Source: Ralstonia pickettii (lineage in GTDB: Bacteria; Pseudomonadota; Gammaproteobacteria; Burkholderiales; Burkholderiaceae). From it: DNA of 64,000 nucleotides. How positions within the stretch are numbered: position 1 is the first letter of the stretch; every line of letters starts with the position of its first letter. The stretch lies in the NCBI RefSeq assembly GCF_001699815.1, contig NZ_MCGB01000061.1, positions 62,001 through 126,000 of the forward strand, read 5' to 3'. The position numbers were made by a program, and so were the translations under genes. Below, one piece after another: positions 1 through 64,000 of this stretch. The notes beneath the pieces are model-generated. The model was not told where the DNA came from and searched no databases. It worked only from the letters and a program-made list of their open reading frames with translations.

Positions 1-76
1 CACCCGCCTCGATGTCGACGCCCGCGTCGCGGTAAGACAGGCCGGTCGATGCGGATGGGGTATCGGAAGCGCTCAT
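1..76 (-). CDS. purM: Phosphoribosylformylglycinamidine cyclo-ligase (AIR synthetase), 5' end only
   Basis: Only the first 25 codons are in the window; the gene runs off the left edge. The start is the ATG read on minus from position 76. The peptide MSASDTPSASTGLSYRDAGV followed by DIEAG matches the PurM N-terminus, whose hallmark is SYRDAGVDI. PurM makes aminoimidazole ribonucleotide in purine synthesis. It is divergent from the PerM-type gene, the arrangement common in beta- and gammaproteobacteria. Confidence 0.85.
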   Translation of the reverse strand, partial: MSASDTPSASTGLSYRDAGVDIEAG

Positions 77-239
77 ACAGTCGTCTGAATTGAAAAAACC
101 GGGAAAGAAAGCGAGACGGCAGCGGGAAGTCACAAAAATCGGACCCGCCGGTCCAGTAAAATCGCGATTTTACCGGATGCGGCCGTCCCGATGGCCGCTT
201 TTCCGACTCCTCCACCCCGCCATCGGAACCGTCGCCCCC

Positions 240-1310
240 ATGAACGCCCCCGTGCTGTCACAGGAAACCAAGCGCACGCTCGCCTGGATCGCCGTGGCGC
301 TTGTCTTCCTGGCCCTGCTCAAGGCGCTGGCGCCGACGCTCACGCCCTTCGTCTTCGCGTTCATCCTGTCGTACATCCTGCACCCGGGCGTGGAATGGCT
401 GCAGCGCCATCGCGTACCGCGCGTGCTGGGCGTGTTTTTGATGATCCTGGTGCTGTCGGTGGTCGGCGTGGCGCTGATGCTGCTGATCCTGGCGGTGCTG
501 CAGCGGGAGATTCCGGCCATCCACGAGCAATTGCCCGGCATGCTCGCCAAGCTCAACGCGTTTCTGTCGCCAAGGCTGGCCGAGATGGGCCTGCATGTCA
601 GCTTTGATTTTCCCGGCCTGCGGGCGCTGCTCACGGAACAGCTCGCCGCCAGCCCGGACGACGTGGTCGCCCGAGTGCTGACCTATCTGCGCGTGTCGGG
701 CTCGGCGGCCATCCAGGTGCTGGGCATCTTCTTCCTGGTGCCCATCGTGATGTTCTACCTGCTGATGGACTGGAACATGCTCATGCGCCGGCTCGAAACC
801 GCCGTGCCGCGCCGCTGGCTGCGCAAAACGCGCGAACTGGCCGCCGAAACCGATGGCCTGCTTTCCCAATACCTGCGCGGGCAGATCATCGTGATGCTGG
901 TGCTGGCGGTGTACTACTCGGCGGGGCTGGCGCTGGCGGGTTTTGACGTGGCGCTGCCGGTGGGCATTTTTACGGGGCTGGCCGTGTTCATCCCGTATAT
1001 CGGCTTTGGCGTGGGGCTTACGCTGGCCATCCTGGCCGCACTGTTGCAGTTCGGCAACCTCTATGGCCTGCTGGCGGTGGCCGTGGTGTACGGCATCGGC
1101 CAGTTCCTGGAAGGCTTCTACCTGACGCCCCGCCTGGTGGGCGAACGCATCGGCCTGCATCCGCTGGCGGTCATCCTCGCCTTGCTGGCTTTTGGCCAAT
1201 TGTTCGGTTTTTTCGGTATCCTCCTCGCCCTACCGATGAGTGCTGTGCTGCTGGTCGGTCTGCGGCAGATCCGACAGCTTTACCTGGGCAGCCGGCTCTA
1301 CCAGGATTGA
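240..1310 (+). CDS. AI-2E family / PerM-type permease
   Basis: This is a 356-residue polytopic inner-membrane protein of the AI-2E transporter (PerM, UPF0118) family. A hydrophobic pair of helices lies at about residues 12-45, another at 60-85, and a cluster of helices fills the C-terminal 170 residues, with the conserved stretch FIPYIGFGVG and a LEGFYLTPRLVG motif. The open frame extends upstream to 90, but the ATG at 240 gives the normal family N-terminus directly before the first membrane segment. Members export small molecules or act as Na+/H+ antiporters; the substrate cannot be read here. It lies between purM and hda, a conserved neighbourhood. Confidence 0.85.
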   Translation: MNAPVLSQETKRTLAWIAVALVFLALLKALAPTLTPFVFAFILSYILHPGVEWLQRHRVPRVLGVFLMILVLSVVGVALMLLILAVLQREIPAIHEQLPGMLAKLNAFLSPRLAEMGLHVSFDFPGLRALLTEQLAASPDDVVARVLTYLRVSGSAAIQVLGIFFLVPIVMFYLLMDWNMLMRRLETAVPRRWLRKTRELAAETDGLLSQYLRGQIIVMLVLAVYYSAGLALAGFDVALPVGIFTGLAVFIPYIGFGVGLTLAILAALLQFGNLYGLLAVAVVYGIGQFLEGFYLTPRLVGERIGLHPLAVILALLAFGQLFGFFGILLALPMSAVLLVGLRQIRQLYLGSRLYQD

Positions 1311-1358
1311 AAGCCACCAAAGGCAACTGAAAAGTACGGCGACTCCACTCCACGTTTC

Positions 1359-2060
1359 ATGGCCACACCCGAACAGCTCCCGCTCGAACTCGGTGCGACA
1401 CCCGCCCCGACCTTCGACAACTTCGTCGCCACCGGCAACGAAGAGGCGGTGCTGCGCCTGCGCGCCCTGATTCCGCAAGTGGTGGACGGTACCGCCACCG
1501 ACCGCCTGGTCTACCTGTGGGGCGAGGAAGGCAGCGGCCGCAGCCACCTGCTGCAGGCCATCTGTGCCCAGACCGAGGCCGGCGGCTACGAAGTCCGCAC
1601 GCTGGAACCCGACGCCCCGCCCGAGGCCTTCGAATTCGACCCGACCATCACCGTCTGGACCATCGACGACGCCGAGCGCCTGGACGAATGGGCGCAGATC
1701 GCCGTGTTCAACCTCGTCAATGAAGTGCGCGCACATCCGCATGCCGCCATCGCCATTTCCGGGGCAGCTGCGCCGATGGCGATGCCGCTGCGTGAAGATC
1801 TGCGCACTCGGCTGGGTTGGGGTCTGGTCTACTGGTTGCGCCCCCTGTCCGACGCCGACAAGGTTGAAGCGCTGCGCCAGGCCGCCCGCGAACGCGGCAT
1901 GCAGCTCTCAGCCGATGTGCCGCAGTGGCTCGTGACGCACTCCTACCGCGACATGCCGAGCCTGATGGCTTTGCTGGACGCTCTCGACACCTACTCGCTC
2001 GCCCGCAAGCGCGCCGTCACCCTGCCGCTCGTGCGCGACATGCTCGCGCTGATGAAGTGA
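1359..2060 (+). CDS. hda: DnaA regulatory inactivator Hda
   Basis: This 233-residue protein is DnaA-like over its AAA+ region but lacks the DnaA DNA-binding domain. An N-terminal clamp-binding-like sequence (EQLPLELG, residues 4-11) precedes a Walker A variant GEEGSGRSHLLQA at about residue 55 and a Walker B-like TIDDAERLD at about residue 105. In the family, Hda binds the beta clamp and stimulates ATP hydrolysis by DnaA, preventing re-initiation of replication. It follows the PerM-type gene by 48 bp on the same strand, so co-transcription is likely. Confidence 0.9.
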   Translation: MATPEQLPLELGATPAPTFDNFVATGNEEAVLRLRALIPQVVDGTATDRLVYLWGEEGSGRSHLLQAICAQTEAGGYEVRTLEPDAPPEAFEFDPTITVWTIDDAERLDEWAQIAVFNLVNEVRAHPHAAIAISGAAAPMAMPLREDLRTRLGWGLVYWLRPLSDADKVEALRQAARERGMQLSADVPQWLVTHSYRDMPSLMALLDALDTYSLARKRAVTLPLVRDMLALMK

Positions 2061-2112
2061 GCCCCGGGGCTGGCGCGGCCGGTTATGTAACGTTCGGGTA
2101 AAATCGCGCCCC

Positions 2113-2787
2113 ATGAATCTGGCCCTCTTCGACCTCGATCACACCCTCATCCCCACCGACAGCGACCACGAGTGGGGACGCTTCCTCATTCGCCGCGGCG
2201 TGGTGGATGCGTCCGAATACCAGCGCAAGAACGATCAGTTCTATGCCGACTACAAAGCCGGCACGCTGGATATCCACGCGTTTCTGCGCTTTGCCCTGGC
2301 ACCGCTCGCTGCCCACCCGCGCGACACGCTCGCCCAGTGGCACGCCGAGTTCATGCACGACGTGATCCGTCCGAAGATCACGCCGCAAGCGCAAGCGCTG
2401 GTCTACAAGCACCTGGACGCCGGCGACCTGTGCTGCGTGGTCACCGCCACCAACAGCTTCGTCACCCGCCCGATTGCCGAGGCGTTCGGCATCGATCACC
2501 TGATCGCCACCGAACCGGCCACCACCGACGGCAGCCCGGACAGCGCCTTCACCGGCGATGTGGCCGGCACACCGAGCTTCCGTGAAGGCAAGGTTGCGCG
2601 CGTGCACGAGTGGCTGGCCAACATGGGCCGCGGCTGGAGCGATTTCGAGCGAAGCACCTTCTACAGCGATTCGGCCAACGACGTGCCGCTGCTGGAGGAA
2701 GTGACTGACCCCGTCGCCACCAACCCGGACGACACGCTGCGCAACCTCGCAGCCGCGCGCAACTGGCGCATCATGGATCTCTTCTAA
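2113..2787 (+). CDS. HAD-superfamily IB phosphatase (SerB-like)
   Basis: A 224-residue haloacid-dehalogenase phosphatase. The nucleophile motif FDLDHTL sits at residues 6-12 (Asp7 nucleophile, Asp9 acid/base). Motif II is TATN near residue 115, and the Mg-binding motif YSDSANDVPLL is near residue 194. The helical cap and these motifs place it in subfamily IB with phosphoserine phosphatase, but the substrate is not determined by sequence. It starts 52 bp after hda and precedes pcnB by 12 bp, so it probably belongs to one transcript with pcnB and folK. Confidence 0.85.
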   Translation: MNLALFDLDHTLIPTDSDHEWGRFLIRRGVVDASEYQRKNDQFYADYKAGTLDIHAFLRFALAPLAAHPRDTLAQWHAEFMHDVIRPKITPQAQALVYKHLDAGDLCCVVTATNSFVTRPIAEAFGIDHLIATEPATTDGSPDSAFTGDVAGTPSFREGKVARVHEWLANMGRGWSDFERSTFYSDSANDVPLLEEVTDPVATNPDDTLRNLAAARNWRIMDLF

Positions 2788-2799
2788 GCAGGGCGCGGC

Positions 2800-4365
2800 G
2801 TGATCAAGAAACTCATCAATCGCCTGCTGGGCAAAACCTCCGCAGAGCCTCAGGCACCTGCTGAACCCGGGGCGACCGCCGCCAGGAAGACCCGCGCGCC
2901 CAAGGCACCGAAGGCGGCCAAGGCTCGCACCAAGGCCTCCGCCGGTGGCGTGCCGCGCCAGGCACGGGTATGGAGCGTGGACGAGCACGGTATCGACCCG
3001 AAGCTGCTCTCCCGCAACGCGGTCAAGGTCACATCCACGCTGCAGGAAGCCGGCTACGCCGCCTTCATCGTGGGCGGTGCCGTGCGCGACTTGCTGCTCG
3101 GCATCAAGCCGAAAGACTTCGATGTGGCGACCAACGCCACGCCCGATCAGGTCCAGGCGCTGTTCCGCCGCTCGCGCATCATCGGGCGCCGCTTCCAGAT
3201 CGTGCACGTCACGTTCTACGGCGGACGCGATCAGGAAATCATCGAAGTCTCGACCTTCCGCGCGCTCGTCGACGCGGTTGACGCCGAGCAGGTGCCCGCC
3301 GGCAAGCGCGTCAAGCGCACCGAGCTGGACCACCACACGCACGCCGTCGACGCCAGCGGCCGTGTGCTGCGCGACAACGTCTGGGGCACCCAGGCCGAAG
3401 ACGCCACCCGCCGCGACTTCACCGTCAACGCGATGTATTACGACCCCGCCGACGAAACCGTGCATGACTACCATCACGGCATGGAAGACATGCGCGCCCG
3501 CACGCTGCGCATGATCGGCGATCCGCACACCCGCTACCGCGAAGACCCGGTGCGCATGCTGCGCGTGGTGCGCTTCGCAGCCAAGACCGGCTTCGACATC
3601 GACCCGGACACGCGCGCGCCGATCGCGGAGCTGGGCCCGCTGATCCACAACGTGCCGGCCGCCCGCCTGTTCGACGAGATGTTGAAGCTGCTGATGTCGG
3701 GCCACGCCTGGGCGTCGCTGCAGGAGCTGCGCAAGGCGGGCCTGCATCGCGGCCTGCTGCCGCTGCTGGACGTCGCACTGGAGCAGCCGATGGGCCAGCG
3801 CTTCGTGCAGCTTGCGCTCGACAACACCGACGATCGCGTCAAGGCTGGCAAGCCGGTCTCGCCGGGCTTCCTGTTTGCCTCCCTGCTGTGGCATCACGTG
3901 GTCGAACACTGGAACCGCCGCCGCGCTGCCGGCGAGCCGCTGATCCCCGCGCTGCACACCGCCATGGATGAAGTGCTCGACCGTCAGACCGAGCAACTCG
4001 CCATCCAGCGGCGCTTCACCTCCGACATGAAGGAAATCTGGAGCATGCAGCCGCGCTTTGAGAAGCGCTCGGGCCGCATGCCGTATCGGCTGCTGGAGTC
4101 GCCGCGCTTCCGCGCCGGCTACGACTTCCTCGCGCTGCGCTGTGCCTCGGGCGAATTGCCACAGGAACTCGCCGACTGGTGGACCGACTTCCAGAGCGGC
4201 GACGGCGAAGCCCGCGAAGCCCTCATGGCACAAGCGAAGCACGCACCGAGCCCCTCGGCAAATGCCGGCCCGGCCAGCCCGGGCAAGCGCCGTCGCCGCC
4301 GACGTGGTCCGGCAAAATCGGATACAGTCGGTGACGTCAATCCGGGAAGTTCGGAGGAAACGTGA
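2800..4365 (+). CDS. pcnB: Poly(A) polymerase I
   Basis: A 521-residue class II nucleotidyltransferase that adds 3' poly(A) tails to RNA and so promotes decay. The catalytic region begins around residue 95 with GGAVRDLLLG and the metal-binding KDFDVATNA, followed by the GRRFQIVHV segment. The CCA-adding/PcnB-type RNA-binding region includes YREDPVRMLRVVRFAAK. The tail is lysine- and arginine-rich (GKRRRRRRG), as in bacterial PcnB. It starts with GTG 12 bp after the HAD gene. Its TGA overlaps the GTG of folK (GTGA), implying translational coupling. The Ala/Lys-rich N-terminal extension (residues 12-50) is typical of betaproteobacterial PcnB. Confidence 0.93.
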   Translation: MIKKLINRLLGKTSAEPQAPAEPGATAARKTRAPKAPKAAKARTKASAGGVPRQARVWSVDEHGIDPKLLSRNAVKVTSTLQEAGYAAFIVGGAVRDLLLGIKPKDFDVATNATPDQVQALFRRSRIIGRRFQIVHVTFYGGRDQEIIEVSTFRALVDAVDAEQVPAGKRVKRTELDHHTHAVDASGRVLRDNVWGTQAEDATRRDFTVNAMYYDPADETVHDYHHGMEDMRARTLRMIGDPHTRYREDPVRMLRVVRFAAKTGFDIDPDTRAPIAELGPLIHNVPAARLFDEMLKLLMSGHAWASLQELRKAGLHRGLLPLLDVALEQPMGQRFVQLALDNTDDRVKAGKPVSPGFLFASLLWHHVVEHWNRRRAAGEPLIPALHTAMDEVLDRQTEQLAIQRRFTSDMKEIWSMQPRFEKRSGRMPYRLLESPRFRAGYDFLALRCASGELPQELADWWTDFQSGDGEAREALMAQAKHAPSPSANAGPASPGKRRRRRRGPAKSDTVGDVNPGSSEET

Positions 4366-4877
4366 AGACAGTGGCGTACATCGGCATCGGCGCCAACCTG
4401 GGCGACGCGCGCCAGGCTGTGAAAGACGCCGTGGTCTGCCTCGCACAGCAGGTCGGCATCACCGTCACCGGCAAATCGAGCCTGTATCGCAGCGCGCCCG
4501 TCGAATCCAGCGGCGACGACTACATCAACGCCGTGGTGCGCATCGATACGCATTTCACCGCCGACCAGCTGCTCCGCATCTGCCACCACATCGAAGACCA
4601 GTTCGGCCGCGAGCGCCCGTTCCACAACGCGCCGCGCACGCTCGATCTGGACTTGCTGCTCTACGGGGACCACGTCCTCACCTCACCCGAGCTGACGGTG
4701 CCGCACCCCCGCGTGGGCCAACGCGCCTTCACCCTGCTGCCCCTGCATGAACTGGCGCCCGACCTCGTGATTCCAGGCATTGGCGCCGTGGCTGCGCTGC
4801 TGCCCGGCGTGGCCGACCAGCGCATCGAAAAGACCACGATGTGTCAGTGCATGCGCGCCAAGCAGCCCGCCGCCTGA
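4362..4877 (+). CDS. folK: 2-amino-4-hydroxy-6-hydroxymethyldihydropteridine pyrophosphokinase
   Basis: FolK transfers pyrophosphate from ATP to the pterin alcohol in folate synthesis. The 171-residue product opens with YIGIGANLGDA, has the substrate-binding stretch SLYRSAPVESSGDDYINAV at residues 46-64, the ATP-site segment GRERPFHNAPRTLDLDLLLY, and ends the core with VPHPRVGQRAF. The GTG start overlaps the pcnB stop by four bases, the coupling also seen in many other beta- and gammaproteobacteria. Confidence 0.95.
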   Translation: MKTVAYIGIGANLGDARQAVKDAVVCLAQQVGITVTGKSSLYRSAPVESSGDDYINAVVRIDTHFTADQLLRICHHIEDQFGRERPFHNAPRTLDLDLLLYGDHVLTSPELTVPHPRVGQRAFTLLPLHELAPDLVIPGIGAVAALLPGVADQRIEKTTMCQCMRAKQPAA

Positions 4878-4906
4878 TCATTCGCACCACGCACAAACAC
4901 CTGCCG

Positions 4907-5551
4907 ATGGCCCTGGACCACCTGCGCCGCATTGTTGTCGAGGGGCCCATTGGCGTGGGCAAGACCGCGCTCGCCCAGCGTCTGGCCGATCATCTGCGTG
5001 CGTCAACGTTGTTCGAGACGCCCGCCGAAAATTCCTTCATCGCCCGCTTTTACGAAGACCCCGCGCGCTATGCGCTGCCGGTGCAGCTGCGCTTCCTGCT
5101 GCAACGTGCCGAGCGTCTGAAGGCGTGGCACAAGGCAACGCTCGCCGGCGAGCGCATCGTCGCCGACAGCTTCCTGCCGCGCGACCGGCTGTTCGCCCAG
5201 CTCACGCTGCCCGCCGATGAACTCGCGCTGTACGACGCGATGGCCAATGCGCTGGCCCTGCCGCAACAGCGCATCGACCTCGTCATCTGCCTGCAGGCTC
5301 GCGCAGAAGACCTGCTGCCACGCGTCACCCGTCGCGCCGTTCCTTACGAAACCGGCATCGATGCGGAGTATCTCGAACGCATCTGCGCCGCATACGGCGA
5401 GCTGTTTCTGTATTACGATGCCGCACCGACGATGATCGTCGACACCGCTGCCTTCGACCCCGCAGGCAACGACGACGATTTCCGCACCTTGCTCGCCCGC
5501 ATCGACGCGATGCGCGGGCCCAAGGAATTCATCAAGCTGGCAACGCGCTAG
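4907..5551 (+). CDS. Deoxynucleoside kinase (dNK/dGK family)
   Basis: A 214-residue P-loop kinase. The Walker A motif [17 protein letters not shown] begins at residue 9, the DRLF region (residues 90-95) matches the DR[YF] signature of deoxyadenosine/deoxyguanosine kinases, and an arginine-rich lid ([10 protein letters not shown]) is near residue 140. The enzyme would salvage deoxynucleosides. The open frame extends upstream into folK (to 4841), but the ATG at 4907 places the P-loop at the usual distance from the N-terminus. It lies 29 bp after folK and before panB, a betaproteobacterial order. Confidence 0.88.
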
Positions 5552-5607
5552 TCGACGCACCACATGGTCTGCGTGGGCGCTCGCGATGCCCCAATGAGTC
5601 TCAGTCC

Positions 5608-6426
5608 ATGAGCTATCTCCAGGAATCGAACCGCAAGGCCGTCACGGTGACTTCGCTGCAGGCCATGCGTGCCGCCGGCGAGCGCATCGTCATGCTGACC
5701 GCCTACGACTCCAGTTTCGCCGCCCTGATGGATCGCAACGGCACCGACGTGCTGCTCGTCGGCGATTCGCTCGGCAACGTGATGCAAGGCCAGAAGACCA
5801 CGCTGCCGGTCACGCTCGAGCACATCGTCTATCACACCGAATGCGTATCGCGTGGGACGACCAAGGCGCTGCTCGTGTCGGACCTGCCGTTTGGCACGTA
5901 TGGCACGCCCGAACAGGCTTTCCACAGTGCCGTACGCGTGATGCAGGCCGGTGCGCAGATGGTCAAGCTCGAAGGCGGCGTGTGGCTCGCGCCAACCATC
6001 AAGTTCCTGGTTGAACGCAGCATCCCCGTGTGCGCGCACATCGGCCTGACGCCGCAATCGGTGCATGCATTTGGCGGCTTCAAAGTGCAGGGCCGCGGCG
6101 ACGAGGCGGCCGCACAACTGAAGGCCGACGCGCTGGCCGTGCAGGACGCCGGCGCGCAACTCGTCGTCATGGAAGCCATCCCGGCTGGGCTGGCCGGTGA
6201 AGTCACTCGTCTGCTTGCCATCCCGACTATCGGCATCGGTGCCGGGTTGGAGTGCTCCGGCCAGGTGCTCGTCATGCACGATATGTTGGGCGTATTCCCG
6301 GGTCATCGCCCCAAATTCGTACGCAACTTCATGGACGGGCAGACCACCATCGATGGTGCCGTCGCCGCCTATGTGGCTGCCGTCAAGGACGGTACGTTCC
6401 CCGGCCCGGAACACACCTTCGCCTGA
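5608..6426 (+). CDS. panB: 3-methyl-2-oxobutanoate hydroxymethyltransferase
   Basis: First committed enzyme of pantothenate synthesis: it transfers a hydroxymethyl group from methylene-THF to alpha-ketoisovalerate. The 272-residue protein has the usual length. It carries [10 protein letters not shown] at residues 30-39, the metal-site stretch [13 protein letters not shown], and [21 protein letters not shown] near residue 207. No panC is adjacent. It is 56 bp downstream of the kinase gene on the same strand. Confidence 0.96.
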
Positions 6427-6437
6427 GCGGCATCCGC

Positions 6438-7145
6438 ATGGAAATCTGGTCGGCCACCGTCGACGCCTTCGCCCTGCTTGCCAGCGGCGATGCGGCGTTG
6501 TGGCGGATCGTCTGGGTGTCGTTGAAGGTGGCGATCGCGGGGCTGCTGCTGGCGGCGCCCCCCGGTCTGCTCATCGCTTACCTCATCGCCATGCACCGGT
6601 TTGCGGGGCGCCGTGCGCTGGTGGTGCTGGCGCAGGCATCGCTGTCGTTTCCGACCGTGCTGATCGGGCTGTTGCTGTATCTGCTGCTTTCGCGCCAGGG
6701 GCCGCTGGGTGGCTTCGGGCTGCTGTTCACGCAAGGCGGCATGATCCTCGGACAAGCGGTGCTTGGGCTGCCGGTGATCGTGGCGTTTGCACTGACTACA
6801 CTTGAGCGGGCGGATCCGCGTCTCGCAGAAACCGCACGTGTGCTGGGCGCCGGGCGCGTCCGTTTGCTGTTGACGGTGTTTCGTGAATTGCGCTTCGGCC
6901 TCATGGCTGCAGTGGTGGCCGGCTTCGGGCGCGTCATCGCCGAAGTGGGCTCGGCGCTGATGGTCGGCGGCAACATCGAGGGCGTCACGCGCACCATGAC
7001 CACCGCGATTGCGCTGGAAACAAGCAAGGGCGAGTTTGCACAGGGCATCGCACTCGGCATCGTGCTGATCGTGCTGGCACTGCTCGTCAACCTTGTGCTG
7101 GCGTGGTTGCAAGGGGCTGGCAACTATCGCAGGGAGCCGGCATGA
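6438..7145 (+). CDS. ABC transporter permease, tungstate-type (TupB-like)
   Basis: A 235-residue inner-membrane permease with about five hydrophobic segments and the BPD_transp_1 EAA-type loop at roughly residues 125-155 (LAETARVLGAGRVRLLLTVF). The C-terminal segment GRVIAEVGSALMVGGNIEGV followed by TRTMTTAIALETSKGEFA is characteristic of tungstate TupB permeases. An open frame extends 5' into panB, but the ATG at 6438 follows panB by 11 bp and gives a clean N-terminus. The ATP-binding gene overlaps its stop. No TupA-type periplasmic binding protein is in the window. Phosphate/molybdate specificity cannot be excluded. Confidence 0.8.
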   Translation: MEIWSATVDAFALLASGDAALWRIVWVSLKVAIAGLLLAAPPGLLIAYLIAMHRFAGRRALVVLAQASLSFPTVLIGLLLYLLLSRQGPLGGFGLLFTQGGMILGQAVLGLPVIVAFALTTLERADPRLAETARVLGAGRVRLLLTVFRELRFGLMAAVVAGFGRVIAEVGSALMVGGNIEGVTRTMTTAIALETSKGEFAQGIALGIVLIVLALLVNLVLAWLQGAGNYRREPA

Positions 7146-7840
7146 GCGCGTTCTCGCAGCCCACGATGGTGTTTGAAGGGTTGCGCTGCCAGCACGGCGC
7201 GCGCGTGCTGTTCGAGATTCCGCGCCTGGCGCTGTCGGCAGGGCATGCGATTGTCATCACGGGCGCAAACGGCGTCGGCAAATCAACGCTGCTGCGCATG
7301 CTGGCCGGGCTTGCACCCGCCAATGGTGCGACCGTCGATTTGGGCCGCGGGCGGCAGGCGCTATCGCCCTACCCGCACGAGCTGCGCGCGCGGCTGACCT
7401 ACGTGCACCAGCATCCCTACCTGTTCCGCACGTCGGTACGCGCGAATCTCGCCTATGGGCTGACCACGGGCGCGCACCGCGTGGCACGTGCGGAGTTGGA
7501 TGCGCGCGTCGGCGATGCCCTGCGCTGGGCGGGCCTGCAACACGTGGTGGATGTGCCGCCCGAGCGTCTGTCCGGCGGCGAAACGCAACGTCTTGCATTG
7601 GCGCGCGCTCGGGCGCTGCACACCGACGTGCTGCTGCTCGACGAACCGACGTCGAACCTGGACGGCGCCGCACGCGAGCAAGTCATTGCGCTTGTGGGAG
7701 AACTGGCAGCAGAGGGCCGCACACTGCTGATGGTCTGCCACGACCGCGAACTGATCAACCTGCCCGGCGTGGCGCGCTGGAAGCTAGAGCACGTCAACGG
7801 TCAAGGCCGGCTCGAAATGCGCGGGCACCACACCGCGTAA
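7142..7840 (+). CDS. ABC transporter ATP-binding protein, tungstate-type (TupC-like)
   Basis: A 232-residue ABC ATPase paired with the preceding permease; ATGA overlap gives translational coupling. Walker A is ITGANGVGKSTLLRML (about residues 39-54), the signature is RLSGGETQRLALARA (about 141-155), Walker B is DVLLLDEPTSNLD (about 161-173), and the H-loop is MVCHD. The last 57 bases overlap the 3' end of the convergent pabB gene, unusual compactness for two unrelated transcripts. Tungstate is inferred from the permease. Confidence 0.82.
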   Translation: MSAFSQPTMVFEGLRCQHGARVLFEIPRLALSAGHAIVITGANGVGKSTLLRMLAGLAPANGATVDLGRGRQALSPYPHELRARLTYVHQHPYLFRTSVRANLAYGLTTGAHRVARAELDARVGDALRWAGLQHVVDVPPERLSGGETQRLALARARALHTDVLLLDEPTSNLDGAAREQVIALVGELAAEGRTLLMVCHDRELINLPGVARWKLEHVNGQGRLEMRGHHTA

Positions 7841-9682
7841 GGCGTTGCATACGGCGATGGCCTCTGCGCGGGCAACATCGGCGCGGGTGAGCGAACGCTC
7901 TTGCAGCGGCCCGCCAAGCCATGGCAAAGCGTCGTTCAACAGCACGGCACGCATCACCCCCGGCAAGACGCCTGCGGACAGCGGCGGAGTGCACCACGCG
8001 CCATCGAGCTTGACCAGCAACGTGCTGCGCCCCCCTTCGGCCAATGTGCCATCGGCGTTGAAGAACACGGCATCGAATGCACCTGCGCGCTCGGCGGCCT
8101 GCCAGGCTGCATCGTAGCCTTCGCGCAACGTGGTCTTGTGCGTCGGCAGACTGTGCGTGACCTCACGCGGTTGCGATGCGACCAGCAGGCGGACCGGCGC
8201 ATCCCAGCTGGCATGCAGCGGTGACAGCGGCACGGCCGATACGTTTGCTCCACCGTCCGGGGTAAGCAACAGGCGCATGCGATAGGCGCCCTCGCCTTCC
8301 AGCGTTGCGCACGCACGCGCCACATCATTCGTCAGTGCAGTCCGATCGAACGGGAAACCAAAGGCTGCCGCTGAACGCTCCAGCCGCGCCAGATGCCAAT
8401 CCAGCAGCGCCACGCCCTCGCGCGTCGCGCGCATCGTCTCAAACAGCGATAACCCCGGGTCAAGCGCCGTCACGAAGCGCGCTTTCAGTTGGCACTCCGC
8501 GTACTCCTCATCGGCGATGCTGTCGTGCACGATGCCGGAGCCAATGCCTAGTTCGCCGCGACGCAGACCATCGGTGCCGGGCGCGCCAAGGACCAGCGTG
8601 CGGATCGCCACCGAGAAGCATGCGTCGCCCATCGCTCGATCGTCGGCAGGCGCATCGATCCAGCCGATGGCGCCGGTGTACAGACCACGCGGCTCGGGCT
8701 CGAGCGCCTCGATGATCTCCATGGTCCGCCGCTTGGGCGCGCCGGTGATCGAGCCGCACGGGAACAACGCTCGCAGGCAATCGGCAAGGCCGGTGGCGGG
8801 CGGAATCTCGGCCTCGACGGTTGACGTCATCTGGAGCACGCTGCCGAACGGCGTCACCTCGAACAACGCCGGCACGTGCACTGACCCCGCTCGCGCGAGG
8901 CGGCCCAGATCGTTGCGCAAGAGGTCGACGATCATCAAGTTCTCGGCGCGGTTCTTTTCGTCTGCGGCCAGTGCGATGGCGCGGGCTTCGTCGACTTCGA
9001 CGTCGCCGGAGGCTGGCGCGGTGCCCTTCATCGGCCGCGCGACAAGCTGGCCGGCGCGATGCGAAAAGAACAGCTCCGGCGAGCACGACAGAATCGCGGC
9101 GCCCTCCGGCAGCCCGATGAAGGCGCCGTACGGCACCGGCTGACGCGCACGCAGGCGCCGATACAACGCCGCTGGCGCGCCAAACGCCGTCATGCGCAGG
9201 CGGTACGTGTAGTTGACTTCGTAGGTATCGCCCGCCGCAATCCAGTCGTGGATGCGCGCGATGGCGTCGGTATAGGTGGCGTGATCGACGCTGGCCGCAC
9301 AATCGAACAGGCCCGCTGCCCCGCTCGCTTCGGGCCACGCGTCGAACAACGTATCGACCTCTGCCGGCGACAGCACCTGCATCGTGCGAAACAGCAGCAC
9401 GCGCAGGCGGCCATCGTGGCCAGGCAATGAAGAAGACGTTTCCGTGGAAGCCGGCAGACCGACCAGCGGCCCACCAAACTCATACGGCGCAATGATCAGG
9501 GCATGCAAACCCTCGCGCCAGGCGGCACGAAGATCATCGTCCAGCCCCTCGAGCATGCCGGCCGGCCGGAAGAACTCGCCGACATAACCGGCGTACCAGC
9601 GCGAGCACGGCGCGTCGCCCGAGGTGGCATCGTCCAGCAGCGCGAACGGCGCGCCGGCGTCTGGCGCTTGGAGCGGCTGCAT
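7784..9682 (-). CDS. pabB: Aminodeoxychorismate synthase component I fused to 4-amino-4-deoxychorismate lyase
   Basis: A 632-residue two-domain folate enzyme. Residues 1 to about 375 form the chorismate-binding PabB domain: YEVNYTYRLRM, the catalytic-lysine motif RPMKGTAPAS, NLMIVDLLRNDLGRL, and the CGSITGAPKRRTMEIIEALE signature. Residues about 390-632 form a PLP-dependent class IV aminotransferase-fold PabC domain with SLFETMRATREGVALLD and the Schiff-base lysine region THKTTLREGYDAA. The fusion would convert chorismate, with PabA-supplied ammonia, to p-aminobenzoate on one chain. The gene is the last in a minus-strand series after dnaJ and converges with, and overlaps, the TupC-like gene. 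Confidence 0.92.
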   Translation of the reverse strand: MQPLQAPDAGAPFALLDDATSGDAPCSRWYAGYVGEFFRPAGMLEGLDDDLRAAWREGLHALIIAPYEFGGPLVGLPASTETSSSLPGHDGRLRVLLFRTMQVLSPAEVDTLFDAWPEASGAAGLFDCAASVDHATYTDAIARIHDWIAAGDTYEVNYTYRLRMTAFGAPAALYRRLRARQPVPYGAFIGLPEGAAILSCSPELFFSHRAGQLVARPMKGTAPASGDVEVDEARAIALAADEKNRAENLMIVDLLRNDLGRLARAGSVHVPALFEVTPFGSVLQMTSTVEAEIPPATGLADCLRALFPCGSITGAPKRRTMEIIEALEPEPRGLYTGAIGWIDAPADDRAMGDACFSVAIRTLVLGAPGTDGLRRGELGIGSGIVHDSIADEEYAECQLKARFVTALDPGLSLFETMRATREGVALLDWHLARLERSAAAFGFPFDRTALTNDVARACATLEGEGAYRMRLLLTPDGGANVSAVPLSPLHASWDAPVRLLVASQPREVTHSLPTHKTTLREGYDAAWQAAERAGAFDAVFFNADGTLAEGGRSTLLVKLDGAWCTPPLSAGVLPGVMRAVLLNDALPWLGGPLQERSLTRADVARAEAIAVCNALRGVVPAHFEPALTVDVL

Positions 9683-9736
9683 GACGAAGTCCTGATCGAA
9701 AAGATGGTGTTCAAGAAGCCTCGAAAAGCGTAGCGA

Positions 9737-9810
9737 GCGGCCCGAGGTTGGTACGAGAAGCGCAGCCGTACATCGGTACGACGAGCATCACAGTGCCAAG
9801 CTCGGGCCGC
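9737..9810. repeat. Nested inverted repeat between dnaJ and pabB
   Basis: A 15-bp inverted repeat with one central mismatch (GCGGCCCGAGGTTGG at 9737-9751 against CCAAGCTCGGGCCGC at 9796-9810) encloses a second perfect hairpin (CGTAC-atcg-GTACG, 9767-9780). There is no T-run beside either arm, so it is not a classical terminator. It could be an mRNA-processing or stabilising structure after dnaJ, or a degenerate palindromic repeat. Confidence 0.5.
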
Positions 9811-9831
9811 GCGGTACCTTTGCGCGGCTTC

Positions 9832-10980
9832 TTACGAGGAGAAGAAGTTCTTTACCTTGTCCAGCCACGACTGCTCTTGCGGGCTGTGCCGCGAGCCGCC
9901 TTCGTGCACGGACTTGTCGAACTGCTTGAGCAGGTCCTTCTGGTGCTCCGTCAGCTTGACCGGCGTCTCGATGTTGATGTGCACGTAGAGGTCGCCCGCA
10001 TAGCCCGAACGCACGCCCTTGATGCCCTTGCCGCGCAGGCGAAACGTCTTACCGGCCTGCGTACCTTCGGGCACCGTGAACGAGGCGCGACCACCCAGCG
10101 TCGGCACTTCGATGTCGCCGCCAATGGCTGCCGTCGCAAACGAGATCGGCATCTGGCAATGCAGATCGTCGCCGTCGCGCTCGAACACCGCGTGCTGCTT
10201 GATGTGGATTTCCACATACAGGTCACCCGGGGGCCCGCCGTTGATGCCCGGCTCGCCGTTGCCCGACGAACGGATGCGCATGCCTTCGTCGATGCCGGCC
10301 GGAATCTTCACTTCCAGCGTCTTCTGGCTCTTCAGCTTGCCCTGGCCGTGGCACTTGGTACACGGCTTGGGGATGTACTTGCCGCTGCCGTGGCACTTCG
10401 GACACGTCTGTTGCATCGTGAAGAAGCCCTGCGACACCCGCACCTGACCGGCGCCGTGGCAGGTGGGGCAGGTCTCCACGCTGGAACCGGGCTCCGCGCC
10501 CTTGCCATGACAGTGGTCGCACTCGTCCCAGTGCGGCACGCGGATCTGCGTATCGTAGCCATGCGCGGCCTGCTCCAGCGTGATCTCCATGCTGTAGCGC
10601 AGGTCGGCGCCGCGATACATCTGCGGGCCACCGCCGCGACGTCCGCCCTGGCCCTGGGCCTGCCCGAAGATATCGCCAAAGATGTCGCCGAAGGCCTCGG
10701 CAAAGCCGCCGCCAAAGCCTGCACCGCCCGCGCCAAAGCCGCCAGCCATGTTCGGGTCGACGCCCGCGTGGCCGTACTGGTCGTAGGCAGCCTTCTTCTC
10801 AGCGTCGGAGAGCATCTCGTAGGCCTCTTTGGCCTCCTTGAACTTGTCTTCCGCTTCCTTGCTGTCCGGATTGCGGTCCGGGTGGTACTTCATCGCGAGC
10901 TTGCGATACGCCTTCTTGATCTCGTCGTCGCTCGCGTTCTTACCCACCCCGAGCACTTCGTAGTAATCACGTTTTGCCAT
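9832..10980 (-). CDS. dnaJ: Chaperone DnaJ (Hsp40)
   Basis: A 382-residue canonical type I DnaJ, co-chaperone that stimulates DnaK ATPase. The J-domain (residues 1-70) carries the HPD tripeptide in [11 protein letters not shown] Gly/Phe-rich linker follows (residues 75-125). Four CxxCxGxG zinc motifs ([32 protein letters not shown]) span about residues 152-217. The C-terminal substrate-binding domains begin with the [16 protein letters not shown] segment. It is 134 bp downstream of dnaK and probably expressed from the dnaK promoter. Confidence 0.98.
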
Positions 10981-11090
10981 GGTGGCTTCAGTCGTCGCCT
11001 GTTTTTACTGCGTGTCGAATAGCAAAAAAGCCGAGCGTGACATCAGGTGCGTCCCGCACAACCCGATGATCACTGCCCGGCGTACCCTCA

Positions 11091-11107
11091 CGTCCGCCTG
11101 GCGGACG
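11091..11107. repeat. Short perfect palindrome in the dnaK-dnaJ spacer
   Basis: CGTCCGCC-t-GGCGGACG is an 8+1+8 palindrome eight bases beyond the dnaK stop. It has no U-tract, so it is more likely an intercistronic mRNA structure than a terminator. It may lower dnaJ expression relative to dnaK or protect the dnaK 3' end; this is inference. Confidence 0.4.
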
Positions 11108-11114
11108 ATCTGGC

Positions 11115-13067
<1,953 letters not shown>

Positions 13068-13122
13068 GTTCTTGCTCCTCGAATCTGGTGTCAGGACTGC
13101 ACTGAATACAAACTTGGATCGG

Positions 13123-13150
13123 ATGTGGGAGTGCCGTCCGGCTTTTCAAG
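13123..13150 (-). promoter_or_regulatory. Sigma-32 (RpoH) heat-shock promoter of dnaK
   Basis: Read on minus, CTTGAAA (13150-13144) is followed after 14 bases by CCCACAT (13129-13123). This fits the RpoH consensus CTTGAAA-N13/14-CCCCAT with one -10 mismatch. It would start transcription about 50 bases before the dnaK ATG. No CIRCE repeat (TTAGCACTC-N9-GAGTGCTAA) is present in this leader. Confidence 0.75.
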
Positions 13151-13331
13151 GCCGAATTTTGAAAAGTTGAGCATTTTGGCCGGTTTTTCCTGGGAAAGCA
13201 CCCGAAAACGTGCGCTCCCTGGCAAAAACGTGCGTTTTGAACGCCCGGAGCCGCAAACCGGGCACAAAAGGTGTGGGTGGTACCCTTGCGCGCATTGCCA
13301 CTCGCCGGACACGAACCTGGCTTTTGCGCCC

Positions 13332-14627
13332 ATGCCGTTGCCCTCGCTTCGATCCATCCTTGGCGCTACCTTGCTTGCCGCATGCGCCGTGCCCTGCGCC
13401 GATGCGGCCGTTGCCCTCCTTCAGCCCTCCCGCCGCGTCAATGCCAACCAGCCGTTCAATCTGACCCTAGTCATTTCGGGAGACGCCGCCCAGCGCAGCT
13501 ATGCCGTGCCAGCCAAGCTACGCGTCACCGCCAGCGCTGATCTGCAGGGCCCGGTAGAAGTGATTCTTGATCGACACAACGCTGGCGAAGAAACCCTGCA
13601 CCTGCGTCTCGGCCAGGTCCGCACGGTCGCCTATACGGGCACGCTGCCCGAGGTGCTGCGCGGTACCGTCCGGATTGATGTGCCGGACCTGGATGCAGCG
13701 CCCGTTCTGGTGACGCTCGTGCGTGGCGCAGACGCCCCGCAGATTGCCGCGGATGGCGCCCCCACCGGCGCCGCCCGCAACGCCGCCGCCGAAGCGACCC
13801 GCCCCGGCGGCGCGCTCGGCACCAACCCGAGTGCGCTCGCTGCCAACGCAACCGCTACACCGCCCATTCCCGTGGCTGTGGCCGGCAATGGCGAGGCGTC
13901 CCGCCCCCCGGAAGAAACCGCGCGCCTGACGTTCCACGAACCCATGTTCGCCGCCGTGGGCGCGCATGGGGGCCTGAACGCCAAGTTTCAGTTGAGCTTC
14001 AAATTTCGGATTTTTCAGCCGGAAAACCCGGCATCGGCAGCGCTGTTCGATAACCTGTATTTCGGTTATACGCAGTTCTCGCTGTGGGATCTGGGCAAGG
14101 AATCGGCGCCGTTCAGGGATACGAATTACCGGCCGAGCGTCTTCTATTACCGCCCCGACACGGGCGTCCATGGCGGCGCGCTCACACGGCTATCGTTCGC
14201 GGCCGGCATCGAGCACGAATCGAACGGCCGCGACGGTGACGCCTCACGCGCCATCAACACCGCATTCGTACGCCCGACGTTCCACTTTGGTGACCTGAAC
14301 GATTACCACTGGAAGTTCGAGCCCAAGCTCTACGCGTACCTCACGCGCACCGGCAACACCGACATCGCCCACTACCGTGGTTTCGGGGATTTCCGCGTGT
14401 CGTACGGTGCGCCCAACGGCTGGGAACTGGCCGCCACGCTGCGCAAGGGCACCCGCAAGGCCTATGGGAGCGTCGACGCGCAATTGACGTATCCGATGAG
14501 CCGAATCTTCACTGGCACGGCCGGCTATCTGTTCATCCAGTATTTCACCGGCTACGGCGAGAGCCTGCTCGACTACAACCACAAGCTGGGCTCGCAGTTG
14601 CGCGTCGGGTACAGCCTCTCGCGATAG
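13332..14627 (+). CDS. pldA: Outer-membrane phospholipase A with an N-terminal extension
   Basis: A 431-residue protein. After a signal peptide (residues 1-25, cleavage near ADA-AV) comes a beta-rich stretch (about 26-135), an Ala/Pro/Thr-rich linker (about 136-195), then the OMPLA barrel. The catalytic motif IEHESNGRDG gives His295 and Ser297, and Asn309 lies exactly 12 residues after the serine, matching His142/Ser144/Asn156 of the E. coli enzyme. The protein is much longer than E. coli PldA because of the N-terminal part. The upstream open frame to 12726 lies opposite dnaK and is ignored; the ATG at 13332 precedes the signal peptide. Confidence 0.87.
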   Translation: MPLPSLRSILGATLLAACAVPCADAAVALLQPSRRVNANQPFNLTLVISGDAAQRSYAVPAKLRVTASADLQGPVEVILDRHNAGEETLHLRLGQVRTVAYTGTLPEVLRGTVRIDVPDLDAAPVLVTLVRGADAPQIAADGAPTGAARNAAAEATRPGGALGTNPSALAANATATPPIPVAVAGNGEASRPPEETARLTFHEPMFAAVGAHGGLNAKFQLSFKFRIFQPENPASAALFDNLYFGYTQFSLWDLGKESAPFRDTNYRPSVFYYRPDTGVHGGALTRLSFAAGIEHESNGRDGDASRAINTAFVRPTFHFGDLNDYHWKFEPKLYAYLTRTGNTDIAHYRGFGDFRVSYGAPNGWELAATLRKGTRKAYGSVDAQLTYPMSRIFTGTAGYLFIQYFTGYGESLLDYNHKLGSQLRVGYSLSR

Positions 14628-14639
14628 GACGCAGCCGGC

Positions 14640-15047
14640 TTACAGCGTGTGCTGGCCGGCCGCCTCGGGCTGGAACGCCACGCGATCGATGCGCAACGAA
14701 CGCTGAGCACCATTGGGCGCGGAGTATTTGACCGACTTGCCCGCGCGCGCGCCCAGCAGCGCAGCGCCCATCGGCGAGAGCACCGACAGCTTGGCCGACG
14801 CCACGTTGGCCTCTTCCGGGTAGACGAGCGTCCACTTTTGCTCGGCGCCGGCGTCGTCCACCACGCACACGACCGAGTTCATGGTCACCACATCGGCGGG
14901 AATCTTGTTGCTGGGCACCACGTTGGCGCGGGCAATCAGGTCGTCGACCAGATCCGCCAGCGGCGAGTTGCTGCCCGCGCGGTTGGCGGCGTTTTCCAGG
15001 CGGGTGAGGTCCAGCTCGGTCAAGTAGATGGCGGCTGCTTTGGCCAT
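14640..15047 (-). CDS. rnk: Regulator of nucleoside diphosphate kinase (GreA/GreB-family Rnk)
   Basis: A 135-residue protein with a short N-terminal helical region (TELDLTRLENAANRA) and a C-terminal FKBP-like GreA/GreB domain (VYPEEANVASAKLSVLSPMG near residues 75-94, ALLGARAGKSV). It is shorter in the coiled-coil than true GreA, as in Rnk, which binds RNA polymerase without cleavage-stimulating activity. It is convergent with pldA, 12 bp apart. Confidence 0.82.
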   Translation of the reverse strand: MAKAAAIYLTELDLTRLENAANRAGSNSPLADLVDDLIARANVVPSNKIPADVVTMNSVVCVVDDAGAEQKWTLVYPEEANVASAKLSVLSPMGAALLGARAGKSVKYSAPNGAQRSLRIDRVAFQPEAAGQHTL

Positions 15048-15358
15048 GACGATCTCCTACAAGTCTGTGTTCAACACGAAGCAAAGCCGCTGCCGATAGC
15101 CGCACAGGCCAACGCAAAGCAGCGGCAAGGAAACCAGCGGGCACACAGGCCGGCCAGCGGTAACACGCACTAAAACTGCTGGTGAAAGAGAGCGAGCCCG
15201 GCGGCAACGTGCCGCAGGGGCACTAGAACGACCGCCGGGCGGCGGCAAGGGCCGCGGTCATCGCCTGAGCGGCGCGCGGCAAGGGGCGCACAGCACGGGA
15301 AGGCGAAGCAAGAAAGAGGGCCGCAGCCATGGGCGTCGACGTCATCATGGTCGCTGCC
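15048..15358. other. Intergenic region with no supported gene
   Basis: This 311-bp stretch lies between rnk and the thioredoxin-like gene. On minus, an ATG-initiated 41-codon frame ends at 15223 (Ala/Arg/Pro-rich, no motif, no convincing ribosome site). I do not call it a gene. No clear terminator or promoter is visible. Confidence 0.5.
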
Positions 15359-15784
15359 TCAGACAAGCGGCTTGCCGGCCAGCTTGTTGCGCGCATTGGC
15401 AACGGCGGCGGCAAACTGCGCGTGGCCATGCCAGCCGGTCGCCCGGCCAAGCTTCTTGCCACGATGGAAGAACATGAACACCGGAATACCGTGCAGGGCA
15501 AAGCGCTGGCCCAGCTCCGGGTGAGCATAAACGTTGGCATGCAGCCAACTCAGTCCCAGTTCACGCACGGCGGCCGGTTGCGCGAGCATGGCCTGCTTGG
15601 CCATCTCGCAGTTAAAGCAATCGACGCCCCAAAAGAACACGCACACGAGCGCATCGCCCGCGGCCGCAATGGCCGCGTCGAAGGTCTCGGTGTTCACCTC
15701 GCGCATGCCGAACGCCGCGAGCGCGGTCTTGTCGACCGGGATCGCGGCGTGGGCGTCGTGCGAAGTGGCTATGTTCTGGATCAT
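15359..15784 (-). CDS. Thioredoxin-like protein with a CFNC motif
   Basis: A 141-residue cytoplasmic thioredoxin-fold protein: VCVFFWGVDCFNCEMAKQAM carries CxxC as Cys-Phe-Asn-Cys in place of CGPC, and HGIPVFMFFHRGKKLGRATG has the cis-proline equivalent (IPVF). No signal peptide is visible. It starts 13 bp after grpE on the same strand, so it is probably in the heat-shock transcript. Whether it is a reductase or a protective thiol protein is unknown. Confidence 0.8.
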   Translation of the reverse strand: MIQNIATSHDAHAAIPVDKTALAAFGMREVNTETFDAAIAAAGDALVCVFFWGVDCFNCEMAKQAMLAQPAAVRELGLSWLHANVYAHPELGQRFALHGIPVFMFFHRGKKLGRATGWHGHAQFAAAVANARNKLAGKPLV

Positions 15785-15797
15785 GGGGCGCGTCGGC

Positions 15798-16445
15798 TCA
15801 CTTGGGAGCCGCCACCGTCACGAGGGCCGGGCGCAGCACGCGGTCGGCCAGCGTGTACCCGCGCTGGAGCACCGCCACCACGGTGTTGGCTTCCTGGTCA
15901 GCCGGCACCATCGAGATAGCTTGATGGCGGTGCGGATCAAACTTTTCACCCACCGGGTTCAGCTCGGTCACACGGCCCTTCTCGAACGCGGCGTAGAGCT
16001 GCTTGAGCGTGAGTTCAACGCCCTCACGCAGCTTGGTGGCGTCGCCCGACGTGTCCGCCAAGGCGGCTTGCAGGCTGTCCATCACCGGCAGCAAGTATTC
16101 GGCAAAGCCTTCGATGGCGAACTTGTGGGCCTTGGCCACATCGTCCTGACCACGGCGGCGGATGTTCTCGCCTTCGGCCGTCGCGCGCGCCCAGTTTTCG
16201 TAATTCTGGCGAGCCTTTTCTTCTGCGGCCTCCAGTTGACGACGCAGTTCAGCGACGTCCACGTCGGCCACAGCTTCTGCCACGGCGGCTTCGTCACCGG
16301 CGACAGCCTGGGCGTCGGCGCTTGCGCGCTGCGCCTGACTCGAATAGGCATGGGCCGCTTGGCCCGTCGCCGATGCGTTCGGCTGGGTGGCTTGGCTGTC
16401 CGATGGCATGTCCGAGTTCGAGGGGGTGTCCGAAGTGTGTTTCAT
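15798..16445 (-). CDS. grpE: Nucleotide exchange factor GrpE
   Basis: A 215-residue DnaK exchange factor. A disordered Ser/Gln/Ala-rich N-terminus (about 1-70) precedes the coiled-coil ([20 protein letters not shown]) and the beta-wing region ending [16 protein letters not shown], the GrpE signature. The ATG at 16445 is chosen over one 27 bases upstream because it begins the usual MKHTSD-type N-terminus. A strong sigma-32 promoter lies at 16524-16551. Confidence 0.95.
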
Positions 16446-16523
16446 AGCGCTGGATAAAGGGGATCGACGCACGGCATGTGCCCGGAATCGATCCGCTGGA
16501 TTTTTACAAACGATTTGTCCCCG

Positions 16524-16551
16524 TTATGGGGCATTTGGCGCGCTTTTCAAG
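16524..16551 (-). promoter_or_regulatory. Sigma-32 (RpoH) heat-shock promoter of grpE
   Basis: On minus, CTTGAAA (16551-16545), a 13-base spacer, then CCCCATAA (16531-16524). Both elements match the RpoH consensus. Transcription would begin about 70 bases before the grpE ATG. Confidence 0.85.
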
Positions 16552-16633
16552 GGCGCCGGATGCGCGACAACTGTGCGCCGTGCATCACGAAATATGGGGT
16601 TACAACTTTCATCAGACTGCAACGGCACAGCAA

Positions 16634-16662
16634 TTGCGACGCCCCAATTGGCCGCCTATGAT
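16634..16662 (+). promoter_or_regulatory. Sigma-70 promoter of the small membrane protein gene
   Basis: TTGCGA (16634-16639), a 17-base spacer and TATGAT (16657-16662) form a good sigma-70 promoter. It reads away from grpE toward the 65-codon gene at 16708. Confidence 0.65.
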
Positions 16663-16707
16663 GCAAGAAAAAATCGGGGGGCGCGAGCTTCTTTGAGGGT
16701 TCGTATC

Positions 16708-16905
16708 ATGCACAACAAATTGCCCGTTCTGACCGTGCTCCTGCTGTTGACCCTGACCGCAGCCACAACGTTCATTTGCCTGTCTGGCGCTGTCACGCCA
16801 CGTTATACGGAGTACGGCAGCGGCAAGGCATTCTTCAAGCACTACATCATCAAGCCGGCGCAGATGGAGCAGATGCCGCGCGGTTTGATGAGCGTATCAA
16901 GTTAG
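16708..16905 (+). CDS. Small single-span membrane or secreted protein, unknown
   Basis: A 65-residue product. Residues 6-27 are a strong hydrophobic segment (VLTVLLLLTLTAATTFICL), followed by a polar tail with GSGKAFFKHYIIKPAQMEQM. No known family is recognised. Support for a real gene is a GAGGG ribosome site 8 bases before the ATG and a well-spaced promoter at 16634-16662. It is the only plus-strand gene between grpE and hslR, divergent from grpE and convergent with hslR. Confidence 0.65.
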   Translation: MHNKLPVLTVLLLLTLTAATTFICLSGAVTPRYTEYGSGKAFFKHYIIKPAQMEQMPRGLMSVSS

Positions 16906-16926
16906 CACACACTCGCGCGGAATGCG

Positions 16927-17325
16927 TCATTCGCCGCCGAGTTTGTCGATGCGCCGCCGGTCGCGCTTGGTCGGCCGGCCGGCAATTTGTGTGGCGGGTT
17001 CCCGATAGAGCCGGCGCTTGTCGGCGTTCTCTTCGCGTTTTAAGCGACTGGTGTCCGTCTCGGCGTAGAGCGTTTGGGCGACCGAAGCTGGGCCGCGCAC
17101 TTCCGCCAGCGCCAATACTTCCACTTCCCACTGCTGTTCATGCGCGTGCACCCGCACGCGGTCACCGATCTTGACATCCTTGGCGGGGCGAACCGCCTGA
17201 TCGTTGATCTGCACGCGACCGCGCTCCACCGCGTCCGTCGCCTGCGAACGCGTCTTGAAGAAGCGCGCCGCCCACAGCCATTTGTCGATACGCACGCGAT
17301 CGGCCGCGTCCGTGCTCACCTTCAT
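16927..17325 (-). CDS. hslR: S4-domain RNA-binding heat-shock protein Hsp15
   Basis: A 132-residue protein opening with an S4 RNA-binding domain ([20 protein letters not shown], residues 12-31; [20 protein letters not shown]) and a basic C-terminus ([13 protein letters not shown]). In the family it binds stalled 50S subunits carrying nascent chains and recycles them. The ATG overlaps the hemH stop by 4 bp, so it is coupled to hemH and lies near other heat-shock genes. Confidence 0.9.
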
Positions 17326-18437
17326 GCGGCCGCTCCCTTGCTCTGCGCACGCGTGCGGCTGGCTTCCAGCACGTGCGGATGCGTAAGCGTGAGCGGCCAG
17401 CCCTGCAGATGCGCAAGCGCGATGTCGGCAATGCCGGCGATCCAGGCTTCGCTGTCATTGAGGCACGGGATGTAATGGAATTCCTTGCCGCCGGCGACAC
17501 GGAAGGTCGACTGCCCTTCCATGGCGATCTCTTCCAGCGTCTCCAGGCAATCGGCCGGGAAGCCCGGGCAGAACACATCGACGCGGTTGGTGCCGACTCG
17601 GCCAAGCTCTTCCAGCGTGGGCGCGGTGTATGGTTGCAACCATTCGGCTCGGCCAAAGCGTGACTGGAACGTGACCAGGTACTGACCCGGCTGCAGGCCG
17701 AGCGCTTCTCCCAGCAAGCGCCCGGTCTTCAGGCATTCGCAGTGATACGGATCGCCCAATTCCAGCGTCCGTCGCGGCACACCATGAAACGACAGCACCA
17801 GCTTGTCGCCGTGCGCGAAATCGGGTGCGCCGTGCTGTGCCCAATACGCCCCCACCTGCTGGTGCAGCGCATTGATGTAGGCAGGGTCATCGTGGAAATG
17901 CTTGACCAGCCGCAACTCCGGCTGATTGCGCATTTCGCCCAGCACGCGGAAGACCTCATCGAAGGCCGTCGCGGTGGTGGTGCCGGAATACTGCGGATAC
18001 ATCGGCAACACGAGGATACGCTCGACGCCCTGCTTGCGCAGCGCCTGCATGACGGACGGAATCGAAGGATTGCCATAGCGCATCGCACAGGCAACCACCA
18101 CATCGTGGCCCTGGGCGTTCAGCAACTGCTGCAGCGCATGCGCCTGGCGCTCGCTGTAGACGAGCAGCGGCGAGCCCGTCATGTTGGCCTCGCGCAGCCA
18201 TATGCTTTCGTACTTGTGCGCCGACGCCCGCGAGCGTAGCGGCACGATCAGCACGTTGAGGATGAACCACCACACGGCGCGCGGAATTTCCACAACGCGG
18301 GGGTCGGACAGGAACTGACGCAGGTAGCGGCCGACCTCGCGTGGCGACGTACCGTCGGGCGTACCGAGGTTGACGAGCAGGATCGCCGTGCGATCGGGCT
18401 GGCCGTGCTGGAACAGGGGTTCGGGCAAGAAGGGCAT
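17322..18437 (-). CDS. hemH: Ferrochelatase
   Basis: A 371-residue enzyme that inserts Fe2+ into protoporphyrin IX at the last step of haem synthesis. It shows [12 protein letters not shown] at residues 19-30, the MRYGNPSI and [20 protein letters not shown] segments, the catalytic-His motif [19 protein letters not shown] and the conserved [19 protein letters not shown] region. It is in one minus-strand unit with hslR. Confidence 0.96.
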
Positions 18438-18493
18438 GGGCGCGGGTTCGCGATAGACCGGCCGATTATACGAGCCGATTCATCGCGTGTTCC

Positions 18494-19729
18494 TTACGCC
18501 ACCACGGCGCCGTCCTTGACCACACCAACACACGGGTTAAGCCCCATCGCGTACGCCAGATCGGCGGGCCGGTCGATGCGCCACAGAGCGAAATCGGCCG
18601 CGCAGCCCGGAGCCAGCACGCCACACGTGCCAGACAGGCCCAGCGCGGCGGCAGCATGACGCGTGGCGCCGGTCAGCGCTTCCAGCGGCGTCATGCGGAA
18701 CAGCGTGCACGCCATGTTCATCGCCAGCAGCAGCGACGACAACGGCGATGTGCCAGGGTTGCAGTCGGTCGACACGGCCATGGGCACACTGGCGGCACGC
18801 AGCGCGGCCATCGGCGGCAGGCGCGTTTCGCGCAGGCAGTAGAACGCGCCGGGCAGCAGCACGGCGACCGTGCCGGCTTGCGCCATGGCGGCAACGCCTG
18901 CATCGGTCAGGCATTCGAGATGATCCGCTGAAAGACCGCCGTAGCGAGCCACCAGCGCCGCGCCGCCCTGGTCGGAGAGCTGTTCGGCATGCAGCTTGAC
19001 CGGCAGGCCGTGGCGCTGGGCAGCGTCGAACATGCGCACTGTCTGTGCGGGCGTAAAACCAATGGTTTCGCAGAAGGCGTCAACCGCATCGACAAGACCT
19101 TCTCCGGCAAGCGCGGGCAGCACATCGGCGCACAGATGATCGATGTAGTCATCCGCGCGGCCGGCAAATTCGGGCGGTACGGCATGCGCGCCGAGGAACG
19201 TGGTCCGCACGCGCACTGGCAATGCCTGGCCGAAGCGGCGCGCCACCCGCAGCATGCGGCGCTCGGTTTCGAGGTTCAGGCCGTAGCCCGACTTGATTTC
19301 GACGGTCGTGACACCTTCGGCGCTCAGGGCATTCAGGCGAGGCAGACTGGCTTCGGCCAGCGCGTCCTCGCTGGCCGCCCGCGTGGCGCGAACGGTCGAG
19401 AGGATGCCGCCGCCCGCGCGCGCGATCTCTTCGTATGGCACGCCGTTCAGGCGCGCTTCGAATTCATTGCTGCGGTTGCCGGCGTAGACGAGGTGTGTGT
19501 GGCAGTCGATCAGGCCGGGCGTGAGCCACGCGCCGCCGCCATCGTGTTCGCGTGTGGCGCGGGCGTTGACGGGCACATCAGCGCGGTACCCAAGCCACGC
19601 AATGCGGCCGTCCTTGACGGCGATGGCGCCGTCGCGGATCTCGCCGTAGCCGTCGGCATCGGCGGCGAGCGTGGCGAGATGGACGTTGGTCCAGAGCCCG
19701 TCCCAGTGCGGGTTGGCCGGATCAGCCAT
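18494..19729 (-). CDS. hutI: Imidazolonepropionase
   Basis: Third enzyme of histidine degradation: it hydrolyses imidazolonepropionate to N-formiminoglutamate. The 411-residue amidohydrolase has the metal motif [34 protein letters not shown], and a third motif [15 protein letters not shown] with [17 protein letters not shown]. The frame is open 78 bases further upstream, but the ATG at 19729 gives the usual N-terminus and overlaps the hutG stop by 8 bp. It is the last gene of the hut operon. Confidence 0.95.
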
Positions 19730-20699
19730 GTGCGGCTCCCTGCAGGCCAATGCCGTCTGCCACGCGCGCCACGAGGCGGGCAGCAACACGTGCCGTGTGG
19801 TGATCAATGTCGAGCGACGGGTTCAGTTCCGCCACATCCGCCAGCCGCAGCTTGCCCGAGCTGACCACGCGATCGACGATGGGCTCGATCACGTCCATGC
19901 CCACGCCGCGTGCGGACGGCGCGCTCACGCCCGGAGCCACCGCGGCCGGCAGCACGTCCAGGCACATCGTCAGATAGACGTGGTCGACCTGACTCAGAAA
20001 CACCTCGACCACCTTCAGCACGTGCGCGAGCTGCATGACGTCCATCTCATCGTCGTGCATCCAACGCACACCGAGCTGGCGCGCACGCGCGAACAGCGCT
20101 TCGGTGTTGGCGTAGGTGCTCACGCCCAGGCAGGCGTAGTGGAACGGCCAGCCGCGCCGTGCGCAGTCTTCGGCGATCTGGCGGAAGGGTGTGCCCGAGC
20201 TGCCGCGCTCGCCGGCGCGCAAATCGAAATGCGCGTCCAGATTGAGAATGCCGATACGCGGGGGCTGGTTGGATTTCGCCGCCAGATGCCTCGCCAAGCC
20301 GCCAAACGATGCCCACGCGATCTCGTGGCCGCCGCCGAGCGCGATCGGAAATGCGCCGCGGTCGAGCAGATCGTGCAGCACACCGGACAATTCGCTCTGC
20401 GCGTCTTCCAGCGCATCGCCTTGGCATGTCACGTCGCCCGCGTCGACGACCACACGGCCCGCACGCGCGGGCAGGTTCGCGAGCATCTTGCGGATGGCCG
20501 CGGGGCCCGCCTGTGCACCGGTGCGCCCGTGGTTGCGTGCGACACCCGCATCGCAGGCAAAGCCCGCCAGGGCGACGGTGTTGGCCAGCGGCGTCGATGC
20601 ATCGATGCGGCGCACCGTCTGGTGCCAACGCAAGCCCAGCGGGCCTTCCTCCGCATCGACGCGGCCTTGCCAGACGTTCGGTTCGGCTTGGGCGAGCAT
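19722..20699 (-). CDS. hutG: Formimidoylglutamase (arginase family)
   Basis: A 325-residue ureohydrolase that splits N-formiminoglutamate into glutamate and formamide. Manganese ligands appear in [26 protein letters not shown] and [19 protein letters not shown]. Because this is the arginase-type HutG, the pathway here is the four-step route without HutF. It starts 2 bp after the hutH stop. Confidence 0.93.
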
Positions 20700-20701
20700 G
20701 G

Positions 20702-22258
20702 TCAGACGAGTGCGAGTTCGCCGACGTGCGCGCGGCACGAATCGCCGAGGGCACCGTCGAGCACGAGGCGGCGGGCGGCTTCGATGTCGGGGGCGAACAG
20801 GCGATCTTCACCGTAGTACGCCACGCGCGCACGGATGCAGCCATGTGCCTTCTGCAGCGTGTCGGACGTCGCCAGCGGCTTGTGGAAGTCGATGCCCTGC
20901 GCCGCCGCCAGCGCTTCGATGCCGACGATGGTGGCGGTGTTCTCAGCCATGTCCTGCAAACGGCGGCCTGCAAAGGTTGCCATGCTGACGTGGTCTTCCT
21001 GGTTGGCGGAAGTCGGCAGGCTGTCGACGCTGGCCGGGTGGGCGAACGTCTTGTTTTCCGACGCCAGCGCGGCGGCCGTGACGTGGGCGATCATGAAGCC
21101 CGAGTTCAGGCCCGGCTGCTCGACCAGGAACGGCGGCAAGCCCGACAGCGTGGAGTCGATCAGCAGCGCGATGCGGCGCTCGGACAGCGCACCGATCTCG
21201 GCAATCGCCAGCGCGAGCATGTCGGCGGCAAACGCCACCGGCTCGGCATGGAAGTTACCGCCCGAGATCACTTCACCGGCGTCGGCGTAGACCAGCGGGT
21301 TGTCGGTCACTGCGTTGGCTTCGGTGAGCAGCGTGGCGCCGGCCTGGCGGATCAGATCGAAACATGCACCCATGACTTGCGGCTGGCAGCGCAGGCTGTA
21401 TGGGTCTTGCACGCGCTTGTCGCCCACGAGGTGAGACTGACGGATGGCGCTGCCGGCAAGCAGGTTGCGGTACACGGCCGCGGTGGCGATCTGGCCGGCT
21501 TGCCCACGCACAGTGTGCACGCGCGGATCGAACGGCGCGTCGCTGCCCTTGGCGGCATCCACCGACAACGCACCCGACACCGTGGCGGCTTGCAGCAGTC
21601 GCTCGGCCAGGAACAGGCCGTTGAGCGCCAACGCGGTCGACACCTGCGTGCCGTTGATGAGTGCCAGGCCTTCCTTGGCGGCCAGCGCGATCGGCTCGAT
21701 GCCCGCGGCAGCCAGTGCCGCACGTGCCGGGGTGCGTACGCCGTTCACGCGCACGTCGCCTTCGCCCAGCAGGGCCAGCGTCATGTGCGCCAGCGGCGCC
21801 AGATCGCCCGACGCGCCCACCGAACCCTTCGACGGAATGCAGGGCACGATGCCGGCGTTCAGCAGTGCCAACAGCGTGTCGATCACAACACGGCGCACGC
21901 CCGAATAACCGCGCGCCAGGCTCGCTGCCTTCATCAGCAGCACCAATCGCGCCACGTTGTCGCTCAAGTCTTCACCGGTGCCGACAGCGTGCGACAGGAT
22001 CAGGTTGCGTTGCAGGCGCTCCAGCTCGTGCGTGGCGATCTGCGTCTTGGCCAGCAGGCCGAAACCGGTGTTGATGCCGTAGGCCGGCGCGCCCTTGGCG
22101 ACGATGGCCTGCACGGTGGCTGCCGAGGCTTCGATGGCGGCAGCGCAATCGCCCGACAGCGCAACAGGCGTGGGGGCGAGCCAGACGCGGCGCAGGTCGG
22201 CAAAGGACATTGCGCCCGGCTGCAACGTGATGATGGGGGGCGTGGTCATGGTGTTCAT
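20702..22258 (-). CDS. hutH: Histidine ammonia-lyase
   Basis: First enzyme of the pathway: it deaminates L-histidine to urocanate. The 518-residue protein has the Ala-Ser-Gly triad that cyclises to the MIO electrophile ([14 protein letters not shown], residues 146-159), [13 protein letters not shown] near residue 62 and the conserved NQEDHVSM near residue 420. It starts 25 bp after hutU. Confidence 0.97.
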
Positions 22259-22283
22259 AGCAATGCGAGAGGATGTCTTTAAC

Positions 22284-24002
22284 TTAGCCGATCATCGGCA
22301 GGTTCAAACCGTTGCGCTTGGCGCAGGCAATGGCGGTTTCGTAGCCGGCATCGGCATGGCGCATGACGCCCGAGCCGGAATCGTTGACGAGCACACGACC
22401 CAGACGCTTGGCCGCAGCGTCCGTGCCGTCGGCGACGATCACCACGCCCGAGTGCTGCGAATAGCCCATGCCGACACCGCCTCCGTGGTGCAGCGACACC
22501 CACGTCGCACCGCCGGCCGTGTTGAGCAGCGCGTTGAGCAGCGGCCAGTCCGACACGGCATCGGTGCCGTCGCGCATGGCTTCGGTTTCACGGTTGGGGC
22601 TGGCGACGGAGCCGGTGTCGAGGTGATCGCGACCGATCACGATCGGCGCCTTCAGCTCGCCATTCTTGACCATCTCGTTGAAAGCCAGACCGGCCAGGTG
22701 ACGCTCGCCCAGGCCGAGCCAGCAGATCCGTGCGGGCAACCCTTGGAAGGCGATGCGATCACGCGCCATGTCGAGCCAGCGATGGACGTGCGTGTTGTGC
22801 GGGAAGAGTTCCTTGATCTTGGCGTCGGTCTTGTAGATGTCTTCCGGATCGCCCGACAGCGCCACCCAGCGGAATGGGCCCTTGCCTTCGCAGAACAGCG
22901 GTCGGATGTAGGCCGGCACGAAACCCGGGAAGTCGAAGGCGTTCTTCACGCCCTGGTCGAACGCGACCTGGCGGATGTTGTTGCCGTAGTCGACGGTCGG
23001 AATGCCCATGGCCTGGAAGTCAAGCATGGCCTGCACGTGTACGGCGCACGACTTGGCGGCCTCGTCGGTCAGGCGGGCGTGCTGCGACGGGTCGCGTTGC
23101 GCAGCACGCCATTGCTCGACCGTCCAGCCAATCGGCAGGTAGCCGTTGACCAGATCATGCGCCGAGGTCTGGTCGGTCACCAGATCCGGCTTCAGGCCGC
23201 CGGCGCGGGCACGCTTGACCAGCTCCGGCAAGATTTCCGCCGCATTGCCGAGCAGACCGATGGACACGGCCTCGCCGCGCTCGCAATGGTGGCGAATCAG
23301 GTTGAATGCGTCGTCGATGTCCTTTGCCTGCTTGTCGAGGTAGCGCGTACGCAGGCGGAAATCGATGCTCGATTGCTGGCACTCGATGTTCAGCGACACG
23401 GCGCCGGCCAGCGTGGCGGCCAGCGGCTGCGCGCCGCCCATGCCGCCCAGGCCCGCCGTGAGAATCCAGCGGCCAGCCAGCTTGCCGTCGTAATGTTGAC
23501 GACCGGCTTCGGCAAACGTCTCATACGTGCCTTGCACAATGCCCTGGCTACCGATGTAGATCCAACTGCCGGCAGTCATCTGGCCATACATGAACAGGCC
23601 CTTGCGATCCAGCTCGTTGAAGTGCTCCCAGTTCGCCCACTTGGGCACCAGGTTGGAGTTGGCGATCAAGACGCGCGGTGCATCCGGGTGGGTCTTGAAC
23701 ACGCCCACCGGCTTGCCCGATTGCACGAGCAGCGATTCGTCGTCGTTCAGCTCGCGCAGCGTTTCCAGGATCTTGTCAAAGCAGGCCCAGTCGCGCGCAG
23801 CGCGGCCAATACCGCCGTAGACGACGAGGTGCTTGGGGTTCTCGGCCACATCCGGGTCGAGGTTGTTCTGCAGCATGCGATAGGCCGCCTCGGTCAGCCA
23901 GCTCTTGCAGTGCAGCTCGGTGCCACGCGGGGCACGGATTTCGCGCGAGGCGTCGTAGCGCGGATCGTTGGTCAGGTGGGCAGCGTGGGTCGGGGCGTTC
24001 AT
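22284..24002 (-). CDS. hutU: Urocanate hydratase
   Basis: Second enzyme: it adds water to urocanate using tightly bound NAD+. The 572-residue length is normal. Seen are [12 protein letters not shown] near residue 65, the NAD-binding region [20 protein letters not shown] (about residues 180-199), the [14 protein letters not shown] stretch and the [15 protein letters not shown] segment near the C-terminus. It is first in the operon, directly downstream of the HutC-type operator. Confidence 0.97.
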
Positions 24003-24045
24003 GTGAGGTCTCCTGCGAACTCCTTTGTCATGGAGCGCATCTTAT

Positions 24046-24059
24046 GTTGTATATACAAC
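24046..24059. promoter_or_regulatory. HutC operator
   Basis: GTTGTATATACAAC is a perfect 14-bp palindrome in the hutU-hutC divergent spacer, 43 bp before hutU. It matches the TTGTATATACAA core known for HutC of the GntR family. Urocanate-relieved repression of hutUHGI is the expected logic. Confidence 0.85.
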
Positions 24060-24156
24060 TTAGGCAAGAAAACTTTACAAGCTAAGAGCAAACCCTGATG
24101 ATGACCGCCATCCGCACATCACTTCCGCGGCCCTACCCGCACCGCAAGCCACGCCC

Positions 24157-24870
24157 ATGTCACACGACCCGTCCGCCAGCACGCCCGCCTTCCAGCGCAT
24201 CAAGGAAGACATCCTCATGCGCATCCGCAGCGGCGAGTGGCAGGAAGGGGAAATGATTCCCGGGGAGACCACGCTCGCGCAGACCTTTGGCGTGTCGCGC
24301 ATGACGGTCAACCGCGCGCTGCGTGAGTTGACCGCCGAGCAGATCCTCACGCGCGTGCAAGGGTTGGGAACGTTCGTCGCGCAGCAGAAATACCAGGCGA
24401 CGCTGGTGGCGATCCGCAACATCGCCGAGGAAATTGCGGCGCGCGGCCATCGGCACCGCGCCGAACTGCACAAGCTGGAACGCGCCCGCGCCAACGAAGC
24501 GATGGCGGCTTCGTTTGGTGTGCCGGCCGGCGGCGTGCTCTTCCATTCGCTGATCGTGCACTTCGAAAACGACTTGCCGATCCAGGTGGAAGACCGTTGG
24601 GTGAACGCGGCGTTGGCGCCCGAATACATGGAGCAGGATTTCACGCAGACCACGCCGAACGCCTACCTGATGCGTGCCGCCCCATTGCAGGGCGTGGATT
24701 ACGGCATTGAGGCGCGCCTGCCGCCGCGCGAGATTGCGGAGATGCTGCACATGGACGTGCGCGAGCCCTGCCTGATGCTGCGGCGGAAAACGCTGTCGCA
24801 GGGCCAGGTCGCCTCGGTGGCGACCATGTGGCATCCCGGCGGGCGTTATCAGTTCACGGGCAGTTTCTGA
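24157..24870 (+). CDS. hutC: Histidine-utilisation repressor HutC (GntR/HutC family)
   Basis: A 237-residue regulator with an N-terminal winged helix (QRIKEDILMRIRSGEW, GETTLAQTFGVSRMTVNRAL at about residues 44-63) and a C-terminal UTRA ligand domain (LFHSLIVHFENDLPIQVEDR, YLMRAAPLQGVDYGIEARLP). In the family urocanate binds UTRA and releases DNA. It is divergent from hutU across a perfect palindromic operator. Confidence 0.93.
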   Translation: MSHDPSASTPAFQRIKEDILMRIRSGEWQEGEMIPGETTLAQTFGVSRMTVNRALRELTAEQILTRVQGLGTFVAQQKYQATLVAIRNIAEEIAARGHRHRAELHKLERARANEAMAASFGVPAGGVLFHSLIVHFENDLPIQVEDRWVNAALAPEYMEQDFTQTTPNAYLMRAAPLQGVDYGIEARLPPREIAEMLHMDVREPCLMLRRKTLSQGQVASVATMWHPGGRYQFTGSF

Positions 24871-24877
24871 GTCTGCG

Positions 24878-25747
24878 CTAGCTGCGACCCTTCCAGGGCA
24901 CCACGCGCGCTTCGATGGCGCGCATGGCCAAGTCGAACACCCATGCAATCGCGCCGATCAGCACGATGCCCATCACCACGAGGTCGGTGCGTAGAAAGCT
25001 CGACGCATTGAGCACCATCTGCCCCACGCCCACGGTTGCAGCCACCATTTCCGCCGCCACCAGCGTGGTCCAGCCGAAGCCGATGGCGATACGCAAGCCG
25101 GTCAGTATCTCCGGCAGCGCGGCGGGCAAGATCACATGCCGCACCACCTGCGTGAAGCTTGCGCCAAGCGCATACGCGGCGTTGATCTGCTCAAGCGTGG
25201 CGCTGCGCACGCCGGCACGCGCGGCCATGGCAATCGGTGCGAAGCAGGCAAGGTAGATAACGACAATCTTGGCGCGCTCGTCAATGCCCAGCCAGATAAC
25301 CACGAGCGGCAGGTACGCCAGCGGCGGCAGCGGGCGATAGAACTCAATGGGCGGATCGAGCAAGCCGCGCGCGGTGCGGGAGACACCCATCGCGAGGCCG
25401 ATCGGTATGGCCGTCACGGCAGCCAGTGCAAACGCGCCGAACACGCGTAGCGCACTCCAGCCAAGATGTGCTGCCAGCGGCTGGCCGCCTTGAATATCGC
25501 CATGCCAGGCATCGATGAATGCGCGCCCCACGGCCTGCGGCGAGGGCAGGAACAACGGCGGCACCCAATGGAAGGTGGTGGCCGCCCACCAGAGCACGAG
25601 CAGCGCAGTCACCGACAACACGCTGAGCCCCGATGCGCTGCCCTCGCCCGGCAGACGATAGCCGCGCAGCCTGCGCACCGGTCTGCTGGAGGGCGGCGCT
25701 GCATCGAGGGAGGCGCGCTGCAGCACGGGAGTTTCGAGCGCGCTCAT
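24878..25747 (-). CDS. tauC: Taurine-type ABC transporter permease (TauC-like)
   Basis: A 289-residue permease of the TauC/SsuC family with about six hydrophobic segments. Motifs include [20 protein letters not shown], the EAA loop [20 protein letters not shown] with [19 protein letters not shown], and the [20 protein letters not shown] segment. It overlaps tauB by 4 bp. Convergent with hutC, 7 bp apart. Sulfonate specificity follows from the binding protein. Confidence 0.87.
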
Positions 25748-26535
25748 GCGATCAACTCCTCGGGGGCATGGTGGATCAGCGCCAGCACACGCTCGCGCCA
25801 GGCAATGAATTCCGGCGACGATTTCACCGCGCGGGCGTCGCCGCCTGCCAGCGCCTGCCGCGAGAACGGCAGATCGAATGTCTGCACGATGCGCCCCGGC
25901 GATGGCGACATCACGATCAGGCGCGTTGCGAGGAACAGCGCCTCCTCCACGTCGTGTGTGATGAAGAAAACGGTCGTGCCGGTGCGTTGCCAGACATCGA
26001 GCACCAGCGTCTGCATGGTCTCGCGCGTGAACGCGTCGAGCGCGCCCATCGGTTCGTCCATCAGCAGCACGCGGGGCTCCGTCGCCAGCGCTCGGGCAAT
26101 GCCCACGCGTTGCTGCATGCCGCCTGACAACGCATAGACCGGCGACGTAGCATGCGCTTCAAGTCCGACCCACCGAAGCAACTCAAGCGCACGCGCATGC
26201 CGCGTCTTGCGATCGACACCGCGCAGCTTGAGACCAAGCGCCACGTTGTCACGCACGTTCAGCCATGGCATGAGCCCATAGCGCTGGAACACCACGCCGC
26301 GATCGGCGCCCGGACCATCGATTTCGCGCCCGTCCAGGAGAATCTGCCCCGACGTGGGCGCCACAAAACCCGCAAGACAGTTCAGCAGCGTAGTCTTGCC
26401 GCAGCCGGAAGCGCCCAGGGCCACGACGAACTCGCCGGCGTTGATCGACAAATCCACACCGGCCAGGGCGCGGGTGGTGCGGCCGTGCGCGTCGGTGTAG
26501 TCGACGCGCAAGCCACGCACATCGATACGGCTCAT
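25744..26535 (-). CDS. tauB: Taurine-type ABC transporter ATP-binding protein (TauB-like)
   Basis: A 263-residue ABC ATPase: Walker [18 protein letters not shown], signature [17 protein letters not shown], Walker [22 protein letters not shown]-loop [20 protein letters not shown]. The DAFTRE and EEALFLA stretches are typical of the taurine/nitrate/sulfonate subfamily. The frame is open upstream to 26835, but the ATG at 26535 overlaps the end of tauA by 4 bp and gives the normal N-terminus. Confidence 0.9.
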
Positions 26536-27596
26536 CGCGTTGCGGTGGCGACAGCCTTGTTGGAAGTACCAGCCGCGCGCTGGACAAAGCGCGAGTCGAT
26601 GGTCGCACCGTAATCCGGCAGCACCGCCTGGATCGTGCCCTGCGTCTTCAGGAACTGTGCTGTGGCGAGCAGCGACTGCGCGGCGCCCGATTCCGCCCCG
26701 CCACCCAGCCATCGCTTGGAGGCCTGCTCCGCCGCATCCGGGAAGGCATACAGCGCAAGACTTGCCGGCACGTCCGCCGCCGTCGCGCCCGAAGTCTTGG
26801 CCACGGCTGCCACCTGCGGCGATGTCGCCGTCCACGCGGCCTTGTTGTTGCGATAGGCGGCATCGGCCTTGGCCAGCACTTCGACAAACTTGGCGATGAA
26901 CTCGGCATGGTCACGCGCGAACTTGCGATCCGCCACGAAGCCATCGAAGGTCGACTTGCCGGTGGCGGCGGCGATCTTGCCGGAGGTGGTCAGCACGGTG
27001 CCGTTCTTCTTCACCTTGGCGAGTACCGGATCCCAGATAAAGGCCGCATCGACATCGCCCCGGTCCCACGCGGCCGCCAACTCCTGCGGCCGCAGGTTGA
27101 CCACCTTCACGTCGCGCGGCTCGAGCCCGGCTTGTTGCAGCGCGACCAGCGCATGGAAATGCGAGGTCGACACATACGGCACGCCCAAGGTCTTGCCCTT
27201 CAGGTCGGCCACCCGCGACACGCCGCTGCCGTTGCGGGCAACCAGCGCTTCCGCATCGTTGATGTTGTCGAGAATCCAGAACAGCGACAGGTCCACGCCC
27301 TGCGACACGCCGGCAGCAATCGGGCTGGAGCCCGCTTCGCCGACCTGCACGGAACCCGAGGCGATGGCGCGCACCACGTCGGCACCGCTGGCGAGCTGGC
27401 GGTACGTCACCTTATAGCCGGTGGCACGCTCGACCTCGCCCGTGGCTTGGGCGTAGCGCCAGGGCAGCACCATGTCCTGATAAGCGATAACAACCTCGCG
27501 GTCGGCCGCGCGTGCAGGAGCAGCCCCAAACAAGGCGAACGAAATGGCCGCAGACATCGCTGCAGCCAGCAAGCGAGAGAGGGAAGAACCAGCCAT
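26532..27596 (-). CDS. tauA: Taurine-type periplasmic substrate-binding protein (TauA-like)
   Basis: A 354-residue protein with a signal peptide (residues 1-31, ending PARAA). It follows the TauA pattern closely: [54 protein letters not shown] with AFIWDP, and a C-terminal [18 protein letters not shown]. It would deliver taurine or a related sulfonate. The ATG at 27596 is preferred over an ATG 30 bases upstream because it starts the signal peptide. No tauD dioxygenase gene is near. Confidence 0.85.
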
Positions 27597-27721
27597 GAAA
27601 GACTCCGGCAGAAAAGAATCGCGCACATGCGCCGGAGTCGATTGTGAGAGACGGCAGCGTAGCCTGTCGTCGAAGAAAATCGGCTGAGCTTATGCGGCTC
27701 GCAGACAGAACAACCGGTAGA

Positions 27722-28780
27722 TCAATATTGGCTGAGCGTGCTGGACAGCAGCTTGGCCGTGATATCTACAATTGGGATCACGCGCTCATATGCCATGCGC
27801 ATCGGCCCGATCACGCCGAGCGTGCCGACGATCTTGCCGTCCACCTCATACGGTGCGGTGATGACCGCCATGTCTTCGTGCGGGACGAGGCTGCTTTCGC
27901 CGCCGATGAAGATCTGCACGCCCTCGGCGCGGCTGGATACGTCGAGCAATTGCAGCAGGCCAGTCTTCTGCTCGAACACGGCAAAGAGCCGGCGCAGCTT
28001 GTCCATGGACGAAGACAGGTCTTCCACATCCAGCAGCTTGCGCTCGCCCGAGATGACGACCGGCTCCTCGTCCGACACGGCACTGCTGCCCGCCTCCACG
28101 GCCGCCTGCATCAGTGCCGTCATGTCGGCCTGCAGCGCAGAGAGTTCACCCCGCAGGCTTTCGCGCACTGCATCGAACGTCTGGCCACCGTAATGCGCGT
28201 TGATGTAGTTGGCCGCTTCCACCAGTTGCGACGGGCTGTAAGGCGTATCGGTATGGATAATGCGGTTCTGCACGTCGCCCTCGGGCGTGACGACGATCAG
28301 CAGGATGCGCGATTCCGACAGCCGCAGGAATTCGATCTGCCGGAACGCGTGCGTGCGCCGCGGCGTCATCACGATGCCGGCAAACTGCGAGAGGTTGGAC
28401 AAGGTTTGCGCCGCCGCCGCAATTACCCGCTGCGACGATTCCGCCCCATGCGACGCAAGTTGCGAGCGCACCTGCTCTGCGATCGCGCCCACCATCTGCT
28501 GCGCCATGCGATCCTGCGTGCTCAGCACATCCAGCGGGCTGGCCGTCAGCATGGTATCGACAAAGAGGCGGTAGCCGCGCGGCGTCGGCACGCGCCCGGC
28601 CGAGGTGTGTGGGCTGGCAATGAAGCCCATCTCTTCCAGGTCAGACATCACATTACGGATGGTGGCCGGCGACAGATCGAGCCCCGAATATTTCGACAAG
28701 GTGCGGGAGCCCACGGGCTGCCCCTCGGCGATATACCGTTCGATCAGGGTCTTGAGGAGGATGGTGGCGCGCTTGTCCAT
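27722..28780 (-). CDS. hrcA: Heat-inducible transcription repressor HrcA
   Basis: A 352-residue CIRCE-binding repressor. The N-terminal winged helix includes [20 protein letters not shown] and [19 protein letters not shown]; the GAF-like domain contains [20 protein letters not shown]. In betaproteobacteria it typically controls groESL, with GroEL helping it fold. No CIRCE element is seen in the window, so its targets lie elsewhere. It is divergent from nadK. Confidence 0.95.
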
Positions 28781-28891
28781 GATTCGTCAATTTTACGCAA
28801 AATCGGCGCCCGCCTGCGGGTGATGTCGGCGTTTCTCCACGAAACACGCGCTAACGTGGCGACGGTCATATCGATATGGTGTAATGCGCGC

Positions 28892-29830
28892 ATGTCGACC
28901 TCCCCGTCCGCCGTGGCCCCGCAAGCTCCCGCCACCTCGCCTGTCTCGCCTTTCAAGACCGTTGCGCTGGTCGGCCGGTATTCGGCCGCCAACATTGCCG
29001 GCCCGCTCATGGAGCTGGCGTCGTGCATCGCCGGGCGGGGGCATGACATTGTGTTCGAGCGCGAAACCGCGCTCAACATCGGCGTCCAGGACTACCCCGC
29101 CCTGCCGCCCGAAGAGATGGCGCGCCACGCTGATGTGGCCGTCGTGCTGGGCGGCGACGGCACGCTGCTCGGCATCGGGCGTCACCTGGCTGGCGCCAGC
29201 GTCCCCGTGATCGGCGTCAACCACGGGCGGCTCGGCTTCATGACCGACATCCCGTTCGACGACGTGCACACCGTGCTGCCCGACATGTTGTCCGGCCGCT
29301 ACGAGGCCGAGACCCGCACGTTGCTGCAGGCACAGGTCGTGCGGGATGACGAGGTCATCTTCTCCGCCCTCGCCTTCAACGACGTGGTGGTCAACCGCTC
29401 GGGCTTCTCGGGCATGGTCGAGCTGGCCGTGTCGGTCGACGGCTTCTTCATGTACAACCAGCGTTCGGACGGCCTGATCGTTTCCACGCCCACGGGCTCG
29501 ACGGCGTATGCGCTGTCCGCGGGCGGGCCGATCCTGCATCCGGCGCTCTCGGGTCTGGTGCTGGTGCCCATCGCACCGCACTCGCTGTCGAACCGGCCGA
29601 TCGTCATTCCGCAAGACGCCGAGGTGGTCATCCAGGTCACCAGCGGGCGCGATGCCAGCGTCAACTTCGACATGCAGTCGCTCACGTCCTTGCTGCCCGG
29701 CGACCGCATCGTGGTGCGCCGCTCGGAGCGCACGGTGCAGCTGCTGCACCCCATCGGCTACAACTACTACGCCACGCTGCGCAAGAAGCTGCACTGGCAC
29801 GAGTACCCGACTGAAGACAACCGGCTCTAA
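28892..29830 (+). CDS. nadK: NAD kinase
   Basis: A 312-residue enzyme that phosphorylates NAD to NADP. The GGDGT motif is in [18 protein letters not shown], followed by INHGRLGF-like [26 protein letters not shown] and the [16 protein letters not shown] substrate loop. The frame is open far upstream opposite hrcA, but the ATG at 28892 gives a normal N-terminus. recN starts 10 bp downstream. Confidence 0.95.
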
Positions 29831-29840
29831 CACCCTTTCC

Positions 29841-31547
29841 ATGCTGCGCAGCCTCACCATCCGCGATTTCGTCATCGTTCACGCGCTGGATCTCGATCTG
29901 GCCGACGGCTTTACCGTGTTCACGGGCGAGACGGGCGCGGGCAAATCCATCCTGATCGACGCACTCGCACTCACGCTGGGCGAGCGCGCCGATGCGGCCG
30001 TCGTGCGCGAAGGCGCGCCGCGTGCCGACATCACCGCCGAGTTCGACGTGCATCCGCATGTGGCCGCATGGCTGGAGGCGCACGAACTGCACGACGACGA
30101 GGGCGTGATCCTGCTGCGCCGCACGGTCGATGCCGCCGGCCGCAGCAAAGCCTTCATCAACGGCGCGGCAGTCACGCTGGCGCAGTTGCGCGAAGTAGGC
30201 GAGCAACTGGTCGACATCCACGGCCAGCATGCCCATCAACTGCTGCTCAAGACGGATGCGCAGCGCAGCCTGCTCGACGCCCACGCAGGCCTGGAAGGTG
30301 CCGTGCGCGTCGTCAGCGAGCACTTCCGCGAATGGCACGCCGTGGTGCGCGCACGCGAAGCCGCCGAGCAGCAGTCGCGCGAAGCCCAGCTCGAACGCGA
30401 GCGCATCGAATGGCAGGTCAACGAATTGCAGAAGCTCGCCCCCCAACCCGGCGAGTGGGAAGAGGTCCAGGCCGAGCACCACCGTCTGTCACACGCAGCC
30501 AGCCTGATCGAAGGCACGCGCGCGGCGCTGGATGGCTTGTCCGAATCGGAAGGTGCGGTGCTCACGCAACTGGGCACGACGCTCCATACGCTGCGTGAAC
30601 TGGCCGAGATCGATCCGGCGCTTGCCGATGTCCTGGCCGCGCTGGAGCCGGCCGAGGTGCAGATCCAGGAAGCGGTGCATACGCTCGCTCGCTATGCCGA
30701 TCGCGCGGAACTGGATCCGGACCGCCTGGCCGAAGTCGATGCGCGCATGCAGGCCCTGCACACGATGGCGCGCAAATACCGCGTGGCTCCTGAAACGCTG
30801 CCGGCTGAACTGGCGGAGCGCCAGGCGCAACTCGCTGCGCTGCAAGCCGCGTCCGATCTGGATGCGCTGCAGGCGCAGGAAGCGCAAACCCACGCCGCCT
30901 ATATGAGGGTGGCGCAATCGCTGTCGCGCGACCGAGCCAAGGCAGCACGCGAGTTGGCCGACGCCGTGACCGGCGCCATGCAAGGGCTCTCGATGGCCGG
31001 CGGGCGCTTCGACATCACACTGCACGCGTTGGAACATGGCGGCGCAGCGGGGCTGGAACAAGTCGAATTTCTCGTCGCTGGGCATGCGGGCGTGTCGCCG
31101 CGGCCGTTGGCGAAGGTCGCCTCGGGCGGCGAACTGGCGCGGATCAGCCTGGCCATCTCGGTGATTGCCAGCGAAGCGAGCCCGACCCCCACGCTGATCT
31201 TCGACGAAGTGGATTCCGGCATCGGCGGAGCAGTCGCGGAAGTCGTGGGCCGACGCCTGCGCGAACTCGGCATGCGCCGCCAGGTGCTGTGCGTCACGCA
31301 CCTGCCCCAGGTGGCGGCGCTCGCCAATCACCACATTCAGGTCGCCAAGCAGACGGTGGCCGGCAGCACGCGCTCTGACCTCGTGGTCCTGGACGCCACG
31401 GGCCGCGTGGACGAGATCGCCCGCATGCTGGGCGGGGCGTCGCTCACCGACACCACGCGCCGCCATGCAGACGAGATGCTCGCCGCAGGCCGTGCACAAT
31501 CGGCGCCAGAATCCTCGGCGCGGAAATCCCGCCGCGTGGCGCAGTGA
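29841..31547 (+). CDS. recN: DNA repair protein RecN
   Basis: A 568-residue SMC-like ATPase for double-strand-break repair. Walker A is FTGETGAGKSILIDALALTL (residues 28-47). A coiled-coil rich in Glu/Arg/Ala fills about residues 150-380. The C-terminal ASGGELARISLAI signature and the LIFDEVDSGIGGAVAEVVG Walker B complete the head. No LexA-type CTGT-N8-ACAG box is visible just upstream; it likely follows the nadK promoter. Confidence 0.95.
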   Translation: MLRSLTIRDFVIVHALDLDLADGFTVFTGETGAGKSILIDALALTLGERADAAVVREGAPRADITAEFDVHPHVAAWLEAHELHDDEGVILLRRTVDAAGRSKAFINGAAVTLAQLREVGEQLVDIHGQHAHQLLLKTDAQRSLLDAHAGLEGAVRVVSEHFREWHAVVRAREAAEQQSREAQLERERIEWQVNELQKLAPQPGEWEEVQAEHHRLSHAASLIEGTRAALDGLSESEGAVLTQLGTTLHTLRELAEIDPALADVLAALEPAEVQIQEAVHTLARYADRAELDPDRLAEVDARMQALHTMARKYRVAPETLPAELAERQAQLAALQAASDLDALQAQEAQTHAAYMRVAQSLSRDRAKAARELADAVTGAMQGLSMAGGRFDITLHALEHGGAAGLEQVEFLVAGHAGVSPRPLAKVASGGELARISLAISVIASEASPTPTLIFDEVDSGIGGAVAEVVGRRLRELGMRRQVLCVTHLPQVAALANHHIQVAKQTVAGSTRSDLVVLDATGRVDEIARMLGGASLTDTTRRHADEMLAAGRAQSAPESSARKSRRVAQ

Positions 31548-31640
31548 TCGCCTATACCGGAACCATTTCTGCCACTGCTGGCGCGAAGGTTCCGGCTGCA
31601 CCCGCCACAGACACCCACCATCGAATCCAAGGAGAACTTC

Positions 31641-32099
31641 ATGGCCCACATGGCCCAATCATCGGCTGCCCGCCCTCGATTCCTGCTGTCGTCCGCCAAG
31701 CCTGCGGTGGCGGTGGCTCTCGGCCTGTGCCTGCTGGCCGCGTGCAAGTCCGTGCCGGCCATTGATCCGGGCAAGCCGCCTGCCATGGACCCCGCCTCGG
31801 CCAACACCCAGCCGCCGGCTTCCGTGTCGGCTGCGCACAGTCTGGGCGACGTCATCATCGGCCTGAGCACGCCGACCACGTCGTCTGCCACCGTGCAAGG
31901 CCTGCTGGATGCTGCCGGCGCACGCGCAACGCCACGGCTGGCGTTTGCCGTGGTACGGCCGATGTCGGGCGGGTTCTGGGTGGTGCGCGCCAGTTCGGGC
32001 GATGCATCGGCCACGTTGGATGGCGCGGTGGCAGCGTTGCGCAGCACGCCCGGCATCGCTTCGGCCGACCCGGACCGCGTCGTGAAGATCCAACGCTGA
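31641..32099 (+). CDS. Lipoprotein resembling a stand-alone subtilase propeptide (I9-like)
   Basis: A 152-residue product with an AAGGAGA ribosome site before the ATG. The signal ends in a lipobox LLAAC (Cys35), predicting a lipid anchor. A Pro-rich linker follows (36-62), then about 85 residues that parallel the N-terminal propeptides of both downstream S8 proteases. RPMSGGFWVV here matches RAMSGGAHVV in the second protease, and GIASADPDRVVKIQ here matches FEYVAPDRILRP; spacing between the two motifs is similar. Known I9-type domains fold or inhibit subtilases, so this may be a membrane-tethered chaperone or inhibitor for its neighbours. The function is inferred. Confidence 0.75.
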   Translation: MAHMAQSSAARPRFLLSSAKPAVAVALGLCLLAACKSVPAIDPGKPPAMDPASANTQPPASVSAAHSLGDVIIGLSTPTTSSATVQGLLDAAGARATPRLAFAVVRPMSGGFWVVRASSGDASATLDGAVAALRSTPGIASADPDRVVKIQR

Positions 32100-32363
32100 A
32101 CCGCCGCAAGATCGCTCCACACTGTGAATCATCGGGCGCCGTCTGGCGTCCGGTTTCCAGCTTCACATCCCCTCACCCGGCCCGTATTCTGCTTCGGTTG
32201 CGGCGCACAGACCGGCTCTTTTCCGCTCGCAAACGTGATCGGCCATCGCCACCACACCAGGTGGGCGAGTCGCGTGCTACCTTTGGTTTTGTGTAACGGT
32301 GTGTCAACGATCACATCGTGACGACGTTTCTCATGACAACGAGACACCACGGAGCACGTGCTG

Positions 32364-34007
32364 ATGACCCCCTCCCTCTTCCGGTTGAAGTCTTGGCTCC
32401 GCGCAGGCGCCAGCCTTGCCTGTGTTGCCTGGGTGGCGAGCAGCCAATTCGCCACAGCTGCCACACCGCAGCCGCAATACACCGGTGACCTGATCATCAA
32501 ATGGCGCGACGACACGAGCGGCACGCGCAAGACGCTCTCGGCCAGCGAGGCGAGCAACCGCTTGCTGTCGGTCGCGCAGGCCGCGGGTAGCACGCTGCAG
32601 GTCAAGCGCACGCTGGCCACCAACGCGCAACTCATGCGCACCGGCCTGACCGACGCCGCGAGCATCCAGGCCACCGTCGACAAGATCGCGCAGGACGCCC
32701 GCGTGGCCTATGTGGTGCCCGATCGCATCCTGCGGCCCAACACCGTTCCGAACGATCCGCTGTTCGCCACGCAGAACAACCTGGCCGCGCCGGCGCTGGT
32801 GCCGGGCGGCATCAACGCGGCCGCGGCATGGAGCATCACGCAGGGCTCGACGGGCATCGTGGTGGCGGTGGTCGATACCGGCTACACCGATCACCCCGAT
32901 CTGTCCCCCAAGATCCTGCCGGGCTACAACTTCATCTCGGACCCGGCGCGCGCGGGTAACTCCTTTGGCCGAGGAACGGACGCGCACGACCTAGGCGACA
33001 TCGTTACGTCAGCTGACGTTCCCAAGATTTCCGGCTGCACGACCAATGACATTAGCAATCCGCCTGCAAGTAGCTGGCACGGCACCGAGGTCAGCAGCGT
33101 GCTCGCCGCCCAGACAAACAATGCGCTCGATATCGCGGGGGTCGGCTGGAACACGCCGATCGTGCCGGTACGCGTGTCGGGCAAGTGCGGTGCGCTGCTG
33201 TCGGACACGGTCGACGGCATGTTGTGGGCGGGCGGCATCAACGTGTCTGGCGTGCCGGCCAACGCCAACCCGGCGCGTGTTGTGAACGTGAGCCTGGGCA
33301 GCGTTGGCCAATGTTCGGCCGCAGAACAAGACGCAGTGAATCAGTTGGCCGCACGCGGCACCATCGTCGTAGCTGCTGCCGGCAACGAAGCCGCGCAGAC
33401 CGTTGACGCACCGGCCAATTGCTCAGGAGCGATCGCCGTCACCGCGCACGTCGACAGCGGCGAGAACGCCAGCTACGCGAACGTGGGGCCGCAGGTGGCG
33501 CTGTCCGCGCCGGGGGGTGGCTGCGGCAACTCGAAGGTCGTAACAACGACAAATCCCGCGACTTGTGCGGAGCCCGTTTCCGTCATCCAGGCCGACTCCA
33601 ACGATGGCACACAAAGCGTCGGCAACCCCACGGTCAAGTCGGTGGCAGGTACAAGTTTCTCGACACCGGAAACCGCCGGCACTATCGCGCTGATGCTTAG
33701 CGTGCAACCCCAGTTGTCGAACGCGCAGATATTGGCTGGCCTGAAGCAGACCGCGCGGCCGCACCCGAGCGGCACGTTTTGCGCCGTAAACACCGGCATC
33801 TGCGGCGCAGGCCTGCTGGATACCGCCGGTGCCGTCGGCTATGCCCAGAACACGGCCCCGGCTGGCGCGGGCAGTGGCACGACGGGGTCGGGGGGATCGA
33901 CCGGGGGTACTAGCAGCGGTGGCGGTGGTGCCATTCCGCTGGCCGGTGCCGCCCTGCTGCTGGCGGCTGGCATGGCCGGTGGTCGCCGTCGCCTAAAGGC
34001 GCCTTAA
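32364..34007 (+). CDS. Secreted S8 subtilisin-like protease with GlyGly-CTERM tail (first copy)
   Basis: A 547-residue preproprotease. Signal peptide about 1-32; I9-like propeptide 38-125; catalytic domain about 130-495 with Asp171 (VVAVVDTGYTDHPDL), His239 (SSWHGTEVSS), Asn341 (AAAGNE oxyanion hole) and Ser431 (VAGTSFSTPETAG). The usual PHVAG after the serine is PETAG here. Paired cysteines occur near 225, 275 and 470-480. The C-terminus has a Gly/Ser spacer (508-522), a hydrophobic helix (523-539) and RRR: a GlyGly-CTERM sorting tail. ATG 32364 is preferred over GTG 32358 because GGAG at 32351 is correctly spaced from it. Confidence 0.92.
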   Translation: MTPSLFRLKSWLRAGASLACVAWVASSQFATAATPQPQYTGDLIIKWRDDTSGTRKTLSASEASNRLLSVAQAAGSTLQVKRTLATNAQLMRTGLTDAASIQATVDKIAQDARVAYVVPDRILRPNTVPNDPLFATQNNLAAPALVPGGINAAAAWSITQGSTGIVVAVVDTGYTDHPDLSPKILPGYNFISDPARAGNSFGRGTDAHDLGDIVTSADVPKISGCTTNDISNPPASSWHGTEVSSVLAAQTNNALDIAGVGWNTPIVPVRVSGKCGALLSDTVDGMLWAGGINVSGVPANANPARVVNVSLGSVGQCSAAEQDAVNQLAARGTIVVAAAGNEAAQTVDAPANCSGAIAVTAHVDSGENASYANVGPQVALSAPGGGCGNSKVVTTTNPATCAEPVSVIQADSNDGTQSVGNPTVKSVAGTSFSTPETAGTIALMLSVQPQLSNAQILAGLKQTARPHPSGTFCAVNTGICGAGLLDTAGAVGYAQNTAPAGAGSGTTGSGGSTGGTSSGGGGAIPLAGAALLLAAGMAGGRRRLKAP

Positions 34008-34176
34008 GACGCATTCAGCGCCCGCGCCTCCAAAAAGGCGCCTCCGCTTTTCGCGTGTAACGCCGCGCGGGACGCGGCTCTTGGCCGGTTACGTTGATTG
34101 GTTGGACCGCACGTGCGATTTCAAATAGATATAAAAATTACTAAACAACGCAGTTAGCCTGTTTAAGGTGGGAAAC

Positions 34177-34200
34177 GCGCAATTCTTGTGATAATTGCGC
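34177..34200. promoter_or_regulatory. Inverted repeat upstream of the second S8 protease
   Basis: GCGCAATT-cttgtgat-AATTGCGC is a perfect 8+8 inverted repeat about 32 bp before the ATG at 34232, in AT-rich DNA that also holds promoter-like TAGATATAAAAA (about 34126). It may be an operator or a 5' UTR hairpin. Confidence 0.45.
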
Positions 34201-34231
34201 CTCCGTTTCCTACAACAACAGGGTTAACTAC

Positions 34232-36178
34232 ATGAAGTCGATTGCCCAGGGGGGTATCGTCCGCGCGCTGGTCGCGCTCGGACTGGTTTCGTATCAAGCT
34301 GCGCCGGCGCTGGCCGGCGGCGATACAGCAAACGCAGGCGCCCAAACACAGTGGGTGTCGCAGTTGATCGTCAAGGAAAAGAGCGGCGCCAATGGCGCTC
34401 TCCAATTGCAATCCGCAGAACCAGACGGGCGCATCATGCGAGTCGACGTTGCGACGGTGCAACGCTGGTCTGCCGCCGCACAGCTGCCCGTGACGTACAA
34501 GCGCGCCATGTCGGGCGGCGCCCATGTGGTGACGCTGCCTAGCACCATGACGCTGGATGACGCCCAAGCCGTGGCGCAGCGCATGGCCGCGACCGGCCAG
34601 TTCGAATATGTTGCGCCTGACCGCATCCTGCGCCCGGCATTCACACCATCGGCTGCATGGTTCAGTTCCCAATGGAACCTGATGGCCACGAACGCAACGA
34701 TCACCACCATCCCGAATTCCAGTGGCCCGTTGCAGCCGGCCAGCGGAACCGCTGTGGGCGGAGCCAACCTGACGACCGCGTGGGACACGACCACCGGGTC
34801 GAATACGGTCAATGTCGCAATCGTCGACACCGGCATCCTCAGCCATGCCGACCTTACGGGCGCCAAGATAAACCCGGGTTCCAACTTCATCACCAATACG
34901 TTCAGAAACAACTCGGGCGACAGCATCGGGACGGACCCGGGCGACGCGATCACCGCTACGGACATCACCAACAACCCGACGGTTTGTAACGGTGCGACGC
35001 CCTCCAATAGTTCGTGGCACGGCACCTTTGTGACAGGTCTGGTCGCTGCGCAGCACAGCGGGACTCGTGTCGCAGGCATTGCCCCGGGCGTTGGTGTCCA
35101 GATGGCACGCGCCCTCGGCCGTTGCGGGGGCGCCGAGTCGGACATCATCGATGCGGTTACATGGGCAAGCGGCGGTGTCGTAGGCCGCATCTCCCCCAGC
35201 GTCAACCCGACACCCGCAAAGGTCATCAACATGAGCCTGGGCGGCACCGGAAGTTGTGACCTGCCCATGCAAACCGCCATCACCAACGCGCGCAATCGCG
35301 GCGCGGTGATCGTGGTCGCTACCGGCAACGAGAGCGCATCGGCAATCGATTCACCGGCCAACTGCACGGGAACCATCGCCGTCACGGCCCATACGCTGGA
35401 GGGCGACAAGGCGACCTACGCCAACGTGGGGACGGGTACCACGCTGAGCGCTCCTGGCGGCGGCAATGGTGCCGTGGTCAACGGTTTGGGGGCTCTGATC
35501 GCGTCGCTCTCGAACACTGGCACCACCAGTGCCGGTTCCCCCGGCTACTCGGGCGAAGCCGGTACTTCCATGGCTACGCCACACGTGGCAGGCGTTGCTG
35601 CCCTGATGCTGTCGGTCAACAGTGCCCTGACACCAGATCAAATTGCCACCGTCCTTAAACAGTCGGCTCGGCCATTCCCGGCGGGCACATACTGCGCAAC
35701 GCATGCGGGTGTCTGCGGCGCGGGCATGCTCGATGCCGGTGCCGCCGTTGCGCTGGCGAAAGGCAATCCGAGTGTGCATGCATCGACGTCGGCAAGCGCA
35801 GTGGTCGCAAACAACGCGGTCACGCTCACAGCGACCGGCAGTGCAGGCCTCGTCAACACCATCACGAGCGTGCAGTGGGCGCAGACTTCTGGGCCATCCG
35901 TCAGCCTTACCACAGCCGGCCCCGATAGCAACGGCAATTACACCGCCACATTCACGCCGTCCGCGGCGGGCACCTACGCCTTCAACGTCACGTTGACGAG
36001 CAACACCGGCGCGACCGCCACGGATACCGCGAACGTGACAGTCACTGCAGCAGCCAGCGCCAACACCCCGCCTGCTGCGACCTCCAGCGGCGGCGGTGGC
36101 GGTGGCGCCATCGGTCTGGCCGGCGCAGCATTGCTGCTGGCCGCCGGTTTGGCCGGTCGTCGGCGTCGCGCTAAGTAA
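34232..36178 (+). CDS. Secreted S8 subtilisin-like protease with PKD-like domain and GlyGly-CTERM tail (second copy)
   Basis: A 648-residue paralogue of the preceding protease. Signal peptide 1-28; I9-like propeptide 40-135; catalytic domain about 145-510 with Asp199 (VNVAIVDTGILSHADL), His263 (SSWHGTFVTG), Asn366 (VATGNE) and Ser446 (EAGTSMATPHVAG, fully canonical). A PKD/Ig-like beta domain covers about 513-606 (VQWAQTSGPSVSLT, AGTYAFNVTLTSNTG), absent from the first copy. The tail is a poly-Gly stretch (620-625), a hydrophobic helix and RRRRAK: GlyGly-CTERM. A strong terminator follows at 36196. Confidence 0.93.
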   Translation: MKSIAQGGIVRALVALGLVSYQAAPALAGGDTANAGAQTQWVSQLIVKEKSGANGALQLQSAEPDGRIMRVDVATVQRWSAAAQLPVTYKRAMSGGAHVVTLPSTMTLDDAQAVAQRMAATGQFEYVAPDRILRPAFTPSAAWFSSQWNLMATNATITTIPNSSGPLQPASGTAVGGANLTTAWDTTTGSNTVNVAIVDTGILSHADLTGAKINPGSNFITNTFRNNSGDSIGTDPGDAITATDITNNPTVCNGATPSNSSWHGTFVTGLVAAQHSGTRVAGIAPGVGVQMARALGRCGGAESDIIDAVTWASGGVVGRISPSVNPTPAKVINMSLGGTGSCDLPMQTAITNARNRGAVIVVATGNESASAIDSPANCTGTIAVTAHTLEGDKATYANVGTGTTLSAPGGGNGAVVNGLGALIASLSNTGTTSAGSPGYSGEAGTSMATPHVAGVAALMLSVNSALTPDQIATVLKQSARPFPAGTYCATHAGVCGAGMLDAGAAVALAKGNPSVHASTSASAVVANNAVTLTATGSAGLVNTITSVQWAQTSGPSVSLTTAGPDSNGNYTATFTPSAAGTYAFNVTLTSNTGATATDTANVTVTAAASANTPPAATSSGGGGGGAIGLAGAALLLAAGLAGRRRRAK

Positions 36179-36195
36179 GCCTATTTGTACTTTCG

Positions 36196-36226
36196 GCCCG
36201 CGTCTTCATTGGACGCGGGCATTTTT
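36196..36226 (+). terminator. Rho-independent terminator after the protease genes
   Basis: GCCCGCGTC (36196-36204), a 7-base loop, GACGCGGGC (36212-36220), then ATTTTT. The nine-bp GC-rich stem with U-tract ends the plus-strand protease transcript before the convergent rhombosortase gene. Confidence 0.88.
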
Positions 36227-36266
36227 CCCCCTCCTGCTTTAACCCCTCCGGCGTTCCGCTGCTCAC

Positions 36267-36881
36267 CTATGCAGCCGATTGTCTGCGAAGACCCCACTCC
36301 CCCAGCACCCACACCAGCAATCCGCTCACCGCACCAAACGCATGAGCGATGCGCACCACGCCAAACCCCCAGTGCGGGTCATAGGCGACGGGCGACAGCC
36401 ACGATTGCTCGAGCCACACTTTCACCAGCACGCCCACACACAGCGCCACGCCAATCCAGCGCGAGAAGCGATCTTCGGCCCCGTCGGCGGACGGTTTCAG
36501 CAGCCGCAGCCCGCCCCATGCCGCCAGACCATGCAGCGCGCCAGAGAGCCCGCCGTACCACTGCACCGTCGGCCGAGTGAGCAAAGCGATCTGTACGAGC
36601 ACGCCGCACACCACCAGCGCTCCAACGATGGCTTGCGGCCGCAACACGCGCGCCAGCAGCAGGATGAGCCCCACCGCGGCCATTGCATCCGCCAACCAAT
36701 GCCACGTATCCAGATGCACCCACATGGCGGTCACGATGCGCCACCACTGCCCCGCGCGCACAGCCTCGCGTTGATACAGCCCGAACGCGTACAGCCACGG
36801 CACGAACGAGAACGCCGCCGACAGCGCAGCCACAACGGCGCACGCGCCCCATGTGTGCAGCGCGTGCCGATGCGCCGTCAT
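36267..36881 (-). CDS. rrtA: Rhombosortase (rhomboid-family intramembrane serine protease)
   Basis: A 204-residue polytopic membrane protein with about six hydrophobic segments. The rhomboid nucleophile is Ser113 in YGGLSGALHGL and the general base His180 in RIAHAFGAVSGLL. An HLDTWHWLADAMA segment (residues 56-68) corresponds to the rhomboid family's conserved His-rich region. Length and motifs fit the rhombosortase branch that cleaves GlyGly-CTERM tails. Two such substrates lie immediately next door on plus. The ATG overlaps the glnE TGA (ATGA), so translation is probably coupled to glnE. Confidence 0.87.
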   Translation of the reverse strand: MTAHRHALHTWGACAVVAALSAAFSFVPWLYAFGLYQREAVRAGQWWRIVTAMWVHLDTWHWLADAMAAVGLILLLARVLRPQAIVGALVVCGVLVQIALLTRPTVQWYGGLSGALHGLAAWGGLRLLKPSADGAEDRFSRWIGVALCVGVLVKVWLEQSWLSPVAYDPHWGFGVVRIAHAFGAVSGLLVWVLGEWGLRRQSAA

Positions 36882-39721
36882 TGCGCGGGCCCGAACACCT
36901 GCTCCCACAATGCACGCACGTGGCCGGCTTCGCGCGCGCAGGTGCCGACGGGTACGCGCGCGGCGGACTGCCCGTCAAGCCGCAACTTGTGCTGGCGTGC
37001 GCGGAAATCACGGTAGGCATCGGCCACCTGCGCGGCCGCCGTCGCGTCAATCAACCCGAGTTCGCCAGCCATGCGTAGCAGCGCGATATTTCCCTTGTTG
37101 AGGGTCAGCTCGGCATGCGCCGCGCTGTGCAACAGCACCAGGAATTGCACGGTGAACTCGATATCGACCATGCCCCCGCGATCGTGCTTGAGATCAAACA
37201 GCCCGGTCGGGTTCGCATGGCCTTCCGCCACGCGTTCGCGCATGGCCACGATCTCGTCGCGCAGCGGCCCGGGATCGCGCTCCTGGCGCAACACGGCGGT
37301 ACGGAGCGCCTCAAAACGCTCGCCGATTTCCGCATCGCCCGCGCAGAAGCGTGCACGCGTGAGCGCCTGGTGTTCCCACACCCACGCAGCGTTGTCGCCC
37401 TCGCGCATCTGATAGCGGCGGAAGGCTTCGAAGTGCGTGACCATCAAACCCGCCGCACCGTTCGGTCGCAAGCGCGTATCGACGTCGAACAGCGTGCCCG
37501 CGGCGGTATGGCTGGTCAGCCACGTGATGAGCTTGCGCGCGAATGACGCGTAGACATCGGGTGCGCGTTCGTCATCGTCGTCATACAGGAAGATGATGTC
37601 GAGGTCTGACGCATAGCCGAGTTCCTTGCCGCCCAGCCGCCCGTAGGCAACCACGGCAAAACGTGGCACCTCCCGATGGCGGGTGGCGACCTGCTGCCAG
37701 ACGGTTTCAAGCGTGAGGTCCAGCACGGCGTCGGCCAGATCGGAGAGCCGGTCGCTGATGTGCTCGACACTCAGCATGCCCTGCAGGTCCTGTAGCAGCA
37801 CGCGGAAAGTTTCTGCATGGTGCTCCTGGCGCAGGATGTCCATCTGCATCTCGACGTGGTCGGACGCTGCCTGCAGGCGCTCTCGCACGCGCGCCCTGAA
37901 CGCTGGCCAGTCGGGCTCGGCCGACAGCGCTTCCACATCGAGCAGCTCATCGAGCAGTTGCGGATGGCGTGTGAGGTAGTCCGCCGCCCAGCGCGATGCA
38001 TGGAGCGTGTGGGCCACGCGCTCCATGGCCTGCGGGTATTCGCTCAGCAGCGACAGGTACGACGAACGCCGGCTGATCGCATCAAAGAAATCGAGAAAGC
38101 GCGCGATGGTGACATCGGCATCGGTCTGCCGCGATGCCTGATCAAGCGCACGGTTGATCAGCAAGTCGAAACGCTGCCGGCTGACTTCGGACAACGCCCG
38201 ATAACGCGGCGAATTGCGCGTTGCACGCAGCCGCTCCAGCACGCTCTCCGGATTTGCATAGCCGAGTTCGGCGAGTTGTACGCGGGCGGTTTCGGTGTGC
38301 TCGTCGTCGAGCAGGTCTGCGTGCCAGACCGCGGCGCACGGCGGCTGGCTGTCCTGCTTGTCGGAGAAGGTCTGCTCGAAATGCTGTGCAACTTCGTCCT
38401 GATACGTCTCAAGCGTGGTGACCAGCGCCGCATAGTCGTCAAAGCCCATCATGTGCGCCACGCGCAGTTGGTCTTCCGGCGAGCCCGGCAGGTTGTGCGT
38501 CTGCGCGTCTTCGATGTACTGCAGGCGATGTTCAAGCTGGCGCAGGAAGCGGTACGCCTCGGTCAGGCGCTCCACCGCTTCGGGCTCGATCAGGCCGCGC
38601 TCCGCCGCCACCCGCAGCACCTCCAGCGTGGGCCGCACGCGCAGCCCGAAATCCTGCCCGCCGCGAATGAGCTGAAACACCTGCGCGACAAATTCGATCT
38701 CGCGGATGCCGCCGCGCCCGAGCTTGATGTTGGGCGAGCGCGCCTGCAGGTGGCCCGTGTCATCGCGCTGCTGGTTGGCACCGTTGCTGCGCTTGGCTGC
38801 CTCGTTGCGGATCTGCGCATGCAGCGCGCGAATGGCGGAGATCACGCCGTAATCGAGATAGCGCCGGAACACAAACGGGCCCGTCACGCGATCCAGCTGC
38901 TGGATCACGCGGGCGGCATGCGGGCTGGTCGGGTCGGTGATCACGCGGCCCTTGATCCAGGCGTAGCGCTCCCATTCGCGGCCCTGCACAACGAAATACT
39001 CCTCCAACATGCCGAGGCTGCACGCGAGCGGCCCCGCATCGCCGTTCGGACGCAGGCGCATGTCGACGCGGAAGACGTAGCCATCCTCTGTCACATCGGC
39101 CAGCGCGTTGATCAGCCGCCGGCCAAGCTTCGTGAAATATTCATGATTGGAGAGGGGGCGCGCACCACCCTGGGTGTCGCCGTCGTCGTCGTAGAGAAAG
39201 ATCAGGTCAATGTCGGACGAGACGTTTAGTTCCCGCCCACCCAGCTTGCCCATGCCGACCACCACCAGTTCCTGCACCTCGCCGGAGGATTGCCCGATCG
39301 GCTGGCCGTGCAGGGCGCTCAGTTCCTGGCCGATCACGGAAACGGCCGTGCGCACGGCAAACTCGGCCAGGTCGGTCATCGTGCCCGTCACCTCATCGAG
39401 CGTCGCGGCGCCGGACAGATCGCGCTCAACCAGTGCACCGAAGACTTCATTGCGCAGCAGCCGCAAGGCGCGCTTGAGCGCGGCCTCGACTTCCACAGCC
39501 TTCGTGTCGAACAGTTCGGCAAAGCGCGCCGACAGCCAGGCCACGTCAATCGGACGGCCTGCGCCGGCCTGCACGCGCTCGGCCCAGCCCGGGCGTGCTT
39601 GCGCCTGACGCTGGAGGTAGCGCGAATACGTAAGCGCAAAAGGCAGCGCAGCAGCGGGGGCTTCCGGGGCACGGGCTGGAGCTTGCAGAAATGGCTGGGC
39701 GGACAAGGCGGAATCAGTCAT
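36878..39721 (-). CDS. glnE: Bifunctional glutamine synthetase adenylyltransferase/deadenylase
   Basis: A 947-residue protein with two nucleotidyltransferase domains that remove and add AMP on GlnA in response to PII and glutamine. The N-terminal deadenylase motif GKLGGRELNVSSDIDLIFLY lies at about 158-177, and the adenylyltransferase motif GRLGGKELGYASDLDIIFLY at about 697. GIREIEFVAQVFQLIRGG and DIEFTVQFLVLLHS mark the paired C-terminal helical repeats. The frame is open 69 bases further upstream; the ATG at 39721 is chosen for the MTDSALSAQ start. It nearly abuts the divergent yhdP frame. Confidence 0.93.
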   Translation of the reverse strand: MTDSALSAQPFLQAPARAPEAPAAALPFALTYSRYLQRQAQARPGWAERVQAGAGRPIDVAWLSARFAELFDTKAVEVEAALKRALRLLRNEVFGALVERDLSGAATLDEVTGTMTDLAEFAVRTAVSVIGQELSALHGQPIGQSSGEVQELVVVGMGKLGGRELNVSSDIDLIFLYDDDGDTQGGARPLSNHEYFTKLGRRLINALADVTEDGYVFRVDMRLRPNGDAGPLACSLGMLEEYFVVQGREWERYAWIKGRVITDPTSPHAARVIQQLDRVTGPFVFRRYLDYGVISAIRALHAQIRNEAAKRSNGANQQRDDTGHLQARSPNIKLGRGGIREIEFVAQVFQLIRGGQDFGLRVRPTLEVLRVAAERGLIEPEAVERLTEAYRFLRQLEHRLQYIEDAQTHNLPGSPEDQLRVAHMMGFDDYAALVTTLETYQDEVAQHFEQTFSDKQDSQPPCAAVWHADLLDDEHTETARVQLAELGYANPESVLERLRATRNSPRYRALSEVSRQRFDLLINRALDQASRQTDADVTIARFLDFFDAISRRSSYLSLLSEYPQAMERVAHTLHASRWAADYLTRHPQLLDELLDVEALSAEPDWPAFRARVRERLQAASDHVEMQMDILRQEHHAETFRVLLQDLQGMLSVEHISDRLSDLADAVLDLTLETVWQQVATRHREVPRFAVVAYGRLGGKELGYASDLDIIFLYDDDDERAPDVYASFARKLITWLTSHTAAGTLFDVDTRLRPNGAAGLMVTHFEAFRRYQMREGDNAAWVWEHQALTRARFCAGDAEIGERFEALRTAVLRQERDPGPLRDEIVAMRERVAEGHANPTGLFDLKHDRGGMVDIEFTVQFLVLLHSAAHAELTLNKGNIALLRMAGELGLIDATAAAQVADAYRDFRARQHKLRLDGQSAARVPVGTCAREAGHVRALWEQVFGPAQ

Positions 39722-39896
39722 GCGGACCCATCGAGCATTGGCGGAAACGTCCATTCTCGCTGAAATGCGCGCCGATATACGCAGGGCCATCCGTGATCAC
39801 GAACGTCCACGGGCATTGAGCGTGCTTGCCGCTGAGCAGGCGCAACGCCCAACCCCAAATGTGGCGCCGCCTGCTGAATATCGGATAATCCGCATC

Positions 39897-42800
39897 ATGC
39901 CTCGCCCGTCCCAGCCCCCAGAATCGCCGAAGTCCGATGGTGGACACGCCAGCACCCTGTCCACACGCGGGGGGGGCCGGCCCACGGCCTGGGCATGGCT
40001 GGTACGGCTTGCCCGCCGGGTCGGCGCGGGCATCGGGGCTGCTTTTCGCGCCCCGATCTGGCGCAAGCTGTGGCGGGTGCTCTGGAAGACGGCCGCCGCG
40101 CTGGCCGTCTTGGCCGTCGTCGGCATGCTGGCGGTGCGCTTCATCCTGTGGCCGCGCGCGAGCGTGGCACGCGAATGGATGCAGCGCGAGGCGTCCAGCG
40201 CACTGCACGCCACGGTGGACATCGGCTCGCTTGAGACCTACTGGGAGGGCTGGCACCCGGCATTCCGCGCCCAGCGCATCGACGCGCACGACACCGCGGG
40301 CCGCCGCACCTTCGCGATACAGGACGTGCAGGCGCGGCTGTCCTGGCGCTCGTTGCTGCGCATGCAGATCACCTTTGCCGCCCTGCACGCCAGCCAGGCC
40401 GACGTGCTGGTACGGCGCGATACGCAGGGCGCCCTGCTCGTCGCCGGCATGCCGCTCGGCCCCGACACCGGCGGCGACAGCAATTTCCTTGATCAGTTGC
40501 TCTCCCAGGGCGACATCGATTTCCAGCAAGGCGCCGTCCGCTGGCTTGACGAACAGCAGAAGCTGCCTGAAGTGGCGCTGGGCAATGTGCGGGTGCAGCT
40601 ACACAGCGGCCCGACGCGCCACCGGCTGGAGGCCAGCGGAACCTCGGCCACGCTGTTCAACGGTCCCATCAAACTGCACGCCGATTTCCGTCACGACCTG
40701 CTCGCCCGGCCCGGCGACTGGCGCCACTGGCACGGCCAGGCCTCCTGGCAGGTCGATACGCTGCAGTTGGCTGCCGTGCAGCGCTACGTGCCCGTGCTGG
40801 CCGCCGCCAAGAGCGGCACGCTCACCTCCGACGGCTCGGTGGAGTTCGCCGGCGGCGTGTTCACGCGCAGCCAGGCACGCCTGACCGGGCAACAGCTTGA
40901 TCTCCAGGTCCGCAAGGATCTGGACCCGCTGCAGTTGCGCAGCCTCCAGGCGCTGGCCACGCATCAGCGCAACGCGCGAGGCGAGCACGCCTTGCGCCTC
41001 GACACGCTGCTCTGGCAACCGCTGAACCCGCCCGCCCAACCGCCGTCGGTACCCGAACTGGCAGGCCCCGGCATCCAGGCGCCGACCAACCCGGCTGGCA
41101 CGCCGCGCGGCGTGCGCAATGTCACCGTCGGGTGGGCGCTCGACGCGCGCGATGCGCTGCGCAGCCTGCAGGTCAAGGCCACGACACTGGATTTGGCCGA
41201 CCTGCGCAACATCGCCACCGCGCTGCCGCTGCCCGCCGGCGTGCTCGAACCACTGCGGACAAAGCAGCCGTCCGGCCGCATCGACGATCTGGACATCAAC
41301 TGGCAGCGCGATGTCTCCCGCTGGCGGCCAAATACGCCGGCGCCGGTGCACTTCACCGGCCGCGCCACGATGCGCCAGGTCTCGTTCGGCCCCGGTGCGC
41401 TGCCCGCGGTACCGCCGGGCCAGCATCCCGAGCCAGCCGTGCCCGGCGTTGAAAACCTCTCCGGCAACGCCGTCTTCTCCGACGACAAGGGCACGCTGCG
41501 CATCGAGTCCAACGACACCGCCCTACTGCTGCCTGGCACCTTTGCCGACGCGCGCGTGCCGCTGGACCGGCTACAGGGCACGTTCAACTGGACATATCGC
41601 AAGCAGGAACTGGTTGTCGCCAGCGACAACCTCGCGTTCTCCAACGACGACCTGTCAGCGCGTATCACGGGCAGCTATCGCCACGCGCCAGACACCAGCC
41701 ATCTCGGCACCATCGACCTGAAAGGCACGCTCGACCGTGCCAACGTTCCGCGTGTGCCGCGCTACCTGCCGCTGTCGATCGGACAGCATCTGCGCGACTA
41801 CCTGGGCGGTGCGCTGCAAGCCGGCACGGCGAATAACGTCGGGTTCGCACTGGCAGGTGATCTGCACGACTTTCCGTTCCGTCCGCCGCACAAAGGTGTC
41901 TTCCGCGTGGAAGTGCCGATCCAGGACGTAACTTACCAATCAGCGCCGGCCGAAGCCGGGCACAACCTGCCGGGCCGCGTGCCCACGCACCCGGGCGACT
42001 GGCCGGCGTTCACCAACATCGACGGGACAGTGATCTTCGATCGCGCGTCCCTGGCCTTCAAGGTTGCGCGCGCCAAGGTGATGGGTGTGAACTTGCAGGA
42101 CGTGAATGGCAGGCTGCCCGACATGGGCGACCACAACCCGCTACTCACCATCGAGGGCCGCGGCGACGGCGCCACGCAAAACTTCCTGCAATACGTTGAG
42201 GCCAGCCCCATCGGCCAGTGGATCGGCCACTTCACCAAGGACGCGCGCGCCCAGGGCAACGCCACGCTGGCGCTCAAGCTGGACCTGCCGCTGCACGAGA
42301 TGCATTCGACGCGCGCCCAGGGCAGCGTCACGTTCCTGCGCAATGACGTCACGCTGGTTCCGCAGGCGCCGCCGCTCACCGATGTCAACGGCGCGCTGAC
42401 CTTCACGCAAAAAGGCATCGGTTTCGACAACCTGCGCGCGCGCTTTGCCGGCGGCGAAATCCGCCCCACGGGTGGCACCGCGCCCGATGGCACGATCCGC
42501 ATCCAGGTGGCGGGCACCGCATCGGCACAAGGGCTGCGTGAGACGACGCCGGAAAACAGCCCGGTGGCCGCCGTTGCACGCTCGCTGGAGGGCAGCGCGC
42601 CTTACAGCGCGACCATCAGCGTCAAGCAGCATCGCCCGCTCATCCAGGTGCAGTCCGACCTCACGCCGATGACGGTGCGTCTGCCGGCGCCGCTCAACAA
42701 GGCCGCCGGGCAGCCGTTGCCGGTGCGTTTCGAGATGCAGCCGCTGGCTTCCAACAACGCCATCGACGAAATCGTTTTGCAGGTCGGCAATATCGTCAGT

Positions 42801-44177
42801 GCGCGCTACGAGCAACGCAGCACGGGCAACGGCGTCGAGGTGCTGCGAGGCGGGATCGGCGTGCGGCAACCGGTGCCGCAACCGCAGGAGGGCGTGCAGG
42901 CCAACCTGGCGCTGGATCAACTGGACATCGACGCCTGGCGCCATGTCTTTGCCGCACCCGCCGCAGACAAGAGCGCCGGCCAGATTGCCGCCGAACATGC
43001 CACCAATGCTCCAAACGCCTCCGACAGCCACAGCGCGTATCTGCCCAGCCACCTGAGCGCCCGCGCGCAAACGCTGCGCATCCTGGGCCGCGACTTCAAC
43101 GCCGTGCGCATCGATGCGACGCGCGACGGCCCCAACTGGCAATCGACCATCGATTCGCGCGAGATTGCAGGCAGCGCGCGCTGGCACGCCGAAAGCGCCG
43201 CCGTGCCCTTCGGCGAGCTGACGATGCGCCTGTCGCGCATGAGCATCCCAGACGCCAAGGAAGAGACGGCGCTCACCGAATCGCTGGCCAGCAGCTCGCA
43301 GGAAATTCCATCGCTCGACCTCGTCGCCGACAAATTCGACCTACGCGGCAAGGCGCTCGGCAAGCTGGAGATCAAGGCGCGCAGCCAGATCACCGACGGT
43401 GCGCCGGTGTGGACGCTCGAAACGCTGAAGATCGAGCAGCCTGCTGCCACGCTCACGGCCCACGGTACGTGGCGCATCCCGCGACGCCTGCGCGGCGGCG
43501 GTGATGATCCCGAGCGCCGGACGTTGCTCGACTTCAACCTGGATCTGCGCGACACCGGCGAGCTGCTGCAAAAAATGGGCTTCGCCAAGGTGATCGACGG
43601 TGCCAAGGGCAAGCTCGAAGGCCGCGTGGTCTGGCGCGGCTCGCCCATGTCGATCGACTACCCGACGCTCAACGGCCGCATGGCGCTGAACCTGGAGCGC
43701 GGCCAGTTCCTCCCGGTCGATCCGGGCCTGGCCAAGCTGGCGGGCGTGCTGAGCCTGCAGGGGCTGCTGCATTTCGCGACCGACCTGCGCAGCGCCACCG
43801 GGCGCGGCACGCCGTTCGAGAGCGTGGCAGCCACCGGCACCATCGCCAGCGGCATCGCCCACACTGAAGATTTTGCCGTCAAGGGCCCGCAATTCCAGGT
43901 GGCCATGCAGGGCTCGGCCAACATCCTGGATGAAACGCAGGACCTGCGCGTCAAGGTCACGCCCAAGGTGGACGCCACGTCGGCCTCGCTGGCGGCGGCG
44001 TTCATCAATCCGGCCATCGGGCTGGGCACGCTGGCCGCGCAGTTGGTCCTGGGCGACCAGTTGTCGAAGGCATTCGTCACGCAATACCACGTGACCGGTA
44101 GCTGGGCCGATCCGAAGATCGAGAAAGTCGCATCCAACGGTAATTCCGGCAGCCAATCGCAAACCTCGGCAAAATAG
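39897..44177 (+). CDS. YhdP-family (AsmA-like) giant envelope protein
   Basis: A 1426-residue protein. A cytoplasmic Arg/Pro-rich N-terminus leads to one membrane anchor (about residues 63-83, AALAVLAVVGMLAVRFILWP), then a very long periplasmic beta-rich region. The C-terminal AsmA-like portion includes DFNLDLRDTGELLQKMGFAK, YPTLNGRMALNLERGQFLPV, DPGLAKLAGVLSLQGL and AAFINPAIGLGTLAAQLVLG, all characteristic of YhdP/TIGR02099. Such proteins are proposed bridges for phospholipid transport to the outer membrane. The ATG at 39897 is used rather than the in-frame 39720 because the intervening peptide is unlike the family. The nitrilase-family gene follows 5 bp downstream. Confidence 0.88.
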   Translation: MPRPSQPPESPKSDGGHASTLSTRGGGRPTAWAWLVRLARRVGAGIGAAFRAPIWRKLWRVLWKTAAALAVLAVVGMLAVRFILWPRASVAREWMQREASSALHATVDIGSLETYWEGWHPAFRAQRIDAHDTAGRRTFAIQDVQARLSWRSLLRMQITFAALHASQADVLVRRDTQGALLVAGMPLGPDTGGDSNFLDQLLSQGDIDFQQGAVRWLDEQQKLPEVALGNVRVQLHSGPTRHRLEASGTSATLFNGPIKLHADFRHDLLARPGDWRHWHGQASWQVDTLQLAAVQRYVPVLAAAKSGTLTSDGSVEFAGGVFTRSQARLTGQQLDLQVRKDLDPLQLRSLQALATHQRNARGEHALRLDTLLWQPLNPPAQPPSVPELAGPGIQAPTNPAGTPRGVRNVTVGWALDARDALRSLQVKATTLDLADLRNIATALPLPAGVLEPLRTKQPSGRIDDLDINWQRDVSRWRPNTPAPVHFTGRATMRQVSFGPGALPAVPPGQHPEPAVPGVENLSGNAVFSDDKGTLRIESNDTALLLPGTFADARVPLDRLQGTFNWTYRKQELVVASDNLAFSNDDLSARITGSYRHAPDTSHLGTIDLKGTLDRANVPRVPRYLPLSIGQHLRDYLGGALQAGTANNVGFALAGDLHDFPFRPPHKGVFRVEVPIQDVTYQSAPAEAGHNLPGRVPTHPGDWPAFTNIDGTVIFDRASLAFKVARAKVMGVNLQDVNGRLPDMGDHNPLLTIEGRGDGATQNFLQYVEASPIGQWIGHFTKDARAQGNATLALKLDLPLHEMHSTRAQGSVTFLRNDVTLVPQAPPLTDVNGALTFTQKGIGFDNLRARFAGGEIRPTGGTAPDGTIRIQVAGTASAQGLRETTPENSPVAAVARSLEGSAPYSATISVKQHRPLIQVQSDLTPMTVRLPAPLNKAAGQPLPVRFEMQPLASNNAIDEIVLQVGNIVSARYEQRSTGNGVEVLRGGIGVRQPVPQPQEGVQANLALDQLDIDAWRHVFAAPAADKSAGQIAAEHATNAPNASDSHSAYLPSHLSARAQTLRILGRDFNAVRIDATRDGPNWQSTIDSREIAGSARWHAESAAVPFGELTMRLSRMSIPDAKEETALTESLASSSQEIPSLDLVADKFDLRGKALGKLEIKARSQITDGAPVWTLETLKIEQPAATLTAHGTWRIPRRLRGGGDDPERRTLLDFNLDLRDTGELLQKMGFAKVIDGAKGKLEGRVVWRGSPMSIDYPTLNGRMALNLERGQFLPVDPGLAKLAGVLSLQGLLHFATDLRSATGRGTPFESVAATGTIASGIAHTEDFAVKGPQFQVAMQGSANILDETQDLRVKVTPKVDATSASLAAAFINPAIGLGTLAAQLVLGDQLSKAFVTQYHVTGSWADPKIEKVASNGNSGSQSQTSAK

Positions 44178-44182
44178 GGCCC

Positions 44183-45052
44183 ATGACTTCGACCACCGTT
44201 GCTCCGGCCTCCGCCGCTTCCGGCATGGATGCGCCTTTCGAGGCACCTTTTCGTGTCGCCGCCATCCAGACGGTGACGGCCATCGATGTGGACGCCAACC
44301 TGGCGCGCGCAGATGCGCTGCTCGCCGAGGCCGCCGCGCAGGGCGCGCAACTCGCGCTGCTGCCCGAGTACTTCTGCATGATGGGCCGCAAGGACACCGA
44401 CAAGGTCGCCATCCGCGAAGGCGACGAGGATGGCCCGATCCAGAGCTTCCTCGCCGATGCCGCGCGACGCCACAGGCTGTGGCTCGTCGGCGGCACCTTG
44501 CCCATGTGGTGCGAAGACGCACAGCGCGTGCGCAATACGTCTCTCACATTCAACCCGGCCGGATTGCGCGTCGCGCGCTACGACAAGATCCACCTGTTCA
44601 ACTTCGTGCGCGGTGAAGAACGCTACGACGAAGCCCGCACCATCGAGCCCGGCGCCACGCCGGTCGCCTTCGATGCGCCGTGCGGCCGCGTGGGCATGTC
44701 GGTGTGCTACGACCTGCGCTTTCCCGAGCTGTACCGGGCGCTGGCGTCGCAGGGCAACCTGAACTTGATTCTGATGCCGGCGGCCTTCACCTACGTGACG
44801 GGCGCCGCGCACTGGGAAATCCTGCTGCGCGCCCGCGCCATCGAGAACCAGTGTTATGTGCTGGCCGCCGCTCAGGGCGGGCGCCATGAAAACGGCCGCC
44901 GCACGTGGGGGCATTCCATGTTGATCGACCCGTGGGGGGAAATCATCGCCTCCGTTCCTGAGGGCGAAGGGGTTGCCATCGGCGACATGGACCCCGCCCG
45001 CATCGCCCAAGTGCGCCGGGATCTGCCGGCGCTCAAGCACCGCGTGATGTAA
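44183..45052 (+). CDS. Carbon-nitrogen hydrolase (nitrilase family, Nit1/omega-amidase type)
   Basis: A 289-residue amidase. The Glu-Lys-Cys triad is visible: [10 protein letters not shown] (Glu), [10 protein letters not shown] (Lys), [15 protein letters not shown] (Cys). The FMMGR/Nit-type context suggests deaminated-glutathione amidase or omega-amidase; the precise substrate is not fixed by sequence. It follows yhdP by 5 bp and precedes tldD by 29 bp, probably one transcript. Confidence 0.88.
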
Positions 45053-45081
45053 GCCAATCGAATTTTTTGCGAGAACCGACC

Positions 45082-46545
45082 ATGAACGCAGGCGACATCG
45101 CCATCCAGAATCTGTCCATCGCGCGCCGCGTGCTGCTCGATCCGTACGGCCTTGATGAAGCGCATCTGCAGCGCGCGCTGGCCGACATCTTCACGCACCG
45201 CGTGAACTATGCCGATCTGTACTTCCAGTACACCCGCAACGAGGCATGGAGCCTGGAAGAAGGCATCGTCAAATCCGGCAGCTTCAGCATCGACCAGGGT
45301 GTGGGCGTACGCGCCGTCTCGGGCGACCGCACCGCGTTTGCGTATTCCGACGACATCAGCCTGCCCGCGCTGATGCAGGCTGCCGGTGCCACGCGCACCA
45401 TCGGCAAAGCTGGCGCCGGCCGCGTGAAGGTGGCGGGCAGCCTTGCCAGCACCCCGGGCAGCCACTCGCTCTATGCACCGAACGACCCGCTCGATTCGAT
45501 GACGGCCTCCGAAAAGGTTGCCCTGCTCGAGCGGATCGAAAAGCTCGCCCGCGCCAAAGACCCGCGCGTGGTGCAGGTGATGGCCGGCCTGGCCGGTGAA
45601 TACGACGTGATGCTCGTTGCGCGCAGCGACGGCGTGATCGCCGCGGATGTGCGCCCGCTGGTGCGCATTTCCGTCACCGTCATCGCCGAGCAGAACGGGC
45701 GCCGTGAAATGGGTAGCTCCGGCGGCGGCGGCCGCTATGCCTATGGCTACTTCACCGACGAACTGCTGCGCGAATACGTGGACGAGGCGGTCTCTTCCGC
45801 GCTCGTCAACCTGGAAGCCAAGCCGGCACCGGCCGGCACGATGACGGTGGTGCTCGGCCCGGGCTGGCCCGGCGTGCTGCTGCACGAGGCCATCGGCCAC
45901 GGGCTCGAAGGCGACTTCAACCGCAAGGGCTCGTCGGCGTTTTCCGGCCGCATGGGCGAACGCGTGGCGGCCAAGGGCGTCACCGTGGTCGACGACGGCA
46001 CGCTGGCCAACCGCCGCGGCTCCCTGAACCTCGATGACGAAGGCAACCCCACGCAGTGCAACACGCTCATCGAAGACGGCATCCTCACCGGCTACATGCA
46101 GGACACGCTCAACGCGCGCCTGATGAAGATGCCCGTGACCGGCAACGCGCGCCGCGAGAGCTACGCCGCCCTGCCGATGCCGCGCATGACCAACACCTAC
46201 ATGCTGGGCGGCGACAAGGATCCGCAAGAGATCATCGCGAGCGTCAAGAAGGGCCTGTATGCTGTCAACTTTGGCGGCGGCCAGGTCGACATCACCAACG
46301 GCAAGTTCGTGTTCTCGGCCAGCGAGGCCTACATGATCGAGGACGGCAAGATCACCGCTCCGGTCAAGGGCGCGACGCTGGTCGGCAGCGGCCCGGAATC
46401 GCTCAAGCACGTGACCATGATCGGCAACGACATGCGCCTCGATTCGGGTATCGGCGTGTGCGGCAAGGAAGGCCAGAGCGTGCCGGTGGGCGTCGGTCAG
46501 CCGACGCTGCGCATGGAGAACATGACGGTGGGCGGCACGGCTTAA
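45082..46545 (+). CDS. tldD: Metalloprotease TldD
   Basis: A 487-residue subunit of the TldD/E (PmbA) heterodimeric protease. The zinc site is in [13 protein letters not shown] (HExxxH at about residue 268). N-terminal features include [20 protein letters not shown], and near the C-terminus are [18 protein letters not shown] and [24 protein letters not shown] at 45067 is in frame, but the ATG at 45082 is the natural start. pmbA (tldE) is not in the window. Confidence 0.95.
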
Positions 46546-46593
46546 TCGCCCTGAAACCGTCGTCTTGACGCCGCAGGCCCGGAAAATCCGCGC

Positions 46594-46622
46594 TTGCGGC
46601 CCTCAAAAAAAGGGTTTATAAA
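46594..46622 (+). promoter_or_regulatory. Sigma-70 promoter of the aroG leader
   Basis: TTGCGG (46594-46599), 17 bases, TATAAA (46617-46622). The transcript would start near 46629 and run through the leader-peptide frame at 46703. Confidence 0.65.
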
Positions 46623-46702
46623 GACGGTTCGATTGGTGCGGCGCAGTAGTTCCAAGTCACCCACGCGCCACAATTTTTCCTGCATTGCCTGGTTTTCCTC
46701 TC

Positions 46703-46786
46703 ATGTCCTTCGCCAAGTTTTTTTACTTTTACTTTTGGCATCTCGCACCGCTGGCGGAAGGAGAGGGGCGCTTGCAGCAAAAATAA
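46703..46786 (+). CDS. Aromatic leader peptide of the aroG attenuator
   Basis: ATG to TAA encodes 27 residues, MSFAKFFYFYFWHLAPLAEG then EGRLQQK. Residues 6-12 are Phe-Phe-Tyr-Phe-Tyr-Phe-Trp: seven aromatic codons in a row including all three aromatic amino acids. The run ends 10 bases before an antiterminator arm (46749-46757), and a strong terminator lies 18 bases past the stop. This is the layout of ribosome-mediated attenuation sensing charged tRNAs for Phe, Tyr and Trp. The Shine-Dalgarno sequence is weak, a reservation. Confidence 0.8.
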   Translation: MSFAKFFYFYFWHLAPLAEGEGRLQQK

Positions 46787-46804
46787 AGCACCCAGCAGAT
46801 ACCG

Positions 46805-46835
46805 AAAACCGCCAGCGACCCTGGCGGTTTTTTTT
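46805..46835 (+). terminator. Attenuator terminator upstream of aroG
   Basis: AAAACCGCCAG (46805-46815), loop CGACC, CTGGCGGTTTT (46821-46831), continuing U-tract to 46835. Its 5' arm CCGCCAGCG (46809-46817) can pair instead, over nine bases, with CGCTGGCGG (46749-46757) inside the leader frame, making an antiterminator. A third arm CGCCA (46711-46715) can pair with TGGCG (46752-46756). Confidence 0.88.
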
Positions 46836-46933
46836 CGCCCAGTCACCTGCCCCACCCCGGCACCGACGCGAAACATGATCCGAACACAGTAGACGTTTCC
46901 AATAGAACTCAAGACACATCCCCGGAGCTTTCC

Positions 46934-48013
46934 ATGCCGAAGAACACCGACGATTTGCGCATTCGCGAACTGAAAGAGCTGACGCCGCCCTCGCATCTGA
47001 TCCGCGAATTCCCGTGCAGCGACACCGTGTCCGACCTGATCTACCAAAGCCGGAACGCGATGCACCGCATCCTGCATGGCATGGACGACCGCCTGATCGT
47101 CATCATCGGCCCCTGCTCCATCCACGACACCAAGGCAGCGATGGACTACGCCCGCCGCCTGGTCGAGCAGCGCGAGCGCTTCAAGAACGAGCTGGAAATC
47201 GTGATGCGCGTGTACTTCGAGAAGCCGCGCACAACCGTCGGCTGGAAGGGTCTGATCAACGATCCGCACATGGACGGCAGCTTCAAGATCAACGACGGCC
47301 TGCGCACCGCGCGCGAGCTGCTGATGAACATCAACGAACTGGGCCTGCCCGCCGGCACCGAATACCTCGACGTGATCAGCCCGCAGTACATCGCCGATCT
47401 GGTGAGCTGGGGCGCCATCGGCGCGCGCACCACCGAAAGCCAGGTGCACCGCGAACTGGCTTCCGGCCTGTCGTGCCCGGTCGGCTTCAAGAACGGCACC
47501 GACGGCAACGTGAAGATCGCCGTGGACGCCATCAAGGCCGCATCGCAGCCGCACCACTTCCTGTCGGTCACCAAGGGCGGCCACTCGGCCATCGTGTCGA
47601 CGGCAGGCAACGAGGATTGCCACATCATCCTGCGCGGCGGCAAGGCGCCCAACTATGACGCGGCCAGCGTGCAGGAAGCCTGCGACGCCATCTCCAAGTC
47701 GGGCCTGGCCGCGCGCCTGATGATCGACGCATCGCACGCCAACAGCAGCAAGAAGCACGAGAACCAGATTCCGGTGTGCGAAGACATCGCCCGCCAGATG
47801 GCTGCCGGTGACAACCGCATCGTCGGGGTGATGGTGGAATCGCACATCAATGCCGGCCGCCAGGACCACGTGCAAGGCACGCCGGTGTCCGACCTGGCCT
47901 ACGGCCAGAGCGTGACCGACGCCTGCATCGGCTGGGACGATTCGGTGAAGGTGCTGGAAACGCTGGCCGACGCCGTGCGCAAGCGCCGTCTGGTACCGGG
48001 CAGCGGCAACTAA
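46934..48013 (+). CDS. aroG: 3-deoxy-7-phosphoheptulonate synthase (class I DAHP synthase)
   Basis: First enzyme of the shikimate pathway: it condenses phosphoenolpyruvate and erythrose 4-phosphate. The 359-residue class I protein shows LIVIIGPCSIHDTKAAMDYA, MRVYFEKPRTTVGWKGLIND, VGFKNGTDGNVKIAVDAIKA, and IDASHANSSKKHENQIPVC near residue 260. Which aromatic acid inhibits it is not evident. An attenuator precedes it and a terminator follows at 48034. Confidence 0.97.
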   Translation: MPKNTDDLRIRELKELTPPSHLIREFPCSDTVSDLIYQSRNAMHRILHGMDDRLIVIIGPCSIHDTKAAMDYARRLVEQRERFKNELEIVMRVYFEKPRTTVGWKGLINDPHMDGSFKINDGLRTARELLMNINELGLPAGTEYLDVISPQYIADLVSWGAIGARTTESQVHRELASGLSCPVGFKNGTDGNVKIAVDAIKAASQPHHFLSVTKGGHSAIVSTAGNEDCHIILRGGKAPNYDAASVQEACDAISKSGLAARLMIDASHANSSKKHENQIPVCEDIARQMAAGDNRIVGVMVESHINAGRQDHVQGTPVSDLAYGQSVTDACIGWDDSVKVLETLADAVRKRRLVPGSGN

Positions 48014-48033
48014 GACGCCCTCAGCGTGATTGG

Positions 48034-48057
48034 AAAGGACGCCTGCGGGCGTCCTTT
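48034..48057 (+). terminator. Rho-independent terminator after aroG
   Basis: AAAGGACGCC-tgcg-GGCGTCCTTT, a ten-bp stem with tetraloop followed by TTG, 20 bases beyond the aroG stop. It is nearly symmetrical and could act on both strands. Confidence 0.9.
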
Positions 48058-48181
48058 TTGTTTGCGCGCGCATCAAAGCTCAGATCTATAACAAATGTGA
48101 GCGAAACGTATCAAAGTCACACAAGTGCGTTGTCTTTGACATATCGTAGGTGGGTTTCCCCCTGCTCTTTCGGAGGCACCC

Positions 48182-49084
48182 ATGGCAGACAACCTGGCGG
48201 ACACCGCCGTCAACACCGCAAGCAAGTACCAGGCAATCGTGGCGCAATACGCCACCGACGTCGGCATGAAGATCCTCGGCGCGATCGTTTTCTGGGTGGT
48301 CGGCCGCTGGCTGATCAATCTGGCGGTGCGCATGGTGGAAGGCTCGTTGAGCCGACAGAAGGTCGATCCGACCGTGCTGCGGTATGTCGGCTCCATCATC
48401 ACCGTCACGCTGAATGTGCTGCTGGTGATCGGCATCCTCGGCTATTTCGGCATCCAGACGACGACGTTCGCGGCGCTGATTGCCGCAGCCGGTGTGGCGA
48501 TCGGCATGGCATGGTCGGGCCTGCTGTCGAACTTTGCTGCGGGCGCGTTCCTGATCGTGCTGCGGCCGTTCAAGGTGGGCGACTTCGTGACGGCCGGCGG
48601 CGTGACGGGCACCATCAAGGAGATCGGCCTGTTTGCCACGACCATCAACACGCCAGACAACGTGGTCAGCATTGTCGGCAACGGCAAGATCTTCGCGGAC
48701 ACGATCCAGAACTACACCTCCAACCCCTTCCGCCGCGTCGAGCTGAAGGCACAACTGGCCGGAAGCGCCGACCACCGCGCCGCCATCGCGCTGCTCAAGG
48801 AGAAGGTGGCCGCCATTCCCAACGTGCTGACCGAACCGGCGGTCGATGTTGAAATCCTGGAATTCAACCTGGTCGGGCCGGTGCTGGCCGTGCGCCCGTA
48901 CACGCACAACGACAACTACTGGCAGGTCTATTTCGACACCAACCGCACCATCAAGGAAGCGCTGGCCGAAGCCGGCTTCCCGGCGCCGACGCCATCGCAG
49001 GCGCTGACCATCACCACGCCGGGGCAATTGGCGGGGCTGGCCGCCGTGGCGCAAAGCACGACGACACCAACGAGCGTGAACTAA
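48182..49084 (+). CDS. mscS: Small-conductance mechanosensitive channel MscS
   Basis: A 300-residue inner-membrane channel that opens under hypo-osmotic stress. Two N-terminal helices are followed by the pore helix TM3, AALIAAAGVAIGMAWSGLLS and NFAAGAFLIVLRPFKVGDFV (about residues 97-136), and the cytoplasmic beta and alpha/beta domains (NYTSNPFRRVELKAQL). The C-terminus is Thr/Ala-rich. A GGAGG ribosome site precedes the ATG. It is monocistronic between two terminators. Confidence 0.93.
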   Translation: MADNLADTAVNTASKYQAIVAQYATDVGMKILGAIVFWVVGRWLINLAVRMVEGSLSRQKVDPTVLRYVGSIITVTLNVLLVIGILGYFGIQTTTFAALIAAAGVAIGMAWSGLLSNFAAGAFLIVLRPFKVGDFVTAGGVTGTIKEIGLFATTINTPDNVVSIVGNGKIFADTIQNYTSNPFRRVELKAQLAGSADHRAAIALLKEKVAAIPNVLTEPAVDVEILEFNLVGPVLAVRPYTHNDNYWQVYFDTNRTIKEALAEAGFPAPTPSQALTITTPGQLAGLAAVAQSTTTPTSVN

Positions 49085-49103
49085 GTCAGCGCTGCAAGAA
49101 AAT

Positions 49104-49138
49104 GGCCCGGCGAGTTGCCGTCACTCGCCGGGCCGTTT
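49104..49138 (+). terminator. Terminator between mscS and the cobalamin adenosyltransferase gene
   Basis: GGCCCGGCGAGT (49104-49115), seven-base loop, ACTCGCCGGGCC (49123-49134), then GTTTT. The twelve-bp perfect stem lies between two convergent genes and may stop both. Confidence 0.88.
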
Positions 49139-49157
49139 TGTTTGGTGCCGACGGTGA

Positions 49158-49715
49158 TTACGCCGGCTTGTGCTCGTCGCGTTTCCAGAGGACGTCCGTG
49201 CCGCCATCTGCGCGATTGAGCACGCGCGCCAGCACGAACAGCAGGTCCGACAGTCGATTGACGTATTGGCGCGGCGCCTCGCCAATGGTCTCGGCGCGGC
49301 CGAGTGCGACGATGCTGCGCTCGGCACGGCGCGCGACGGTGCGGCAGACATGCGCCTGGGCCGCAGCGCGGCTGCCGCCGGGCAGGATGAATTCGGCCAA
49401 CCGCGGAAGATCGGCGTTGTAGTCGGCCAGCCATTGGTCGAGCCGCAACACGTGCGCGGTCGTCACCATCGTGTAGCCCGGAATGCAGAGTTCGCCACCC
49501 AGATCGAACAGGTCGTGCTGGATGGCGGTGAGCGCCGTGCGCACGCCGTCGGGCAGCGTTTCCGTCAGCAGCACGCCGATGTGCGAGTTCAGCTCGTCGA
49601 CGTCGCCGATGGCGGCGATGCGCAGGCTGTCCTTGGCCGTGCGGCTACCGTCGCCGAGGCCGGTGGTGCCGTCGTCGCCGGTGCGTGTGGCGATCTTCGA
49701 TAAGCGGTTGCCCAC
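49158..49715 (-). CDS. Cob(I)alamin adenosyltransferase, PduO type
   Basis: A 185-residue enzyme that transfers the adenosyl group of ATP to cob(I)alamin. The N-terminal ATP-binding signature is ATRTGDDGTTGLGDGSRT, followed by GDVDELNSHIGVL, and the C-terminal part has RTVARRAERSIVAL and YVNRLSDLLFVLARVLN. It is separate from any cobalamin operon here and convergent with mscS. Confidence 0.93.
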   Translation of the reverse strand: MGNRLSKIATRTGDDGTTGLGDGSRTAKDSLRIAAIGDVDELNSHIGVLLTETLPDGVRTALTAIQHDLFDLGGELCIPGYTMVTTAHVLRLDQWLADYNADLPRLAEFILPGGSRAAAQAHVCRTVARRAERSIVALGRAETIGEAPRQYVNRLSDLLFVLARVLNRADGGTDVLWKRDEHKPA

Positions 49716-49833
49716 GGTGCGTCTCCCTGTATCGCGTCAATGTTGGTGGCGCCATTATCGCAAGGGCGGCACGACCCCGGCGTTAGAATGACAGCCCGAG
49801 CCGGCTTCAGACCGCTGCCCCACGCGAGACGCC

Positions 49834-51252
49834 ATGAACCATCCAGCCCCGCCCTCCCAGATCATCCGCAAGCCGATTCCCCCGGCCATGCTCGACGCGC
49901 TGCGCACCCGCTTCGGCGATCGCGTCTCCATGAGCGAAGCCGTGCGCGCCCACCACGGCCGCGATGAATCCGCCTACGACCCGATGCTGCCCGACGCCGT
50001 CGTCTTCGCGCAGACCACCGAGGAAGTCGCTGCCGTCGCCAAGCTCTGCTTCGAGCACGAGATTCCGCTGATCCCGTATGGCGCCGGATCGTCGCTCGAA
50101 GGCCATCTGCTGGCCGTGGCCGGTGGCGTGAGCCTCGATCTCTCGCAGATGAACCACGTGCTGTCGGTGCACTCCGAAGACCTGACGGTGACGGTCGAGC
50201 CGGGCGTCACGCGCAAGCAGCTCAATACCGAGATTCGCGATACCGGTTTGTTCTTCCCGATCGACCCGGGCGCGGATGCATCCATCGGCGGCATGTGCGC
50301 GACGCGCGCTTCGGGCACCAACGCCGTGCGTTACGGCACGATGCGCGAAAACGTCCTGAACCTGACGGTGGTCACCGCTGACGGCCACATCATCAAGACG
50401 GCCAACCGCGCACGTAAATCGTCGGCGGGGTATGACCTCACACGCCTCTTCATCGGCAGCGAGGGGACGCTTGGCATCATCACCGAGATCACGCTGAAGC
50501 TGTATCCGCAGCCCGAAGCGGTATCCGCGGCCGTGTGCGCCTTCCCGAGCATGGGCGATGCGGTGTCGGCAGTGATCGACACTATCCAGATGGGCGTGCC
50601 GATTGCGCGCGTGGAATTTGTCGATGCGCTGGCCATCCGCGCGATCAACCAGTACGACAAGCTCACGCTGCCCGAGATGCCGACGCTGTTCTTCGAGTTT
50701 CACGGCTCGGAGCACGGCGTGCAGGAGCAGGCCGAGACCGTCCAGCAGATCACTGCTGAACACAAGGGCCAAGGCTTCGAATGGGCCACGCGCCCCGAAG
50801 ACCGCAGCCGCCTGTGGAACGCTCGCCACAACGCCTATTTCGCCTTTCTGCAACTCAAGCCGGGCTGCCGCGCCGTCACCACCGACGTATGCGTGCCGAT
50901 CTCGCGCCTGGCTGAATGCGTGGTCGAGACCGAGAAGGACCTGCTTGCCAGCGCGCTGCAGCTGCCCGCCCCCATCGTCGGCCACGTGGGCGACGGCAAC
51001 TTCCACGTTGCGCTGCTGATCGACCCGAACAAGCCGGAAGAACTGGAAGAGGCCGAGCGCATCAACCAGCGCATCGTCGCCCGTGCAATTGCCATGGACG
51101 GCACCTGCACGGGCGAGCATGGCGTGGGTCTGCACAAGATGGACTTCCTCATCGCCGAACACGGCAACGATGCGATCGACCTGATGCGCAGCATCAAGCA
51201 GGCGCTGGACCCGAAGCACGTCCTGAACCCCGGCAAGATCTTCCACGTGTAA
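49834..51252 (+). CDS. FAD-linked 2-hydroxyacid dehydrogenase (D-lactate/glycolate dehydrogenase family)
   Basis: A 472-residue flavoprotein of the vanillyl-alcohol-oxidase fold. The FAD-binding PCMH domain includes LIPYGAGSSLEGHLLAVAGG (about residues 80-99) and DPGADASIGGMCATRASGTN. The C-terminal catalytic segment has VGHVGDGNFHVALLIDPN and CTGEHGVGLHKMDFL. These features suit GlcD-like or cytochrome-type D-lactate dehydrogenases; the substrate is uncertain. A LysR-family gene begins 27 bp downstream on the same strand. Confidence 0.85.
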   Translation: MNHPAPPSQIIRKPIPPAMLDALRTRFGDRVSMSEAVRAHHGRDESAYDPMLPDAVVFAQTTEEVAAVAKLCFEHEIPLIPYGAGSSLEGHLLAVAGGVSLDLSQMNHVLSVHSEDLTVTVEPGVTRKQLNTEIRDTGLFFPIDPGADASIGGMCATRASGTNAVRYGTMRENVLNLTVVTADGHIIKTANRARKSSAGYDLTRLFIGSEGTLGIITEITLKLYPQPEAVSAAVCAFPSMGDAVSAVIDTIQMGVPIARVEFVDALAIRAINQYDKLTLPEMPTLFFEFHGSEHGVQEQAETVQQITAEHKGQGFEWATRPEDRSRLWNARHNAYFAFLQLKPGCRAVTTDVCVPISRLAECVVETEKDLLASALQLPAPIVGHVGDGNFHVALLIDPNKPEELEEAERINQRIVARAIAMDGTCTGEHGVGLHKMDFLIAEHGNDAIDLMRSIKQALDPKHVLNPGKIFHV

Positions 51253-51279
51253 CCGATTCACCTACCAGCGACCGCCCGC

Positions 51280-52170
51280 ATGTCTTCCGTCTTCAAGCGC
51301 GTTCCTCCGCTGCATCTGTTGATTGCCTTCGAGGCCGGGGCGCGCCATGCGAGCTTCGCGCGCGCGGCCGAAGAACTGTCCGTCACGCCCAGCGCGGTAT
51401 CGCACCGCATCAAGAATCTGGAAGAGCTGTGGGGCGAAGACCTCTTCGTGCGCACGGGCACGGCGTTGCGGCTGACCGCCGCGGGCACGCGCTACCTGCG
51501 CAGTGTGCAAGTGGCGCTCGACACCCTGCACGAACTGGCACGGCCGGAATTCAGCAAGCAGCGCGCGCGGCTGCGCGTGGCGATTCCGCCCACGTTCGGA
51601 CGCCAGCACCTCGTGTCGCGTCTGCCGGAGTTCAACGCGCTGTACCCGCACATCGATCTGGAACTGCATCTCTCCATCCCGTTCCTCGACGTGAAAGCCG
51701 AGGACACCGATGTCGAAATCCGCTACGGCACCGGCCGCTATCCGGACCTGAAGACCACGCTGCTGCTCAACGAGCCGGTCTTCCCGGCGTGCGGGCGGGC
51801 CTACTTCGAGCAGATCAGCGGCAACACCATCACCGAAGCGTCGCAGTTGCTGAACCTCACGCTGCTGCGCAGCCCGCTGGAGCCCTGGCGCCCATGGTTC
51901 GAGGCGGCCGGGCTGGACGCGGCGGAGCCTGCGACCGGCTCGCTGTTCAACGACATCGGCCTGATGCTCGAAGCCGTCGCCTCCAACCAGGGCGTGGCGC
52001 TGGTGCGTCAAGCCATGGCGCGCAACTGGCTGGCTTCGGGGCAGATCGTGCGGCTGCTGGACATCGAATCGGCGTCGCCACATGCTTATTACATTGTCCA
52101 GCGCGAGCAGGCGCCGATGAAGCCCGAGGCGCGGCATTTTGTGGATTGGTTGCTTGGGCTGGATTGGTAA
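51280..52170 (+). CDS. LysR-family regulator (GcvA-like)
   Basis: A 296-residue regulator. The helix-turn-helix HASFARAAEELSVTPSAVSHRI lies at about residues 23-44, with the PPLHLLIAFEAGAR start typical of GcvA-like members. The effector domain contains FGRQHLVSRLPEFNALYPHI and EIRYGTGRYPDLKTTLLLNE. It is same-strand with the upstream FAD-linked dehydrogenase, an atypical but not rare arrangement. Target genes are unknown; the adjacent hydroxyacid-oxidation genes are candidates. Confidence 0.88.
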   Translation: MSSVFKRVPPLHLLIAFEAGARHASFARAAEELSVTPSAVSHRIKNLEELWGEDLFVRTGTALRLTAAGTRYLRSVQVALDTLHELARPEFSKQRARLRVAIPPTFGRQHLVSRLPEFNALYPHIDLELHLSIPFLDVKAEDTDVEIRYGTGRYPDLKTTLLLNEPVFPACGRAYFEQISGNTITEASQLLNLTLLRSPLEPWRPWFEAAGLDAAEPATGSLFNDIGLMLEAVASNQGVALVRQAMARNWLASGQIVRLLDIESASPHAYYIVQREQAPMKPEARHFVDWLLGLDW

Positions 52171-52219
52171 ACCGCTCAGCGGCCGGCCCCCGAGCCTCGC
52201 GGCTGGGTCTCGAACTACC

Positions 52220-52435
52220 GGATTCGAAACTTTTAGTTTCGACGTTGAAGCCCTGAACCCTCAGCGCTGATGAAAAAAACAGCAACGTCGGGGCAAAAAG
52301 CGTCATGGGTCGAGCCCCAGGGCCTCGAAGTTGACGTTCCGAACGTCATCGTTGCTGCTTTTTTCATCAACGCCGATCCTATTTGCCTCACGCGCGAGGT
52401 ACCTGAACCTCGGATTCGATACTTTTAGTGTGAAG
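52220..52435. repeat. Direct-repeat-bounded structured element between lysR and glcD
   Basis: GGATTCGAAACTTTTAGT (52220-52237) recurs as GGATTCGATACTTTTAGT (52412-52429), one mismatch in 18. Both copies are preceded by GAAC and followed by TGAAG within about ten bases. Between them lie a 24-bp inverted repeat (52264-52287 with 52350-52373; two mismatches; TGATGAAAAAA ends) and a perfect palindrome GACGTTC-c-GAACGTC (52333-52347). The AT-rich runs differ from the surrounding high-GC DNA. It could be a MITE-like or palindromic dispersed repeat, or a bidirectional terminator. The rest of the 493-bp gap (52171-52663) shows no gene. Confidence 0.65.
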
Positions 52436-52663
52436 CTCGGTGCTTTGCACCCCACCGTCGGCGGTTGAAGGCTCGATCGTGGAGGTCAGGCTCGCGCGAA
52501 TGGGCAATGAAACCTTGCTGCCCCGCGATGAACCGCATTGGCCGCTCCGGCGAGCCAAATTCATCGCAGCAAAAGTCCTTAACACGCCGCATGGCGCGGC
52601 GGCCGGGCTATAGTGCCCTCCATCCCGGCCACCGCTGCCGGGCACAACGATGAGAGACACCCC

Positions 52664-54157
52664 ATGAACGCATCGCTGTCCGCCACCGCTCGCGATCCGT
52701 CTGCCCTGCAGGCTGAGCTGACCGCCGCGCTGTCCCAGATCGTGTCCGACGACGCGCTGCTCTGGGAGCGCGAAGACACCACCCCGTATGAATGCGACGG
52801 CTTGGCCGCTTACCGGCAGGTGCCGCTGGCCGTCGTGCTGCCGGATACCGAGGCGCAGGTCGTCGAAATCCTGCGCGTGTGCCACCGCATGGGCGTGCCC
52901 GTGGTGCCGCGCGGCGCGGGGACGAGCCTGTCGGGCGGTGCGATGCCGACGCCGGGCGGGCTGGTGCTGTCGCTGGCCAAGTTCAAGCGCATCATCAAGG
53001 TGGACCCATACACGCGTACGGCGGTGGTCCAGCCGGGCGTACGCAACCTCGCCATTTCGGAAGCCGCCAACCCGCACGGGTTGTATTACGCGCCCGATCC
53101 GTCATCCCAGATTGCCTGCACCATCGGCGGCAACGTGAACGAGAACTCCGGCGGCGTGCATTGCCTGAAGTACGGCCTGACCGTGCACAACGTGCTGCGC
53201 GTGCGCGCCGTGATGATGGACGGCGAGGTGGTTGAATTCGGCAGCGAGGCGCCCGACGCCCCCGGCCTGGACCTGCTGGCCACGGTGATCGGCTCCGAAG
53301 GCATGCTGGCCGTGGTGACGGAAGTGACCGTGCGCCTGATCCCCAAGCCGCAACTCGCGCAGGTGATCATGGCGAGCTTCGACGACGTGGAATCCGGCGG
53401 CAACGCCGTGGCCGACGTGATTGCCGCGGGCATCATCCCGGCGGGGCTGGAAATGATGGACAAGCCCGCCACCGCTGCCGTTGAGGAATTCGTCTGCGCC
53501 GGCTACGACCTCGACGCGGCCGCCATCCTGCTGTGCGAATCCGACGGCACGCCCGAAGAAGTGGCCGAAGAGATCGCGCGCATGAGCGAAGTGCTGCGCG
53601 CCTCCGGTGCCACGCGCATCCAGGTCTCGCAAAGCGAAGCCGAGCGCCTGAAGTTCTGGAGCGGTCGCAAGAATGCCTTCCCGGCAGCCGGGCGCATTTC
53701 GCCGGACTACTACTGCATGGACGGCACCATCCCGCGCAAGCACATTGGCACGCTGCTGCGGCGCATCCAGCAGATGGAGCAGAAGTACGCCCTGCGCTGC
53801 ATCAACGTGTTCCACGCGGGCGACGGCAACATGCACCCGCTCATCCTCTTCAACGGCGAAGACCAGGACGAATGGCACCGCGCCGAACTGTTCGGCTCCG
53901 ACATCCTCGAGACCTGCGTGGAACTCGGCGGCACCGTAACGGGCGAGCACGGCGTGGGCGTGGAAAAGCTCAGTTCGATGTGCGTGCAGTTCTCGGCAGA
54001 AGAACGTGACGCATTTCTGCGCGTAAAGGCCGCGTTTGACCCGGTGCGTTTGCTGAACCCCGACAAGGCCATCCCCACGCTCGCGCGCTGCGCCGAATAC
54101 GGCAAGCTGCACGTGCGCAACGGCCTGCTGCCCCACCCCGACTTGCCGCGTTTCTGA
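52664..54157 (+). CDS. glcD: Glycolate oxidase subunit GlcD (FAD-linked)
   Basis: A 497-residue flavoprotein subunit that, with GlcE and GlcF, oxidises glycolate to glyoxylate and feeds electrons to the respiratory chain. It carries VVPRGAGTSLSGGAMPTPGG (FAD site, about residue 85), DPSSQIACTIGGNVNENSGG, VIGSEGMLAVVTEVTVRLIP, and the C-terminal NVFHAGDGNMHPLILF and VTGEHGVGVEK. The ATG at 52664 is used rather than the upstream in-frame ATG at 52613. It is first in glcDEF. Confidence 0.94.
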   Translation: MNASLSATARDPSALQAELTAALSQIVSDDALLWEREDTTPYECDGLAAYRQVPLAVVLPDTEAQVVEILRVCHRMGVPVVPRGAGTSLSGGAMPTPGGLVLSLAKFKRIIKVDPYTRTAVVQPGVRNLAISEAANPHGLYYAPDPSSQIACTIGGNVNENSGGVHCLKYGLTVHNVLRVRAVMMDGEVVEFGSEAPDAPGLDLLATVIGSEGMLAVVTEVTVRLIPKPQLAQVIMASFDDVESGGNAVADVIAAGIIPAGLEMMDKPATAAVEEFVCAGYDLDAAAILLCESDGTPEEVAEEIARMSEVLRASGATRIQVSQSEAERLKFWSGRKNAFPAAGRISPDYYCMDGTIPRKHIGTLLRRIQQMEQKYALRCINVFHAGDGNMHPLILFNGEDQDEWHRAELFGSDILETCVELGGTVTGEHGVGVEKLSSMCVQFSAEERDAFLRVKAAFDPVRLLNPDKAIPTLARCAEYGKLHVRNGLLPHPDLPRF

Positions 54158-54219
54158 TCGCCGCCTGACCATTCCGAAGCCGCACGCAGCGAACAAGCCG
54201 TTGCGCCCGAAGGTTCAAC

Positions 54220-55353
54220 ATGCCCATCACGTCTGACTCCGCCCTTTCGCCCGCGCTCGCACGCTTTCGCGACGCCATTACGCAGGCCGCAAGCAACCGC
54301 ACGCCGCTCACCCTGCGCGGCGGCGGCACAAAGGATTTCTATGGCCGAGCGCCCGCACCCGACGGCACCGTGCTCGACACGCGCGAGTGGTCCGGCATCG
54401 TCGATTACGACTGTGCAGAACTCGTCATCACAGCGCGCAGCGGTACACCGCTGGTCGAGATCGAAGCCGCATTGGCCGAGCACAAGCAGATGCTGGCGTT
54501 CGAGCCGCCCCACTTTGCTGCGAATGGCCGACAGGCAACGGTAGGCGGCGCGTTTTCATCCGGCCTGTCCGGCCCGCGCCGGCAGTCGGTGGGCGCGCTG
54601 CGCGACTTCGTGCTCGGCGCTGTCGTCATGGACGGCCGCGGCGACATGCTCAACTTTGGCGGCCAGGTGATGAAGAACGTGGCCGGCTACGACGTCTCGC
54701 GCCTGATGGCCGGTGCACTCGGCACGCTCGGGTTGATCGTGCAGGTGTCGCTCAAGGTGCTGCCGATGCCGTTCTGCGATGCGACGCTGCGCTTTGCCAT
54801 GGCACAAGGCGAGGCCATCGACACACTCAACCGCTGGGGGGGCCAGCCGTTGCCGATTGCGGCGTCCGCGTGGATCGACGGTGCCCTGTGGGTGCGCCTG
54901 AGCGGTGCCGATGCGGCCGTGCGCGCAGCCATCACCAAGCTCGGCGGCGAGCGTGTCGAGGACGCAGAAGGGACCGCGTTCTGGCGCGACCTGCGCGAGC
55001 AATCGCATGCGTTTTTCGCGCGTGCCGTGCAAGGCAGCCTGCCGTTGTGGCGCATCGCTTTGCCTCCAGCCACGCAGCCGCTGGCGCTCGGCCATGCGTC
55101 GGCCGATGAGCAGCTCGTCGAATGGGGTGGCGGCCAGCGCTGGTGGATCGACACCGCCAACACCTCCGCCGACGTCATCCGCGATGCAGCACGCAAGGCC
55201 GGCGGCCACGCCACGCTGTTCCGCAACGGCGACCGCGCCAGCGACATCTTCACGCCAGTCGCCCCGCCGTTGATGGCCGTGCATAAACGCCTGAAGGACA
55301 GCTTCGATCCTCACGGCATCTTCAACCCGGGCCGTCTGTACGCCGACTTCTAA
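54220..55353 (+). CDS. glcE: Glycolate oxidase subunit GlcE
   Basis: A 377-residue second FAD-binding subunit. It shows TPLTLRGGGTKDFYGR near residue 28, FEPPHFAANGRQATVGGAFS (about residues 89-108), NFGGQVMKNVAGYDVSRLMA and a C-terminal LKDSFDPHGIFNPGRLY. It starts 62 bp after glcD and ends 12 bp before glcF, consistent with one operon. Confidence 0.93.
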   Translation: MPITSDSALSPALARFRDAITQAASNRTPLTLRGGGTKDFYGRAPAPDGTVLDTREWSGIVDYDCAELVITARSGTPLVEIEAALAEHKQMLAFEPPHFAANGRQATVGGAFSSGLSGPRRQSVGALRDFVLGAVVMDGRGDMLNFGGQVMKNVAGYDVSRLMAGALGTLGLIVQVSLKVLPMPFCDATLRFAMAQGEAIDTLNRWGGQPLPIAASAWIDGALWVRLSGADAAVRAAITKLGGERVEDAEGTAFWRDLREQSHAFFARAVQGSLPLWRIALPPATQPLALGHASADEQLVEWGGGQRWWIDTANTSADVIRDAARKAGGHATLFRNGDRASDIFTPVAPPLMAVHKRLKDSFDPHGIFNPGRLYADF

Positions 55354-55365
55354 CGCAAGCCCATC

Positions 55366-56622
55366 ATGCAAATCACGCTCGCGGCGTTCCTGCGCAACAC
55401 CCCCGACGGCGAAGAAGCCCAAAGCATCGTGCAGAAGTGCGTGCACTGCGGTTTCTGCACGGCCACCTGCCCGACCTACCAACTGCTCGGCGATGAGCTG
55501 GACGGCCCGCGCGGGCGCATCTACCTGATGAAGCAGGTGCTGGAGGGCCAGCCCGCCGGCGCCGCTACACGCCTGCACCTCGACCGCTGCCTGACCTGCC
55601 GCAACTGCGAATCGACCTGCCCGTCCGGCGTGACCTACGGGCGCCTGGTGGAGATCGGCCGCAAGATCGTCGATGACCAGCTCGACGCGAAAGGCGGGGT
55701 GGGCTCAATGCGACGCCCGTTGGGCGAGCGCGCCGTGCGCTGGGCGCTGCGCGAGGGCCTGACGCGGCCGGCGCTGTTCGGCTCCGCGCTCAAGCTCGGA
55801 CAGGCGGTGCGGCCGATGTTGCCGCCAGTGCTGCGCAACAAGGTTCCGGCCCGGCAGCCGCACGCCGGCACGCGACCCGGCACCGTGCACGCTCGCAAGA
55901 TGCTGCTGCTTGAAGGCTGCGTGCAACCCGCCATGTCGCCCAACATCAATGCCGCCACGGCGCGTGTCTTCGACAAGCTGGGCGTGCAGCTCATCAGCGC
56001 GGACCGCGCCGGCTGCTGCGGCGCCATCCGTTATCACATGAACGACCATGCGGGCGGCCTCGGCAACATGCGCGCCAACATCGACGCCTGGTGGCCGCAT
56101 ATCGAGGCCGGCGCCGAGGCCATCGTCATGACGGCCTCCGGCTGCGGTGCGATGGTCAAGGAATACGGCCACCTGCTGCGCGACGATCCGGCCTATGCAG
56201 AGCGCGCGGCGCGCGTGTCCGCCATGACGCGCGATCTGTGCGAGCTGCTGCCCGCGTTCTCGCAACAGCTTCTACAGAAGACCAAACCTGAAGCACAACG
56301 CCCGCGCGTGGCTTGGCACCCGCCCTGCACGCTGCAACACGGCCAGCAGATTCGCGGCGCAGTGGAAACGCTGCTCGCCTCGCTGGGCGTGGACGTCAAG
56401 CTCTGCGCCGACAGCCACCTGTGCTGCGGCTCGGCCGGCACCTATTCGGTGCTGCAACCGGAACTTGCCTATCGCCTGCGCGATGACAAGCTCGCCAAGC
56501 TGCAAGCCACGCAGCCTGAGCGCATCGTCTCCGCCAACATCGGCTGCCTGACGCATCTGCAGAGCGGCACGGATACGCCGGTCGAACACTGGATCGAGCT
56601 GGTCGACCGCATGCTGGCCTGA
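55366..56622 (+). CDS. glcF: Glycolate oxidase iron-sulfur subunit GlcF
   Basis: A 418-residue electron-transfer subunit. Two 4Fe-4S ferredoxin motifs are CVHCGFCTATCP (Cys25, 28, 31, 35) and CLTCRNCESTCP (Cys75, 78, 81, 85). Two CCG domains follow (GCVQPAMSPNINAATARV, GCCGAIRYH; WHPPCTLQHGQQIRGAV, LCCGSAGTYSVLQPELA). The whole matches GlcF architecture. The LrgA-like gene begins 52 bp later on the same strand. Confidence 0.95.
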   Translation: MQITLAAFLRNTPDGEEAQSIVQKCVHCGFCTATCPTYQLLGDELDGPRGRIYLMKQVLEGQPAGAATRLHLDRCLTCRNCESTCPSGVTYGRLVEIGRKIVDDQLDAKGGVGSMRRPLGERAVRWALREGLTRPALFGSALKLGQAVRPMLPPVLRNKVPARQPHAGTRPGTVHARKMLLLEGCVQPAMSPNINAATARVFDKLGVQLISADRAGCCGAIRYHMNDHAGGLGNMRANIDAWWPHIEAGAEAIVMTASGCGAMVKEYGHLLRDDPAYAERAARVSAMTRDLCELLPAFSQQLLQKTKPEAQRPRVAWHPPCTLQHGQQIRGAVETLLASLGVDVKLCADSHLCCGSAGTYSVLQPELAYRLRDDKLAKLQATQPERIVSANIGCLTHLQSGTDTPVEHWIELVDRMLA

Positions 56623-56674
56623 AACGAACGCAGCCGGGTTCTATACTTGGCGCTTCGTTTCGCCCGGAGGCCCC

Positions 56675-57052
56675 ATGCTGCAAACCTTCGCGATCCTGTT
56701 GACGTTCCAGTCGGTGGGAGAGCTGTTGACGTATTCGCTGCACCTGCCGGTGCCCGGTCCGGTGATCGGCATGGTGTTGCTGGTCATCTACCTGCTGGTG
56801 GACAAGGGCCGCGTGCTCGAAGTCATGCAGGGCACCGTCCGTGAACTGCTGCGTCACCTGACCATCCTGTTCGTGCCGGCCGGCGTGGGCGTCATGACGC
56901 AACTGAACCGCATCGGGCAGGAATGGCTGCCAATCGTGGTGGCGACCGTCGTATCGACGTGGCTGTCGATTGCCGCCGGTGCGCTCGTGACGCGCGCGCT
57001 GATGCGCCGCATGGGGGACCACGGCGAAGGCCAGGAGGAGCTGGCCCCATGA
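56675..57052 (+). CDS. CidA/LrgA-family membrane protein
   Basis: A 125-residue protein with four hydrophobic segments and the family stretches PVPGPVIGMVLLVIYLL (about residues 27-43) and FVPAGVGVMTQLNRIGQEW (about residues 71-89). Family members were called holin-like, but LrgAB/CidAB pairs and the plant homologue PLGG1 carry small organic acids such as glycolate, glycerate, pyruvate or lactate. Its place behind glcDEF favours a carboxylate transport role (inference). It overlaps the LrgB gene (ATGA). Confidence 0.85.
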   Translation: MLQTFAILLTFQSVGELLTYSLHLPVPGPVIGMVLLVIYLLVDKGRVLEVMQGTVRELLRHLTILFVPAGVGVMTQLNRIGQEWLPIVVATVVSTWLSIAAGALVTRALMRRMGDHGEGQEELAP

Positions 57053-57780
57053 ACGTGATGGCTCCCAACCTGCACCAACTCTGGGTCTATCTGGCCGCCA
57101 GCCCGCTGCTCGGCCTGACCGCCACGCTCATCGCGTACCTGATCGGCGTGCGCCTTCATGAACGCAGCCGCTTTAACCCGATGGTCAACCCGCTGCTGAT
57201 TGCGGTTGTCATCCTGGGCACGCTGCTGACCGTGACGGGCACGCCGTACAAGACCTACTTTGACGGCGCGCAGTTCGTGCACTTCCTGCTGGGGCCGGCG
57301 ACGGTGGCGCTGGCGGTGCCGTTGTTTCAGCAGTGGGCGAAGCTGCGCCGCCACGCGGTGCCGCTGATGGCTGGGCTCCTTGCAGGGTCGGTCGTCGCGG
57401 TGGTGTCAGCCGTGGGCATCGCGTGGCTGTTGGGCGCATCGCCGGAAACGCTGCGCTCGATGGCGCCGAAATCGGTGACGATCCCGATCGCCATGGGCAT
57501 CTCGGAGAAGATTGGCGGCGCGCCGACCATCACCGCGGTGCTGGTGCTCATTACCGGGATTGTCGGTGCCACCACCACGACGCGGCTGCTGAACCTGCTG
57601 CGCGTGCGCGAGTACAGCGTGCGTGGTTTTGCCACCGGCATTGCGGCGCATGGCATTGGTACGGCCCGCGCGTTTCAGGTCAATCCGGAAGCCGGCGCGT
57701 TCTCGGCGCTGGGCATGGGCCTGAACGGCGTGCTGACGGCCGTGCTGGTGCCGCTGCTGGCGGGTTGGATTCCGCACTGA
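57049..57780 (+). CDS. LrgB/CidB-family membrane protein
   Basis: A 243-residue partner of the LrgA-like protein with about seven hydrophobic segments. Seen are FDGAQFVHFLLGPATVALAV, SMAPKSVTIPIAMGISEKIG (about residues 139-158) and AHGIGTARAFQVNPEAGAFS with ALGMGLNGVLT, all conserved in LrgB. The ATG at 57049 overlaps the previous stop by 4 bp. In-frame sequence upstream to 56923 is inside the lrgA-like gene. Confidence 0.88.
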   Translation: MNVMAPNLHQLWVYLAASPLLGLTATLIAYLIGVRLHERSRFNPMVNPLLIAVVILGTLLTVTGTPYKTYFDGAQFVHFLLGPATVALAVPLFQQWAKLRRHAVPLMAGLLAGSVVAVVSAVGIAWLLGASPETLRSMAPKSVTIPIAMGISEKIGGAPTITAVLVLITGIVGATTTTRLLNLLRVREYSVRGFATGIAAHGIGTARAFQVNPEAGAFSALGMGLNGVLTAVLVPLLAGWIPH

Positions 57781-57849
57781 ATCGCTCCTCCCTCCGCCCG
57801 GTATTCACTGCCTGGGCAATCTGCAACACGCTTTGCCACCCTCCTGAAC

Positions 57850-57875
57850 GCTCCTGACAGAACGCTGTCAGGAGC
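57850..57875. promoter_or_regulatory. Perfect inverted repeat upstream of the VOC gene
   Basis: GCTCCTGACAG-aacg-CTGTCAGGAGC is an 11+4+11 perfect repeat 70 bp after lrgB and 75 bp before the VOC gene. No U-tract follows (CCCCCCG), arguing against a simple terminator. The TGACAG-N4-CTGTCA core has operator symmetry; the WYL/YafY regulator downstream is a candidate binder (inference). Confidence 0.55.
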
Positions 57876-57950
57876 CCCCCGCCAGAATCGCTCCACCTTA
57901 ACCGGCAACGGCACTCCCAACCGCCTGAGCCACCTAACGGAGCGAACATC

Positions 57951-58346
57951 ATGGCAAGCGTCATCAACTGGTTTGAAATCCCGGCCAACGATTTCCCGCG
58001 CGCGGTGAAGTTTTACGAGAACGTCTTCGACACGCAGCTCAAGCAGGAAGACATGGGCGACATGACCATGGGCGTGTTTCCGGCGGGTGAGACGACCATC
58101 CACGGTGCGCTGGTCAAGGGGGAGGGCTTTGCGCCGTCCGACAAGGGCAGCGTGGTCTACCTGAACGCGCCCAACCTGGATGCCGTGCTCGAGCGCGTGA
58201 ACGGCAGCGGCGGCCAATGCGTCTTTGGGCCGATGACACTGCCCGACCACATGGGCCGCATCGCCCACATCGTCGACACCGAAGGCAACCGCATCGGCCT
58301 GCACGAGCCGGATGCCAAGACGCAGGCGTACCTGCTGCAGCAGTAA
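57951..58346 (+). CDS. VOC-family (glyoxalase/bleomycin-resistance superfamily) protein
   Basis: A 131-residue single-module vicinal-oxygen-chelate protein: WFEIPANDFPRAVKFYENVF at the start, then a second beta-alpha-beta unit VVYLNAPNLDAVLERVNGSG and HMGRIAHIVDTEGNRIGLHE. The substrate is unknown. It starts a same-strand trio with a cupin and a WYL regulator. Confidence 0.85.
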   Translation: MASVINWFEIPANDFPRAVKFYENVFDTQLKQEDMGDMTMGVFPAGETTIHGALVKGEGFAPSDKGSVVYLNAPNLDAVLERVNGSGGQCVFGPMTLPDHMGRIAHIVDTEGNRIGLHEPDAKTQAYLLQQ

Positions 58347-58413
58347 CAGCAGTAACGCTCCCCAAGGCCGGTGCGCGGGCGCCGGCCTTCACCAAGAGAC
58401 AGAGAAGAACACC

Positions 58414-58893
58414 ATGCCGAGCCAATCCCCGTATCTCATGCGTGCCGCGGATGTCACCGCGCGCACGCAGTCGTTTTCGCACCCCTGGAACAGCCTGTCG
58501 GAAATTCACGGCACCATGATGGGCCGGCTGCTCGGGCTCAAACGTACCGGCGTGAATTTCGCGCGCGTGCCGCCGGGCAAGGAGTCGTTCGTCTATCACT
58601 CGCACCAGCGCGAGGAGGAATGGATCTACATCCTTTCCGGCGAAGCGCAGGCCGAGATCGACGACAGCATCTTCACCGTGCGCGGCGGCGATTTCATGGC
58701 CTTCCCCACAGGCGTCGCGCATCACCTGCGCAACTGCGGCAAGGACGATCTCGTCTATCTGTGCGGCGGCGAACATCTCAACATCGAGATTGCCGATTTC
58801 CCGCGACTGGGCAAGCGCATGCTGCGCCGTGGGGAGCAGGTCGATATCGTCGACATCCACCCGCAGCGCGAGTTGACGCCCTTCGGCGCGTAG
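58414..58893 (+). CDS. Cupin-domain protein
   Basis: A 159-residue cupin. The metal-binding motif 1 is VYHSHQREEEWIYILSGEAQ (His, His, Glu) at about residues 60-79, and motif 2 is FPTGVAHHLRNCGKDDLVYL at about residues 97-116. No catalytic partner domain is present, so enzymatic or sensory function cannot be stated. The ATG at 58414 follows an AGAGA stretch. The frame is open further upstream without a better start. Confidence 0.82.
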   Translation: MPSQSPYLMRAADVTARTQSFSHPWNSLSEIHGTMMGRLLGLKRTGVNFARVPPGKESFVYHSHQREEEWIYILSGEAQAEIDDSIFTVRGGDFMAFPTGVAHHLRNCGKDDLVYLCGGEHLNIEIADFPRLGKRMLRRGEQVDIVDIHPQRELTPFGA

Positions 58894-58943
58894 GGGATAT
58901 GGCGCGCATTGCACCCGGGCCCAAGCCCACTACAATGCCGCGC

Positions 58944-59633
58944 ATGACCCGCCGCGCCGACCGCCTGTTCCAGATTGCCCAGATCCTGCGAGGCCGCCGT
59001 TTGACCACGGCGGCCATGCTGGCCGACCGCCTGGGCGTGTCGGAGCGCACGGTGTATCGCGATATCCGCGATCTATCCGTCTCAGGCGTACCGATCGAAG
59101 GGGAGGCCGGTATCGGCTACCGCATGCGGGCAGGCTACGACCTTGCGCCGCTCATGTTCACCGCCGACGAAGTCGAAGCGCTCGTGGCCGGCGCACGGAT
59201 GATCAAGGCGTGGAGTGGTGGCACCATGGCCGACTCGGTGGAAGCCGCACTGGAAAAGCTGATGGGCGCCCTGCCCGCCGAGCGCCGCTCCGAAGCCGAG
59301 ACCACACGCATCTTCGCGCCCGGCTACGGCATGGGCAGCGAGGTCAAGCAAGTATTCGACACGTTGCATGCAGCGCTTGGCCGCCACGCTGTTGCGCGGC
59401 TTGCTTACCGCGACGCGCAGGGCCAGTTGACCGAGCGCTGCATCCAACCGCTCGGCCTGTTCTTCTGGGGACAAGTCTGGCTGGTGGCCGCCTGGTGCGA
59501 ACACCGTCAGGACTACCGCACCTTCCGCCTCGACCGCTGCGTCAAGGTCGACATTCTGGAGCGCCACTTTGCCGAATCCGCCGAGCGCTCGCTGGCGGAT
59601 TTCATGCGCAAGGTGCGAGGCTCGTCGGATTGA
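58944..59633 (+). CDS. YafY-family HTH/WYL-domain transcriptional regulator
   Basis: A 229-residue regulator. The N-terminal helix-turn-helix is RRLTTAAMLADRLGVSERTVYRDI (about residues 17-40). A WYL effector domain follows with QPLGLFFWGQVWLVAAWCEH and RTFRLDRCVKVDILERHF. The ATG at 58944 (MTRRADRLFQI) is taken; another in-frame ATG is three codons upstream. It follows the cupin gene by 50 bp and might control the VOC-cupin pair. Confidence 0.88.
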   Translation: MTRRADRLFQIAQILRGRRLTTAAMLADRLGVSERTVYRDIRDLSVSGVPIEGEAGIGYRMRAGYDLAPLMFTADEVEALVAGARMIKAWSGGTMADSVEAALEKLMGALPAERRSEAETTRIFAPGYGMGSEVKQVFDTLHAALGRHAVARLAYRDAQGQLTERCIQPLGLFFWGQVWLVAAWCEHRQDYRTFRLDRCVKVDILERHFAESAERSLADFMRKVRGSSD

Positions 59634-59644
59634 CGACCGCAACG

Positions 59645-60142
59645 TCAGGCGGGATCGGGCTCCGCCAGCAGCCGCTCAATATCGTCGGCAATCTCTTCCG
59701 GCTTGGTCATGGGCGCGTAGCGCTTGTAGACCGTGCCGTCGCGGCGCAGCAGGAACTTGGTGAAATTCCATTTGATGGCTCCGATACCGAGCACGCCGGG
59801 CTTTTCCGAGGTCAGCCACTTGTAGAGCGGATGCGCGTTGGAGCCATTCACGTCGATCTTGCCGAACATCGGAAACGAGACGCCGTAGTTCTTTTCGCAG
59901 AAGGCGCCGATCTCGTCTTCGCCGCCCGGTTCCTGCTTGCCGAACTGGTTGCACGGAAAGCCGAGCACCTCTAGCCCTTTGTCGTGCAGCCGCTTGTACA
60001 CCGCCTCCAGCCCCGCGTACTGCGGCGTGAATCCGCACTTGCTCGCCGTGTTGACGATCAGCAGGACCTTGCCCTTGTACTGCGACAGCGGCACGCGCTG
60101 GCCGGTTAACGAATCGGCCTCGAATGCATAGACGTCACTCAT
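59645..60142 (-). CDS. Glutathione peroxidase-family protein (BtuE-like)
   Basis: A 165-residue thiol peroxidase. The active-site motif VNTASKCGFTPQY has cysteine (Cys36), not selenocysteine. FPCNQFGKQEPG provides the conserved Gln, and IKWNFTKFLLRRDG the Trp-Asn pair. The ATG at 60142 gives the standard N-terminus MSDVYAFEADSL; the frame is open for 48 more codons upstream without family similarity. It is convergent with the WYL regulator, 11 bp apart. Confidence 0.94.
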   Translation of the reverse strand: MSDVYAFEADSLTGQRVPLSQYKGKVLLIVNTASKCGFTPQYAGLEAVYKRLHDKGLEVLGFPCNQFGKQEPGGEDEIGAFCEKNYGVSFPMFGKIDVNGSNAHPLYKWLTSEKPGVLGIGAIKWNFTKFLLRRDGTVYKRYAPMTKPEEIADDIERLLAEPDPA

Positions 60143-60199
60143 GGCTACTCTCCGGATGGTTGCGGGAACGGAAATGCTCCGGCATCTGGCCGGAATTGT

Positions 60200-60224
60200 A
60201 ACGGCCCGCGCGGGGCGGGCCGTT
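60200..60224 (-). terminator. Hairpin downstream of pilY1
   Basis: AACGGCCCG (60200-60208), seven-base loop, CGGGCCGTT (60216-60224), 13 bases past the pilY1 stop on minus. The trailing sequence is ACAATTCC, so the U-tract is poor; it probably is a weak or Rho-assisted terminator. Confidence 0.5.
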
Positions 60225-60236
60225 GGGAGATGCAGG

Positions 60237-63200
60237 TCAGTGCTTGTCGGTTTCGGAGAACCAGAATGTGCGCTTGCGTTTGCCAAGGCCTTTAGGTGTC
60301 ACCTGGACGGGCGCCAGCGCGGAGCCGCCTGCGCCCGTTCCCGTCTGGTTGCCACACCCGAAGCACACCGGCACCGGCGTCGTACCGCCACTGCCGTTGT
60401 TCACCAGCACCACGCCATAGACCGACGAGGGCGGGAACCCGCCACCGTCCAGCACCACCGAGCGATTCGGGTTCTGGCCAGTGCCTGTCAGGAAGCTCAC
60501 CGAATACGTGCGGGCGATGCCCAAGTTCGGGTAGCACGCGCCGGCGGACGGAACCGCCGGGGTGTTGGTCCCGAACGTGGTGTAGCCAGCCACCGTGAGG
60601 GGGGCGTTCACGACCTTCTCGCCCGGATTCGGCAGCGTGATGTAGAAGCCTGAGCCCGTCCCGCTGTACGCCGTCGAAGTCGAATCTACGAGGTTGGCTT
60701 CCGTCAATGGCACCCAACCAGCCGGCACGGGGCCAAGATTCGGGTCTTTCAACATATAGAAGCGGTTGACCACGTTGTAGGCGGTGCCCGGCGTTGTAGA
60801 AGCCGAATATAGCGGGTGCTCGCGATCGCCGGTGCCGGCAATGACGGCGTTGAAACCGGCGGTGGGCACGACATCGGGCGCATAGAAGAACTTGCGCGCG
60901 TTGTTGGTGTTGGCAGCGCCGCCGAGCGACGCGAACTGCGTCAGTGCCCAGTTGGCGGGGGCGTTGCCAGCGGAGCTTTGGAAGTCCACCCGCCAGATGT
61001 TGCCACCAACGTCGCCCACGTAGGCCATCTGGATGTAACCGCTACCTGTGCGATCGACCGTAGTGACATCCGAGGCAATCGAACGGGTCAGGCCGGTGTT
61101 CTTCACACACACGCCCGCCATGCCAGCGCAGTTCGGCAAGGCGCTCCAGACCGGCGCGCCGCTGTAGGCATCGAGCACAATGATGCCTCGACCCATGGTA
61201 TCGGTGCCGGGTGCGGGGTCGCTGTCTTCGGAAGACGCATCGTAGCCGGCGCCCATGATCAGTACAGGGTTGGCGTAACCGGCCACGCGCATCAGTCTCG
61301 GCTTGGACCACGTCTGACCCAGCTCCGGAATATCGGTGTTGCTGCGCGACCAGAGATAGCGCGGGTTGGCGGGGTCGGTTACCTCCAGGGCGTAAATCAA
61401 GCTACCGCCACGCCGTGCGGTCAAGTAGATGATGGTGCGGGCGCTTCCCGAAACGCGCTGGTCTTGCATGACGGTCGTACTGCCGTCGAAAAAGTCATCA
61501 CGCATCGTCGGTGTCGGCGTAATGCCGTTCGGCGTAGTGGACAGCTTCACCTGTGGCGAGTTGGCATAGAGCCGACTCAGCTTGCCAATGAACTCGGGCG
61601 GGATGAAGCCCCACAGCTCGCCGCCAGGTCGCACCCCGTTGATACCCGTCGTCTGATTGCCATTAATGGCATGGAAGACGCCATCATTGGCGCCATAGAA
61701 CACCACGATGCCGGTGCTGCCTCCGTAGTTGATGACCACCGGCCGGGAATGCAGCACATCACCGTGGATGGACGGGCGGATCGTCACGGGCGAGCCCGGG
61801 CCAGTTTCGGCTTCCTGCCCCGCGACCGTCGAATTGTCCAGCGCCTGAACATCGCGGCCGCGCACCCAGTTGATGAAGTTGGTCTGCTCGCTCGACGCGA
61901 TGGTGGGCGCGCCGTTCGTGCTGTTGTACGAGTTGATGGCGTTGAGCCCGCTGGTGCCGGTCAGCCATGTGTTGGCCGTGTCGAACGTTGGCATAGCCGT
62001 GCTGGTCGGGCAAGTGCCCTTGCCGTTGCAGGTAAGCAGCGTGCGGCTGCCCTGGCTGGTCAGGAATAATGCGCGCAGCATTTCACCAGCGCCGCCTTTT
62101 TCGACGATCTCACCGTCGGGTGAGTCAAAGGCCCAACCCTTGCTGGACGGGCTGTTTTGCCAGAAACCCTTGGTCGGCCAATTGCTGATGCTGCTGCCAT
62201 AACCGCTTGAGCCAAAGGACAGCGGCGGGTCGGCGGTCCAGAAGCTGATGGCGCTGGGCGACATGAACCCCGTGCCCGCATTGCTCAGCGCGGCCTTGCC
62301 GACTGAATCCAGCAACTGCAGGTTACCGTTGGTGTCGAAGCCCACCTGGTACTGCTTGAGGTTGCCCATCCAGCGCGGGGCTGCCGTCGCATCGGGGCGA
62401 AACATCCCGATGTACACCTGGTTCAGGAACTGGCCTTGCGCGTTCACGGCAGCCGGCAAGCTGACCGATGCGAACACACTGTTGACCGCCTGGATTTCAT
62501 TGAGGATCGACAGCAGCGCATCCTGAAGGCCCGCCACATCGCCAAGCTGAACGGTGTAGGCCTTGCCGCCACCATTGGTGGCCATGCTGTTATCGAAGTT
62601 GACGTAGTCCTGATTCTTGCCGTCCGTCACCGTGATGGCGTAGGTGATGACGTTCTGCGGGTTGGCCGTGTTGGCCGTGCCTTGCAGGTCGCTCTGGTAC
62701 ATATAGCGCGACCACTCGTCACCCCAGTTCGACGCGTACTTGCTATTGATCGCGATTTGCGTCGTCTGTGCAGCCGTGGGCGTGGGCACGGCCGCTTGAA
62801 GCGCCGCCAGCATCTTCGGATCGCTCTCGGCAGGGTGGCCGCTGTTGGTCGCGTTGCCAATGTAGATGACGAAATTTCGTTGGCAAGGGTTACTGATGGG
62901 CGATGTGTACTGCGTGCCAGACAGGCCCGCCACCTTGGTGTTCTGGTAACCCGCGTAGAACGCCCAGGCTTCCTGCATGGCGCCGGCTGTCTGCACATTG
63001 TTGCCGCCGGTCAGGTCCGTAGCGAACTGGTTTTGGATGTACGACAGCAGGCTGTTGACGCCGTTGTTGTCCATCAATTGCAGCGTCTGCGCCGACCTGG
63101 GATTCGCAGAAGGGAACGTGAACAATCCGCCGGGGCTCTTGGGGTCAAACAACATCAGACCCAGATTGACGTTGCCCAGCAAAGACGGATTGCTCGCAAT

Positions 63201-63473
63201 CGACTGTGCGGCGCCGTAGAGGGCACACTGCTCAGCGCCGGAGCTCTTTGTTGGGTTGGCCACAGTCAGCCCAGTCGCCGAGCAGGTGAACGTCGCGTTG
63301 GCGTCTGAGTTAGAGCCATCGTCAAAGATGATCACAACGTTGGGCTTGCCGGCGTTCTGCTGCAGCCCCGTGTACAGATCAATGTCTTCGGCACTGGCAA
63401 GTTGAGCGCCTGACAGCGCGAGTGCAAAAGTTGCCGTCGCGGCAAAGGCAAGTCGTTGGGCAAAGGAGCGCAT
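60237..63473 (-). CDS. pilY1: Type IV pilus tip/assembly protein PilY1
   Basis: A 1078-residue secreted protein. Signal peptide 1-28 (ending LASA). A von Willebrand-A-like N-terminal region follows, with a MIDAS-type DxSxS in VVIIFDDGSNSDAN (Asp52, Ser54, Ser56). The C-terminal half is the PilY1 beta-propeller: VVFYGANDGVFHAINGNQ (about residue 597), LWGFIPPEFIGKLS, VLIMGAGYDAS then an Asp-rich DSDPAPGTDT loop, and YVGDVGGNIWRVDFQS. Known roles are pilus extension and adhesion. The tail is basic (KRKRTFWFSETDKH). The ATG at 63473 begins the signal peptide. It follows pilX by 29 bp. Confidence 0.92.
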   Translation of the reverse strand: MRSFAQRLAFAATATFALALSGAQLASAEDIDLYTGLQQNAGKPNVVIIFDDGSNSDANATFTCSATGLTVANPTKSSGAEQCALYGAAQSIASNPSLLGNVNLGLMLFDPKSPGGLFTFPSANPRSAQTLQLMDNNGVNSLLSYIQNQFATDLTGGNNVQTAGAMQEAWAFYAGYQNTKVAGLSGTQYTSPISNPCQRNFVIYIGNATNSGHPAESDPKMLAALQAAVPTPTAAQTTQIAINSKYASNWGDEWSRYMYQSDLQGTANTANPQNVITYAITVTDGKNQDYVNFDNSMATNGGGKAYTVQLGDVAGLQDALLSILNEIQAVNSVFASVSLPAAVNAQGQFLNQVYIGMFRPDATAAPRWMGNLKQYQVGFDTNGNLQLLDSVGKAALSNAGTGFMSPSAISFWTADPPLSFGSSGYGSSISNWPTKGFWQNSPSSKGWAFDSPDGEIVEKGGAGEMLRALFLTSQGSRTLLTCNGKGTCPTSTAMPTFDTANTWLTGTSGLNAINSYNSTNGAPTIASSEQTNFINWVRGRDVQALDNSTVAGQEAETGPGSPVTIRPSIHGDVLHSRPVVINYGGSTGIVVFYGANDGVFHAINGNQTTGINGVRPGGELWGFIPPEFIGKLSRLYANSPQVKLSTTPNGITPTPTMRDDFFDGSTTVMQDQRVSGSARTIIYLTARRGGSLIYALEVTDPANPRYLWSRSNTDIPELGQTWSKPRLMRVAGYANPVLIMGAGYDASSEDSDPAPGTDTMGRGIIVLDAYSGAPVWSALPNCAGMAGVCVKNTGLTRSIASDVTTVDRTGSGYIQMAYVGDVGGNIWRVDFQSSAGNAPANWALTQFASLGGAANTNNARKFFYAPDVVPTAGFNAVIAGTGDREHPLYSASTTPGTAYNVVNRFYMLKDPNLGPVPAGWVPLTEANLVDSTSTAYSGTGSGFYITLPNPGEKVVNAPLTVAGYTTFGTNTPAVPSAGACYPNLGIARTYSVSFLTGTGQNPNRSVVLDGGGFPPSSVYGVVLVNNGSGGTTPVPVCFGCGNQTGTGAGGSALAPVQVTPKGLGKRKRTFWFSETDKH

Positions 63474-63502
63474 ATGGGTTCTTCCTGGCTTTGCGCGTGG
63501 GC

Positions 63503-64000
63503 TTACGGACATGCCGCGCCGGTCAGCACGCGAACCGCAACGCCCTGATGCAGCGTCGTGTTCACGGCCGTACCGTTGGCATCGTTGACGGTGGCGGCAA
63601 CATCCCACTGCGTCGCACTGCAATTCGACATCCCGCCTGGCGTACCGGCGGCGGTGAGGATGCCCGTGTCCGAGTTGTTGTTTACGCCGCTGAAGCAGGA
63701 CGAGTCAGCGGCAAAGTTCGGGCTCGTCGTATTTGTAGTCAGCTGCGTATTTGCAATGGGCTTGGTGGCAACACAAGCAGGCGCAGCAACCTGCGCGGTG
63801 TAGTCCGCCTTGCCATCGCCGTTGACGTCCACCGGCACGTTGGTGGCGACCGGGTTGGAGGTGAAATCCGCGCTGATGACCTGCTCAATGCCCTGCTGCG
63901 CCGCGCTGCGGGCCTCCAGACCATATTGCTGGTTGGCGGCGATCTTGGTGTTGATCACGCCCGAGTTCATCATCATCACGACAATGCCCATGAAAATCGC
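63503..64000 (-). CDS. pilX: Type IV pilus assembly protein PilX, 3' part
   Basis: At least 166 codons are visible; the frame continues past the right edge (codons for Ala-Ile-Phe precede MGIVVMMMNSGVI), so the start is outside. The N-terminal hydrophobic segment followed by NQQYGLEARSAAQQGIEQVI is the PilX pattern of a minor-pilin-like membrane protein. The C-terminal part holds four or more cysteines (APACV, SSCFSG, SNCSA, GAACP). Its place upstream of pilY1 supports the call; pilW, pilV and fimT/U would be expected further right. Confidence 0.82.
   Translation of the reverse strand, partial: AIFMGIVVMMMNSGVINTKIAANQQYGLEARSAAQQGIEQVISADFTSNPVATNVPVDVNGDGKADYTAQVAAPACVATKPIANTQLTTNTTSPNFAADSSCFSGVNNNSDTGILTAAGTPGGMSNCSATQWDVAATVNDANGTAVNTTLHQGVAVRVLTGAACP

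Follow-up and report, generated by a model that had tools for sequence, protein, structure and literature searches.

The aroG gene of Ralstonia pickettii, which encodes a class I DAHP synthase, is preceded by what is very probably a ribosome-mediated transcription attenuator. This enzyme opens the route to the aromatic amino acids, and the best-known case of its transcriptional control is that by TyrR and TrpR in enteric bacteria. In the window (the whole 64,000-nt stretch of DNA that was analyzed), a short leader reading frame with seven consecutive aromatic codons stands ahead of two alternative RNA helices, one of them an intrinsic terminator. This reading is carried by the anatomy of the locus, its conservation in relatives, coding selection on the aromatic run, covariation in the terminator helix and a switch predicted by constrained folding.

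A sequence-only reading of this DNA had described a promoter TTGCGG-17-TATAAA, a 27-codon leader with the aromatic run FFYFYFW, a nine-bp antiterminator, and a terminator with an 11-bp stem and U-tract, followed by aroG. Every one of these elements was found in its place between tldD and aroG (window coordinates):

To 46545: end of the open reading frame of a putative tldD, named from the look of its protein.
46594 to 46622, forward strand: promoter-like hexamers TTGCGG-17-TATAAA, read from the sequence (-35-like TTGCGG at 46594-46599, then 17 nt and TATAAA at 46617-46622).
46703 to 46786, forward strand: leader open reading frame MSFAKFFYFYFWHLAPLAEGEGRLQQK, 27 codons plus TAA, with an ATG start.
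46706 to 46714, forward strand: candidate arm 1, UCCUUCGCC, at leader codons 2-4; its partner is 46753-46762 (9 bp with one bulged G).
46718 to 46738, forward strand: putative sensing run F F Y F Y F W, leader codons 6-12.
46749 to 46757, forward strand: arm 2, the 5' half of the antiterminator, CGCTGGCGG / CGCUGGCGG, the exact reverse complement of arm 3.
46809 to 46817, forward strand: arm 3, CCGCCAGCG, common to the antiterminator and the 5' side of the terminator.
46805 to 46835, forward strand: intrinsic terminator with an 11-bp stem (AAAACCGCCAG, 46805-46815; CTGGCGGTTTT, 46821-46831), the 5-nt loop CGACC and a U-tract at 46828-46835.
46934 to 48013, forward strand: aroG, class I DAHP synthase, 359 aa, NCBIfam AroG equivalog.
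48034 to 48060, forward strand: terminator-like hairpin with a T-run downstream of aroG, seen by eye.

The encoded protein scores above the NCBIfam AroG cut-off (591.1 vs. 568 bits) and is 100% identical to AroG of R. pickettii strain SSH4 (locus L001). The terminator T-tract ends 98 nt before the gene, and aroG, judged by eye, is apparently alone in its transcript. From the hexamers, transcription would be predicted to start at about 46629; the best hexamer pair upstream of the leader scores 10/12 in 50 of 107 relatives scored, a count made without a shuffle control. A consensus scanner listed neither a promoter nor a terminator in this region. It passed over the promoter because its rule needs a T at the last -10 position, and it probably missed the terminator because the stem uses up the T-tract. 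The fold of the whole leader is unexceptional (z -1.62; 12/200 shuffles fold as well), and thus the case rests on arrangement and conservation.

The proposed mechanism would begin with RNA polymerase starting near 46629 and a ribosome initiating at 46703, the start of the leader. Under a shortage of charged tRNA-Phe or tRNA-Tyr (here perhaps tRNA-Trp too), the ribosome would stall on codons 6-12 with its leading edge ending just before arm 2 (46749); arm 2 would pair with arm 3 once the latter was made, the terminator would be blocked and aroG would be transcribed. If aromatic amino acids were plentiful, the ribosome would continue across arm 2 during the synthesis of arms 3 and 4, the terminator would form and transcription would stop at about 46835. 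When the ribosome is near the stop codon, arm 1 behind it may hold arm 2. Among the features that define the attenuator class are a leader reading frame rich in end-product codons and an intrinsic terminator between leader and structural gene, both of which are present, and an alternative antiterminator freed by a stalled ribosome, which is predicted here from the sequence and shows weak 2:3 covariation.

To describe this arrangement in relatives, we took upstream regions of up to 450 nt from the best 80 of 584 aroG relatives and from 99 order-level genomes, 179 in all. The 99 regions come one per genome from the best of the AroG matches listed (236/300 genomes matched), and therefore lean to closer AroG proteins. 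As a test against chance, we scored ATG-started reading frames of 8-60 codons for at least six aromatic codons within some eight. Such leaders occur in 107/179 upstream regions (75/80 of the closest and 32/99 at order level) vs. 3/1790 dinucleotide shuffles, and when regions sharing 150 bases were merged, 100/171 still reached at least six aromatic codons. On both strands of the 64-kb window, no other 450-nt piece contains an ATG reading frame with at least five aromatic codons in eight. The aromatic leader is thus more than chance. Further out, conservation is patchy: a strong leader (at least five of eight) is present in 117 regions, made up of 79 of the 80 closest and 38 of the 99 drawn at order level.

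The sequence-only reading had staked itself on conservation of the leader frame and of the alternative pairing, and the feature survived this comparison. Among the closest 80 aroG loci the sole one scored without an aromatic leader (L077) has, by eye, about 36 nt upstream of aroG. A scanned terminator is present in 108 of the 117 strong-leader regions; inspection of the other nine by eye shows hairpins in which there is a bulge or mismatch, the loop is long or the T-run is shorter. Pairing of arm 2 with arm 3 beats 60 shuffles (P ≤ 0.05) in 93/108 regions, and in 86/101 after merging those that share 150 bases. Taken together, these leaders, terminators and pairings argue for the attenuation reading of the locus. 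Arm 2 begins 3-17 nt downstream of the final codon for an aromatic residue (mode 10-11, and 77/108 regions at 7-11 nt), a spacing that matches a ribosome footprint. In the same 108 relatives, arm 2 lies 4-27 nt from the stop codon (88 nt in one frame-shifted case) and 33-66 nt from the terminator.

Covariation is strong for the terminator helix (3:4) and weak for the antiterminator helix (2:3). This was assessed in alignment A1, which holds 47 of 51 non-redundant members (all but L075, L098, L110 and L146). In A1, 96.4% of cells pair in the terminator helix; double-sided changes are seen at four pairs and in 13 cells, and 0/500 shuffles are as high. For the antiterminator helix the share of pairing cells is 84.6%, again with 0/500 shuffles as high; its eight double-changed cells are equaled by 13/500 shuffles and its covariation score of 0.052 by 14/500, and neither its three double-changed pairs (244/500 as high) nor its pair types (420/500) stand above shuffles. 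When the antiterminator partner was slid by +1 column, three pairs and eight cells were again obtained, with only 40.2% of cells pairing. The GGCGG core of 2:3 is nearly invariant, as are the cores of arms 2-4 generally. Anchored column counts (104/108 members) were dominated by this GGCGG core and are superseded by the A1 tests.

Arm 1, which like the lack of a Shine-Dalgarno sequence had gone unmentioned in the sequence-only reading, is a more tentative element, supported in only some close relatives. L001 begins its leader with the same sequence as the window, and there the pairing of arm 1 is not better than shuffles (P 0.14). By duplex energy, P ≤ 0.05 is reached in 22/108 members, split as 19/57 among L001-L057, 0/22 among L058-L080 and 0/24 from L088 up; when bulges are disallowed, it is reached in 35/108.

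We then examined the predicted switch by folding only the RNA ahead of the ribosome, whose footprint was set to reach position +13 counted from the first nucleotide of the codon in the A site; this design rules out any pairing across the ribosome. For an A site at codon 6, 9 or 12, RNA that ends at 46820 or 46824 forms the antiterminator with a probability, P(2:3), of 1.00. For codon 14 this probability is 0.01 at both ends, and that of the terminator, P(3:4), is 0.97 at 46835. For codons 15 to 28 the ribosome has covered or passed arm 2, which is then no part of the folded RNA, and P(3:4) at 46835 is 0.99. Codon 12 (Trp) is the last A-site position that leaves the whole of arm 2 free. In these constrained folds, then, a stall would leave the antiterminator arm free and smooth translation would allow the terminator, as had been proposed from the sequence. 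With a ribosome on the third codon of the run, the relatives give a median P(2:3) of 0.98, with at least 0.8 in 99/108 and under 0.5 in 6/108. Stalling would be expected to change readthrough.

In the Ralstonia leader, 26 nt separate arm 2 from the stop codon, and therefore a ribosome that had reached the stop would leave arm 2 uncovered; the predicted probability that arm 1 holds arm 2 (P12) is then 0.29, 0.64 or 0.75, varying with the 5' end chosen. Two folding results speak against a simple picture. In the first, once arm 4 has been made, the terminator wins in the complete RNA despite the stall (0.92, 0.99 and 0.73 for codons 6, 9 and 12), so the antiterminator would have to be a kinetic trap, as is usual in such attenuators.

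In the second, the RNA was folded free of ribosomes. Arm 1 first holds arm 2 (P12 0.71 in RNA ending at 46770), P(2:3) is then 0.83 at 46817, 0.54 at 46820, 0.20 at 46824 and 0.00 at 46835, and the complete RNA favors the terminator (P(3:4) 0.99 at 46835). Given the transient P(2:3), termination without a ribosome is not assured. This transient is one of two points in favor of a sensor of leader initiation, that is, of ribosome supply, in which poor initiation would mainly expose arm 2 and the run would only sharpen the response. The other is the leader start itself: an SD-like 4-mer is missing before the leader ATG in 105/108 members and present in only three, whereas the aroG start has one in 89/108, and the window leader ATG has no Shine-Dalgarno sequence upstream (46683-46705). 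However, pure initiation sensing does not require the conserved Phe and Tyr codons, and the complete ribosome-free RNA favors the terminator; we consider this alternative very improbable.

The missing SD-like site counts against translation of the leader and selection on its codons counts for it; the leader is probably translated. Among 64 relatives whose run begins FYFYF, entropy averaged across the six initial codons amounts to 0.019, 0.075 and 0.569 bits at codon positions 1, 2 and 3, and insertions within the run in L045 and L068 preserve the frame. By contrast, L023 (Caballeronia megalochromosomata) and L032 (Candidatus Burkholderia humilis) have a frameshift just past the run that alters the whole tail and leaves arms 2-4 intact. 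This pattern says that the run is maintained as codons and the tail as RNA and not as peptide.

The fate of the tail also bears on whether the terminated leader RNA or its peptide might act in trans. Such action is reported for rhizobial peTrpL (PMC7298713), and the locus is predicted to yield a discrete RNA of about 200 nt. The peptide tail, however, differs between families and is frame-shifted in the two loci just named, and trans action seems very unlikely. A metabolite- or protein-binding site, that is, a riboswitch or an RNA-binding regulator acting with the terminator, would account for a U-rich run (TTT, TAT and TAC dominate) and for the near-invariant cores of arms 2-4. But a binding site would not be expected to fix codon positions 1 and 2 while position 3 varies, nor to keep insertions in frame; distant leaders are still aromatic with another codon order, including TTC and TGG, and neither the window nor 20 relatives contain an Rfam family at gathering score, which leaves this explanation highly improbable. 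Finally, a plain 5' UTR terminator or small RNA end behind a neutral upstream reading frame, with no amino acid regulation, has a precedent in the 82 5' UTRs of a relative, B. cenocepacia, that give short transcripts by processing or attenuation, according to the accessible text of PMC5688073, but is hardly credible here, as it leaves the enrichment of aromatic runs, the spacing from run to arm 2 and the alternative pairing unexplained.

Which amino acids a ribosome-mediated attenuator of this form would sense can be judged from the runs themselves. Across 108 runs, 59 contain F, Y and W, 47 F and Y, one F and W, and one F only; F and Y thus occur together in 106/108 and W in 60/108. The earlier proposal that all three aromatic tRNAs are sensed therefore holds for Phe and Tyr and is weaker for Trp. 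On a quick aroG tree from codon positions 1 and 2 (80 rows, 79 scored, 49 with W and 30 without), the presence or absence of W changed at least eight times, and the window run has a single W codon, at its far end. Because W is patchy both across runs and over the tree, the leader is best read as a putative Phe/Tyr sensor with Trp as an optional extra. Phe is most likely the tRNA that matters most, since it accounts for four of the seven run codons and is present in all 108 runs. In Cupriavidus (L003-L006, L008-L012 and L020), some leaders read FYFYFFWH and others FYFYFFSD; with and without the Trp codon, the two would make a natural test pair for Trp sensing.

To determine how far the element extends across genomes, we searched with a covariance model (R1) built from 47 sequences with the terminator helix only. 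At E < 1e-6 it matched 71/300 order-level genomes, and in each the gene next downstream encodes a DAHP synthase; rows of the model came from the own genome and from 17 others among the 71. In 49 of the 71, the match lies, by coordinates, at most 400 nt upstream of an AroG match on the same strand; in the remaining 22, AroG follows the match in the fetched loci, with none unresolved. The matches span 14 family codes (f1, f3, f4, f7, f9, f10, f11, f12, f19, f22, f29, f38, f42 and f48). A looser count of 139/300 genomes at E ≤ 0.01 was excluded, many of its matches being to the terminator only. AroG was found in 29/37 fetched loci, and all eight loci without it have E above 1e-6. In a class-level draw of 370 genomes, seven pass 1e-6, four of them outside the order (f60 and f65), and these four have an adjoining AroG (68-70% identical) and an aromatic leader. 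At the same threshold, 229/300 genomes of the order gave no match, among them all three small genomes of a genus (g2) within the own family. There was no match in plasmid records.

Several observations were made beside this survey. L169, L205, L207 and L212 (f42, g68) keep arms 2-4 before aroG and have leaders with about one to four aromatic codons in eight (read by eye in L169 and L205), as if the sensor were decaying or changed in specificity. In L211, L215, L218 and L232, the last at about 1610-1760 (f27), an aromatic leader much like this one (e.g., MITFSAVFNAYFYWYRSSRRLQGASLD) occurs together with a terminator and a GGCGG arm, and the next gene is not aroG; in L215, the gene after the leader has no Pfam match over cut-off. 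Weaker R1 matches in the own genome include L183, L184 and L186, which are unrelated terminators beside one repeated open reading frame start, and L185 with 32 further weak matches, mostly short, to the terminator end of the model. The repeated sequence stands beside intrinsic terminators in three places of the own genome, as a reading frame starting MDGQKKRTQRDYTLAFKLAVVEQ in L184 and L186 and, by eye, on the reverse strand in L183; it looks like an insertion element.

The sequence-only reading had set this locus against the TyrR and TrpR control of the enterobacterial genes, and the gene content of the own genome fits that contrast. It contains no match to the Trp repressor family (TrpR), and its two TyrR-type HTH matches are below cut-off (25.2 and 24.8 vs. 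27 bits). There is no class II DAHP synthase. A second class I DAHP synthase (L082) is 59% identical and has no such leader, ATG reading frames in its upstream 600 nt containing at most two aromatic codons in eight. For gammaproteobacterial lineages, the regulons of TrpR and TyrR are described in the accessible text of PMC5343134, which for E. coli gives repression of aroF-tyrA by TyrR and of aroH by TrpR.

Ribosome-mediated attenuation itself is textbook, and the trpL/pheL scheme combines end-product codons in a leader peptide with mutually exclusive antiterminator and terminator. The aroG leader is alike in both respects, but here the target of control would be the first common enzyme, and the leader mixes Phe and Tyr codons, with Trp as an option. 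The E. coli trp and pheA attenuators (trpL and pheL) are described in the available portion of PMC11802643. Permissive scanning with Rfam gave nine sub-threshold matches, including Leu_leader (20.2 vs. 50 bits) and Phe_leader RF01859 (22 bits, E 0.25), and membership of the latter was rejected on its 55-bit gathering score.

Closer in target is the aroR-aroF attenuator of Corynebacterium glutamicum, for which the portions available of PMC11802643 and PMC4046766 report a response to Phe limitation via ribosome stalling. It also has a Phe-Tyr-Phe leader before a DAHP synthase gene, but belongs to another phylum, has three aromatic codons named there vs. seven here, and is described as unaffected by Tyr availability; we draw the likeness as an analogy only. 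Putative attenuators before aroA_I-alpha(Tyr)-tyrA of two Vibrio species, taken from Merino's website list, appear in the available part of PMC1173090; they too are predicted before a DAHP synthase gene, but in an operon with tyrA and in another lineage, and that part describes no leader peptide. For Shewanella aroF, a table in the accessible part of PMC2659441 gives "Attenuator sensing tyr-tRNA", which likewise suggests RNA-level control of a DAHP synthase gene, but as a prediction citing E. coli genetics of 1980. The accessible portions of PMC2965389, PMC1262725, PMC4833913, PMC4603805 and PMC5688073 do not mention an aroG leader of Burkholderiales, and our literature search, with key subscription papers outside its scope, found no description of one. 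Thus, attenuators of DAHP synthase genes have already been reported or predicted (C. glutamicum, Vibrio, Shewanella), and the Burkholderiales aroG leader appears to be new and widely conserved.

A broader possibility, which we offer tentatively, is that the leader is an old family (14 family codes in the order and two more in the class) that replaces TrpR/TyrR at the entry to the shikimate pathway. It would act as a fixed Phe/Tyr gate in which Trp sensing was repeatedly gained and lost by codon swaps; the start lacks an SD sequence, so leader initiation may be a second input. A conserved aroG leader in many Burkholderiales would point to the probable mode of control where, as in this genome, TrpR has no match, and it could become an Rfam family. 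The coming and going of Trp codons would offer a natural series for studying attenuation specificity by comparing sister species, and the leader may have a bearing on the engineering of hosts such as Cupriavidus necator.
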